39,252 bases of DNA, taken from NCBI GenBank assembly GCA_030535455.1, contig JAUNJY010000041.1, positions 1-39,252 of the forward strand, written 5' to 3'. Below are positions 1-39,252 of the stretch, piece by piece (position 1 is the first letter of the stretch; the number at the start of each line of letters is the position of its first letter). The translations under genes were made by a program, and so were the position numbers. The notes below the pieces were generated by a model. It made no database searches and was not told the DNA's origin. It saw only the letters and a program-made list of their open reading frames with translations. The DNA is from a bacterium. GTDB lineage: Bacteria; Bacillota; Clostridia; Lachnospirales; Lachnospiraceae.

Positions 1-1451
1 GGTTTTACTGTTGTACTTGGTTTTGCTGTTGTTTGTCCACTTGTTGAAGCAGATGGGGATTGTGTAAGGTTTACAGTTCCTGAAACCATCTTCATTGCTT
101 GGTAGTCAAATTTAATTCTTGCATCAATATCCTGATTTCCCATTAAGGCAACCATTGGATTTACTTTTACGTTAATATATTCTGTGTAAGCTGGAATTTC
201 AAAGGAGAAGCAAATTGGATTTTTATTGCTGTCGTATGCTTCTACTTTTGCAGCTTTATAAGTTCCGTCAGTGGATAATACTTTTAATTCTTGTAAGAAT
301 GCCTTAATTGTTCCCATGTTCATTTCTTTTGTGTAAATGTACATAGTTGATTTGCCGTTCTTTACAGAAACTCTTACTACTTCTTCCATTGCACTTCCTG
401 CCATAGATGCCTGATTGGAAGTTGCATGCCAAAGATAAGCATTTGTTTCATATACACCATCTTTTAATGATTGTGAATTATCTTGCTCTGGCTTAGTTGT
501 TGGAGTTACTGTTGGTGATGGAGTTGGAGTTGCCAAATCGCCTGGTACAACTACTGCACTTCCATCTTTTTTCAATGTTGTCTGATCTAATACAATTCTT
601 ACGATGTGTTTCATTACACCGAAGGATGTACCTGTATTGATTTCCATATATAGATATCCCACTTCACTTAAATCGTTGAAGGTTAATTCTACATATTTCT
701 TTGTTCCATCTTCTGTTACTGTAAGCACTTCTTTTTCTTCTCCAACTACTTGCTGAAGATTTCCGATCATACTGTCGGAATATGCTAATCGAAGTTTTGC
801 AACCTTGCTTTTAACTGTTAATACCGTATTTTCTCTATCAAAATAATTGCCTGCATTGGATGTGCCATCTGAATCTTCTTTTAGTACAGAATACGTAATG
901 CTGTAAGTTCCGTCTGCTAATTCTACTTTTCCTGTGCTTGGTGTTTCTCCGTTGCTAACACCGTCTTTTTTCAAAGTTGTTTCATCTAATACAACTCTAA
1001 CAATGTGTTTCATTGTACCGAATGCTGTACCTGTGTTGATTTCCATATATAAAGACGCGATTTCACTTAAATCATTGAATGTCAATTCTACATATTTCTT
1101 TTCGCCGTCTTCTGTTACTTTTAATTCTTCTTTTTCTTCTCCAACTACTTGATGAAGGTTTCCGATCATGCTGTTTGAGTATACAATTCTAAGTTTTGCT
1201 GTCTTATCTTTTACCGTTAATACGGCAGCTTCTTTTTCAAAATAATTCCCCGCGCTTGATGTATCATCCGTTGTCTCTTTTAACACGGAATAATTGATGC
1301 TGTATGTTCCATCTGCCAATTCAACTTTCCCACTCTTAGTAAGAATGCTGTCTCCTTGTGCAAATGCAGGCACGATAGGCTCCATTACTGTTGTAAACAT
1401 CATTACTGCTGTTGCAGCAACCGCCGCTATTTTGTACTTTATTTTTCTCAT
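1..1451 (-). CDS. Secreted NEAT-domain heme-binding protein, 3' end outside window
   Basis: The first 483 codons are visible; the gene runs off the left edge. Residues 1-31 form a signal peptide ending AFA-Q. Two nearly identical tandem NEAT modules follow (about 45-160 and 178-292), each with DGTYSI, SxAGNYF and a final HIVR(V/I)VLD strand. After a Thr/Pro linker (about 303-328) comes a third, divergent NEAT-like module (about 331-455, YLWHATSNQASMAGSAM), then another Ser/Thr/Pro linker. NEAT domains bind heme at the Gram-positive cell surface. The usual Tyr-x3-Tyr heme motif before the last strand is absent: modules 1 and 2 have a Met-Lys-His stretch there, so the ligand may differ. The start ATG at 1449-1451 is preceded by GGAGG. 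A promoter overlapping a Fur box lies just upstream, so iron repression is expected. Confidence 0.85.
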   Translation of the reverse strand, partial: MRKIKYKIAAVAATAVMMFTTVMEPIVPAFAQGDSILTKSGKVELADGTYSINYSVLKETTDDTSSAGNYFEKEAAVLTVKDKTAKLRIVYSNSMIGNLHQVVGEEKEELKVTEDGEKKYVELTFNDLSEIASLYMEINTGTAFGTMKHIVRVVLDETTLKKDGVSNGETPSTGKVELADGTYSITYSVLKEDSDGTSNAGNYFDRENTVLTVKSKVAKLRLAYSDSMIGNLQQVVGEEKEVLTVTEDGTKKYVELTFNDLSEVGYLYMEINTGTSFGVMKHIVRIVLDQTTLKKDGSAVVVPGDLATPTPSPTVTPTTKPEQDNSQSLKDGVYETNAYLWHATSNQASMAGSAMEEVVRVSVKNGKSTMYIYTKEMNMGTIKAFLQELKVLSTDGTYKAAKVEAYDSNKNPICFSFEIPAYTEYINVKVNPMVALMGNQDIDARIKFDYQAMKMVSGTVNLTQSPSASTSGQTTAKPSTTVK

Positions 1452-1481
1452 ATGTTCCTCCACATGTTATTGTCGTTATCC

Positions 1482-1530
1482 ATCTTAACAAAGTGATGAT
1501 ATGGTGTCAATGAGAATGATTATCAATTGA
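1482..1530 (-). promoter_or_regulatory. Sigma-A promoter with Fur box for the NEAT gene
   Basis: On the minus strand TTGACA (1505-1510) and TAAGAT (1482-1487) are separated by 17 nt. A Fur-type 7-1-7 palindrome, TGAGAATGATTATCA, occupies 1511-1525 and matches the TGATAATnATTATCA consensus at 13 of 14 positions. Its edge abuts the -35 hexamer, a typical repressor placement. Confidence 0.85.
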
Positions 1531-1645
1531 GAAATCTTCTCATTTAAGAAGTACTATTGATAAAAAGCTATTAAAAACTGTCCTTTTTATATATACTATA
1601 GATAATATTTATTAATTAAAGTGCTTACAAAAGGAGGGAATATAT

Positions 1646-3040
1646 ATGAACGAATTAACAATAGATGGTGCTTTACAGCTAATAAAACGCCATAAAGAAT
1701 ATTTTAGTACAAATGAAACAAAGGAAGTATCCTTTCGTATCAAACAATTAAAACGCCTGAAATGGGCTATGAAGTTCTATGAAAAAGAGGTGTTAGACGC
1801 ACTTAAAAAGGATCTCGGTAAACATCCTACAGAGTCCTATATGACCGAGGTTGGTTATGTCTATAAAAGCATTGATGAGATGGTAAAGCAAATCAGTAAA
1901 TGGGCCAAGCCATCCTCCATCAAAACACCATTCTATATGATGCCTGCCAAAAGCTATATGACCTATGACCCATATGGAACCGTATTGATCATTGGACCTT
2001 TCAACTATCCGTATCAGCTTGTTATGGAACCTTTAGTTGGTGCAATTGCTGCCGGTAACTGTGCAGTAGTCAAGCCATCTGAACTGTCTCCAACCGTTGC
2101 TGCTGTAATTACTAAGATTATCAAAAAGGCATTTCGTCCTTCTTATATAGAATATGTAAATGGTTCCGTTCCAACCAATACCGCACTCCTTTCTGTTGAG
2201 TTTGATTATATCTTCTTTACTGGAAGTCCTGCTATTGGAAAAGTAGTTATGGAAGCTGCCGCAAAGCATCTGACTCCGGTTACCTTAGAGCTTGGTGGCA
2301 AGAGCCCTGTCATTATAGACAAAAACTCCAATTTAAAGACTGCGGCAAGACGTATTGTGTGGGGAAAGATGATCAATGCTGGACAGACTTGTGTTGCACC
2401 AGATTATATCTATGTCCATAAAGATGTAAAGGAAGAACTAATTCACCAATTAATCCTTGCTTTTCGACGCAGCCATGGAACTGATGCTTCCACTTCAAAC
2501 TCCTTCGGACGTATTATCAACGATCGCCATACAAAGAGGCTGATTCGCATTATTGATCAGGAAAAAGATAATATTGTCTATGGCGGACAATACAAGGAAG
2601 AAACCCATTATGTTGGGCCTACCATTATAAACGCCACTGACTGGAATTCTCCTTGCATGCAGGAAGAATTATTTGGACCACTCCTTCCTATCATGACATA
2701 CGAAGACTTGGATGATGTAATTGAGGAAATCAACTCCTTCCATAAACCTCTTGCACTTTATGTCTTTTCCAACGATAAGAAGATCCAGCAGAAAGTAATT
2801 CACGAGACTTCCTCTGGCGGTGTATGTATAAATGATGTAGTTTCCCATGTTGCCAATCCAAATTTACCATTTGGAGGTGTGGGCAATTCTGGACTTGGCG
2901 CTTATCATGCCAAAGAAAGTTTCTTCACATTCTCTCATCGAAAGAGTGTATTTAAAAATCTTGGAAGCCTAAGCAGCATCCTTTCAGAACCACCGTACAA
3001 CAAGCTTCAGGATACGATCGTCCGCTTATTCTTTCGATAA
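1646..3040 (+). CDS. Aldehyde dehydrogenase, class 3-like
   Basis: NAD(P)-dependent aldehyde dehydrogenase of 464 aa, resembling the class-3/YwdH-type enzymes that oxidise fatty or aromatic aldehydes to acids. Visible motifs are the fold region GPFNYPYQL (about 117-125), the nucleotide-site loop FFTGSPAIGK (190-199), the general base in TLELGGKSP (Glu215) and the catalytic nucleophile in GQTCVAPDY (Cys249). The length is normal for the class and the C-terminal hydrophobic tail typical of class 3 is present in short form. The start follows AAAGGAGGG at a good distance. It is monocistronic and diverges from the NEAT gene; no plus-strand terminator with a clear U-run was found. The substrate cannot be told from sequence. 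Confidence 0.93.
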   Translation: MNELTIDGALQLIKRHKEYFSTNETKEVSFRIKQLKRLKWAMKFYEKEVLDALKKDLGKHPTESYMTEVGYVYKSIDEMVKQISKWAKPSSIKTPFYMMPAKSYMTYDPYGTVLIIGPFNYPYQLVMEPLVGAIAAGNCAVVKPSELSPTVAAVITKIIKKAFRPSYIEYVNGSVPTNTALLSVEFDYIFFTGSPAIGKVVMEAAAKHLTPVTLELGGKSPVIIDKNSNLKTAARRIVWGKMINAGQTCVAPDYIYVHKDVKEELIHQLILAFRRSHGTDASTSNSFGRIINDRHTKRLIRIIDQEKDNIVYGGQYKEETHYVGPTIINATDWNSPCMQEELFGPLLPIMTYEDLDDVIEEINSFHKPLALYVFSNDKKIQQKVIHETSSGGVCINDVVSHVANPNLPFGGVGNSGLGAYHAKESFFTFSHRKSVFKNLGSLSSILSEPPYNKLQDTIVRLFFR

Positions 3041-3108
3041 ATTCAATCTTTTTAGGGAAGAGAAATTTTCTATAAATCAGAAGAAACATGCATTACAAGT
3101 TTCTCTGG

Positions 3109-3163
3109 TTATCACGACAGTCGCCAAAGTCATGTAGACATGACCTTGGTGACTATCACGTAA
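3109..3163. repeat. Imperfect inverted repeat (hairpin)
   Basis: Arms 3119-3135 and 3138-3154 pair at 15 of 17 positions around a 2-nt loop, with weaker extension on both sides. The heptamer TATCACG occurs on both flanks in direct orientation. It lies between convergent genes and has no clear U-run, so a role as terminator is uncertain. Confidence 0.6.
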
Positions 3164-3170
3164 ATTAAAA

Positions 3171-3200
3171 GACGAGCCAGTGGTAATCCACTGGCTCGTC
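3171..3200 (-). terminator. Intrinsic terminator of the 4943-3251 operon
   Basis: Perfect 13-bp stem (GACGAGCCAGTGG with its complement) and a 4-nt loop, followed on the minus strand by TTTTAATTT. It may also stop read-through from the convergent aldehyde dehydrogenase gene. Confidence 0.85.
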
Positions 3201-3220
3201 TCAAACTGTAGACAAATGAA

Positions 3221-3245
3221 AGCTTGCCGACTTTGTCGACAAGCT
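3221..3245 (-). terminator. Hairpin just after the small acidic gene
   Basis: An 11-bp stem (10 of 11 paired) with a 3-nt loop begins 6 bp beyond the stop codon at 3251. It is followed on the minus strand by TTTCATTTG. Probably a first, weaker stop before the strong terminator at 3171-3200. Confidence 0.55.
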
Positions 3246-3250
3246 GAAAC

Positions 3251-3472
3251 TTATCTGCTTGAAAGTTCTTGTTTAAATACTCGTTTATATTCTTCCCAGA
3301 TTTCCGCATTGTAATGCTCTGGAAGCATCTTAATCTGTCGTTCTAACTCGATGATATGATTTTTAATTTCCCAGTCTTCCATCTCTTCGATCTCTTCTGG
3401 TTCATCGTCCTGGTTGTAATATACCGTAAAATCAATATCTTCATAATATAAATCATCTACAAAAATGTTCAT
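3251..3472 (-). CDS. Small acidic protein of unknown function
   Basis: 73 aa, strongly acidic (an EEIEEMEDWE stretch at about 27-36), with no signal peptide, membrane segment or cysteine. The second half looks helical and amphipathic (IIELERQIKMLPEHY). It starts 10 nt after the stop of the Asp-box membrane protein, and the AGGA that overlaps that stop codon can serve as ribosome binding site, so the two are probably translationally coupled. I do not recognise the family; a cytoplasmic partner of the upstream membrane protein is a guess from position only. Confidence 0.6.
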   Translation of the reverse strand: MNIFVDDLYYEDIDFTVYYNQDDEPEEIEEMEDWEIKNHIIELERQIKMLPEHYNAEIWEEYKRVFKQELSSR

Positions 3473-3482
3473 TGTTTCTTAT

Positions 3483-4943
3483 CTATCCTATTTCATCATT
3501 ATTTGGGTCAACTTCCTTTACATAAGTCCAGGTAAGACCCTTGTCTTTGGAAGTAAATAAGGCTTCTATGCCACCTTTATAATCGCCATCTGCACCTTGG
3601 GACACTCTTATAGTTAAAGAGTCTCCTTCTATTTCCGGCACTCCTGGAAGATCAAAAGAAACATTTGCCTTGTCTGATTGTATCACAATTTTGTTAAATG
3701 TGGTACCACCATCTTCGGTACGATATAATGATCCCTGATCTCCAGATGCATTTGCAAGACATAAGAAACCAATCTTTTTATCTATAAAAGATATTCCCTG
3801 ACAGTCGCCGCCTTGCCCTGTAAATGGATCCTTATTTATTACCTTATAATTGTTCCCGCCATCGATTGTTTTATAAAGAGAATAGTAATAGGTACCAAGG
3901 GCAGCATCTACTGTGACGACACAATAGCCTGTTTCTTCATCCACCATGTATTCCAATATCACCGGATATCCATCCAGTTCCTCTGTTACACCTGATTGTC
4001 CTTGACTGTCATCCGAAAACTGTGAGCCATCATCTGAGATAATACTATCGCTATTTTCTATAAATATATAGTCCACTCTATCTATATCTGCCTTCCCTCT
4101 GTAAAGGTAACAAGAAACCAGGTTGCCATACTCCGTCAATTGGCTCATATCTGCTAGCTGAGTACTTCCATATTTATCTATAAAATTAAGATTAACTGCA
4201 TTGAAAGGGAGATGTTGTCTTCCACTATAAGTAAGACGAATTAGACTTACCTCCGTATCCAGTAGATCTTTATTTAATGCAATAGCACGAAATGTCTGTA
4301 AGAAAGGAGTAAGCTGTTCATTTTGATCTAAGTTACTTGATAAATTCTTCTCTCTTTTAATGGTCAGCGTATCGTTTACGCTGGTATCATAATTCAGATT
4401 ATATGCCCTGATTCTTTCGTCATGATCTTTTCCGTAAATAGTACCTTTGAGCAAGGTAAGTGACCCGTCTCTTTTATATTCAACTTGTAATTCGCCTTTT
4501 ATGTATAGTGTTGAGTCAAGCTCTACTTCTTCACCAATGTTTTTCACTAATTTTTCAAATCCATCCAAGTAAACGTTTTTATTTGTCAGTATCATTGCAT
4601 AACCTTTTACCATCTTAGTTATGGTTGTTCGAAAAACTCCTTCAGAATCTGCCAGACTATGTAAGGACATTCCCATACAAGTTCCTCCGATTACTGTAAG
4701 TATCACGCCATAGCAAACAATGACCATCTTACTTCCGAATAATCGCTTCTTTCCTGCCTTCCATGCAACTGCCCAAGAAATATAATATATCGTAAGGATG
4801 AAACACAATATGACAATGGGAATACGGAGCAACAGTCCTCCATAGGTACACATTCTGATCATTGTGATACCGCCAATTGTAAATATGACTAAAAATATAC
4901 AGTGAACGACCATGGCTATGCACAGCTGCTTTTTAGTATTCAT
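3483..4943 (-). CDS. Membrane protein with C-terminal Asp-box (BNR-like) repeats
   Basis: 486 aa. The N-terminal 100 residues contain three hydrophobic segments (about 8-29, 34-58, 73-95). The middle part (about 105-300) has no recognised motif. The last 170 residues carry three Asp-box-like blades: YKTIDGGNNYK, YRTEDGGTTFN and FTSKDKGLTW, the S/T-x-D-x-G-x-x-(W/F/Y) pattern of sialidase-type beta-propeller strands. Three boxes are too few for a sialidase and no catalytic Arg triad is evident, so this is more likely an extracytoplasmic binding or sensing domain than an enzyme. Start ATG follows AAGGAGG. It is first gene of a two-gene operon with the 73-aa protein. Confidence 0.7.
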   Translation of the reverse strand: MNTKKQLCIAMVVHCIFLVIFTIGGITMIRMCTYGGLLLRIPIVILCFILTIYYISWAVAWKAGKKRLFGSKMVIVCYGVILTVIGGTCMGMSLHSLADSEGVFRTTITKMVKGYAMILTNKNVYLDGFEKLVKNIGEEVELDSTLYIKGELQVEYKRDGSLTLLKGTIYGKDHDERIRAYNLNYDTSVNDTLTIKREKNLSSNLDQNEQLTPFLQTFRAIALNKDLLDTEVSLIRLTYSGRQHLPFNAVNLNFIDKYGSTQLADMSQLTEYGNLVSCYLYRGKADIDRVDYIFIENSDSIISDDGSQFSDDSQGQSGVTEELDGYPVILEYMVDEETGYCVVTVDAALGTYYYSLYKTIDGGNNYKVINKDPFTGQGGDCQGISFIDKKIGFLCLANASGDQGSLYRTEDGGTTFNKIVIQSDKANVSFDLPGVPEIEGDSLTIRVSQGADGDYKGGIEALFTSKDKGLTWTYVKEVDPNNDEIG

Positions 4944-5037
4944 AGTTATCCTCCTTAACTTTTTTCTTATTATAGCACAACCTGACTAAAAGCAATTATA
5001 TAAATTGTATTCAGAACCAAGTGAGTTCGCATCATAT

Positions 5038-5059
5038 GCCCTGTCTTCTAGGGCCTTTT
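5038..5059 (+). terminator. Weak orphan plus-strand hairpin with U-run
   Basis: GCCCT and AGGGC flank a 7-nt loop and are followed by CTTTTT on the plus strand. No plus-strand gene ends nearby; either a chance hairpin or the end of an antisense transcript. Confidence 0.25.
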
Positions 5060-5106
5060 TCATTTATAAGAAGCTGTACGAAGAGAAGTTTACTATAGAT
5101 ACAAAA

Positions 5107-5133
5107 AGAGGCCCCTTTAGTAAAGGGACCTCT
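5107..5133 (-). terminator. Terminator of the siderophore ABC operon
   Basis: A stem of about 12 bp (AGAGGTCCCTTT on the minus strand) with one mismatch and a short loop, followed by TTTTTG on the minus strand, 17 bp past the stop codon of the binding protein. Confidence 0.9.
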
Positions 5134-5150
5134 CAGACTGTAAATTATTC

Positions 5151-6083
5151 TTATTTTAAAGCTGCAATAACTTCATCAATCTGAACTGTTGTAGAGTTAA
5201 GACCGCCACCTGATAAATACCAAAGTGTAGAATCTAAGTAAACCATCTTATTGTTTTTTGCTGCATTTGTACCATTTACTAAGTCATTGTTTAATGTATC
5301 TTTTGCGTATACAGAACCACCTACCGCTGCACTACGATCGATTACGAAGATGATATCTGGATTTGTTTCTGAGATATATTCATAACTTGCATCTTGTCCA
5401 TGTGTGGAAACTGCAATGTTTTCATCTGCACATTTTACTTCTAAAGAGTCATGCATAAATCCATAACGAGAACCTTTACCGTAAACAGAAAGGCTGCCTT
5501 CATTTGCTAAAAGAATTAAAGCTTTTTCATCTGATGCATTTGCAAGAGTTTTTGCCTCTTCTGCTTTTTGATCAAGTTCTGCTAATTTTGCATTTGCTTC
5601 TTCCGTTTTGCCAAAGATTGTTGCTACGTTGTTAATGCTTTCTTTTACATCATCCATATAAGTTTCAGCATTTAAAGATACATAGATTGTTGGAGCGATC
5701 TTGCTTAATTCATCGTAGTAACTTTCAAGTCTTCCACTGATAAAGATTACATCTGGTGCAAAATCATAGATTGCTTCTACATTTGCTTCTTTCATACTTC
5801 CCACGTTTGTTGCAGTCTCTTCATAACCTTTTAAGTATTCAGGAAGATTACTTGGAAGACCAAGTTCTACATCTACACCTAATGCATCGATTGTATCAAG
5901 TACGGATAATTCAAATACTACTGCTTTTTTCACATCAGTAGGTACTTGTGCTTCCCCTTTGGAATGTTTGATTGTCACTGTTTCTACATTTTCATTGCTT
6001 GTATCTGCTTGCTTGCTTCCGCAACCAGTTAACATGCTCATAGTCATTACAGCGATTGCTGCAGCTGCTAAAAATTTTCTCAT
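5151..6083 (-). CDS. Siderophore-binding lipoprotein of ABC importer (YclQ/CeuE-like)
   Basis: 310 aa extracytoplasmic solute-binding lipoprotein. The signal peptide ends in lipobox LTGC with Cys21 as lipidation site. The rest is a TroA/FepB-fold, class III binding protein: N-lobe with VKKAVVFELSVLDTIDALGV and NVEAIYDFAPDVIFISGR, C-lobe with NPDIIFVIDR. The gene order (two FecCD permeases, ATPase, binding protein) and the sequence style match the petrobactin/catecholate systems YclNOPQ of Bacillus subtilis and CeuBCDE of Campylobacter. The exact ligand (petrobactin, an enterobactin breakdown product or another catecholate) cannot be decided. Last gene of the Fur-controlled operon; starts after GAGGAGA. 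Confidence 0.88.
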   Translation of the reverse strand: MRKFLAAAAIAVMTMSMLTGCGSKQADTSNENVETVTIKHSKGEAQVPTDVKKAVVFELSVLDTIDALGVDVELGLPSNLPEYLKGYEETATNVGSMKEANVEAIYDFAPDVIFISGRLESYYDELSKIAPTIYVSLNAETYMDDVKESINNVATIFGKTEEANAKLAELDQKAEEAKTLANASDEKALILLANEGSLSVYGKGSRYGFMHDSLEVKCADENIAVSTHGQDASYEYISETNPDIIFVIDRSAAVGGSVYAKDTLNNDLVNGTNAAKNNKMVYLDSTLWYLSGGGLNSTTVQIDEVIAALK

Positions 6084-6113
6084 TTCTTATTCTCCTCTTT
6101 TTCTTATAATTTC

Positions 6114-6872
6114 TTACTTATAATAAACACAGATTTTATCATTATTGATTTCTTTGATATTGATTTTCATATCGTAAATCTCTTCTAATGTTTCTTCTGT
6201 TAACACTTCATCAATTGGTCCATCCTTGATTACACGACCTTGTTTCATTGCAATAATGTGGTCCGCATAGCAGGAAACATAATTAATATCATGGATGACT
6301 ACGAATACAGTCTTATTAAGCTCATCTACTAACTTTCTTAAGATTTTCATAATCTTAACAGAATGGCGCATATCTAAGTTATTTAATGGCTCATCTAAGA
6401 AGATGTACTCTGTATCCTGTGCAACTGTCATTGCTATATATGCCATCTGTCTTTGCCCGCCACTTAATTCATCAAGGTAACGATCCTGTAAATCAGTAAG
6501 ACCAAGATAGTCAATTGCTTCGTTAATCTTTTGCTCACATTCTTTTGTAAGTTTCCCTTTAGAATGTGGGAAACGGCCAAATGTTACTAGCTCCCTTACG
6601 GTAAGACGAATATTTAAATGGTTGGACTGTTTTAAAATAGCAAGTCGCTTGGATAACTCTTCGTTCTTCCAGTTTTTCAGTTCCACATCATCAATGAATA
6701 CTTCCCCATCGTTTTTGGATAACGTTCTGCTGATAATGGATAGAAGAGTACTCTTACCTGCTCCGTTGCTTCCGATAAATGCAACAATTTTTCCTTTTGG
6801 GAGAGTCAGGTCTACGTGGTCAACTACTTTTTTCTCACCATAACGTTTTACAATATTTTTTACGCTAATCAT
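6114..6872 (-). CDS. Siderophore ABC importer ATPase (YclP-like)
   Basis: 252 aa ATPase of the FepC family that energises iron-siderophore uptake. Walker A GSNGAGKST (34-42), ABC signature LSGGQRQ (about 136), Walker B YIFLDEPL and the switch His in VVIHDINY are all present. The start codon overlaps the stop of the upstream permease (ATGA), with AAGGAGAG inside the permease end, so the two are translationally coupled. Length and motif set are normal for the family. Confidence 0.92.
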   Translation of the reverse strand: MISVKNIVKRYGEKKVVDHVDLTLPKGKIVAFIGSNGAGKSTLLSIISRTLSKNDGEVFIDDVELKNWKNEELSKRLAILKQSNHLNIRLTVRELVTFGRFPHSKGKLTKECEQKINEAIDYLGLTDLQDRYLDELSGGQRQMAYIAMTVAQDTEYIFLDEPLNNLDMRHSVKIMKILRKLVDELNKTVFVVIHDINYVSCYADHIIAMKQGRVIKDGPIDEVLTEETLEEIYDMKINIKEINNDKICVYYK

Positions 6873-7831
6873 CGTTTACTCTCCTTAATCATGATATAGA
6901 TGAAATAAATTCCGCCCACGAAGTTAATAATCGTGCTGCTTGTTGTTTCAAATGCGAATACTCGCTCAACTAATAGGATACTGAATGTTAATGCAAATGC
7001 ACCTAATACTGTGGCACCTATCACTAATTTTGTATGCTTAAATGTTCTCTGCATTTCTCTGGATAAGCTGACTACTAAAATTCCAAGGAACGTAATTGGT
7101 CCAACTAATACGGTAGAAATACTGATTACGATAGAAATTACTATTAATGTCTTCATTACCACTCGTTTATAAGGAACTCCTAAATTAATCGCATGGTCTT
7201 GTCCTAATGAAATAACATCAAGGTATTTTAAATCCCTATAGGTAGTGATCACTACCAAGGCTACGATCACTGTACAAATCCCTAATAATTCGGTATTGAT
7301 GTTGTTAAAGCTGGCAAACATCTTTCCTTGTAAGACCTGGAATTCATTTGGATCTAATACGACCTGCATGAACGTTGACATGCCGCCAAATAAATTTCCT
7401 AAGATCATACCTGCTAATACGAGGAAGTAAATATTCTTTCCATCTCCTTTAAACAGGAAGATAAACAATAGGAAGGACATTCCTACCATAGCTCCTACGG
7501 AAATAAAGAACTGTGTGTATCCAGTCATCATATTTAAGGTTCCTGAACCAAAGAAGAATACTACGAATGTCTGGATAAATAAATATAAGGAATCAAGTCC
7601 CATAACACTAGGTGTCAGGATCTTGTTATTTGTAATTGTCTGAAATGTTACTGCGGAATAACCAATACAGTAACTTACCAATAGTACTGCCCACATCTTG
7701 ATCAGACGTTTTGGAAGGAAATAATTTATATTGCGTTCCGTAAGTCCCATCATGATAAATGCAATCATTAGTACTGCGGTAAGGACAGTGATGATGATGA
7801 TTGCTTTATTTTCTGCATATTTTTTTCTCAT
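6869..7831 (-). CDS. Siderophore ABC importer permease 2 (FecCD family, YclO-like)
   Basis: 320 aa integral membrane permease with about nine hydrophobic segments; the central region GMILGNLFGGMSTFMQ and the later GPITFLGILVVSLSREM correspond to the conserved transmembrane and ATPase-contact segments of FecCD permeases. It forms a heterodimer with the product of 7868-8839. It follows that gene by 36 nt with AAAGGG before the ATG and overlaps the ATPase gene by 4 nt. Confidence 0.9.
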   Translation of the reverse strand: MRKKYAENKAIIIITVLTAVLMIAFIMMGLTERNINYFLPKRLIKMWAVLLVSYCIGYSAVTFQTITNNKILTPSVMGLDSLYLFIQTFVVFFFGSGTLNMMTGYTQFFISVGAMVGMSFLLFIFLFKGDGKNIYFLVLAGMILGNLFGGMSTFMQVVLDPNEFQVLQGKMFASFNNINTELLGICTVIVALVVITTYRDLKYLDVISLGQDHAINLGVPYKRVVMKTLIVISIVISISTVLVGPITFLGILVVSLSREMQRTFKHTKLVIGATVLGAFALTFSILLVERVFAFETTSSTIINFVGGIYFIYIMIKESKR

Positions 7832-7867
7832 ACGCTACCCTTTCTTAACTAAACTTGCTGTCGTCTT

Positions 7868-8839
7868 TTAAGCTGCTTTCTTTCTTGTAAGTAGGAATAA
7901 GAAAATTCCACTTCCTAAAATACTAACGACTACACTAATGGATACTTCATATGGTGCTAAAATCTTACGACCGATAATATCGCACACTAATACGAATAAA
8001 GCTCCAAAGATTGCTGTATCAAATAATGTATTCTTTAAGTTATCACCTTTGAACATTGCAACAATGTTTGGAACAATCAATCCAATAAACGGAATACTTC
8101 CGATCGTTACTACGGTTACCGATGTAATAAATGCTACGATTACCATACCAATCGTTACAATGGCTTTATGGTTAAGCCCTAAGCTTGTGGCAAATCCGTC
8201 GCCCATTCCAGCGATTGTAAATTTATTTGCATAAAAGTATGCAATAAATAAAAATGGAATTCCGATATATAACAACTCATAATTTCCTTTGATGATCAGT
8301 GAAAAGCTACCTTGTAACCAGGATGACATATTCTGTACGATGTCATATTTATAAGCAAAGAAGCTTGTGATAGAGCCTACAACGTTACCAAGCATCATAC
8401 CTACCAATGGAACTAATACCATATTCTTAAATTTAAGCTTGTTTAAGATATACATAAAGAACATGGTTCCTAGTAAGGAAATGATAAATGCACAGATGAT
8501 CTTGACCATCTTTGATTGTCCGCCTGCACAGATCATGGCTACTAATACGCCAAGCTTGCACCATTCCATGGTTCCTGCCGTTGCGGGACTTACAAATTTA
8601 TTGCTTGTAATTGTCTGCATGATAAGACCGGCGATACTTAAGGATGCTCCGGTTACTAATATGCTGACCAATCTTGGAATACGACTAATTAGCGCGAGGC
8701 TGACATCGTCGCCCTTTCCTGTAAATAAACCTAATATGCTAAACTCTTTCACACCAATTCCTAAAGAAAAGATGGATAAGAGGACTAATACCGTTAATAA
8801 CATTGTTCTTGAAAAAAGAACTGACTTGAGTTTTTTCAT
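7868..8839 (-). CDS. Siderophore ABC importer permease 1 (FecCD family, YclN-like)
   Basis: 323 aa permease, first gene of the importer operon. About nine transmembrane helices; conserved blocks include RIPRLVSILVTGASLSIAGL (about 49-68), GMMLGNVVGSITSFF and GSIPFIGLIVPNIVAMF, the latter being the typical FecCD segment before the ATPase coupling helix. The ATG follows GGAGGAG. It lies directly downstream of a promoter whose -35 box sits inside a Fur box. Confidence 0.9.
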   Translation of the reverse strand: MKKLKSVLFSRTMLLTVLVLLSIFSLGIGVKEFSILGLFTGKGDDVSLALISRIPRLVSILVTGASLSIAGLIMQTITSNKFVSPATAGTMEWCKLGVLVAMICAGGQSKMVKIICAFIISLLGTMFFMYILNKLKFKNMVLVPLVGMMLGNVVGSITSFFAYKYDIVQNMSSWLQGSFSLIIKGNYELLYIGIPFLFIAYFYANKFTIAGMGDGFATSLGLNHKAIVTIGMVIVAFITSVTVVTIGSIPFIGLIVPNIVAMFKGDNLKNTLFDTAIFGALFVLVCDIIGRKILAPYEVSISVVVSILGSGIFLFLLTRKKAA

Positions 8840-8863
8840 TTTTTTCTCCTCCGTTATAAGTAT

Positions 8864-8896
8864 ATTGTAACCTTATTGATAATGATTGTCAATTAT
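8864..8896 (-). promoter_or_regulatory. Fur-repressible promoter of the siderophore importer operon
   Basis: On the minus strand TTGACA (8887-8892) and TACAAT (8864-8869) are 17 nt apart. The Fur palindrome TGATAATGATTGTCA (8877-8891) matches the 7-1-7 consensus at 13 of 14 positions and covers most of the -35 hexamer. Fur bound here would block RNA polymerase when iron is plentiful. Confidence 0.9.
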
Positions 8897-8996
8897 TATT
8901 GAGAACCGTTATCGTGGTATATATTGGTACATTAATTCTTCTGTTTCTCCCTGTATAATTATGCTTATAAAACTACTACATTCGATAAGGAGATTT

Positions 8997-9884
8997 ATGA
9001 AAAAAGCGTTATTATATGGCATAATAAGTTCCCTGTTCTTTGCTGCTACTTTTGTATTAAACAGCAGCATGAATCTTTCGGGCGGCTACTGGATGTGGAG
9101 TGCATCCTTACGTTACTTCTTTATGCTGCTCATCTTATTTGCATTTCTTTGGAAGACGAAACGACTTGGCACTGTATTTGATGAAATCAAGCGTGACAAG
9201 GTTTCCTGGTTTGTGTATAGTACCATTGGTTTTGGACTGTTCTATGCTCCGCTTACGTTTGCCTCTAACTATGGCGAGTCTTGGCTGGTTGCCGGCTGCT
9301 GGCAGTTAACCATCCTTGCCGGAATTCTTCTTACCCCTTTGTTTGGAAAGAAGTTTCCGATAAAAAGCTTTGCTTTTTCCTGCATTATCATTGTTGGTGT
9401 ATTCTTAATCCAATATGAACAGGCAAGCAATGTAAGTGGAAAAGGCATCTTGCTTTCCATCCTGCCTATCTTAGTGGCTGCATTTGCCTATCCATTTGGT
9501 AACCGCAAAATGATGGAAGTTACCGATGGAAGACTGACTACGTTGGAACGAGTTTTTGGTATGACACTGATGTCTATGCCTTTCTGGATAATACTATCCG
9601 GTTTCGCCATGGTAAACAGTGGACTGCCAAACAATAACCAAGTATTCCAATCACTGATTGTTGCTATTTTCTCAGGTGTCATTGCAACCATCCTATTCTT
9701 TAAGGCAACGGAACTTGTGAAACATAATCCAAACCAGCTTGCAATCATTGAAGCAACTCAGTCTGGGGAAGTGTTATTTAGCGTCCTTGGGGAAGTATTA
9801 TTGCTTGCAGGGGCTGCTCCTGGACCAATTGGCTGGATCGGACTAGGAATTATAATCCTTGGCATGATTTTTTCTGCCCTTTAA
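8997..9884 (+). CDS. DMT-superfamily multidrug efflux-like transporter
   Basis: 295 aa, about ten transmembrane helices, matching the EmrE-type 'multidrug resistance efflux transporter' family of ten-TM DMT proteins. Recognisable parts are the N-terminal GIISSLFFAATFVLNSSMN, PLTFASNYGESWLVAGCWQL and, near the end, NQLAIIEATQSGEVLFS. An upstream in-frame ATG at 8886 would add 37 residues, but the start at 8997 has AAGGAG at ideal distance and gives the usual family N-terminus, so I chose it. A -10 TATAAT is at 8954-8959. The gene diverges from the Fur-controlled importer. Its substrate is unknown. Confidence 0.85.
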   Translation: MKKALLYGIISSLFFAATFVLNSSMNLSGGYWMWSASLRYFFMLLILFAFLWKTKRLGTVFDEIKRDKVSWFVYSTIGFGLFYAPLTFASNYGESWLVAGCWQLTILAGILLTPLFGKKFPIKSFAFSCIIIVGVFLIQYEQASNVSGKGILLSILPILVAAFAYPFGNRKMMEVTDGRLTTLERVFGMTLMSMPFWIILSGFAMVNSGLPNNNQVFQSLIVAIFSGVIATILFFKATELVKHNPNQLAIIEATQSGEVLFSVLGEVLLLAGAAPGPIGWIGLGIIILGMIFSAL

Positions 9885-9900
9885 AGAAATATATTAAAAA

Positions 9901-9950
9901 GAACTGCCTGCCTTCTCTTGAATATCAAGTTAGGCAGGTAGTTCTTTTTT
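9901..9950 (+). terminator. Terminator of the DMT transporter gene
   Basis: A 13-bp outer stem (GAACTGCCTGCCT with AGGCAGGTAGTTC, one mismatch) with an inner CTTGA/TCAAG stem is followed directly by TTTTTT. Confidence 0.92.
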
Positions 9951-10009
9951 CCTATTTAATGTGATTTTTAAGGGGAAACGCTTTAAATAATGTCATATTT
10001 GGAAAATTA

Positions 10010-10037
10010 TTGTTGAACTAGTGTATAACTATATGAT
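10010..10037 (+). promoter_or_regulatory. Probable promoter of the glycine riboswitch transcript
   Basis: TTGTTG (10010-10015) and TATGAT (10032-10037) are 16 nt apart, about 30 nt before the riboswitch aptamer. Confidence 0.55.
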
Positions 10038-10066
10038 ACAGTAGAAATGTCAATTCATTTATTGAC

Positions 10067-10154
10067 AACTCTGGAGAGTCTCAAAAGCAACGAGCGCCGA
10101 AGGTGTACCACAGGTAATCTTACCTGTCTATCTCTCAGGCAAAAGGACAGAGCA
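10067..10154 (+). ncRNA. Glycine riboswitch, single aptamer
   Basis: The conserved glycine-aptamer segments are present in order: GGAGAG (10073-10078), GCGCCGAAGG (10094-10103), a variable P3b hairpin (ACAGGTAA/TTACCTGT) and TCTCAGGCAAAAGGACAGAG. P1 pairs CTCT (10069-10072) with AGAG (10149-10152). Only one aptamer is visible where many glycine riboswitches have two. A hairpin with a U-run follows, and an amino-acid:cation symporter is the controlled gene, which fits glycine-responsive transport. Confidence 0.93.
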
Positions 10155-10179
10155 ACAAAATGCGAATGTTCTACTCTTT

Positions 10180-10215
10180 AGAGGGCTGATAATCTATCAG
10201 CTCTTTTTATTTTTT
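10180..10215 (+). terminator. Expression-platform terminator of glycine riboswitch
   Basis: AGAGGGCTGATA pairs with TATCAGCTCT across ATC (two-nucleotide bulge) and is followed by a long T-rich run. It probably competes with a structure formed when glycine binds the aptamer. Confidence 0.75.
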
Positions 10216-10246
10216 CTAAATAAAACACAAAGAGAGGAATAACAAA

Positions 10247-11710
10247 ATGTTACAAACAATCAACAATATCTTAGTCGAAATTAATAATTTCGTATGGGGT
10301 GTGCCCCTAATCGTACTAATCCTGGCAACCGGAATCTTCTTAACGATTCGTTTAAAGGGATTACAACTCTTACAATTACCAAAAGCCCTCAAGTACATGT
10401 TCAAAAATGAGGATAGCGGAAGTGGCGAAGTTTCCAGTTTTGCTGCCTTATGTACCGCCTTATCTGCAACCATCGGAACCGGTAATATCGTCGGCGTAGC
10501 CACAGCATTAGTCGCTGGTGGACCTGGCGCTTTATTCTGGATGTGGGTTGCTGCCTTCTTTGGTATGGCAACAAAATATGCGGAAGGATTGCTTGCAATC
10601 AAATACCGTGTAATTGATAATACAGGACATGTAATTGGAGGACCATTCTACTACATAGAAGTTGGAATGGGTAACAAGTGGAAATGGCTTGGTAAAATCT
10701 TTGCATTCTTCGGCGTTGGCGTTGGCCTTCTCGGTATCGGTACCTTTACTCAGGTAAATGGTATCTCCAATGCAATCAACAATTTCTTTGATCCAACCAA
10801 TGCATGGACAGCCAATATCTTTGGCATTGAGTATTCCTGGACTGTAATTATCGCAGGAATTATCTTAACTGCTGCTGTCGGCCTTGTATTAATTGGAGGA
10901 ATAAAGCGTATCTCAAGCGTTTCACAAGTTGTCGTTCCATTTATGGCAGGGATTTATATTCTTTCCTGTATCATAATCTTAGTTACCAACGCAAGCAAAA
11001 TTCCTGCTGCCTTTGGTACTATTTTTGAAAGTGCCTTTGGCCTTCGCGCTGTTAGCGGCGGTGCCTTAGGTTCCATTATCCTTGCAATGCAAAAAGGTAT
11101 TGCAAGAGGTATCTTCTCTAATGAAGCTGGCCTTGGTAGTGCACCTATTGCTGCCGCTGCCGCACAGACAAATGAACCTGTCCGTCAGGGGCTTGTTTCT
11201 ATGACCGGTACCTTTATTGATACTATTTTAATCTGTACTATGACCGGCCTTTCCATCATCATTACAAACTCATGGAACATTGGCCTAGAAGGCGTTGCTG
11301 TTACAACCCATGCCTTCCAGCAAGGACTTCCATTTAACGGAACCGTCAGTGCATTCTTATTGATGCTCTGCTTGGTGTTCTTTGCCTTTACTACGATTTT
11401 AGGATGGAATTACTACAGTGAACGCTGCTTAGAATACCTGGTTGGTAATAAGCCAAATATAATCAAGGGTTTCCGATGGATCTACATCCTTGCTGTATTT
11501 ATTGGACCATTTATGACCGTTACTGCTGTCTGGACCATTGCAGATATCTTTAACGCACTAATGGCACTTCCTAACTTAATTGCCCTTGTAGCACTTAATG
11601 GGGTCATTGTGGCGGAAACGAAAGATTACTTTCAAAGAATAAAACAGTCTCAAGAAACCATGACCTCTGCTGTTACGGTAAATGGAGATGAAATTCCTGC
11701 AACTGAATAG
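10247..11710 (+). CDS. Alanine/glycine:cation symporter (AGCS family)
   Basis: 487 aa sodium- or proton-coupled alanine/glycine transporter of the AGCS (DagA/AlsT) family with about ten transmembrane helices. Diagnostic blocks are ALSATIGTGNIVGVATAL (about 66-83), GALFWMWVAAFFGMATKY, GPFYYIEVGMG, the signature SNEAGLGSAPIAAAAA (about 293-308) and FTTILGWNYYSERC. The start follows AGAGAGGA. The leader carries a glycine riboswitch, which points to glycine as a physiological substrate; whether the gene turns on or off with glycine is not settled by the sequence. Monocistronic, with its own terminator. Confidence 0.95.
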   Translation: MLQTINNILVEINNFVWGVPLIVLILATGIFLTIRLKGLQLLQLPKALKYMFKNEDSGSGEVSSFAALCTALSATIGTGNIVGVATALVAGGPGALFWMWVAAFFGMATKYAEGLLAIKYRVIDNTGHVIGGPFYYIEVGMGNKWKWLGKIFAFFGVGVGLLGIGTFTQVNGISNAINNFFDPTNAWTANIFGIEYSWTVIIAGIILTAAVGLVLIGGIKRISSVSQVVVPFMAGIYILSCIIILVTNASKIPAAFGTIFESAFGLRAVSGGALGSIILAMQKGIARGIFSNEAGLGSAPIAAAAAQTNEPVRQGLVSMTGTFIDTILICTMTGLSIIITNSWNIGLEGVAVTTHAFQQGLPFNGTVSAFLLMLCLVFFAFTTILGWNYYSERCLEYLVGNKPNIIKGFRWIYILAVFIGPFMTVTAVWTIADIFNALMALPNLIALVALNGVIVAETKDYFQRIKQSQETMTSAVTVNGDEIPATE

Positions 11711-11714
11711 ATTT

Positions 11715-11759
11715 AAAGCTGACACTAAAGTCTTCCCTGACTTTTTGTCAGCTTTTTTT
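11715..11759 (+). terminator. Terminator of the AGCS symporter gene
   Basis: A 10-bp perfect outer stem, AAAGCTGACA with TGTCAGCTTT, followed by a run of seven Ts that overlaps its 3' end. Confidence 0.92.
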
Positions 11760-11870
11760 ATGCCCTATTTTAATTTTCTAAATGCATATTTTTCCGTCTT
11801 TCCACACACAACTATATTCGTATACTAACGAGTCTTTCTATTGTCGTTGGTAATGGAAAGGATGAATGAT

Positions 11871-13409
11871 ATGAAGATAAATTATGCGGATAAGTTTCGA
11901 AATGACTTAGTGGAATTCCGAGAAACTACCAGCAAATTTTATAATGGCGAAATGAAAATGCATGACTACAAAGGCTTCTCCGGTGGATTTGGTACGTATG
12001 CCCAACGTGGTGGAAAACTTGGCATGCTACGTTTACGTCATTGTGGTGGACGAATTACAAAAGAATATTTAGACTTTATTGTGGAAAGCATCAATAAATA
12101 CCAGATTGACCTGATCCACATTACCACTTGTCAATGTGTGCAATTACATAACCTGACGGTGGATGTAATTAATGCATTAATTGAAGAAGCCTGGGATCAT
12201 GGAATTATCACAAGAGGCGGTGGTGGTGACTATCCACGTAATGTCATGGTATCTCCCCTTACCGGAGTTGACCCCAATGAGCCATTCAACCTGACACCAT
12301 ATGCAGAAGCTGCTTCTGACTACTTGCTTCAATTTATCGGCGTAGTGAAGCTTCCTCGTAAATTAAAAGTCTGTTTTTCAAATAATCCCGATAACTGGCC
12401 ACATGCAACTTTCCGTGACCTGGGATTTGTTGCAAATTCCAATCACACATTTGATGTCTATAGTGCCGGCGGCCTTGGCAACAACCCAAAAATGGGCGTG
12501 TTAGTTGCCAGCAATGTAGATCCTAAAGATATTCTCTACCACATTAAGGCCATGATCGTTACCTTTACAACCTATGGAAATTATGAGCAGCGTGCCAAAG
12601 CAAGGACACGCTATATGCAGGATACTCTGGGCGTAGAAGGCTATAAGGAAGCCTATCATGAGAAATTAAAAGAAGTCATGGAAAGTGAAGACCTTACCTT
12701 GACTGTAGAGCCAATCGAGTATACAAAGACTGGCGATGAGGAAAACTTTACCCACCCTCGTGTAATCAAACAAAAACAAAAAGGGCTTTACACCGTCTTC
12801 TATCATCCAATTGGTGGAAACCCTTCTAGAGAGAAACTTTGTGAACTTCATAAGGCATTTGAGAAAATGGAGGATGTGGAACTTCGCTGTACTCCTAGCC
12901 AGGGAATATTTATTATCAACCTGACTGCAGCTGAAGCAAAAGAAATCCTTGAGCTTACCAATGATGGCGCCAACAATCAGTTTGAACGGTCTGTTGCCTG
13001 TATCGGCAACCATATATGTCAAATTGGCCTACGCGACTCCCAGGCACTGATTGAAAGTTGTGTAAATGCAGTACGACCATATAACTTTAAAGATGGCGTC
13101 CTTCCAATCATCCACATTTCCGGATGTACTTCTTCCTGCAGTGCCCATCAGATCGGAACCCTTGGTTTCAGAGGTGGTGTAAAAAAGACCGACGAAGGTG
13201 CAAAACCTGCCTTTGTATTCTATGTAGGCGGATGTGACCTGCTAGGTAAAGAACGTTTTGGTATAGAATATGGGGAAATGGAAATCCACCAGATTCCAAA
13301 CTTCTTTATTGAACTGGGACAGACCATTTCCAATGCAGATTCTACCTATGATGAGTGGATTAAGTCCCATCATGACGACTTGATTGCAATTGCCAAAAAA
13401 TATATGTAA
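11871..13409 (+). CDS. Siroheme-dependent sulfite/nitrite reductase, ferredoxin type
   Basis: 512 aa reductase of the NirA/sulfite-reductase hemoprotein family, catalysing six-electron reduction of sulfite or nitrite. The siroheme/[4Fe-4S] ligands are intact: CIGNHIC (Cys377, Cys383) and CTSSC (Cys419, Cys423), i.e. C-x5-C-x35-C-x3-C. The two ferredoxin-like half domains are at about 45-115 and 290-360. A longer reading from TTG at 11841 is possible, but the ATG at 11871 has GAAAGG at the right distance. The gene is convergent with remnants of tetrapyrrole biosynthesis genes, including sirC, which links it to siroheme. Sulfite versus nitrite cannot be told. No partner flavoprotein subunit is present here. 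Confidence 0.9.
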   Translation: MKINYADKFRNDLVEFRETTSKFYNGEMKMHDYKGFSGGFGTYAQRGGKLGMLRLRHCGGRITKEYLDFIVESINKYQIDLIHITTCQCVQLHNLTVDVINALIEEAWDHGIITRGGGGDYPRNVMVSPLTGVDPNEPFNLTPYAEAASDYLLQFIGVVKLPRKLKVCFSNNPDNWPHATFRDLGFVANSNHTFDVYSAGGLGNNPKMGVLVASNVDPKDILYHIKAMIVTFTTYGNYEQRAKARTRYMQDTLGVEGYKEAYHEKLKEVMESEDLTLTVEPIEYTKTGDEENFTHPRVIKQKQKGLYTVFYHPIGGNPSREKLCELHKAFEKMEDVELRCTPSQGIFIINLTAAEAKEILELTNDGANNQFERSVACIGNHICQIGLRDSQALIESCVNAVRPYNFKDGVLPIIHISGCTSSCSAHQIGTLGFRGGVKKTDEGAKPAFVFYVGGCDLLGKERFGIEYGEMEIHQIPNFFIELGQTISNADSTYDEWIKSHHDDLIAIAKKYM

Positions 13410-13411
13410 CT

Positions 13412-13592
13412 TTAAAGTTCTTTTCCTGACTGTAAGATCACATGACAAGTCTGATTAATATCTTCTATAGAATGCGCCATGGACAGAATGTCAATTTCAA
13501 ACTGGGATGGCGCTACATAAATGCCTCTGGCATGTACTTTCCTGCTGTTTCATATAACTGCCTTGAACATGTATCGTACGTAATTCTCTCTC
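13412..13592 (-). pseudogene. hemL: C-terminal remnant of hemL (glutamate-1-semialdehyde aminomutase)
   Basis: Reading the minus strand from just after the sirC stop gives RENYVRYMFKAVI, a TGA, then NSRKVHARGIYVAPSQFE, IDILSMAHSIEDIN and on to a TAA at 13412. GIYVAPSQFE followed by a hydrophobic strand and AHxxEDI is the C-terminal signature of HemL, the enzyme that makes 5-aminolevulinate from glutamate-1-semialdehyde. Only about 58 of roughly 425 codons remain, with one in-frame stop, so this is a dead 3' fragment. It lies in the place expected for the last gene of a hem operon. Confidence 0.8.
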
Positions 13593-14228
13593 CTACTCTT
13601 TTTCCTGCATCTGCGCTACAACTTCCTTAATCAGCTCATTTGATATACTGCATCCATTCTGAAGCCCTAATACAAGCAGCCAGTCAAAAATCCGTTTCCT
13701 TCTCTTCTGTTGGGGGACCATTTTCATTACATACTCCCTGCACTCTCCTAACTGTCTGACTAACCGGTCAAATCCTTTTGGAATACTTAACCTTATTTCC
13801 TGCTTTAAGTAACTGACCGCAGCAGGACTTTTCCCCTCTGAACTAATGGCAATCTGTAACTCCTCTGTATGGATAATGGCTGGCATGATAAAGTTGCATT
13901 CTTCCTGTTCATCCACCACATTTACAAACAGATGCAGCCTCTTACATTCTTCGGCAACCAGATGGTTTAAAAACTGGTCAGAAGTAGCTGCAAATACAAC
14001 ATCAGCTTCTAGCAAGTCTGTAATCAAAAAAGGCTGTTCTTTCAGTGTCACTTTTTCTTTGTGCTCTATTACCAGCTCCTTAATTTCCTCGCATATGGCT
14101 GTTCCAATCACCGTCAGCGCCATCTCATACGCAAGCATTGCTTTTAACTTATGACATGCCACTTCCCCACCACCAATAATCAGGCACTGCATCTTACTTA
14201 CATCCATAAAAAATGGGAAGTATTTCAT
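13593..14228 (-). CDS. sirC: Precorrin-2 dehydrogenase / siroheme synthase N-terminal type
   Basis: 211 aa NAD-dependent precorrin-2 dehydrogenase (SirC/Met8p-like), which oxidises precorrin-2 to sirohydrochlorin on the way to siroheme or cobalamin. Visible: Rossmann motif LIIGGGEVACHKL (16-28), NVVDEQEECNFIMPAI around the conserved Asp, and IAISSEGKSPA, the family's dimerisation/active-site segment. The length is normal for stand-alone enzymes and the frame is clean. The ATG follows GGAGGG. Its operon partners hemA, hemB and hemL are reduced to fragments, so whether it still has substrate in the cell depends on genes outside the window. Confidence 0.88.
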   Translation of the reverse strand: MKYFPFFMDVSKMQCLIIGGGEVACHKLKAMLAYEMALTVIGTAICEEIKELVIEHKEKVTLKEQPFLITDLLEADVVFAATSDQFLNHLVAEECKRLHLFVNVVDEQEECNFIMPAIIHTEELQIAISSEGKSPAAVSYLKQEIRLSIPKGFDRLVRQLGECREYVMKMVPQQKRRKRIFDWLLVLGLQNGCSISNELIKEVVAQMQEKE

Positions 14229-14271
14229 TTACGCTGCCCTCCAATCCTATCTTTTCTCCATTTAACGCTCT

Positions 14272-14335
14272 AAGCTATAAGGACAGTCTTTCTATCCTTA
14301 TAGCTTTCTTAAGGCTGTATAACAACTTATACAGG
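14272..14335. repeat. Two adjacent hairpins between hemA fragment and sirC
   Basis: A 12-bp perfect stem (AAGCTATAAGGA with its complement, 14272-14306) is followed at 14312-14336 by a second stem pairing TGTATAA with TTATACA inside GGC/GGCC. Neither has a convincing U-run on the minus strand. They sit where the end of hemA should be, so they may mark the deletion scar or process the transcript. Confidence 0.6.
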
Positions 14336-14345
14336 CCAAGCTCAG

Positions 14346-14807
14346 TTACCTTCTGCTGTCAGACTTATAATGGTTTAGGTTATGTAATGTAATCTGATTA
14401 AGAAAACCAATCTCCGGGTCAATATCTTTTGGTATTGCCAGATCAATAAATAATCGTTCTTTCTGTTCCAAAGAAGTCTCTTTCACCCGTTTGGCAGTAA
14501 GAGTATAATGAGGGCTTGCGGTTGCACTGAGCACCACATCAGCCCAGGAAAGATAGTCGTAACGGCTATCATAATTGGTCATGGTAACCCTGTTGTTTTT
14601 CAGGACACAATCAAATATGGGATTATGGCTTCGTACCGTACCAATCAGTTCTATCTGACTATACTTCAGCAGATTTTTTGCAATGTCTCCTGCAATCTTT
14701 CCGCCAATTCCAATAATCAATACTTTTGTATGGGGATCTGACACTATGCTGTTAACTTCCTTCGCTACCAATGTGGAAATTGAAACAGCTTCCTGTGCAC
14801 GATACAA
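14346..14807 (-). pseudogene. hemA: Glutamyl-tRNA reductase remnant (hemA), both ends missing
   Basis: Open frame of 153 aa from a TTG at 14807, matching only the NADPH-binding core of glutamyl-tRNA reductase: YRAQEAVSISTLVAKEV, the dinucleotide loop LIIGIGGKIAGDIAKNLL, WADVVLSATASPHYTL and LFIDLAIPKDIDPEIG. The N-terminal catalytic domain (about 150 residues, with the active-site Cys) and the C-terminal dimerisation domain are gone. An AGGAGG stands 11 nt before the TTG, with a stop codon between, as if the 5' end was fused to the core by deletion. It cannot make glutamate-1-semialdehyde by itself; the intact frame could mean recent loss or a retained binding role. Confidence 0.78.
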
Positions 14808-14833
14808 TGCTTAGGACACCTCCTCTTTTTAAG

Positions 14834-14908
14834 TCATCCAATCCGTCCTTGTTTTATAAATGCTGTGATTTCTTTTGCATAATAAGAAATCAATACGTTG
14901 GCTCCTTT
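14834..14908 (-). pseudogene. hemB: C-terminal remnant of hemB (porphobilinogen synthase)
   Basis: On the minus strand 14908-14834 reads KGANVLISYYAKEITAFI, then KQGRIG and TGA. This fits the C-terminus of HemB, where (R)AGAD-x-I-(I/S)-Y-(Y/F)-A-K is conserved. Only about 24 codons are left and an in-frame stop lies just upstream. The stretch before it (14909-15030) is open in another frame and might hold a frameshifted part of the same or a neighbouring gene. Confidence 0.65.
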
Positions 14909-14984
14909 ACCAGTTCAAGCACTTCTGGCAGTAAATCCAGGCTATAATGACATTGTCCCGGCATTGACGGAAGTTCCTGCTCCC

Positions 14985-15878
14985 TTAACATCTGTATCGC
15001 CTTCTCATATATTTTGCAAAAGATACACCGGATGCTTCTGGTGCTTCCCGGTCTGCTATAATGGTCTCTCGATAAAAATGATTGGTATCTTCCCGATAAT
15101 ACAAGCCTGTTAAATATAATTTATGAGTCTTGATTTCTCCATAGGCGGTTACAGGAGAAGTGCATGGCCCTCCTAATTCATTTACATAAGCCCGCTCAGC
15201 TGTTGCTATCAAAAATGTCTCTTCATCATTTATGGCTTGCAGCAAAGAATTATCTTCCTCTCTTTTTGCCTGAATTGCCAGAACTCCCTGGCCTGCTGCC
15301 GGCAAAATCTCATCAACTTCAAAATACATGCCGATGCGGTTCTCTAAGCCAACTCGCTGTAATCCGGCAGCTGCAAGCAGGACTGCATCAAATTCCCCGT
15401 CCTCAAGCTTTTTAAGACGAGTCATAATATTTCCTCTGATTTCTTCCACTCTTGCCTCTTTATACAATGCCTGAAATTGAATTTTCCTTCGCATGCTTGA
15501 AGTTCCAACACGCATATTTGGAAAATGGTTCAGCCCATCAAAACTTCCTTCCTTAAACACTACCACATCTCGCGGATCTCCTCGTTTAGTAACTGCTACA
15601 ATGGGAAGCTCTTCTGGCACATCCATAGGCATATCTTTTAAACTATGTACAGCAAAATCAATTTCTCCTTCCAATAAGGCTTCCTCTAACTCCTTTACAA
15701 ATAGTCCTTTGTTTGTCAGTACGTCAATAGATTGTGTCTGCAGGCGGTCCCCTGATGTCTTATATGTCTTTACCTCCACCTCAAGTGCAGGATACTCTTT
15801 TTTCAGCTTGGCAATCACAAGATTTGTCTGTGCAATTGCCAATTCACTCTCTCTGCTCCCCACGACTAATCGTTTCAT
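14985..15878 (-). CDS. hemC: Hydroxymethylbilane synthase (porphobilinogen deaminase), C-terminus probably frameshifted
   Basis: 297 aa. HemC polymerises four porphobilinogens to hydroxymethylbilane. Seen: VGSRESELAIAQ (6-17), catalytic Asp82 in HSLKDMP, VGTSSMRR substrate-binding arginines (124-131), LPAAGQGVLAI (192-202), and dipyrromethane-cofactor Cys239 in LGGPCTSPV. The start follows GGGAGGGTAGGAAG. The last ten residues (KYMRRRYRC) are odd; shifting frame near 15030 continues an open, plausible sequence (KIYEKAIQMLREQ and on) to a TGA at 14890. The catalytic part is complete, so the enzyme could still work, but neighbours hemB and hemD/cobA are missing. Confidence 0.85.
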   Translation of the reverse strand: MKRLVVGSRESELAIAQTNLVIAKLKKEYPALEVEVKTYKTSGDRLQTQSIDVLTNKGLFVKELEEALLEGEIDFAVHSLKDMPMDVPEELPIVAVTKRGDPRDVVVFKEGSFDGLNHFPNMRVGTSSMRRKIQFQALYKEARVEEIRGNIMTRLKKLEDGEFDAVLLAAAGLQRVGLENRIGMYFEVDEILPAAGQGVLAIQAKREEDNSLLQAINDEETFLIATAERAYVNELGGPCTSPVTAYGEIKTHKLYLTGLYYREDTNHFYRETIIADREAPEASGVSFAKYMRRRYRC

Positions 15879-15971
15879 CTTCCTACCCTCCCAACAATTA
15901 CACTCCTAGCTACTCAGTAGTTTATACATATCTATGACACACCTAGGGCGGTTTATAACGTCAATTAAAAA

Positions 15972-16010
15972 AAGCTTCTAGTGATACTTTGTCTGTACCA
16001 CTAAAAGCTT
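15972..16010 (-). terminator. Terminator of the DUF4300 lipoprotein gene
   Basis: AAGCTTTTAGTG pairs with a near-perfect complement (12-bp stem extended by GTAC/GTAT), then TTTTTTTAATT on the minus strand. Confidence 0.88.
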
Positions 16011-16015
16011 CTTCC

Positions 16016-16903
16016 TTACATACGAATAACTTTATCATTTGCCAGTACTACCATGTCGAAGGCTTCATCCCCTACAAGATATGTGCGTCGTCTTAATTCT
16101 TCCACCAATGCTCTTTCATCTTCAAATCTTGACACTTGATAGGCATTGCAGTAATCTACTTTTTCAATAAATAACACATAGGTATCCTCCTGAATACGGA
16201 CTCCTGAGTGAGCAATAAATGCCAGGTTATCCAATGGAGATTGAACGACCACATTAATTAAGGCTGCCTTATTTGCTGCAAATGTCACCCCTCGCTTAGC
16301 CCATGCATCCGGAAATGCATTATCAAACTCCTCTTGCGTCTTCACGATGGAAAGGTCCACTTCATCAAATACTGCACTATATTTATACATATCCGGCTTG
16401 ATCTTCTCAAACATTGGATCTGTTTCAATCTGTTCCATATCCATTAAGATATAGCTTCCGTACTCCTCATATTCCGGTGCCTCGATTAAACCATCCATTA
16501 ATAAGAATGCTGCGATACGGCTGTTGGCATCTCCCTGCTGTTCATGAGTCTCATCCCATGCAATGGCCATCTCATCATTCTTATATGTGGTATCATAATT
16601 AAGATCCTTAAGTGGGGTCCACTTTTCTACCAATCCAACATCTTCTTTCATGGTGCCATTAAAATCCTTCACCCAGGAAAAAAAGGTATCTACATTGGAT
16701 AATTGGGCATTCTGTAGCAAAGGCTTGATTTCGTTTTGTTCCGTCTCTGTAACCAGGTTATTATATACGTTGACCTCTACTCTGTTCTCTTCCAGTATGG
16801 AATTGTCATTGTTATTTTCATCCTTGTTCTCCTTATTTGAAGAACAGCCTGTCAAAGCTGCCATCATACATACGCAAATTAATAATTTTCTTATTTTCAT
16901 CAT
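16016..16903 (-). CDS. DUF4300 family lipoprotein
   Basis: 295 aa. The signal peptide ends in lipobox LTGC (Cys20), followed by an Asn/Glu-rich linker (21-45). The mature part resembles the DUF4300 family found as lipoproteins in streptococci and clostridia: VYNNLVTETEQNEIKPLL, NVDTFFSWVKDFNG, NSRIAAFLLMDGLI, and the late HSGVRIQEDTYVLFIEKVD strand. No catalytic motif is known to me for this family, so the function is unknown; it sits outside the membrane. ATG ATG at the start: the second Met (16900) is better spaced from AGAAGG. Monocistronic with its own terminator. Confidence 0.75.
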   Translation of the reverse strand: MMKIRKLLICVCMMAALTGCSSNKENKDENNNDNSILEENRVEVNVYNNLVTETEQNEIKPLLQNAQLSNVDTFFSWVKDFNGTMKEDVGLVEKWTPLKDLNYDTTYKNDEMAIAWDETHEQQGDANSRIAAFLLMDGLIEAPEYEEYGSYILMDMEQIETDPMFEKIKPDMYKYSAVFDEVDLSIVKTQEEFDNAFPDAWAKRGVTFAANKAALINVVVQSPLDNLAFIAHSGVRIQEDTYVLFIEKVDYCNAYQVSRFEDERALVEELRRRTYLVGDEAFDMVVLANDKVIRM

Positions 16904-17020
16904 ATACCTTCTTACCTATATTTTTTCTTCCTTTGATTCAGTCAAGTAATTGCTTATTCGACAATAATTTCTAAGATTATTGTAAGTACTACTTGCATGA
17001 AATATTCATTTACAAATAAA

Positions 17021-17049
17021 ACAGACCCTATGGTGTCAAGATTGTCTGT
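17021..17049 (-). terminator. Probable terminator of the diguanylate cyclase gene
   Basis: Minus strand ACAGAC pairs with GTCTGT around a 17-nt loop and runs into TTTTATTTG, about 35 bp after the stop codon. Confidence 0.6.
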
Positions 17050-17081
17050 CAATCTCCACTCCAAAGGATCTATTTTCATTG

Positions 17082-18740
17082 TTACTGCTTCATTTTTTTC
17101 TTGGTCACATACATTGCCTGATCCGCCTTTAAAAATACATCCTCATAAGATATATCGGTTACTGCATTGTAAACAGCCATACCATATGCGATTTCCAGGC
17201 TATTACTTTTACACGCGTCTACAAACTGCTGTATTCGTTCAAGCCGTTTCTGATATTCCATATCTTCTAAAATGACAACAAATTCATCGCCACCAATTCG
17301 ATATAATTTATTTTCACCAAACACACCACTAAGAAGTCTGCTCGACAACAAGATCAGGTTATCGCCCTCATCATGCCCCATAGTATCGTTGGTCGTCTTC
17401 AGATTATTAATATCAAAGACGATCAGTGCAAACTCATCATGTTTTAAAATTCTCTCTTCTATTTTTTCCACTTTTTCAAGATAGGCAGCACGATTTAGCG
17501 CCCCGGTCATGGCATCCTTATATGCCATTTCCTTTAGCACATGGACTCTTGTATTCTCGGTTACATATCGTTGCACCATTTTTACGATTTCATAAAACTG
17601 GATGCATAAGAATGCAGTAAATCCTACCCTAAACCAGAACATTTCTGGCTGTATTTCAAAGTAAATGCCGAATAAATCTGCAAGTACGCCTATGGATAAG
17701 CAGATACTTGATAAAACTAACATATTGAGACTGTTCTCTTTATATTTATGTCTCTCCCATAATAAGGAGCCTACAGTAACGAATGTTCCAAGCAGGCCAA
17801 ATACATACACTGTCATATAAGTTTCATAATAATCCATTTTCCCTGTGTATTGTAAGATGGTTGCCACAATAATGGTAATAAAAAATGCTAATGCATCTGC
17901 TAATACGAAATATCTTGCCTTGCTCTTTAAACTGATTCCATAGAACCATAACAGGAAAAATGCCATAAATAACAAAGTCACCATATCCAGGCTGTTATTA
18001 AATACTCCTGCTGGAAATAAGTAATACTGTATGTCAAAATCAATGAAGAACCAAATTCCGCTAAACAGGCATAGCCCTGAGAATACTGCCACCCGCTCAA
18101 TGGACTTCTTCATATAGTAACTGATTACAGTAAATATGGTTGTCATAAGTCCCATGACAATTATGAACATGGCAAAGAAGCTATTGATTAACTTGCTTCT
18201 CATATTAGCAATGACCAGACCACTTTCACTTCCGTAATACATTTGATGGAAGAACTTATTAAATACTGTGCTTGGATGATTCGTATATAGATTTGTCAGT
18301 GTCATCTCTACTATATCTGTCGTTTTTATTCCTTCAGAATGAAAAGTTGCCCACATGTTTCCTGCTGAATGGGCATATTCAAGCATGGTTCCCTCTTGTC
18401 CCATACTGTACACTTGCTTGCCATTCACCTTGATTTCCACACGCATGTTATCAATACGTAGAATGACCAGCATATTTTCTCCGATATCCTCTGTAAAATT
18501 CCCGATAACCTTTATCGTGTTAATACCATGCAATTTAAACTTGGTATCTTTATTAAGTACATGGCTTTCGCCATCATCGTTTATGTAATACTCCCCTACA
18601 ACATTAAGCAGCTTGCTCTCCGTATTTCTCATTGGATTGGAATGTTCCTGAAACCAGGTCATACACAATAATACAGCTACGCAAAGAATGGTACATGCGA
18701 CTATACCATAAAAGCCCTTCTTTACTCGGTTATATTTCAT
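17082..18740 (-). CDS. Membrane diguanylate cyclase with extracellular sensor domain
   Basis: 552 aa. Residues 8-28 form a membrane anchor, about 30-185 an extracellular beta-rich region, and 190-385 about seven or eight transmembrane helices, an arrangement like the 7TMR-DISM sensors. The C-terminal GGDEF domain starts at about 410 (AYKDAMTGALNRAAYLEKV), with FDINNLKTTNDTMGHDEGD and the active-site loop RIGGDEFVVIL (GG at 483-484) intact, so it should make c-di-GMP from two GTP. No RxxD inhibitory site stands before GGDEF. The start follows AGGAGTG. The HD-GYP phosphodiesterase and c-di-GMP riboswitch at 33.4-34.8 kb belong to the same signalling network. Confidence 0.88.
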   Translation of the reverse strand: MKYNRVKKGFYGIVACTILCVAVLLCMTWFQEHSNPMRNTESKLLNVVGEYYINDDGESHVLNKDTKFKLHGINTIKVIGNFTEDIGENMLVILRIDNMRVEIKVNGKQVYSMGQEGTMLEYAHSAGNMWATFHSEGIKTTDIVEMTLTNLYTNHPSTVFNKFFHQMYYGSESGLVIANMRSKLINSFFAMFIIVMGLMTTIFTVISYYMKKSIERVAVFSGLCLFSGIWFFIDFDIQYYLFPAGVFNNSLDMVTLLFMAFFLLWFYGISLKSKARYFVLADALAFFITIIVATILQYTGKMDYYETYMTVYVFGLLGTFVTVGSLLWERHKYKENSLNMLVLSSICLSIGVLADLFGIYFEIQPEMFWFRVGFTAFLCIQFYEIVKMVQRYVTENTRVHVLKEMAYKDAMTGALNRAAYLEKVEKIEERILKHDEFALIVFDINNLKTTNDTMGHDEGDNLILLSSRLLSGVFGENKLYRIGGDEFVVILEDMEYQKRLERIQQFVDACKSNSLEIAYGMAVYNAVTDISYEDVFLKADQAMYVTKKKMKQ

Positions 18741-18851
18741 AGTAACACTCCTAGTGTTTTATCTTAAGATTCTGTATCAATTATACACGAAATCAGTGCT
18801 ATTAACAATTTCTTTTTCTATTTATGTCGAATTTTAAACTTTTTTAATTAA

Positions 18852-18890
18852 AAAGGTGCCAAGTATTACTTTTTCATACTTAGCACCTTT
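18852..18890 (-). terminator. Terminator of the beta-glucoside operon
   Basis: AAAGGTGCTAAGTAT pairs with ATACTTGGCACCTTT (one mismatch) around a 9-nt loop, followed by TTAATT on the minus strand directly after the 6-phospho-beta-glucosidase gene. Confidence 0.88.
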
Positions 18891-18894
18891 TCTA

Positions 18895-20316
18895 TTATAA
18901 TTCTTTTCCGTTAGTACGAATCACGTTCTGATACCAGAAATAACTGTCTTTCTTAATGCGTTTTAGTTGTTTTACATCATGGTCTTCTCGGTCGATATAG
19001 ATAAATCCATAACGTTTCTTAAATCCTTGGTGGGAACTTAAGATATCCATTACTGACCAAGGGCTGTAACCCATGACTTCCACACCGTCCTCGATTGCCA
19101 GTCCGATTGCCCTTATATGCTCTCTGATATAGTCAATTCGATAGTCATCGTGGATTTTCCCATCCTCTGTAAGCACATCTACGGCACCAAGACCATTTTC
19201 CGTAATGATGAGTGGCAGACGGTAGCGACGATAATACTCATTTAATACCATACGAAGTCCATTGGGATCAATTTGTGCACCATACGCGCTGGCAGTAAGG
19301 TTTTCATTTTTCTCATCCCTAAAGTAACCATACTGGTCAAAATCTACCTGGTTGCCACGGAAGGCACGTTCTCCAATTGGATGGTCCTCTTCCACAGGAA
19401 GAAAGCTTGCGCAAAGGGTACGGTAATAATTTACTGCGATATAATCCATCTTTGCACTTTTAAGAAGTTCTTCATCTCCCTCTTCCATGACAGGGACAAT
19501 GTTTCGTTCCTTTAAATATCTCATATAGTATCCAGGGTATTTTCCTGTGGCATGCATCTCTAAACAATAATCCGTCTTAAAGGCATCGTTCATCTTGGCT
19601 GCCCATACATCTTCCGGCTTATTGGTAAGAGGATAGGTACATGTCGAGGAAACAGCCGGCCCAATCTTACCATTCTTTACAATGGCATGGCAGGCATTTA
19701 CTGCAAGGGCATGGGCAAGAAACATATGATAATCCATCTGTGCACGGATCTTGTCCGCTTTCCACAAATCTTCTTCCTCGATATTCATTCGCTCATCCAC
19801 GCGAATCATCAGGTTCTGCTCATTATGCACCTGCCAGTATTCCACTCGGTCTCCAAATGATTCAAAACAGATTTTTGCATAACGTTCAAATGCATAGATG
19901 CACTCTCTGCTTTCCCAGCCATTATATTTTTCCACCAAAGCATATGGTAAGTCAAAATGATATAGTGTCACAAATGGTTTGATCCCATGTTCTAACAGGC
20001 AGTTAATCACATTATTATAAAAATCAATTCCTGCCTGATTTACCTCGCCATCGCCATCCGGAATGATGCGCGCCCAAGAGATCGAGAAACGATAGATCTG
20101 CATTCCTAATTCTTTCATCAGCTTGATATCTTCTCTATAATGATGATAAAAATCACTGGCCACCTTGGTATCTGCCTGTAAATGCATTCGTTTAAATGAG
20201 TTTACATCGGCAACTGTCTTTCCTTTTCCGTCCTCGTCCCAGGCTCCTTCAATCTGAAAGGCCGAGGAAGAAGCTCCCCATAAAAATTCTTTCGGGAATG
20301 TTACTGCTTCTTTCAT
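18895..20316 (-). CDS. 6-phospho-beta-glucosidase, glycoside hydrolase family 1
   Basis: 473 aa GH1 (beta/alpha)8-barrel hydrolase that splits phosphorylated beta-glucosides imported by the adjacent PTS. N-terminal signature FLWGASSSAFQIEGAW (11-26); acid/base Glu166 in WQVHNEQN (the usual NEP is NEQ here); nucleophile Glu373 in IITENGLG. The SSHQGFKKRYGF segment near residue 411 contains the Ser...Lys-x-Tyr set that binds the 6-phosphate. Starts 10 nt after the PTS gene stop, with GGAGGAG before the ATG. The sugar (cellobiose-, arbutin- or salicin-phosphate) is not resolvable. Confidence 0.92.
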   Translation of the reverse strand: MKEAVTFPKEFLWGASSSAFQIEGAWDEDGKGKTVADVNSFKRMHLQADTKVASDFYHHYREDIKLMKELGMQIYRFSISWARIIPDGDGEVNQAGIDFYNNVINCLLEHGIKPFVTLYHFDLPYALVEKYNGWESRECIYAFERYAKICFESFGDRVEYWQVHNEQNLMIRVDERMNIEEEDLWKADKIRAQMDYHMFLAHALAVNACHAIVKNGKIGPAVSSTCTYPLTNKPEDVWAAKMNDAFKTDYCLEMHATGKYPGYYMRYLKERNIVPVMEEGDEELLKSAKMDYIAVNYYRTLCASFLPVEEDHPIGERAFRGNQVDFDQYGYFRDEKNENLTASAYGAQIDPNGLRMVLNEYYRRYRLPLIITENGLGAVDVLTEDGKIHDDYRIDYIREHIRAIGLAIEDGVEVMGYSPWSVMDILSSHQGFKKRYGFIYIDREDHDVKQLKRIKKDSYFWYQNVIRTNGKEL

Positions 20317-20326
20317 TGGTCTCCTC

Positions 20327-22270
20327 CTACTTTATATCTAATAATTCTTTCTCGTTATCTACCGTACCTATAAAAGACTCTATGTTTTCATAGTCGTCTG
20401 TATTTAATACGATGATTGGCGTTGTCACGTCATAGCCTGCTGCCTTGATTGCCTCTATGTCAAACCTCATGATTGGGGTACCGCGTTTTACCACAGCTCC
20501 CTGTTCCACACATTTTGTAAAATGAGCTCCATTTAGCTTAACCGTATCAATTCCAATGTGGATCATAACCTCTGCTCCATTTGTTAACGTAAGACAGATT
20601 GCATGCAGGGTATCGTAAATCAATGTGACTGTACAGTCTTCTGGCGCTGCCACTTCTCCAAAGGAAGGGATCACTGCCACACCTTTTCCTAATGCTTCCG
20701 AAGCAAATGCCTGATCGTTTACCTCACTTAAAGGAATTGCCTCGCCTGTCATTGGGGATCGCATAATCGTAGTTTTCTCCTGGTCAGCAGTCACTGGCTC
20801 TTTTGCTTCTTCTGTCTCTTCTATTTGTTCTGCCTCTTCGGTTGCTTCTTGTTTCTTATCTTCTTCAAATCCAATCACATACGTAAGGATCGCTGCTCCA
20901 AAGTACGCAACTGCAATACCGATCAAGTAGAACATAAACTTCTTCATGCCAAAGGCTGCATAGGTAAAGATGGTAAGAACGCCGTTATTGGCAAATGCAT
21001 CTCCATACACATTACCGAATCCCATTATGGCACCACCAATAGTACCTGCAATGATTGCACAGACCATAGGCTTTTTATATCGTAAGTTACAGCCATAAAT
21101 TGCAGGCTCAGTCACACCAACCAAAGTTGCTGCAATGGTTCCTGATGCTGCTACCTGTTTTACTTCTTTATTCTTTGTCTTAAGCATAACGCCTAAAGCT
21201 GCCCCGCCTTGTGCAAAATTGGCAGACCCTGCAAATGCTAAGATATTCTGGCTTCCATGTAAAGCTACGTCGTTTAATCCGATTGGAAGTAATGCACGGT
21301 GTGCACCAAAGATAACGAATACACCCCAAAGTCCGCCGATTAGTGCCCCTCCAAGAACTGGACTTACTCCAATTAACCAACCATAGGAAGCTGCAATCAC
21401 GTTACCAATATAAATTCCGATTGGTCCTAGTAAGCACAACGTAAGTGGAAGCATAATGATTAATTCTAATCCTGGTACAAGGATTAACTGCACCACTTCC
21501 GGAATTACACGTTTCAATGCTCGCTCTAAATAAGCGATTACGATAATTGCAAGTATAATTGGAATTACCGACTCCGTATAGGAAAATACTTTTACTGCAT
21601 CTCCCATTGCCCAGGCACCCTTTGTAATTGGAATGCCAAAGATATTGGATGCTACGCTTACATCCTGCATTAATGCATCAATTGCCGGATAACATAAGCT
21701 TCCTCCAATTACCATAGCAATGACCTGGTTGCATTTTAATGCCTTTGCAGTAGTCATCGCTAAGAAGATTGGGAAGAAATAAAAGATTACCTGGCTGGCA
21801 GAATACAGTATGGTATACGTATCTGTAGTACTAATGTCCAACCCATTGCGGATCATAATTAATTTCGCTGCCGTTAACAGTCCTTTAATTAAGCCTGCTG
21901 CCGCAATTGCCGGTACTAATGGCGTAAAGATCTGTGTTATGATCTGCAAAATTCTCTGTCCTGCCGGCTGTTTTGTTCCGGTATCCGAAGAACTCTGTAC
22001 CTTACTATCTTTTGTCTTCACTTCCTTGTTTCTGATTGCTTCAATTGCGTCAAAAATCTGGTTTACCTTTGCACCACAAACAACTTGTAACTCGCCATTT
22101 GCAGCTACCACTCCAATGACGCCTTCAATTCGTCCTAACACTTCCTTATCTGCTTTTGACTCATCCTGTAATACAAAACGAAGCCTTGTAAAGCAGTGTG
22201 TAAGACCTTTGATATTTTCCTCTCCGCCCACATTCTTAAGAATGTCCTGAGCGATTTTATTATAATTCAT
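20327..22270 (-). CDS. PTS beta-glucoside permease, EIIBCA
   Basis: 647 aa single-chain phosphotransferase permease. EIIB domain at 1-90 with phospho-Cys26 in THCFTRLRF; EIIC from about 100 to 465 with repeated hydrophobic helices and FGAHRALLPIGLNDVA; an acidic linker (EEAEQIEETEEAKE); then EIIA at about 490-647 with structural His556 and phospho-His571 in MIHIGIDTVKL. It phosphorylates and imports beta-glucosides using PEP via HPr. The start follows AGGAGAA. No BglG/LicT antiterminator gene or RNA antiterminator motif was found in the 180-nt leader, unlike many bgl operons, so control is unclear. Confidence 0.93.
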   Translation of the reverse strand: MNYNKIAQDILKNVGGEENIKGLTHCFTRLRFVLQDESKADKEVLGRIEGVIGVVAANGELQVVCGAKVNQIFDAIEAIRNKEVKTKDSKVQSSSDTGTKQPAGQRILQIITQIFTPLVPAIAAAGLIKGLLTAAKLIMIRNGLDISTTDTYTILYSASQVIFYFFPIFLAMTTAKALKCNQVIAMVIGGSLCYPAIDALMQDVSVASNIFGIPITKGAWAMGDAVKVFSYTESVIPIILAIIVIAYLERALKRVIPEVVQLILVPGLELIIMLPLTLCLLGPIGIYIGNVIAASYGWLIGVSPVLGGALIGGLWGVFVIFGAHRALLPIGLNDVALHGSQNILAFAGSANFAQGGAALGVMLKTKNKEVKQVAASGTIAATLVGVTEPAIYGCNLRYKKPMVCAIIAGTIGGAIMGFGNVYGDAFANNGVLTIFTYAAFGMKKFMFYLIGIAVAYFGAAILTYVIGFEEDKKQEATEEAEQIEETEEAKEPVTADQEKTTIMRSPMTGEAIPLSEVNDQAFASEALGKGVAVIPSFGEVAAPEDCTVTLIYDTLHAICLTLTNGAEVMIHIGIDTVKLNGAHFTKCVEQGAVVKRGTPIMRFDIEAIKAAGYDVTTPIIVLNTDDYENIESFIGTVDNEKELLDIK

Positions 22271-22451
22271 AATGTTCTCCTAGCTCATTTTTCTTGTATA
22301 TTTTACATTTTCTGTATTATATCAACAAAATATTCTAAAAGAAAGCCTTTACATTATGATAAAAGCTACTTAACCATCCACTGTTTGTCTTTTTCTAAAC
22401 CAATATCATAAAATACTTATATCAATATGTCACAATTACGTTAGGATTATT

Positions 22452-22679
22452 ATGAATTTAAAAGAACGTTCAAAACAATTAAAAACAGACCTTCCGACAG
22501 TGCTGATTGCCTTAACAATAAAATATATCCCCAATGAGGTCTGGATTCGAAGTCAAGAAAAGTCGGTAGACTTATGGAAGAATGGAAAACCAAAGAAATG
22601 GTATTATGCGTTGCAAACTATATCGTATACTTTACAAGATAATCCCTTTTCACTTCATCTTTTAATACTATGTATATAG
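22452..22679 (+). pseudogene. DUF1232 (YkvA-like) gene with internal deletion
   Basis: The 75-aa frame begins MNLKERSKQLKTDLPTVLIA and then jumps to LTIKYIPNEVW and KSVDLWKNGKPKKWYYA. These are the two ends of DUF1232 membrane proteins of about 130 aa; the conserved core between them (typically a channel-like stretch with LSPIDLIPD) is missing in frame, with 'IAL' at the junction. After about codon 54 the tail no longer resembles the family. AGGA stands 5 nt before the ATG. An expressed product would lack the defining domain. Confidence 0.65.
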
Positions 22680-23183
22680 CCAAGAAATACTTACTTAATT
22701 CTACTTTTAGTCTTTTGAAAGTAAGTAATTCTATGTCTAAAATAGAAGTAATCACACACTTTGTCACGCTCCAAAGTAAATCCCGGTCAATACCACGATT
22801 GCAGCAACCAGCTGTATTTCCTATTGAATTACAACCACATTACTTTTACATATACTATTTAACTGTCTCACCATCTCTTCTTTTGAAAAAACTTCTACTG
22901 CCCCCTCCATTGTGCCTGAATGAATATTCTTAATTTGGATTAAAATTATGCTGTTTGCCTTTGATTTCTTTACTAAGATATCTAAATCCAGCAAGCTTGT
23001 ATCTAATTTGGATGAAATGATTTTTAAGATTTTCTCTAAGTCCTTATATACCTTGCTTATATCTTTACGGGTAAACTCGTTTACAATACAAAAGCAATCT
23101 AATCTTCCATACCGAGTTTTAAGTGTCAATTTAAAAAAGCCTGAGCCTCCATTACTGGAGACCCAGGCTTTCTTAATCACTAG
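22680..23183. other. Gene-poor stretch with an ECF S-component scrap
   Basis: No convincing gene. A 119-aa minus-strand frame (22821-23180) begins inside a terminator hairpin, lacks a ribosome binding site and matches nothing I know. About 43 nt around 22771-22813 copy part of the S-component gene (near 23571-23613) with roughly four differences, encoding LVAAIVVLTGIYFG versus PVTAIVVLTGFYFG. The region looks like decayed DNA left by deletions or recombination. Confidence 0.55.
23136..23171 (-). terminator. Terminator of the cobalamin ECF operon
   Basis: AAAGCCTGGGTCTCCAGTAA folds back on TGGAGGCTCAGGCTTT and is followed by TTTAAATT on the minus strand, 13 bp after the S-component stop. Confidence 0.9.
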
Positions 23184-23864
23184 TTATATATTATAAATCC
23201 GCTTAATCCTAGCCAGCTTTTCACCCATTGGCTTTCGAAGCAGTAACAAGAATACCACATTGGATACTGCATAGATTACCATAAACGGCAATGACGTGCC
23301 AACTTTCAATAAAAATCTTCCAAGTACAAAGGAACCATCCAGTGCTAAAGTTGACCAAACATCCATAATCAAGGAATAGGCCACTCCACTAAGGATGCCA
23401 TAAATGGCAAGCCCTGTTTTGGTCTGTAAGACTCCATGCAACAGCTTACCCCCTGCAATAAATCCAATCAGTCCCCATGCAATCATCTGAAATGGGGTCC
23501 AAGGCCCTTGGCCAAATACCACATTGGAGACAAGTGCTGCCATGGCTCCTGTCACAAGGCCTGCTTCGCTTCCAAAGTAAAACCCGGTCAGTACCACGAT
23601 TGCAGTAACCGGCTTAAAGCCTGGTATGGGCAGAAATAAAAAACGACCTAACGTACAAAGGGCAATCATAATGGATAGCAACACAATACGTCTTGTAGAA
23701 ATCTTTTTTTCTTCGAAAGAAAGCATATAGATCAGGCACACACTAATGGCAATAATCAGTGCAACGGCATAATACCGTCGGTCGCCAAAACCAATTATGC
23801 CAACCGCCATGCTTCCCGGAATGACTACAAAGAGCAAGAGGCGTCTGATTAGTTTTGATAACAC
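23184..23864 (-). CDS. ECF transporter S component, probably for cobalamin or a corrinoid
   Basis: 226 aa with six or seven hydrophobic helices, the substrate-binding subunit of an energy-coupling-factor importer. Family traits: RRIVLLSIMIALCTLGRFLF, FKPVTAIVVLTGFYFGSEAG, ALVSNVVFGQGPWTPFQMIA and GLIGFIAG. The longer reading from ATG 23882 lacks a ribosome binding site; the GTG at 23862-23864 has GAGGAGG 7 nt ahead and is chosen. It overlaps the ATPase gene by 16 nt. The cobalamin riboswitch on the operon and transcobalamin-like neighbours indicate B12 or a precursor as cargo, like the CbrT group; the sequence alone does not prove it. Confidence 0.82.
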   Translation of the reverse strand: MLSKLIRRLLLFVVIPGSMAVGIIGFGDRRYYAVALIIAISVCLIYMLSFEEKKISTRRIVLLSIMIALCTLGRFLFLPIPGFKPVTAIVVLTGFYFGSEAGLVTGAMAALVSNVVFGQGPWTPFQMIAWGLIGFIAGGKLLHGVLQTKTGLAIYGILSGVAYSLIMDVWSTLALDGSFVLGRFLLKVGTSLPFMVIYAVSNVVFLLLLRKPMGEKLARIKRIYNI

Positions 23865-25501
23865 CAGATTACCTCCTCGCATGTAATCGCATCACTTACA
23901 AACTCTCTGGCAATACGGCTTGCCTGGGTTGTAAAGAAGCGGCTATTCTTAAGCACATTGCGCGGCGTATCCATGGCTATGATCTGATGGTCAAAGAACA
24001 ATCCCAGACGGTCTGAAATTGCTGCTGCAAACTCCACATCATGGGTTACCATTAAAATCGTCATGCCCTCATCATTTAATGCCTGCAATAACTCTTGTAA
24101 GGATTTCTTTGTCGTTCCATCTAAGCCCTTGGTTGGCTCATCCAAAATTAAAATCTGAGGATTTAAAAGAAGCACCTTGGCAAGACCAGCCCTCTGCTGC
24201 TCACCACCGCTTAAGTCATACGGATGCTTTTCTAATACATGTCGAATTCCAAGCTTGTCAGCAAGCTCATAGATCATGGCCTCTAATTCCTTCTTCGTAC
24301 AATCCCTTACATTACCCATTTCAAGCAAATCTTCAAAGACTGTATTCTTTACAAATAACGAAGTCGGGTTTTGAGGCAGATAACCAAGATTATCGACATA
24401 TAAGGAATTTCCCTTATATGCACTGATCTTCTTGCCATTTACAAAGCATTTTCCGCTGTATGGCTTCTTCTGTCCTGATAATACTGATAACAACGTAGTC
24501 TTACCTGAACCATTTCCACCTAACAAGGAATAAATCTTTCCTTGCTCCACCGTTAAGGATACCCCTTTTAAGATATCCTCTCCACCACGGTCATAGCGAA
24601 AATACAATTCTTTTAGGCGAATTGCCTCTTCCCCTATGCTGGCCGCTTGAAGAGTCTCCTCTTCGATCGAGTGATTTGGAAGAATGCCCTGCTGCTTTAA
24701 TCTTCTTAAGTATTCTCGCCCCTCTTTTTCCGTAAGTGGACATTCTCCACCACGTTTTATGCCATGATAAATCTTAACCGCACTTGGCACACTGTATTCT
24801 AACGACTCTACCTTATCCTTTAACACCTCTCTTGGTGCTCCGTCTAATAGAACCTTTCCGTCTTCTAACACGATCAGTCGGTCTGCTACACCAAGCACTT
24901 CTTCTAAATGATGTTCCACCATTACAATGGTAAGTCCAAGCTGCTCATTTAATTTCTTTACGGTCTGAATAAACTCTGCTGCCATAATGGGATCTAATTG
25001 GGCCGTCGGTTCATCTAACAGCAGGATGTTTGGCTCCATTACAAGGACGGAAGCTAGATTCAAGATCTGCTTTTGCCCCCCAGAAAGCTCAGAAGTCTTC
25101 TTATGGAACCAATGCTCGATGCCAAAATAATGGGCCATCTCTGCTACTTTGAAACGAATTAAATCCGACTTCACATTCATATTTTCAAGGCCAAAGGCAA
25201 GCTCATGCCATACCTCATCCGTTACGATCTGGGCATCCGGATTTTGCATCACATACCCGATCTGGCTTGGAAGATACTCAATCTTTTCTCCCTCTTTATA
25301 AAACTCAATACTTCCTGATAAATCGCCTGCTTTTGTAAGTTCTTTCTTTAAGAGACGAAGAAGTGTTGTCTTACCGCAGCCAGATTCCCCACATATTACG
25401 ACAAACTCCCCTTCCTTTACATTAAAAGAACAGTTGTCTAAGATACGCTTTTCCTGATCCACATAAGAAAACGTTACATCTTTGACTGTAATACATTCCA
25501 T
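23849..25501 (-). CDS. ECF transporter ATPase with two fused ABC cassettes
   Basis: 550 aa carrying two complete ATP-binding cassettes, the fused equivalent of EcfA and EcfA'. Cassette 1: Walker A GESGCGKTT (38-46), signature LSGGQKQ, Walker B ILLLDEPTAQLD. Cassette 2: Walker A GGNGSGKTT (about 330), signature LSGGEQQ, Walker B ILILDEPTKGLD. Both sites look catalytically complete. It drives the transmembrane EcfT and the S component encoded on either side; the start lies inside the end of ecfT (28-nt overlap), so expression is coupled. No second S component is in this operon, suggesting a dedicated (group I) transporter. Confidence 0.92.
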   Translation of the reverse strand: MECITVKDVTFSYVDQEKRILDNCSFNVKEGEFVVICGESGCGKTTLLRLLKKELTKAGDLSGSIEFYKEGEKIEYLPSQIGYVMQNPDAQIVTDEVWHELAFGLENMNVKSDLIRFKVAEMAHYFGIEHWFHKKTSELSGGQKQILNLASVLVMEPNILLLDEPTAQLDPIMAAEFIQTVKKLNEQLGLTIVMVEHHLEEVLGVADRLIVLEDGKVLLDGAPREVLKDKVESLEYSVPSAVKIYHGIKRGGECPLTEKEGREYLRRLKQQGILPNHSIEEETLQAASIGEEAIRLKELYFRYDRGGEDILKGVSLTVEQGKIYSLLGGNGSGKTTLLSVLSGQKKPYSGKCFVNGKKISAYKGNSLYVDNLGYLPQNPTSLFVKNTVFEDLLEMGNVRDCTKKELEAMIYELADKLGIRHVLEKHPYDLSGGEQQRAGLAKVLLLNPQILILDEPTKGLDGTTKKSLQELLQALNDEGMTILMVTHDVEFAAAISDRLGLFFDHQIIAMDTPRNVLKNSRFFTTQASRIAREFVSDAITCEEVIWCYQN

Positions 25502-26355
25502 TTCATTTTCTCCTTAATCTCTAAGCAAATCGGCATAACTGCCAAACTCACAAAACATATATAATAAATCCACTCTCTTGGATGAACTTCCAATTTCATT
25601 ACAGATGGATAATAGGAATAGGCAAAAACGTTGGTCACTGCACCGGCATAAAATCCTGCTGCAATCAGTACAAGCCAAAACATTCTGACTTTGTCAGCTC
25701 CGCCAAAACGATAAATGGTAAAGTTAGACCGCCTTCCCTGTCCATAGCCTCTTGCATTCATGGAATCTGCCGTTGTCACTCCCTGTTCCAAAGACCAGGT
25801 AATCAAGGAGTCAAATACACGAATTTTTGATATAATCTGATCCATATAGCCATGCTTGCTATACATGCCCATAGCCTTCTGCATGTCAGATACCGACTTG
25901 GCCTGACGTTTTAACTTGGGTACAAAGCCGAATGCCATGGATAATAATAAGGCAAGCTTTGGACTGATTTTTTGAAATAAATATAAAAACTGATTGATTT
26001 TAAATACCTCGGCAAAACAGCGGCTGTATGCAAACACTGCTGCCATCTTTCCACCCATTGCCGCACCATATAAAATTGCCTCTTTGGTAACTGCATTTCC
26101 ATTAAGAAAGAACAAAACCGTTTCTCCCCTATGGCTAAACAAAGGATTGGTCACCATAATGATCAGGGCAAGCAACAGATAAAACACTAGGTTTTTAATC
26201 CATTCACTGCGGCTAAGCAAAAAGTACAGCCATCCAATGCTTCCAATCACCGCACCAAGAATAAGGATAGGCTGGTCAAATGCCATGCTGATGACTAACA
26301 TATTCACATAAAAGAAAAAGGTCACCAGTGGGTGCCAGTGGGTTATAAAGCTCAT
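25474..26355 (-). CDS. ECF transporter transmembrane component EcfT
   Basis: 293 aa, five or six transmembrane helices, with the cytoplasmic coupling motif ADSMNARGYGQGRRSNF (the A-R-G box that contacts the ATPase) and AFGFVPKLKRQAKSV in the coupling helices. EcfT links ATP hydrolysis to toppling of the S component. It follows the 180-aa DUF4430 gene by 4 nt with GTAAGGAT before the ATG. Confidence 0.9.
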   Translation of the reverse strand: MSFITHWHPLVTFFFYVNMLVISMAFDQPILILGAVIGSIGWLYFLLSRSEWIKNLVFYLLLALIIMVTNPLFSHRGETVLFFLNGNAVTKEAILYGAAMGGKMAAVFAYSRCFAEVFKINQFLYLFQKISPKLALLLSMAFGFVPKLKRQAKSVSDMQKAMGMYSKHGYMDQIISKIRVFDSLITWSLEQGVTTADSMNARGYGQGRRSNFTIYRFGGADKVRMFWLVLIAAGFYAGAVTNVFAYSYYPSVMKLEVHPREWIYYICFVSLAVMPICLEIKEKMKWNVLQSKM

Positions 26356-26359
26356 ATCC

Positions 26360-26902
26360 TTACTCTCTTCCTATATCTTTTCCAAGGTCGCATGTATAGC
26401 GAAATGCGACCTTGTCACCATCTTTTAACTCATACTTGCTGGTCCCGTAGTCCGGAATCTTATCATTGATCGTATACATCCAGCCACTTAAAGAGCCCGC
26501 TGAAAACTCATATAGATTGTTAATTCCCTGGATATAGACGCTTCCATAGGCATTTCCATCCGCTCCTTGGTATTCCAGCTGAATTTTATTTTCCTTCGTT
26601 GCCTTCTTAAGGAGGTCAAATGCGCTGTCGCCTTCCTTCATCTGATAGATCGTTTCCTTTAAGATTACACCGTCTTTGGGCACATAAGTCTCACTTTGCA
26701 GGCTCTGGTCTAGCTTATCATAATTATCAAGCAGTGTATCACAGTAGATGCCGATGGATACCTCTATGGTCTTGCCTTCGTTACTGCTGTCAGCGCTATA
26801 ATATTCGTCTACTGTCTGGAACTTGATCTTGCTTACTGCAAATGCAACAATTGCAACTAATACAAGATAGATAACAATTCTTTTATATCTTTTTTGTTTC
26901 AT
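26360..26902 (-). CDS. Membrane-anchored DUF4430 protein (transcobalamin beta-domain-like)
   Basis: 180 aa. Residues 8-24 form an N-terminal membrane anchor without a lipobox. The rest (about 45-178) is a DUF4430 domain: SAFDLLKKATKENKIQLEYQ, then the hallmark LSGWMYTINDKIPDYGTSKY (137-157 region), LKDGDKVAFRYT and DLGKDIG. This domain is the one shared with the C-terminal beta-domain of vertebrate transcobalamin and intrinsic factor, which covers one face of bound B12. It lies outside the membrane, encoded between the alpha-domain-like protein and EcfT under a cobalamin riboswitch, so a role in capturing or handing over cobalamin is likely though inferred. Confidence 0.82.
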   Translation of the reverse strand: MKQKRYKRIVIYLVLVAIVAFAVSKIKFQTVDEYYSADSSNEGKTIEVSIGIYCDTLLDNYDKLDQSLQSETYVPKDGVILKETIYQMKEGDSAFDLLKKATKENKIQLEYQGADGNAYGSVYIQGINNLYEFSAGSLSGWMYTINDKIPDYGTSKYELKDGDKVAFRYTCDLGKDIGRE

Positions 26903-26911
26903 ATTACTCCC

Positions 26912-27958
26912 TTATTGGAACTGATACAGCGGACTCTTTTCATTTACAAATCGGTCATAGGCAATCAATGCATAGAATGCCTGCTCACTGGCAATGGCAT
27001 TTGACTCCTTCATCTCCTCTGTATGTGAAAATCCTCCATCTGGATTTAAAAATGTCACTAATCCATCAATTACTGTGTTCCCATTCTTTATAAATCGCTG
27101 ATCCTGTTGTAGGTCAATCTCAAGTGCGGTAAGTGCAACGATTACTTGGGAAACCGTTTCACTGCTTTCTGTCTTCTTGTCGAGGAAGGTTCCTTTGTCT
27201 GTCTGGATTCCAGAAAGATACGTAAGTGCCTTATCAATGGCAATCTTAACTTCCTGCTCCCCTTTATATGGTGCCAAAGAGGTAAGCGCCATTGCTGTAA
27301 TATCGGCACTCTCCTGTCCTTGTACTATGGCAAATGCCCCGTTTTTCTGTTGATAACTAAGTATTTTTGCCACTATCTCTTCACGACTATAAAAAGCATC
27401 TTCCGGCACTTCATACTCCTTGCTGTCTAGCAAAATAAGTGCCCAAATATATCCGTTTAGCCCTTGTATATCTAACTGTGCTGTCTTCCCACGGTTATAT
27501 GTCCCGTCACTTACCAAATCAAATAGCCTTTCCCCTACCATTACATTGGAAGGATCCACACCAAGTGCCTGCAATGTAAGTCCAACACGGTGCCACTCTG
27601 TTGCCTTATTTGGATCAAGACCGCCTGTCTTTTCATATCGTTCCTTAATATTTTGAAGCAAGGCTTCTCTATAAATATCGTACTGGTCCTCAACTCCTGC
27701 TCTTGCCATGGAAAATACGAACCAGTCTCCACTTGAAGTTCCCGCCTGCATTGCATACTCTTTGGTAATCAGCGGTTCATCCTTCTTTATTCCTAACGTT
27801 TCTTTCTTCCATTCAATAATGTTCTCCATCATGCTTTCCACTTTTATAAGGCTCTCACATGCCTTACGTTTTCTTGATGAAGTGACTCCAATTGCAATCA
27901 CAAGAAGAAATGATAGAATCGCTATGATTAAAATTTTCTTTTTATTATGTCTTCTCAT
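26912..27958 (-). CDS. Transcobalamin alpha-domain-like (alpha6/alpha6 barrel) surface protein
   Basis: 348 aa with an N-terminal membrane anchor (8-27) after a basic cluster. The rest consists of repeated helical pairs of the prenyltransferase/squalene-cyclase barrel type: GLDPNKATEWHRVGLTLQAL, LNGYIWALILLDS, ESADITAMALTSLAPY, SSETVSQVIVALTAL and SNAIASEQAFYALIAYDRF, interspersed with NGAFA, KGTF and DGGF turns. The same fold makes up the N-terminal alpha-domain of intrinsic factor and transcobalamin. Lanthipeptide- or terpene-type catalytic residues are not seen. With DUF4430 proteins on both sides (10 and 25 nt away) it probably supplies the other half of a split cobalamin-binding unit. 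Confidence 0.78.
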   Translation of the reverse strand: MRRHNKKKILIIAILSFLLVIAIGVTSSRKRKACESLIKVESMMENIIEWKKETLGIKKDEPLITKEYAMQAGTSSGDWFVFSMARAGVEDQYDIYREALLQNIKERYEKTGGLDPNKATEWHRVGLTLQALGVDPSNVMVGERLFDLVSDGTYNRGKTAQLDIQGLNGYIWALILLDSKEYEVPEDAFYSREEIVAKILSYQQKNGAFAIVQGQESADITAMALTSLAPYKGEQEVKIAIDKALTYLSGIQTDKGTFLDKKTESSETVSQVIVALTALEIDLQQDQRFIKNGNTVIDGLVTFLNPDGGFSHTEEMKESNAIASEQAFYALIAYDRFVNEKSPLYQFQ

Positions 27959-27983
27959 TTTTACTTACTTCTCCTCTGTAGGC

Positions 27984-29006
27984 CTAAGCATCATATCCTA
28001 AACATAGTGTATATTTTAATAGCACATGATCTCCTACCTTTAAGTCATACTCGGACATGCCCACATTGGCATAGGTTCCATTAACACTATACCGCCAACC
28101 AGAGTACTTTGTAAAATCAAATTCTCCCAAACTGTCAGATTTGTAGCTATTGATACGAAGCTTAACATCTTGTTCCTCTAAAATTGACAGCACTCTTTGA
28201 GGTACGACTGGATTTCTTACCAAATTAGCTTTTGTAATTGCCTGTAAATAAAACATGCTGTCAACGCTTCCTTGGCTGGTATATCCAAATCCCTCCTGGG
28301 TTAGTCCCCGGGTAATCACTGCTGCTACACTTTCCCCCTGCTTTACTTCCACCTTAGCATTTTTAATATAGGTTCCATTTCCAATTACGCTGGCATCCAC
28401 AGTCAATGTAATTGTCGATGCTGATGGCGTAGATGTCTTCTCTGGCACTGTGGCAGATGGACTCTTTGCAGGAACTGTCGTTGGAGTTTGGGTTGGTTTT
28501 CTCGTTGGCTTCTTAGTCACCTTTGCTGTAGGTGTCATGGTTGCTGGTTTTGCCGTTACTGGTTTTGCCGTTACTGCTTGTGCCGGACTTTTGGTTGGCT
28601 TTCTCGTTGCAGTAGCTGTCTTGCTTGCCGAAGTTTTATTTGTCTGATCTGTGGTGCTTACAACTGGCACCTCTGTTGGCAATATTGTCTGCATGCCTTC
28701 TGTTTCCACTGGTGCTATACTAACTCCAGGTTCCTTGGTACTCTCTGGCTCCACTGTTGCTTCAGGTGTGGCACTTTCTACTACTGACGGTGTGTCCTTT
28801 ATTGTTTTAAGATCTGACCCAGGTGTTTCTTCTGCCAAGTCCTTTGGCCCCTGTGTCTCACTGGCCTTTTCTACTCTTTGATTATCTTCGCTGGCTGGCT
28901 GATTTTTGCCGACAAATCCTTGTTTATATATGATTGTTCCAGCTGTAATGGCCAATATAATACATAAGACTAGAATAATAATAGGTCTTAACGCCTTATT
29001 TTTCAT
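27984..29006 (-). CDS. Long-linker DUF4430 surface protein (transcobalamin beta-domain-like)
   Basis: 340 aa, first gene of the cobalamin operon. Residues 8-27 anchor the protein in the membrane; about 31-195 form an extended Thr/Pro/Ser/Lys/Ala-rich stalk with repeats such as KPTRKPTQTPT and TAKPVTAKPATMTPTAK; about 198-340 are a DUF4430 domain with YSGWRYSVNGTYANVGMS (301-318) and LKVGDHVLLKYTLCLG. The stalk could carry the domain across the peptidoglycan, making this the outermost receptor, with the shorter 180-aa protein nearer the transporter. The leader contains a cobalamin riboswitch 220 nt upstream. Confidence 0.82.
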   Translation of the reverse strand: MKNKALRPIIILVLCIILAITAGTIIYKQGFVGKNQPASEDNQRVEKASETQGPKDLAEETPGSDLKTIKDTPSVVESATPEATVEPESTKEPGVSIAPVETEGMQTILPTEVPVVSTTDQTNKTSASKTATATRKPTKSPAQAVTAKPVTAKPATMTPTAKVTKKPTRKPTQTPTTVPAKSPSATVPEKTSTPSASTITLTVDASVIGNGTYIKNAKVEVKQGESVAAVITRGLTQEGFGYTSQGSVDSMFYLQAITKANLVRNPVVPQRVLSILEEQDVKLRINSYKSDSLGEFDFTKYSGWRYSVNGTYANVGMSEYDLKVGDHVLLKYTLCLGYDA

Positions 29007-29087
29007 AACCTTACCTCTTAATTTCTCTTTATAATCTCATTGAGCTAATAGGAAATCAAAAGCGGTATTCTCTATACAAAATAAATG

Positions 29088-29175
29088 GGAGTTCCCCATA
29101 GTACCGTGTACAAACAATCACTTCAAAGTTCAAGCGATGAAAATACAATAGCACTGCTACGGAAGCTCCCAAGTA
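29088..29175 (-). terminator. Long imperfect hairpin, likely expression platform of the B12 riboswitch
   Basis: On the minus strand TGGGAGCTTCCGTAG at 29175 folds back on CTATGGGGAACTCCCA near 29088, with weaker pairing all the way to the loop, and is followed by TTTATTTTG. It lies between the aptamer and the first start codon, where a regulated terminator is expected. A small GTTCT/AGAAC hairpin precedes it (about 29190-29213). Confidence 0.55.
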
Positions 29176-29229
29176 TACTTATATAAAAATTCGTTCTACC
29201 GTTCTCCATTACCCAAGAACTTCTTCACC

Positions 29230-29390
29230 ATATTGGCAGGTCTCCTGACTTATGCTTCACCCTTCAAAGATCCTTCCTGCTTTATATATAAGGCAGTGGT
29301 TATATTCTTTGTCGTCTGCAATTACAGTAGAGGTCGCTGTGGAGGATTTTCACCCCGCTTCCCTTATTAAGAACGCTATTTCACCAATAT
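29230..29390 (-). ncRNA. Cobalamin (AdoCbl-type) riboswitch
   Basis: Minus-strand order of conserved elements: GGGAAGCGGGGTGAAAATCC, then CCACAGCGACC, TACTGTAA, CCACTGCC, GGAAGGATC, and the B12 box AAGTCAGGAGACCTGCC. P1 pairs ATATTGG (29384-29390) with CCAATAT (29230-29236). This is the standard class-I cobalamin aptamer, which normally turns genes off when B12 is plentiful. It precedes the DUF4430/ECF operon and is the main evidence for its substrate. Confidence 0.95.
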
Positions 29391-29449
29391 TGTCTTAAGT
29401 TGTAACTTATCATAACATACGCAGGTTTCATGTTTCAACCCTTACTTCA

Positions 29450-29674
29450 CTACAGCTTTTGTCTTTTCTCTAATTCTTCCCTCTCTAAAAAGAACGTATA
29501 TCCAATCATATCTCTGCTGATTGTAGAGTCTCCCTCACAACAGCAGCCGAAATTCTCCACCTGAAACGTACTCTCTGTCAGATTTTTCACCTTCCCCCAA
29601 TGAATTCTCCCATCCTCTTCATAATATATTATATCCCCGTTACGCACTATATCTTTACTACTCTTCTCCATCAT
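29450..29674 (-). CDS. Small protein with SH3-like beta content, unknown function
   Basis: 74 aa: DIVRNGDIIYYEEDGRIHWGKVKNL followed by FQVENFGCCCEGDSTISRDM. The NGDII-Y-x10-W-GKV pattern resembles small beta-barrel (SH3/Tudor-like) cytosolic proteins, and three consecutive Cys (about 45-47) are unusual. ATG follows AAAGGAG at good spacing, supporting a real gene. Same strand as, and just upstream of, the cobalamin riboswitch (60 nt). I do not recognise the family. Confidence 0.55.
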   Translation of the reverse strand: MMEKSSKDIVRNGDIIYYEEDGRIHWGKVKNLTESTFQVENFGCCCEGDSTISRDMIGYTFFLEREELEKRQKL

Positions 29675-29772
29675 TATATTAACTCCTTTTCATATTTATG
29701 TAATATAGCATCCAACCCCCACACACAATTTATACCTTCCAAAAAATCTGCCAAACCACAAACAAAAAAAGA

Positions 29773-29814
29773 AAAGGAGCTCCTAACAATTAGATTGTTT
29801 CGGGAGCCCCTTTT
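29773..29814 (-). terminator. Bidirectional terminator after the nucleobase permease
   Basis: AAAAGG(A)GCTCC and AACAAT pair with ATTGTT and GGGAGC(C)CCTTTT around TAG. On both strands the hairpin runs into T-rich sequence (TTTTTCTTTTT on plus, TCCTTTTCTTTTTTTG on minus). Its base sequence closely resembles the palindrome at 36.05-36.21 kb. Confidence 0.85.
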
Positions 29815-29854
29815 TCTTTTTCGATAAACTGCTTTATTTTAATACCAAGCCTCT

Positions 29855-31222
29855 CTAAGCTTCAACCTCTACGGCAGCCCCTTCAACATCCATGTTCTTT
29901 GGAAGAACTAGGTTTAATAGGATTGCCATAATGAATACAACTGCAACGCAATTTTCAGCAAATACATTGCGGATGATTTCAGGGAAGACTCTAAAGATAT
30001 CAGGTACTTGTGTAAATCCGATACCCACACTTAAAGATAAGGCAACAATTAATAAATTTCTTTGGTTATAGCCACACTTTGCAACCATATGTAGGCCACT
30101 GACTACGATGGAACCAAACATAATCAACGTACATCCGCCAAGAACAGGTTCCGGCAAGGTTGCCAATAAGTTTCCGAACACTGGGAACAGCCCTGCAATT
30201 ACCATAATGATGGCACCCATAAGGATTGTAAAACGATTTACTACCTTAGTCATCGCAACAAGTCCAACATTCTGGCTAAACGATGTAATTGGCATACAGC
30301 CAAATAAAGAAGAAATTGCACTTATGAAACCGTCACAGGCAACAGAACCGCTGATTTCCTTTTCCGTAGACTCACGATCAAGCGCAGTCTCTGATAATGC
30401 GAAAGTATCGCCAATTGTCTCTGTTGCAGAAACTAAGAAGATCAATACTACAGATACAATGGCATTAATATTGAATTCTGGCTTAAATGGCAAGAATTGT
30501 GGTAATGAAATTACACTGCTGTTTAAAACTGGAGAAAAATCAACTTTTCCCATCCAGATTGCAACAATATATCCAACTACTAGTCCTGCAAGAACTGCTA
30601 ATTGTTTAAAATAGTTCTTTGCGAAAATAGTAAATAAAAGGCAAGTAAGTAAGGTGATGGTTCCAAGAATCAAGTTAGATGAAGAACCAAAATCCGCGCT
30701 TCCATTTCCACCGCCAAAGGAATGAGCCCCTACATTAAGCAAGGAAAAACCAATTGCAGTAACTACGGTTGCAGAAACAATCGGAGTAATTAACCTTCTC
30801 CAGTATTTTGCAAATAATCCAAGGAATCCTTCAATAATACCTCCGACTAAGACAGCGCCTACGATTGCATTATATCCATATTTTACACCTATGGTAATAA
30901 AGATGGAAACAAAGGTAAAACTAATTCCCATAACGATTGGCAATCTGGATCCTATTTTCCAAACCGGATATAACTGGATCATGGTTCCAATTCCGGCAAT
31001 TAACATGGCGCATTGAATTAATCTTGCTGTGTCCTCACCTGAAAGACCACAAGCCTGTGCTACAATAATGATTGGTGTGATATTGGCAACAAACATGGCT
31101 AATACATGCTGCAGACCAAATGGAATTGCTTTTAAAACTGGCACTTTGCCATCTAGCTGATAGATATTTGATACCTTTGAATTGGCATCTGTTTGATTAG
31201 ATCGTACTTTACTTTTTGTCAT
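29855..31222 (-). CDS. Purine permease, NCS2 family (xanthine/uric acid-like)
   Basis: 455 aa, about twelve to fourteen transmembrane segments, of the nucleobase:cation symporter-2 family. The family signature QNVGLVAMTK (Q-N-x-G-x4-T-K) and the substrate-site ATETIGDTFALSE are present, as is the early AIPFGLQHVLAMFVANITPI. The sequence is nearer the xanthine/urate (PbuX/PucK) branch than uracil permeases. The leader holds a purine riboswitch with C at the specificity position, so guanine, hypoxanthine or xanthine controls it. ATG follows GGAGG. Confidence 0.92.
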   Translation of the reverse strand: MTKSKVRSNQTDANSKVSNIYQLDGKVPVLKAIPFGLQHVLAMFVANITPIIIVAQACGLSGEDTARLIQCAMLIAGIGTMIQLYPVWKIGSRLPIVMGISFTFVSIFITIGVKYGYNAIVGAVLVGGIIEGFLGLFAKYWRRLITPIVSATVVTAIGFSLLNVGAHSFGGGNGSADFGSSSNLILGTITLLTCLLFTIFAKNYFKQLAVLAGLVVGYIVAIWMGKVDFSPVLNSSVISLPQFLPFKPEFNINAIVSVVLIFLVSATETIGDTFALSETALDRESTEKEISGSVACDGFISAISSLFGCMPITSFSQNVGLVAMTKVVNRFTILMGAIIMVIAGLFPVFGNLLATLPEPVLGGCTLIMFGSIVVSGLHMVAKCGYNQRNLLIVALSLSVGIGFTQVPDIFRVFPEIIRNVFAENCVAVVFIMAILLNLVLPKNMDVEGAAVEVEA

Positions 31223-31280
31223 TACTGACCTCCATGCATATTTCGCATGACCGTATAAATAAGCCTCTAAATAGATATGT

Positions 31281-31309
31281 AAAAAGAATACTAGTTCTTT
31301 AAAAACTAG
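31281..31309 (-). terminator. Expression-platform terminator of the purine riboswitch
   Basis: Minus strand CTAGTTTT and AAGAACTAG form an 8-bp stem followed by TATTCTTTTT. Located 20 nt after the aptamer and about 60 nt before the start codon, consistent with premature termination on ligand binding. Confidence 0.75.
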
Positions 31310-31328
31310 ATACCTTACAAAATTCTAT

Positions 31329-31395
31329 ATCGTAGTCAAATCATTTAAGGCGATTTGGTAGAAACTGTTGAACCATATCATCAACGTTATACGAT
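31329..31395 (-). ncRNA. Purine riboswitch, guanine type
   Basis: Minus strand: P1 ATCGTA/TACGAT, J1-2 TATAAC, loop 2 TGATATGG, junction GTTTCTACC, loop 3 GCCTTAAA, and the final TTTGACTACG. All core positions of the purine aptamer are present. The nucleotide that pairs with ligand is C (in GACTA), which is diagnostic for guanine/hypoxanthine rather than adenine. Precedes the NCS2 permease gene. Confidence 0.95.
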
Positions 31396-31417
31396 GCATT
31401 GCTTTAATCTTTTAGAT

Positions 31418-31446
31418 ATCATAATTCATATTTCGACTTTTGTCTA
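31418..31446 (-). promoter_or_regulatory. Promoter of the purine riboswitch transcript
   Basis: TAGACA (31441-31446) and TATGAT (31418-31423) on the minus strand with 17 nt between. It lies inside the last codons of the upstream deacetylase gene. Confidence 0.6.
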
Positions 31447-32159
31447 CAGCTTTTTTCTTCTTTTAGACATTTAAATTCATATCCTTTATTTTTCCACACC
31501 GGAAGAACGATCTTTAATGCCTCCAACATTCGCTCAGGAGCTTCCTTTCTGCCACGTCCGTCATGCAGGCAAATAATATCTCCCGGCCTGGTCCGTTCCA
31601 ATAATTTTTCAGCAATACTCTGTTTGGTTGCAGCCGCCCTCCAGTCTGCCACTGTTACATTGGGAATGACCAGCTTCATCCCGTATTTTCTAAAAAAGGA
31701 TAACATGGACAAGTTTACACAGCCCCATGCCGGGCAGACCATGCTAGCGGTACTGTTTACCTTTTTTAAAATGATATAGGCCTCTGATAGATGCTGCTCT
31801 GTGGTAAATGGGTCCATAAATAATGCATTTCGATGGGTCAGACAGTGCAGCTGGATACTATGTCCCTCTTTTCTCATGCGCTTGATCATAACAGGGTTAT
31901 TGATGGCATTCGATGCAATCACGAAAAATGTAGCTTTTATTTCATACTTGCGTAAAAGCTCTAACAATTGTCCTGTGTAACGAATATCCGGACCATCCTG
32001 AAAGGTAAGGTATAACACATTTCCATTTTCCCCTCCCCTGTGACTACAATCATACTTTGATTTCCATCTCAAAAAAATGGTTGGAAGCAGACTGTACCAT
32101 GCAAGCAATCCTAAAATCACTCCAAATGCCATCCGAAACCCATTTTTCACATTCTCCAT
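31419..32159 (-). CDS. Polysaccharide deacetylase-like protein (NodB fold), atypical motif 1
   Basis: 246 aa. An N-terminal membrane segment (about 8-30) anchors a NodB-homology domain of carbohydrate esterase family 4. Motif 2 is present (HCLTH, His105/His109), as are a Trp motif (ADWRA) and the LHD strand. Motif 1, normally TFDDGP, is TFQDGP (52-57): the first Asp, the catalytic base, is Gln54, while the metal-binding Asp55 stays. Motif 3 lacks its usual Arg (VCPAWG). It may have low or altered activity, or bind glycan only. ATG follows AGAGGG. Targets could be peptidoglycan or spore cortex glycans. Confidence 0.85.
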   Translation of the reverse strand: MENVKNGFRMAFGVILGLLAWYSLLPTIFLRWKSKYDCSHRGGENGNVLYLTFQDGPDIRYTGQLLELLRKYEIKATFFVIASNAINNPVMIKRMRKEGHSIQLHCLTHRNALFMDPFTTEQHLSEAYIILKKVNSTASMVCPAWGCVNLSMLSFFRKYGMKLVIPNVTVADWRAAATKQSIAEKLLERTRPGDIICLHDGRGRKEAPERMLEALKIVLPVWKNKGYEFKCLKEEKSCRQKSKYEL

Positions 32160-32290
32160 CTTTTCCCTCTAACCTTGCTCATTCTATATACTACAAGTTA
32201 TGGGGTGTTTAAAAGAATTAGTACCTCATAGGCACTCATTTGGGACACCCACATATAATGAACTGTATTAAATAAAAGATAGGTGACTCT

Positions 32291-32827
32291 ATGGATACTA
32301 ATTATGACAATCAATCTGATTTTGAACCAATAGATTCCAAACACATTGATGATCAACAATTGGAAGACGAACAAGTAGACTCTCAGCAAATGGAAGACGA
32401 TATGGATATAATAGAAGAAGATCAGCTGGAAAACGATCAGCTGGACTCTCAGGAAATTGATTCACAAGAATTTGATTTACAGGAGTTTGATACTCAGGAA
32501 TTTGCTGCTCAAGAATTTGATCAGGATAACTATGTATATGAGCAGGATGATTACGATACGCTTGACTATGAACAATTAGATTATGAGCAACTGGATGATG
32601 AGGATGAGGATAAGGATAACGATCAAGTAGAAGCTACCAACTGGCGTATCGGTATTTTTCCTCCAGGATGTGGCCCTTACGGATGCCCAGGACTTGGCTG
32701 GGGTCCATATAGATGCGGCCCATATGGCTGTGTTGGCGGCGGCTGGTATCGACCAGGCTGGAACCGACCTGGACGTAGGTGGAATCCAAATTGGAACCGA
32801 CCTGGCTGGAATAGAAGGCCTTGGTAA
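32291..32827 (+). CDS. Two-part low-complexity protein: acidic repeats and Gly/Trp/Arg-rich tail
   Basis: 178 aa, no signal peptide or membrane segment. Residues 1-115 are very acidic and Gln-rich with short repeats (QEFD, QLDSQE, YEQLD); residues 116-178 are basic and rich in Gly, Pro, Trp, Tyr, Cys and Arg (PGCGPYGCPG, RCGPYGC, WNRPG repeated). Such charge-segregated, aromatic-rich composition occurs in spore-coat and other self-assembling proteins, but I do not recognise a family. Start ATG follows TAGGTGA. The codon pattern keeps the repeats partly degenerate, so it is a true coding sequence. Convergent with the c-di-GMP riboswitch transcript. Confidence 0.75.
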   Translation: MDTNYDNQSDFEPIDSKHIDDQQLEDEQVDSQQMEDDMDIIEEDQLENDQLDSQEIDSQEFDLQEFDTQEFAAQEFDQDNYVYEQDDYDTLDYEQLDYEQLDDEDEDKDNDQVEATNWRIGIFPPGCGPYGCPGLGWGPYRCGPYGCVGGGWYRPGWNRPGRRWNPNWNRPGWNRRPW

Positions 32828-32871
32828 ATGCTTTCATTCAAAACTTGAAGACTTTATCAACAAGCTAAAAA

Positions 32872-32906
32872 AAGACTGGATTGCCTCCTATCGGCAATCC
32901 AGTCTT
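32872..32906 (-). terminator. Strong minus-strand terminator ending the c-di-GMP riboswitch transcript
   Basis: Perfect 14-bp stem (AAGACTGGATTGCC and its complement) with a 7-nt loop, followed by TTTTTTT on the minus strand and only TCTTC on the plus strand. No minus-strand gene ends here, so it must stop the transcript from 33.5 kb; it may also serve the plus-strand gene ending at 32827. Confidence 0.85.
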
Positions 32907-33298
32907 CTTCATTTCGTGCTATTATTAAATAACATCTCCTAATGATTTTGATTCCCTGCTAATCGAAGCCTCCCTAATTTAGTCGTCCCTAACAACTAAA
33001 ATGCATTCGATTATGCATTGAAACAAAACCATTATTCACTTCACCTTTTTCATATGTATGATTACCCGGGTTCCCACACCCTTGTACTTCATATGATAGT
33101 TACAAAAATAAACGTTTCGGTTTTATTTCTTGTCTTTTGTTTCTTCGTTGCCTCACTTTAGAAAGAATACCGTAACCTCCCTAAGTCCTAAGTAATTCTG
33201 TTCTCTGCTCTAATATCTAAAGCTTGGCTTATATATTGAATTTCTCCCCTGTAAACGTATGCTAGTTGCATACAAACGCCGAGATGTACATAAAAAAA
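32907..33298 (-). ncRNA. Probable noncoding or micro-ORF transcript downstream of c-di-GMP riboswitch
   Basis: About 390 nt bracketed by the riboswitch terminator (33.3 kb) and a strong terminator (32.9 kb), with no gene on the minus strand. It contains GTATGC/GCATAC (around 33255-33273) and ATGCAT/ATGCAT (33001-33019) hairpins and three AGGGAGG- or AGGGGAG-like purine motifs. Frames of 17-18 codons exist (for example MKYKGVGTRVIIHMKKVK at about 33092-33036, and MVLFQCIIECILVVRDD starting near 33033 after AAGGTG) but none is compelling. I read it as a structured RNA or a tiny-peptide message. Confidence 0.45.
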
Positions 33299-33360
33299 GA
33301 GAATGCTGTAAAAATTTGGTCAAAACCATAATAGTTCACCTAAGTTCTACGACATTCTCA
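33299..33360 (-). terminator. Long hairpin terminator of the c-di-GMP riboswitch
   Basis: Minus strand GAGAATGTCGTAGAACTTAG folds back on a near-complement ending in GCATTCTC, pairing imperfectly along the full 60 nt, then TTTTTTTATG. Placed 50 nt after the aptamer, it fits a regulated terminator. Confidence 0.7.
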
Positions 33361-33410
33361 ATATTGTTATTCATAAATTATTGAAATTAACAAAAAGTAT
33401 GATGTACTCT

Positions 33411-33489
33411 TTGGCAACTGGCTGACATAGTATTTTTCAATACGTTAGTCCCTATAGCTTTGCGTCCCTAGATTTATCTAGGTTTGCCT
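33411..33489 (-). ncRNA. c-di-GMP-I riboswitch (GEMM-I)
   Basis: Minus strand shows the conserved parts in order: AGGCAAACC, a CTAGAT/ATCTAG P2 arm, GGGACGCAAAGC, ACTAA, then a P3 arm closed by GTCAGCCAGTTGCC. The tetraloop receptor and the G and A residues that hold the two guanines of c-di-GMP are recognisable. It has its own promoter and a terminator hairpin but no protein gene follows on the same strand. Confidence 0.88.
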
Positions 33490-33512
33490 ATTAAGTTTAT
33501 TAATACCTAGAC

Positions 33513-33541
33513 AATATATCACATCTTTTTGTATAATGCAA
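33513..33541 (-). promoter_or_regulatory. Promoter of the c-di-GMP riboswitch RNA
   Basis: TTGCAT (33536-33541) and TATATT (33513-33518) on the minus strand with exactly 17 nt between, located just past the stop codon of the HD-GYP gene. Confidence 0.75.
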
Positions 33542-33555
33542 TGGGAATTTATCCC

Positions 33556-34806
33556 TTATTTTATTTCTCGACACTTTGCTTGTTCACAAATGTCTATAAT
33601 TTTAGCTTTCTCCGCTAAAAACACTTCTACAATTACAGGATCAAAATGACTTCCCTGTGACTCCTTAATAATGTCAAATGCTTGATCATATTCCATAGTT
33701 TCTTTATAGCAACGCTTACTGATTAATGCATCAAAGACGTCTGCCACTGCCATAATTCTAGCTCCTACTGGAATGGTCTCTCCAGAGGTACCCGTCGGAT
33801 ATCCTGCTCCATCCCATCTTTCATGATGGAATAATGCAACATCTTTTGCAACCTGGATAAATGCCATTTCCTCCAATGAACTTAACGATTTGGTTATAAT
33901 TTCTGCACCTGCCACTGTATGAGTCTTAATCTGCTCCATTTCCTCATCTGTAAGTCTGCCCGGCTTGCATAAAATGCTATCCGGTATCCTGATCTTTCCT
34001 ATATCATGAAGAGGCGCCGCCTGGCAAATGCGTTCACACAGCTCATCATTCATGATCTCTTTATATATGCCTTTGCTCTGCATGCCATCTACAATAATTT
34101 TTACAATTCCACTGGTACGCTTTACGTGCTGCCCCGTGCTGTTATCTCTTGATTCAATTAAATCTGCAAAACTTCCAATCGTATTTTGCTGAAGAGTGAT
34201 AATCTTCTGACTATGTGCAGTTAGTTTTGCCAAGAAACTCTGAGTTCTTGAACTTAGCAGCATAATTGCTAAAAATAGTGCCACATATTCAATGGTATAT
34301 GCTGCTGAAAAGGATAATGCCCAATGTAATGCGTCATAATCCGGAAAATCAAGCTGTACGGCTTCACTAGCACGTACAAATACCGCAATCAACATCATAA
34401 AATAGCTGACAATCGATACCTTGATCGTAAATTTTCTATCCAAATAAGCACAACTAATTACTGGAACCAATATATATGTAATATTTATTCCCATTGTTGC
34501 TTTCATTCCTAAAACCATAATAATTACTTCAGTTGCAATCATCGTTATGTATCTTAGATAATTCTCATTTATGTTAGTTCTGCTAAGTAAAAACAGAAAT
34601 AGATTGGTACAAAGAGATACAATGAAAAATCCCATTGCATACCTTTTTTCTACTGAAAACAGTCCAATATATGAGAAAAATAATACAAATGATGGCAGCG
34701 TCATAAAATACCACATTGTCGTATGTATCAACTTATTAACTTCCCGCGTGTTTGTTCTTTTGGTTTCCTGATCAAAACCTTCTTTATTTCTTTTTGCTTG
34801 CCCCAT
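33556..34806 (-). CDS. Membrane HD-GYP domain phosphodiesterase (c-di-GMP hydrolase)
   Basis: 416 aa. Residues about 30-200 form six or so transmembrane helices; a short helical linker (SQKIITLQQNTIGSFADLIE) leads to the HD-GYP domain at about 215-405. Metal and signature residues are intact: HDIGKIRIPD (from about 267), HTVAGAE, HHERWDGAGYPTG (from about 327) and AVADVFDAL. This family degrades c-di-GMP to pGpG or GMP. A longer start at 34821 is possible, but the ATG at 34804-34806 has AGGAGG 4 nt ahead. A c-di-GMP riboswitch lies immediately downstream on the same strand. Confidence 0.9.
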   Translation of the reverse strand: MGQAKRNKEGFDQETKRTNTREVNKLIHTTMWYFMTLPSFVLFFSYIGLFSVEKRYAMGFFIVSLCTNLFLFLLSRTNINENYLRYITMIATEVIIMVLGMKATMGINITYILVPVISCAYLDRKFTIKVSIVSYFMMLIAVFVRASEAVQLDFPDYDALHWALSFSAAYTIEYVALFLAIMLLSSRTQSFLAKLTAHSQKIITLQQNTIGSFADLIESRDNSTGQHVKRTSGIVKIIVDGMQSKGIYKEIMNDELCERICQAAPLHDIGKIRIPDSILCKPGRLTDEEMEQIKTHTVAGAEIITKSLSSLEEMAFIQVAKDVALFHHERWDGAGYPTGTSGETIPVGARIMAVADVFDALISKRCYKETMEYDQAFDIIKESQGSHFDPVIVEVFLAEKAKIIDICEQAKCREIK

Positions 34807-35059
34807 ATCTCCTCCTGCCACATGCTTTACGTTTTCTCTGTTCCATGTGACTTATGCTTACTTTATACATTGTTTATCGTTTCATTTAATACTATCCTTT
34901 AGTGTTTTTATACATGTATTTTTTCCCAAACCCCTATTTCGAGCAAATTCACGTTAAATTTCCAATATTTTTATAGTATTAATCAATTCTTTTTTGTATA
35001 CTTCTATGTCGGATTATGATATTATAGGAAAGCATTTCAAACAATTAGGAGGATTTATC

Positions 35060-35668
35060 GTGAACAACGAAACTAAAGTAAAAGTAGTTACAGCTGACCC
35101 ATCCGCATTAGGACTTTTTGGTTTAGCAATCATTACATTAGTAGCATCATCTCAAAAACTTGGGATTACTTCTGGTGTATCTTTCGTTTTACCTTGGGCT
35201 ATCTTTTTAGGTGCTTCTGCGCAATTAATGGCCAGTATAAACGACTTTAAACATAATAATACATTTGGTGCTACAGCATTCGGTGCTTATGCATTTTTCT
35301 GGTACGCAGTAGGACTCACTTGGATGATCCAAAACGGTGTATTTGGTGAAGCATTAGCTTCTACAGTAGATACAAAACAATTAGGTTTTGCTTATCTTGG
35401 ATACTTAGTATTCACAATCTTTATGACAATCGGTGCAATGGAAACTCACAAAGTTTTATTTACAATCTTTGTTTTAATTGATTTCTTATTCATCGGTTTA
35501 ACATTAACTTCATTCGGTATCATGGAACACGCTACTCATCAGTTAGCTGCATATGCTGAATTAGGTATTGCAATCGTTTCCTTCTACGGATGCGGCGCTG
35601 CAGTATTAAACACTCACTTCGGAAAAGTTTTCTTACCAGTAGGTAAACCATTCGGTATCTTCAAATAG
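35060..35668 (+). CDS. Acetate/succinate transporter, GPR1/FUN34/YaaH (SatP) family
   Basis: 202 aa with six transmembrane helices. The family's N-terminal motif (N-P-x-x-L-G) appears as DPSALGLFGLAI (12-23 region), and the late ALNT-like end with GKPFGIFK is typical. SatP-type proteins move acetate, often with protons. A longer reading from ATG 34994 exists, but GTG 35060 follows AGGAGG at 8 nt and gives the usual length, so it is preferred. Codon choice is strongly biased to A/T-ending codons, suggesting high expression. Followed by a long hairpin terminator. Confidence 0.9.
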   Translation: MNNETKVKVVTADPSALGLFGLAIITLVASSQKLGITSGVSFVLPWAIFLGASAQLMASINDFKHNNTFGATAFGAYAFFWYAVGLTWMIQNGVFGEALASTVDTKQLGFAYLGYLVFTIFMTIGAMETHKVLFTIFVLIDFLFIGLTLTSFGIMEHATHQLAAYAELGIAIVSFYGCGAAVLNTHFGKVFLPVGKPFGIFK

Positions 35669-35710
35669 GTTTTCTCTAGATTTAAGAAAATTCACTGAAG
35701 TTTAATCAAG

Positions 35711-35814
35711 AAAGCGTGTATGGATTTCTTGCGTGCCATTGTCTTTCCGCCGTCTCTACAGTAACGGCAGAGGAAAAACAAGTTGGCATTGTAAGAAACC
35801 ATACACGCTTTTTT
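35711..35814 (+). terminator. Long (about 100-nt) hairpin terminator of the acetate transporter gene
   Basis: AAAGCGTGTATGG and TTTCTT pair with AAGAAA and CCATACACGCTTT; inside, TGCCA pairs TGGCA, TTGTCTTTCC pairs GGAAAAACAA, and the tip is GCCGT/ACGGC. It ends in TTTTTT on the plus strand. Far longer than a normal terminator. Confidence 0.8.
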
Positions 35815-35962
35815 CATTAGCCATGGATTTTTCTTTAATCCTCCAAATATAACAAAGACCTAATACAAGCCGCAACTTTTTTCTATGTAAAAAACTATTT
35901 TATATTCGCATAAAAAATACATATCTATATTGTGATTTTATTCATAGGAAACTAGTCTTTTA

Positions 35963-35986
35963 GGAAGGTAGTATTCCATACCTTCC
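35963..35986. repeat. Short perfect inverted repeat beside the large palindrome
   Basis: GGAAGGTA and TACCTTCC flank an 8-nt loop; it ends 5 bp before the 287-bp palindrome begins. Confidence 0.7.
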
Positions 35987-35991
35987 ATCCC

Positions 35992-36278
35992 GGCTGGCGC
36001 ACCACATTCTGAAGTTAGATTTGACATTAAAATTTTCACAACCTATATAAAAAGAAAAGGAGTTCCTAACAATCCAATTGTACTTCATCTACCGTTACTG
36101 TTGGGCAAAAATGTCCACTTTGGGCAGACACCAGCGGTGTATGACAAAAGCGAACATTTATGAACAACTGTAGAGGTAGCTGAAGAACAAGGGATTGTTA
36201 AGAAGCTCCTTTTTCTTTTTTCGTAACACTTCACAATTTTAATGTCAAATCTCTTTACACACTAAATCTGCGCCAGCC
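35992..36278. repeat. 287-bp diverged palindrome (foldback/MITE-like element)
   Basis: The two halves are inverted copies of each other along nearly their full length. Ends: GGCTGGCGCA (35992-36001) and TGCGCCAGCC (36269-36278). Further in: AGATTTGACATTAAAATT / complement at 36235-36252; AAAGAAAAGGAGTTCCTAAC / complement at 36191-36213; TTGTACTTCATCTACC / complement at 36174-36190; and ACACC-AGC-GGTGT at the centre (36128-36140). I judge about 75-80% arm identity by eye. No open frame. It could be a miniature transposable element, or a transcript-stabilising or terminating hairpin. Confidence 0.8.
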
Positions 36279-36285
36279 TCACAAA

Positions 36286-36630
36286 CTAAGCTTTTTTAAC
36301 TACAGAAGATTTTAACTTCATAGCACCAAAACCGTCGATTTTACAATCGATGTTGTGGCCATCTGCTGCATCTGGTACTAAACGGATGCTCTTTACTTTA
36401 GTTCCGATTTTGATAGAACCTGAAGCACCTTTTACTTTTAAATCTTTAACGATCGTTACAGCATCACCATCGTTTAAAACGTTTCCGTTAACATCTTTGA
36501 TTACGTCTTCCGCTTCTGCTTCTGCAGCATTTGCAGACCATTCGTGTGCACATTCTGGACAAACAAGTAAGCTTCCATCTTCGTAAGTATATTCTGAATT
36601 ACATTTTGGGCAATTTGGTAAATGTTCCAT
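36286..36630 (-). CDS. PhnA-like zinc-ribbon protein
   Basis: 114 aa cytosolic protein matching the PhnA family. The N-terminal zinc ribbon has CPKC (8-11) and CPEC (about 25-28); the C-terminal half is a small beta-barrel ([37 protein letters not shown]). Despite the old 'alkylphosphonate utilisation' name, PhnA is not an established phosphonate enzyme and occurs widely alone. A reading from 36723 adds 31 unlikely residues; the ATG at 36628-36630 follows GGAGA and begins the usual [10 protein letters not shown]. Its stop lies 8 bp from the edge of the large palindrome. Confidence 0.88.
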
Positions 36631-36822
36631 TATTATGATTCTCCATTCATTTTTTCTGTAAAGTATCAATCGATACCGTTCTATTTGAGATAATATTCTA
36701 TCATATTCTCTGCAACTTAACAATCCTTAGTATATGCCAAAAAAGCTTTCTGCAATCCAATCATAGGATTTTTCACCATTTCATATAATTAGATAGCTAA
36801 TTACATTTCACAGGAGGTAACT

Positions 36823-37686
36823 ATGGATTTTATTAATTGTTGCAATACATTCACTGATTCGTTGATTATAAATACGATTCAATTTTGGTCTGAGAATTCT
36901 TATGAACACATAGATGTGCTTCTAAATGGCTTCGGAGAGGCGGGCGCCGTCCTTCAGTCCTGTTTCCGGGATACCCTTACGGATTTATTTCTTGAGTTTG
37001 AAACGATTTATAACACTTCCAAATGCACCAGCAAATCCAAGGACATCAAATCCCTTCTCAAGCAATTTTTAAGTCAAAACCAAAAGTTTCTTGGAATTCT
37101 ACAACGACTGAAATTTGAAGGTTTCAATGGATATCCAATTCTCTACGAAAGCGTCTATCACTTTATTTATGAACAGCAATATGTTGCTGACCTGTTCCGT
37201 CCTCTTGGATTTATTGTAAACAAGCGGGCCTGTTCAGTCATCGTAAATACTTGTTATAAGACAAACAGTTATATGCAGACGAATTTAGAATGTATCTACA
37301 ACAACATTTATTTTTGGAGTCTGATTGGCGCAGAGCACACCTCCATCATTGCAACCGTTTCACCTTTAGAGAACCAGCTTCCTGAAACCACAAAGTCGTT
37401 GCTTACCAACTTTGCCAATCGCTTTAATTCCATCAACTATCAGCTATCCACCATATACTGCCGCCTGAATAAAAATAATCTCTCAAATACCTTTGATGAA
37501 TTTGTCAATATCAATAACGATTTTCTGCTTACTCTGCTTAATTTTAGCGATCCCGACTCTGCCTTTATCCCGGTGTGCCTTCGCAGCAAGCTGCCTGATC
37601 TTTTTTATAGCATTTTAAATCATCTGATCGCAGAACACAGTTATATTAAGACCATTTCCGGTGACTTTCAACGCTTCTTCGAATAA
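36823..37686 (+). CDS. DUF2935 family all-helical protein
   Basis: 287 aa, mostly alpha-helical, with two related segments, TIQFWSENSYEHIDVLLNGF (18-37) and NIYFWSLIGAEHTSIIATVS (about 163-182). The F-W-S-x3-x-E-H pattern is typical of DUF2935 proteins, which look like paired four-helix bundles and may bind metal through the Glu/His residues; their function is unknown to me. No signal peptide. ATG follows AGGAGG. A short palindrome ATTAG-ATAG-CTAAT stands at about 36790-36803 and could be an operator. The propeller gene follows 52 nt later. Confidence 0.7.
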   Translation: MDFINCCNTFTDSLIINTIQFWSENSYEHIDVLLNGFGEAGAVLQSCFRDTLTDLFLEFETIYNTSKCTSKSKDIKSLLKQFLSQNQKFLGILQRLKFEGFNGYPILYESVYHFIYEQQYVADLFRPLGFIVNKRACSVIVNTCYKTNSYMQTNLECIYNNIYFWSLIGAEHTSIIATVSPLENQLPETTKSLLTNFANRFNSINYQLSTIYCRLNKNNLSNTFDEFVNINNDFLLTLLNFSDPDSAFIPVCLRSKLPDLFYSILNHLIAEHSYIKTISGDFQRFFE

Positions 37687-37738
37687 ACTGCACACCCATG
37701 CGTATAATGTAGTAAAAATAACCTTTTAGGATATTAAA

Positions 37739-39187
37739 ATGAAATATATAGACTTAGATATCACGAATAACGTATTTGCCGAAACAAGTCTGATTAATTC
37801 GGGCAACGTGCGTAATCTAAGGTTAAAATGGCTGATCAAAACCAAATATATTATCACTGGTACCCCTATCATACGTGGAAACTTTGTCTATTTCTCTGAT
37901 TGGGGCGGCAATATCTATTGTGTAAATAAATATAATGGCGAACTCAAATGGAAACATCATCTCTATACGCCCCCCGCTCCTGCTTCTGGAAATGAATTTG
38001 CCGCTCCTTATTTATGGAATGGCCTAGCCGGAAGTGGACTGATTATCAATTCTATCTGGTATCTAGCCAGTTGTGGCGGTCAGCCTGGCTCTCCTTTAAA
38101 AAATGGCTCCCCTGCCAAATTATATGCCATAGATATTAATAACGGCAGTATGATATTCTGCAATACCATTACTGATTCTGAATGGGGAACTTCCATTGCC
38201 AAGCCACTATATTTTGATGGCCTTATTTACCTTGGTATCTGTGGAACCGACCAAAGAGCTAAAGCATGGGCATACTCCCATGGTGTTGTCTTTAAATCTC
38301 AGACAAAAGGAATGGTAATTGCCATAAAGGCTTCCAACGGAATGACTGCATGGAGCGTAAATACTAGCTGTCTTTTGCCAGAAGACCTTCCAAACTCAAC
38401 AGGTGCCGGTATCTATTCCTCCTTTACACTTTGCCCTAAGACTGGCATGCTTTATTTTGGAACAGGAGCCAATTATGGACCGCCCATCAGTTCCACCAGC
38501 GACTCACTGGTTGCCCTGAACTATAAAAAGGGAGACTATATCTGGCATTATAAAGTTAATTCCAGTGCCCTTTTAAGCACAGCCTCTGGAAGGATTATAG
38601 AAGATTACTTTGCACCTGGCCCGCAAGTGTTTGACTTTTACAAAGAAGAGGACCGAGTCCCCGCCATTGGAATTGCCAGCAATGACGGATATTACTATAT
38701 ACTAAATCGTGTAACTGGCCTGCTGCTAAAGAAGATCAAACTTTATATAGGAAAATCCCCTGACACGACCACCAGTGGATACGCCAATGCTGGCGGCACC
38801 CCTGGAATCCTTGATGGTAAAATCTACATTGCCTGCAATAATGGCATCCTAGGCGGACCGCCGGATTATAAAAAAATAAAATCTACTTCTGTCTCCTGCA
38901 TTGATGCATCGACTTCCTCTCTTCTCTGGCTTCAGGTCCAGGATGGCTTCATTTGGAACAATGCCGGAGTATTATGTAATGATCTCTATCTTGTCGGAAA
39001 TATTAATGGAAATCTGATTGCTTATGACACAAAGACTGGGGATTTATTAAGCTATAACAAGATTTACAATGCCTCCGTTGCTTCTTCCATCCTTGCTGAT
39101 GAATATTCCATTTATTTTGGATGTGGAGTGCCGGAACAGCTTGGTGGACGCCCTCTTTGTGGTTTGTATTGCTATTCCGTAAGATAA
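37739..39187 (+). CDS. PQQ-like beta-propeller protein
   Basis: 482 aa built of repeats of the quinoprotein-dehydrogenase type: GNIYCVNKYNGELKW, KLYAIDINNGSMIF, GMVIAIKASNGMTAW, DSLVALNYKKGDYIW, YYILNRVTGLLL, SCIDASTSSLLW and NLIAYDTKTGDLL, giving a seven- or eight-bladed propeller. The YFGTGANYG and AAPYLWNGLAGSG segments resemble polyvinyl-alcohol-dehydrogenase-type proteins. There is no signal peptide or heme-binding CxxCH, and no PQQ genes nearby, so enzyme activity is doubtful; a structural or sugar-binding role is equally possible. It follows the DUF2935 gene in the same direction and ends at a strong terminator. Confidence 0.8.
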   Translation: MKYIDLDITNNVFAETSLINSGNVRNLRLKWLIKTKYIITGTPIIRGNFVYFSDWGGNIYCVNKYNGELKWKHHLYTPPAPASGNEFAAPYLWNGLAGSGLIINSIWYLASCGGQPGSPLKNGSPAKLYAIDINNGSMIFCNTITDSEWGTSIAKPLYFDGLIYLGICGTDQRAKAWAYSHGVVFKSQTKGMVIAIKASNGMTAWSVNTSCLLPEDLPNSTGAGIYSSFTLCPKTGMLYFGTGANYGPPISSTSDSLVALNYKKGDYIWHYKVNSSALLSTASGRIIEDYFAPGPQVFDFYKEEDRVPAIGIASNDGYYYILNRVTGLLLKKIKLYIGKSPDTTTSGYANAGGTPGILDGKIYIACNNGILGGPPDYKKIKSTSVSCIDASTSSLLWLQVQDGFIWNNAGVLCNDLYLVGNINGNLIAYDTKTGDLLSYNKIYNASVASSILADEYSIYFGCGVPEQLGGRPLCGLYCYSVR

Positions 39188-39195
39188 TAAACACA

Positions 39196-39239
39196 AAAAA
39201 GGAGCTGTCGCACTAAATAATTAGTGCGGCAGCTCCTTT
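39196..39239 (+). terminator. Terminator of the propeller gene
   Basis: AAAAGGAGCTG and CGCACTA pair with TAGTGCG and CAGCTCCTTTT (one internal T-G mismatch) around AATAAT. The A- and T-runs on both sides make it usable in either direction. Confidence 0.9.
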
Positions 39240-39252
39240 TCAATTTCTGGAA

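Follow-up and report, generated by a model that had tools for sequence, protein, structure and literature searches.

A cobalamin riboswitch-led operon for probable corrinoid capture and import in a gut-type bacterium of the Lachnospiraceae

Operon layout and control

The window, the stretch of 39,252 nucleotides analysed here, carries six genes on its minus strand that follow a cobalamin riboswitch in the order stalked DUF4430 (SLBB) protein, alpha/alpha-toroid protein, short DUF4430 protein, EcfT, double ATPase and S component, with coordinates from the window's ORF list (Table 1). In this order the first four genes lie 25, 9 and 4 bases apart, and the last two junctions are overlaps of 28 and 34 bases. 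The sequence-only reading had proposed a single operon of six genes with a cobalamin riboswitch at its head, which the reading frames, the Pfam matches and the Rfam score confirm; its outer limit, 29390, is slightly short, as the aptamer reaches 29403. A small downstream ORF (22821-23180) was considered as a seventh part and dropped, with no match among the ORFs of loci L027-L061.

Table 1. Operon features by position in the window, with the basis of each assignment
Feature	Position	Strand	Length	Basis and remarks
S component, CbrT-like	23184..23882	-	232 aa	PF07155, 3.9e-10
EcfA double-cassette ATPase	23849..25501	-	550 aa	Two ABC_tran stretches; NCBIfam
EcfT (CbiQ-type) transmembrane coupling protein	25474..26355	-	293 aa	CbiQ/PF02361, 8.4e-10
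Short anchored DUF4430 (SLBB) protein	26360..26902	-	180 aa	PF14478
Alpha/alpha-toroid protein	26912..27958	-	348 aa	Prenyltrans PF00432; N-terminal anchor
Stalked DUF4430 (SLBB) protein	27984..29006	-	340 aa	N-terminal anchor, stalk, C-terminal SLBB domain (27987-28421)
Long terminator-like hairpin, then UUUAUUUUG (U-rich)	29075..29185	-		Folding against shuffles
Cobalamin riboswitch aptamer RF00174	29218..29403	-		Rfam, model 1-189, full-length
Sigma-70-like promoter TTGAAA-18-TATGAT, extended -10 TG	29409..29438	-		Consensus match only; just before the aptamer

The aptamer reaches 87.4 bits (E 2e-20), the gathering score being 31.5, and was also recovered in a scan of the window's own genome. 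Promoter-like consensus matches number 28 in the region, while shuffles give 20.0 on average; L031, an 80%-identical relative with the same genes, order and riboswitch, has the two hexamers of the candidate promoter unchanged. The hairpin between aptamer and first gene (-37.8 kcal/mol, z -4.97) was equalled in stability by 0 of 200 shuffles, and the corresponding stretch of L031 (z -2.70) by 4 of 200. It is likely the expression platform, and the presence of B12 would switch the operon off. Control by B12, as read earlier from the sequence, is supported by the aptamer, the hairpin and the co-localisation in relatives given below. Regulation of homologous operons by another ligand, which the earlier reading had named as speaking against it, was rejected: no other metabolite riboswitch leads any scanned toroid locus (Rfam, gathering score), and the only others in the loci scanned, the purine and c-di-GMP riboswitches of L031, belong to neighbouring genes, as they do in the window. 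The dN/dS values against L031 are 0.05-0.12 where the proteins are folded, compared with 0.40 for the stalk.

The importer and the proteins outside the membrane

The double ATPase is an ECF ATPase by NCBIfam (TIGR04520, 1.8e-112; TIGR04521, 3e-104). Against solved structures the S family profile matches 6fnp_A best (E 2.6e-20), followed by 4hzu_S (2.5e-5); 6fnp, listed only as 'Membrane protein', we take to be CbrT, the S component for B12. With an S component nearest to CbrT by sequence, a cognate EcfT and two ATPase cassettes, the three gene products are supported as a CbrT-like importer with its own module, predicted for B12, in agreement with the dedicated ECF importer postulated before. 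They presumably correspond to CbrUVT. In some relatives of the operon the S component is fused to the double ATPase. Uptake of cobalt or nickel was rejected, as the matches of the S component include PF07155 and, at the level of the family, 6fnp, and no CbiM/NikM-type family is among them.

The ligand may instead be another corrinoid or a precursor, such as cobinamide or pseudo-B12, or several of them, which we consider a real possibility of slightly less than even probability and which is compatible with capture and import by the operon. Much of the B12 (corrin) pathway is present in the genome of the window, so that import need not be essential and salvage of corrinoid variants is plausible, and ECF-CbrT transports both cobalamin and cobinamide according to the available part of PMC5997447. 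On the other side, nothing in the present data separates the corrinoids, and the riboswitch class does not settle the ligand.

All three outside proteins carry a single hydrophobic segment at the N-terminus (residues 9-27); a simple pattern search found no lipobox or LPXTG in them. The DUF4430 domain (PF14478, cut-off 23.8) scores 35.8 bits (1.1e-8) in the stalked and 71.5 bits (8.3e-20) in the short protein and, together with the anchor segment, places both in the transcobalamin-like SLBB clade. The stalk, at about residues 35-195, consists of 20% Thr, 14% Pro and 11% Lys. In 20 of 22 loci the short SLBB type, either as a protein of its own or as the last part of a fused chain, stands directly before EcfT; this count leaves out the general ECF locus L044 and the second EcfT of L054 and of L063, and the adjacency in L063 was taken from coordinates because the overlap exceeded the tolerance of the script. 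A search of the PDB with the DUF4430 profile (A2) found no B12 carrier, and DUF4430 also occurs away from cobalamin riboswitches in the window's own genome (C30), so its presence is by itself no sign of B12.

The window toroid is barely above the cut-off of PF00432 (1.7e-6, 28.1 bits against 26.5) and has a toroid fold, as does the PF01122 family (intrinsic factor, transcobalamin, haptocorrin). Squalene-hopene-type cyclases are the best solved structures for the toroid family profile. The toroid part of a fused relative is predicted as a confident toroid, in a model with pLDDT <50 in parts of the linker and no inter-domain confidence; its nearest structures among the 50 matches listed are terpene cyclases and sugar epimerases. 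Neither intrinsic factor nor transcobalamin nor any other B12 carrier is among these 50 matches (VIA list), which excludes nothing. A barrel directly like that of intrinsic factor or transcobalamin, as first assumed, finds no support in the window's own toroid sequence or, among the matches listed, in this model.

A bridge to the vertebrate carriers exists at the level of the family. The window toroid has no match to PF01122, the eukaryotic cobalamin-binding family, at E<=10. Among 33 toroid family members two match at E<=0.1 (best 0.0041), none of the 17 near genomes has a match above cut-off (best E 0.00397), and at class level one genome of 59, G106, does. Two G106 proteins, sister toroids, exceed the PF01122 cut-off, the coincidence of PF01122 places with toroids having been read by eye; one of the two also carries DUF4430 and SLH anchors and lies in a riboswitch-led ECF operon. 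The toroid profile (A1) aligns with a profile including these G106 proteins at 99.7% probability in hhalign (E 8e-26), and the bridge reaches the carriers in the PDB as well as PF01122.

The sequence similarity and, among the matches listed, the fold similarity to cyclases and epimerases would suit a toroid that is enzymatic or structural, with the outside proteins binding another ligand or the cell wall and B12 handled by the ECF part only; the wall-binding and Ig-like domains of large toroid relatives point the same way. We hold this to be highly improbable in view of the bridge to PF01122 and the PDB carriers and of toroid genes that are next to a cobalamin riboswitch but share no transcript with ECF genes (divergent pairs in L043 and G030).

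Toroid and beta-grasp domain are not on one chain in the window, where the outside proteins are three separate ORFs. One-chain proteins with the toroid followed by SLBB, the order of the carriers, occur in L027, L030, L034 (second toroid), L057, L060, L061, L077, L079 and L081, and one-chain relatives lie in cobalamin-riboswitch ECF operons. The best tree has seven changes between fused and separate state; for the separate state, no more than three are required by branches with good support. Of the link to the vertebrate carriers made from sequence, the part that stands thus concerns relatives, namely the one-chain toroid and DUF4430 proteins and PF01122 in the G106 sister toroids, and the part that does not is a PF01122 match in the window barrel itself.

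The repeated one-chain forms and the G106 protein with PF01122 and DUF4430 argue for joint work of the two halves, and against an importer for B12 in which toroid and SLBB bind corrinoid singly or in succession with no shared clamp. Such separate binding appears rather unlikely to us, even with several observations in its favour: in 21 of the 33 toroid rows aligned, which were labelled by hand, the chain contains no SLBB, the short SLBB stays by EcfT whether or not it is fused to the toroid, there are two SLBB proteins per toroid, and some genomes have the S component and DUF4430 with no toroid match.

Distribution among relatives

All five gene types occur together in 20 of 34 toroid loci. 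RF00174 is present in 18 of the 34, and in two further loci it lies shortly beyond the edge of the stretch retrieved; in L032, L043 and L047 it lies beside, rather than before, the toroid gene. Among 17 genomes of near relatives, RF00174 exceeds the cut-off in 12, each of which has a copy at a toroid/SLBB locus: in 11 it lies within about 10 kb of a toroid match (E<=0.001) on the same contig, and the twelfth, G014, was assigned from the neighbouring genes, one for a weak toroid and one for DUF4430. Some relatives have a riboswitch-led beta-propeller companion gene (counted once for the overlapping L045 and L068).

At class level the survey was seeded by the S component, which was found in 60 of 147 genomes. 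Leaving out the window's own genome (G000), 59 remain, with a toroid relative in 51, a DUF4430 match in 55 and RF00174 over cut-off in 53; six have no RF00174 over cut-off, and eight have the S component without a toroid at E<=1e-10. That riboswitch and genes are neighbours by chance was rejected, since 34 of the 59 genomes have the S component no more than 15 kb from RF00174, with about 1.6 expected; it is within 15 kb of a toroid in 38 of 59. An S component or toroid is near RF00174 in 43 of the 53 genomes having any over cut-off. The other ten have no riboswitch within 15 kb of either, contig ends included. Exactly one RF00174 was found in 30 genomes; it lies by the S component or toroid in 22 of them, and in five of the remaining eight within 5 kb of DUF4430 (read by eye). 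The 15-kb counts use the first base of each place and RF00174 matches over cut-off only, S places in long frames were counted by eye, and the initial survey scan had stricter filters, by which weak matches were lost.

The distance matrices of toroid, SLBB, EcfT, ATPase and S component correlate at 0.64-0.82 in every pair; partialling out the ATPase, which was done for three pairs, leaves 0.26-0.34. As the values are high in every pair, ATPase included, they reflect common descent of the operon, not contact. Alignment A6, which has a few stray end residues, was used in place of A5, dropped because its stalks were misaligned.

Proposed function and comparison with known systems

A B12-switched ECF importer together with outside proteins that resemble the halves of a carrier makes a B12 capture-and-import system likely, and we put the probability that the whole operon serves corrinoid (B12) capture and import in a gut-type bacterium at about 80%. 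Binding, clamp, division of labour and hand-over we infer as follows. When AdoCbl or a related corrinoid is scarce, transcription would pass the riboswitch terminator. The ECF importer of EcfT, double EcfA and CbrT-like S component would then be made, along with the three proteins held on the outer face by N-terminal helices. The toroid and one SLBB domain would most likely line a single B12 site from its two sides, in the manner of transcobalamin and intrinsic factor, here on separate chains; the shared clamp has roughly even odds. The stalked SLBB protein may act further out in the wall, and the short one at the membrane, where it would help to pass the corrinoid to the S component.

A more far-reaching scenario is tentative, and doubtful as a whole. 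It sees a wall-spanning relay built from a split transcobalamin, in which B12 itself would join the separately anchored toroid and SLBB. The SLBB on the long stalk would take up B12 close to the surface of the wall, the short SLBB would deliver it to the CbrT-like S component, and pairing of the membrane-tethered halves upon ligand binding would take the place of a soluble binding protein. With the riboswitch-led beta-propeller as a further catcher in some cases, such sets might be a main entry route of B12 in many Clostridia and be related to the source from which the animal carriers came.

The idea of B12 scavenging is not new, as it was foreseen by Burroughs et al. in 2007 (PMC1796856; this and the following sources are cited from the parts available), who predicted that toroid/SLBB proteins found with CbiO/CbiQ genes, a second SLBB paralogue among them, scavenge B12 in bacteria and proposed that animals obtained their B12 carriers from Gram-positive bacteria. 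Added here are the coupling to the riboswitch, the CbrT-like S component, the repeated splitting and fusion, the breadth in Clostridia and the riboswitch-led beta-propeller companion. No experimental test of such a capture-and-import set was found in the literature, as far as could be found. Provided that the outside proteins do bind B12, they would reveal the means by which many Clostridia capture it at the cell surface and would be an unusual extracellular partner for ECF importers, and the 2007 proposal on the origin of the animal carriers could be tested with the single-chain bacterial relatives.

The Gram-positive proteins of PMC1796856 share both domains and the extracellular location with those of the window, their SLBB being found both by itself and as part of multidomain proteins. 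That source describes toroid and SLBB as joined in one protein, whereas in the window the toroid and two SLBB proteins are three genes; its hosts usually lack key enzymes of B12 synthesis, whereas the window genome has much of the corrin pathway. The word riboswitch is absent from PMC1796856, whereas the window operon has a cobalamin riboswitch and a CbrT-like S component.

ECF-CbrT of Lactobacillus delbrueckii has a related S component, for which transport of B12 and cobinamide was shown (PMC5997447). There CbrT shares the ECF module with other S components, whereas EcfT and the double ATPase are encoded in the same operon in the window; outside capture proteins are not mentioned in the available part of that source. 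CbrUVT, listed as a B12 transporter (PMC6593275), is likewise a B12-linked ECF set with its own module, outside proteins again going unmentioned in the part available.

BtuG of Bacteroides, a seven-bladed lipoprotein on an outer-membrane TonB-dependent transporter, also captures B12 at the surface before membrane transport (PMC10404256, with no toroid or SLBB mentioned in the part available), and is a beta-propeller like the riboswitch-led companion in relatives of the operon. In the vertebrate intrinsic factor, transcobalamin and haptocorrin a toroid and a DUF4430-type beta-grasp domain enclose one B12 (PMC1796856), DUF4430 being recorded in TCN proteins (PMC4350170). These carriers are one chain, whereas the window has separate anchored chains and a toroid that lies outside PF01122 by sequence.

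A probable operon for cobalamin uptake and its importer

The window is the entire contig C60 of its genome, in which a cobalamin riboswitch leads six minus-strand genes (see the table), and both the riboswitch and the gene set named in the sequence-only reading are confirmed. Each of the three outside proteins has a single N-terminal hydrophobic segment (residues 9-27), and no lipobox or LPXTG motif was found in the three. In comparison with L031, an 80%-identical relative, dN/dS is 0.05-0.12 in the folded parts, which indicates purifying selection; the stalk shares 41% identity (dN/dS 0.40), with composition conserved and exact residues not. The stem of the hairpin 3' of the aptamer is conserved in L031 (z -2.70), with its inner part changed.

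Features of the window and beta-propeller genes of related loci
Feature	Location	Strand	Remark
S component	23184-23882	minus	
Double ATPase	23849-25501	minus	
EcfT	25474-26355	minus	
Short DUF4430 protein	26360-26902	minus	
Toroid protein	26912-27958	minus	
Stalked DUF4430 protein	27984-29006	minus	
Long hairpin, then U-rich run	29075-29185	minus	z -4.97
Cobalamin riboswitch aptamer	29218-29403	minus	RF00174, full length, 87.4 bits
Glycine riboswitch	10061-10160	plus	precedes 10247-11710
Purine riboswitch	31313-31414	minus	precedes gene 29855-31222, permease-like by eye
ORF	32291-32827	plus	acidic near-repeats (DSQEFDLQEF...), Gly/Pro/Trp-rich end
c-di-GMP-I riboswitch	33410-33498	minus	no minus-strand ORF of at least 100 aa between it and 32159
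Beta-propeller gene	L043:3924-6662		own genome, contig C107
Beta-propeller gene	L062:3448-8088		
Beta-propeller gene	L068:5054-12289		
Beta-propeller gene	L032:11272-16785		
Beta-propeller gene	L027:12625-14724		

Upstream of the L031 operon c-di-GMP-I and purine aptamers are present too.

A profile of 20 S components of these operons, searched against solved structures, matched 6fnp_A best (E 2.6e-20), followed by 4hzu_S (2.5e-5). The structure listing names 6fnp just as 'Membrane protein'; we take it to be CbrT of Lactobacillus delbrueckii. ATP-driven transport of B12 and cobinamide was demonstrated for ECF-CbrT (PMC5997447, eLife), and CbrUVT is given as a B12 transporter (PMC6593275). The EcfA double cassette and the S component form a single polypeptide in five loci of the family (L050-L053, L059) and in two class-level loci (L077, L081), and 28 of the 67 listed S places lie in open frames of at least 700 aa (counted by eye, frames examined in part). 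The S component is thus often tied to its own module.

Occurrence beside cobalamin riboswitches

Toroid relatives occur in 18 of 100 family genomes sampled, own genome counted, and at 11 loci in a named genome collection. The 34 toroid loci examined (the window and 33 others, some sharing a genome) include 20 with toroid, SLBB (the DUF4430-type domain), EcfT, EcfA and S all present. RF00174 lies inside 18, beside the toroid gene rather than before it in L032, L043 and L047, and narrowly beyond the fetched stretch in two more (G030:C5, G027:C10); several loci lacking it sit on short contigs. Among 17 genomes of relatives RF00174 exceeds the cut-off in 12 and does not in five; in 11 of the 12 it is on the toroid's contig within about 10 kb, and in the twelfth (G014) it leads a weak toroid and DUF4430 gene.

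Because a toroid-based choice of loci was to be avoided, S served as a second seed. At a threshold of 1e-10 its profile matched in 60 of 147 class genomes (requested completeness at least 90). Distances were counted in 59, own genome left out, with a limit of 15 kb and riboswitches over cut-off. S lies near RF00174 in 34 (chance would give 1.6, given how many riboswitches there are and how large the genomes are) and near a toroid in 38, and the toroid is near RF00174 in 40; eight genomes with S have no toroid at 1e-10. Six of the 59 contain no riboswitch over cut-off. In 43 of the other 53 S or toroid is near RF00174, and in 10 neither is; counted by riboswitch, the figure is 57 of 117. The six, these 10 and the eight lacking a toroid run counter to the B12 link. 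Exactly one RF00174 occurs in 30 genomes, near S or toroid in 22; in five of the remaining eight (G132, G160, G210, G213, G222) DUF4430 is within 5 kb. The assignment of the operon to B12 is strong, and the system is widespread in the class.

Since a small DUF4430 protein of the own genome (152 aa, L044:9941-10399, contig C30) is encoded on a contig with no cobalamin riboswitch match, and about a dozen comparable frames of 138-173 aa are among the class-genome matches listed, the domain may also serve other purposes.

Toroid, SLBB and a beta-propeller companion

A short SLBB directly precedes ecfT, or forms the C-terminal part of the preceding chain, in 20 of 22 loci (L054 and L056 are the exceptions; adjacency in L063 is taken from coordinates). 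Toroid and SLBB also occur in single chains, in both orders. Scored as separate, toroid-SLBB or SLBB-toroid on the best tree of 33 toroid rows, the arrangement changes seven times, and well-supported branches alone force three changes for the separate state. In G030 one of two divergent cobalamin riboswitches serves an SLBB and ECF operon and the other a giant SLBB...toroid protein. Together these features speak for toroid and SLBB acting jointly. The split form is one among several arrangements; a B12 clamp made of the two separate halves, as first suggested, is plausible, and the relay in which two SLBB proteins would pass B12 inward is a guess.

A BamB/PQQ-type beta-propeller domain, about 410 positions long, is conserved among large exported proteins of five loci. 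Their genes adjoin toroid or SLBB genes and, except in L027, stand directly 3' of a cobalamin riboswitch; the protein is a possible Gram-positive counterpart of BtuG. Divergent from the riboswitch-led gene of L043, a second toroid protein is encoded at 6670-8877 (629 aa, C-terminal hydrophobic anchor).

Animal B12 carriers and the predictions of 2007

The window's toroid has no match to PF01122, the family of the eukaryotic carriers, its family has just two among 33, both weak, and squalene-hopene-type cyclases rank first when the family profile is searched against the PDB. Within the class-level genomes two places score over the PF01122 cut-off, both in G106 (E 4.3e-15 and 4.2e-13); each also matches the toroid profile and adjoins a cobalamin riboswitch. 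The first encodes a 1395-aa protein (PF01122 1e-13, DUF4430 4.5e-13, three SLH anchors); after it come an ordinary toroid of the window's family, a short SLBB, EcfT and a fused ECF ATPase-S. Weaker matches in G134 (9e-6), G144 (2.4e-4) and G114 (0.0011) are likewise toroids behind riboswitches. In all, eight of 12 PF01122 places at E<=1 are toroid places; the other four (G126, G127, G107, G191) have E 0.0057 to 0.11. A profile of five PF01122-type toroids finds haptocorrin 4kki as best solved structure (E 0.0015), then, with unrelated chains between, intrinsic factor (0.021) and transcobalamin II (0.29), and aligns with the window's toroid family at 99.7% probability (E 8e-26). Judged by sequence profiles, the link of this family to the animal carriers is thus genuine but runs via intermediates.

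Such proteins were foreseen by Burroughs et al. 2007 (PMC1796856), who describe bacterial SLBB+toroid proteins located at the cell surface, together with CbiO/CbiQ operons and a further SLBB paralogue. They suggest that these proteins scavenge B12 and were passed on to animals; their paper does not use the term 'riboswitch'. The window's operon is a variant, itself new, of the kind predicted there. As the sequence-only reading had supposed, no experiments on such toroid/SLBB proteins were found in the open-access full text searched.

Contig C19 of the own genome (L042) carries, behind a separate cobalamin riboswitch, a long anaerobic corrin-biosynthesis operon with much of the pathway. Matches among the ORFs scanned are cbiK (below its NCBIfam cut-off), L, D, F, H, J and ET, together with haem-precursor genes, a CbiA/glutamine-amidotransferase-type gene and a CobT-type gene. 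Because the stated contamination is 7.7%, it is likely but not certain that this pathway and the window's operon belong to the same organism. If they do, the operon would serve salvage in a B12 producer, unlike the non-producing hosts stressed in the 2007 account.
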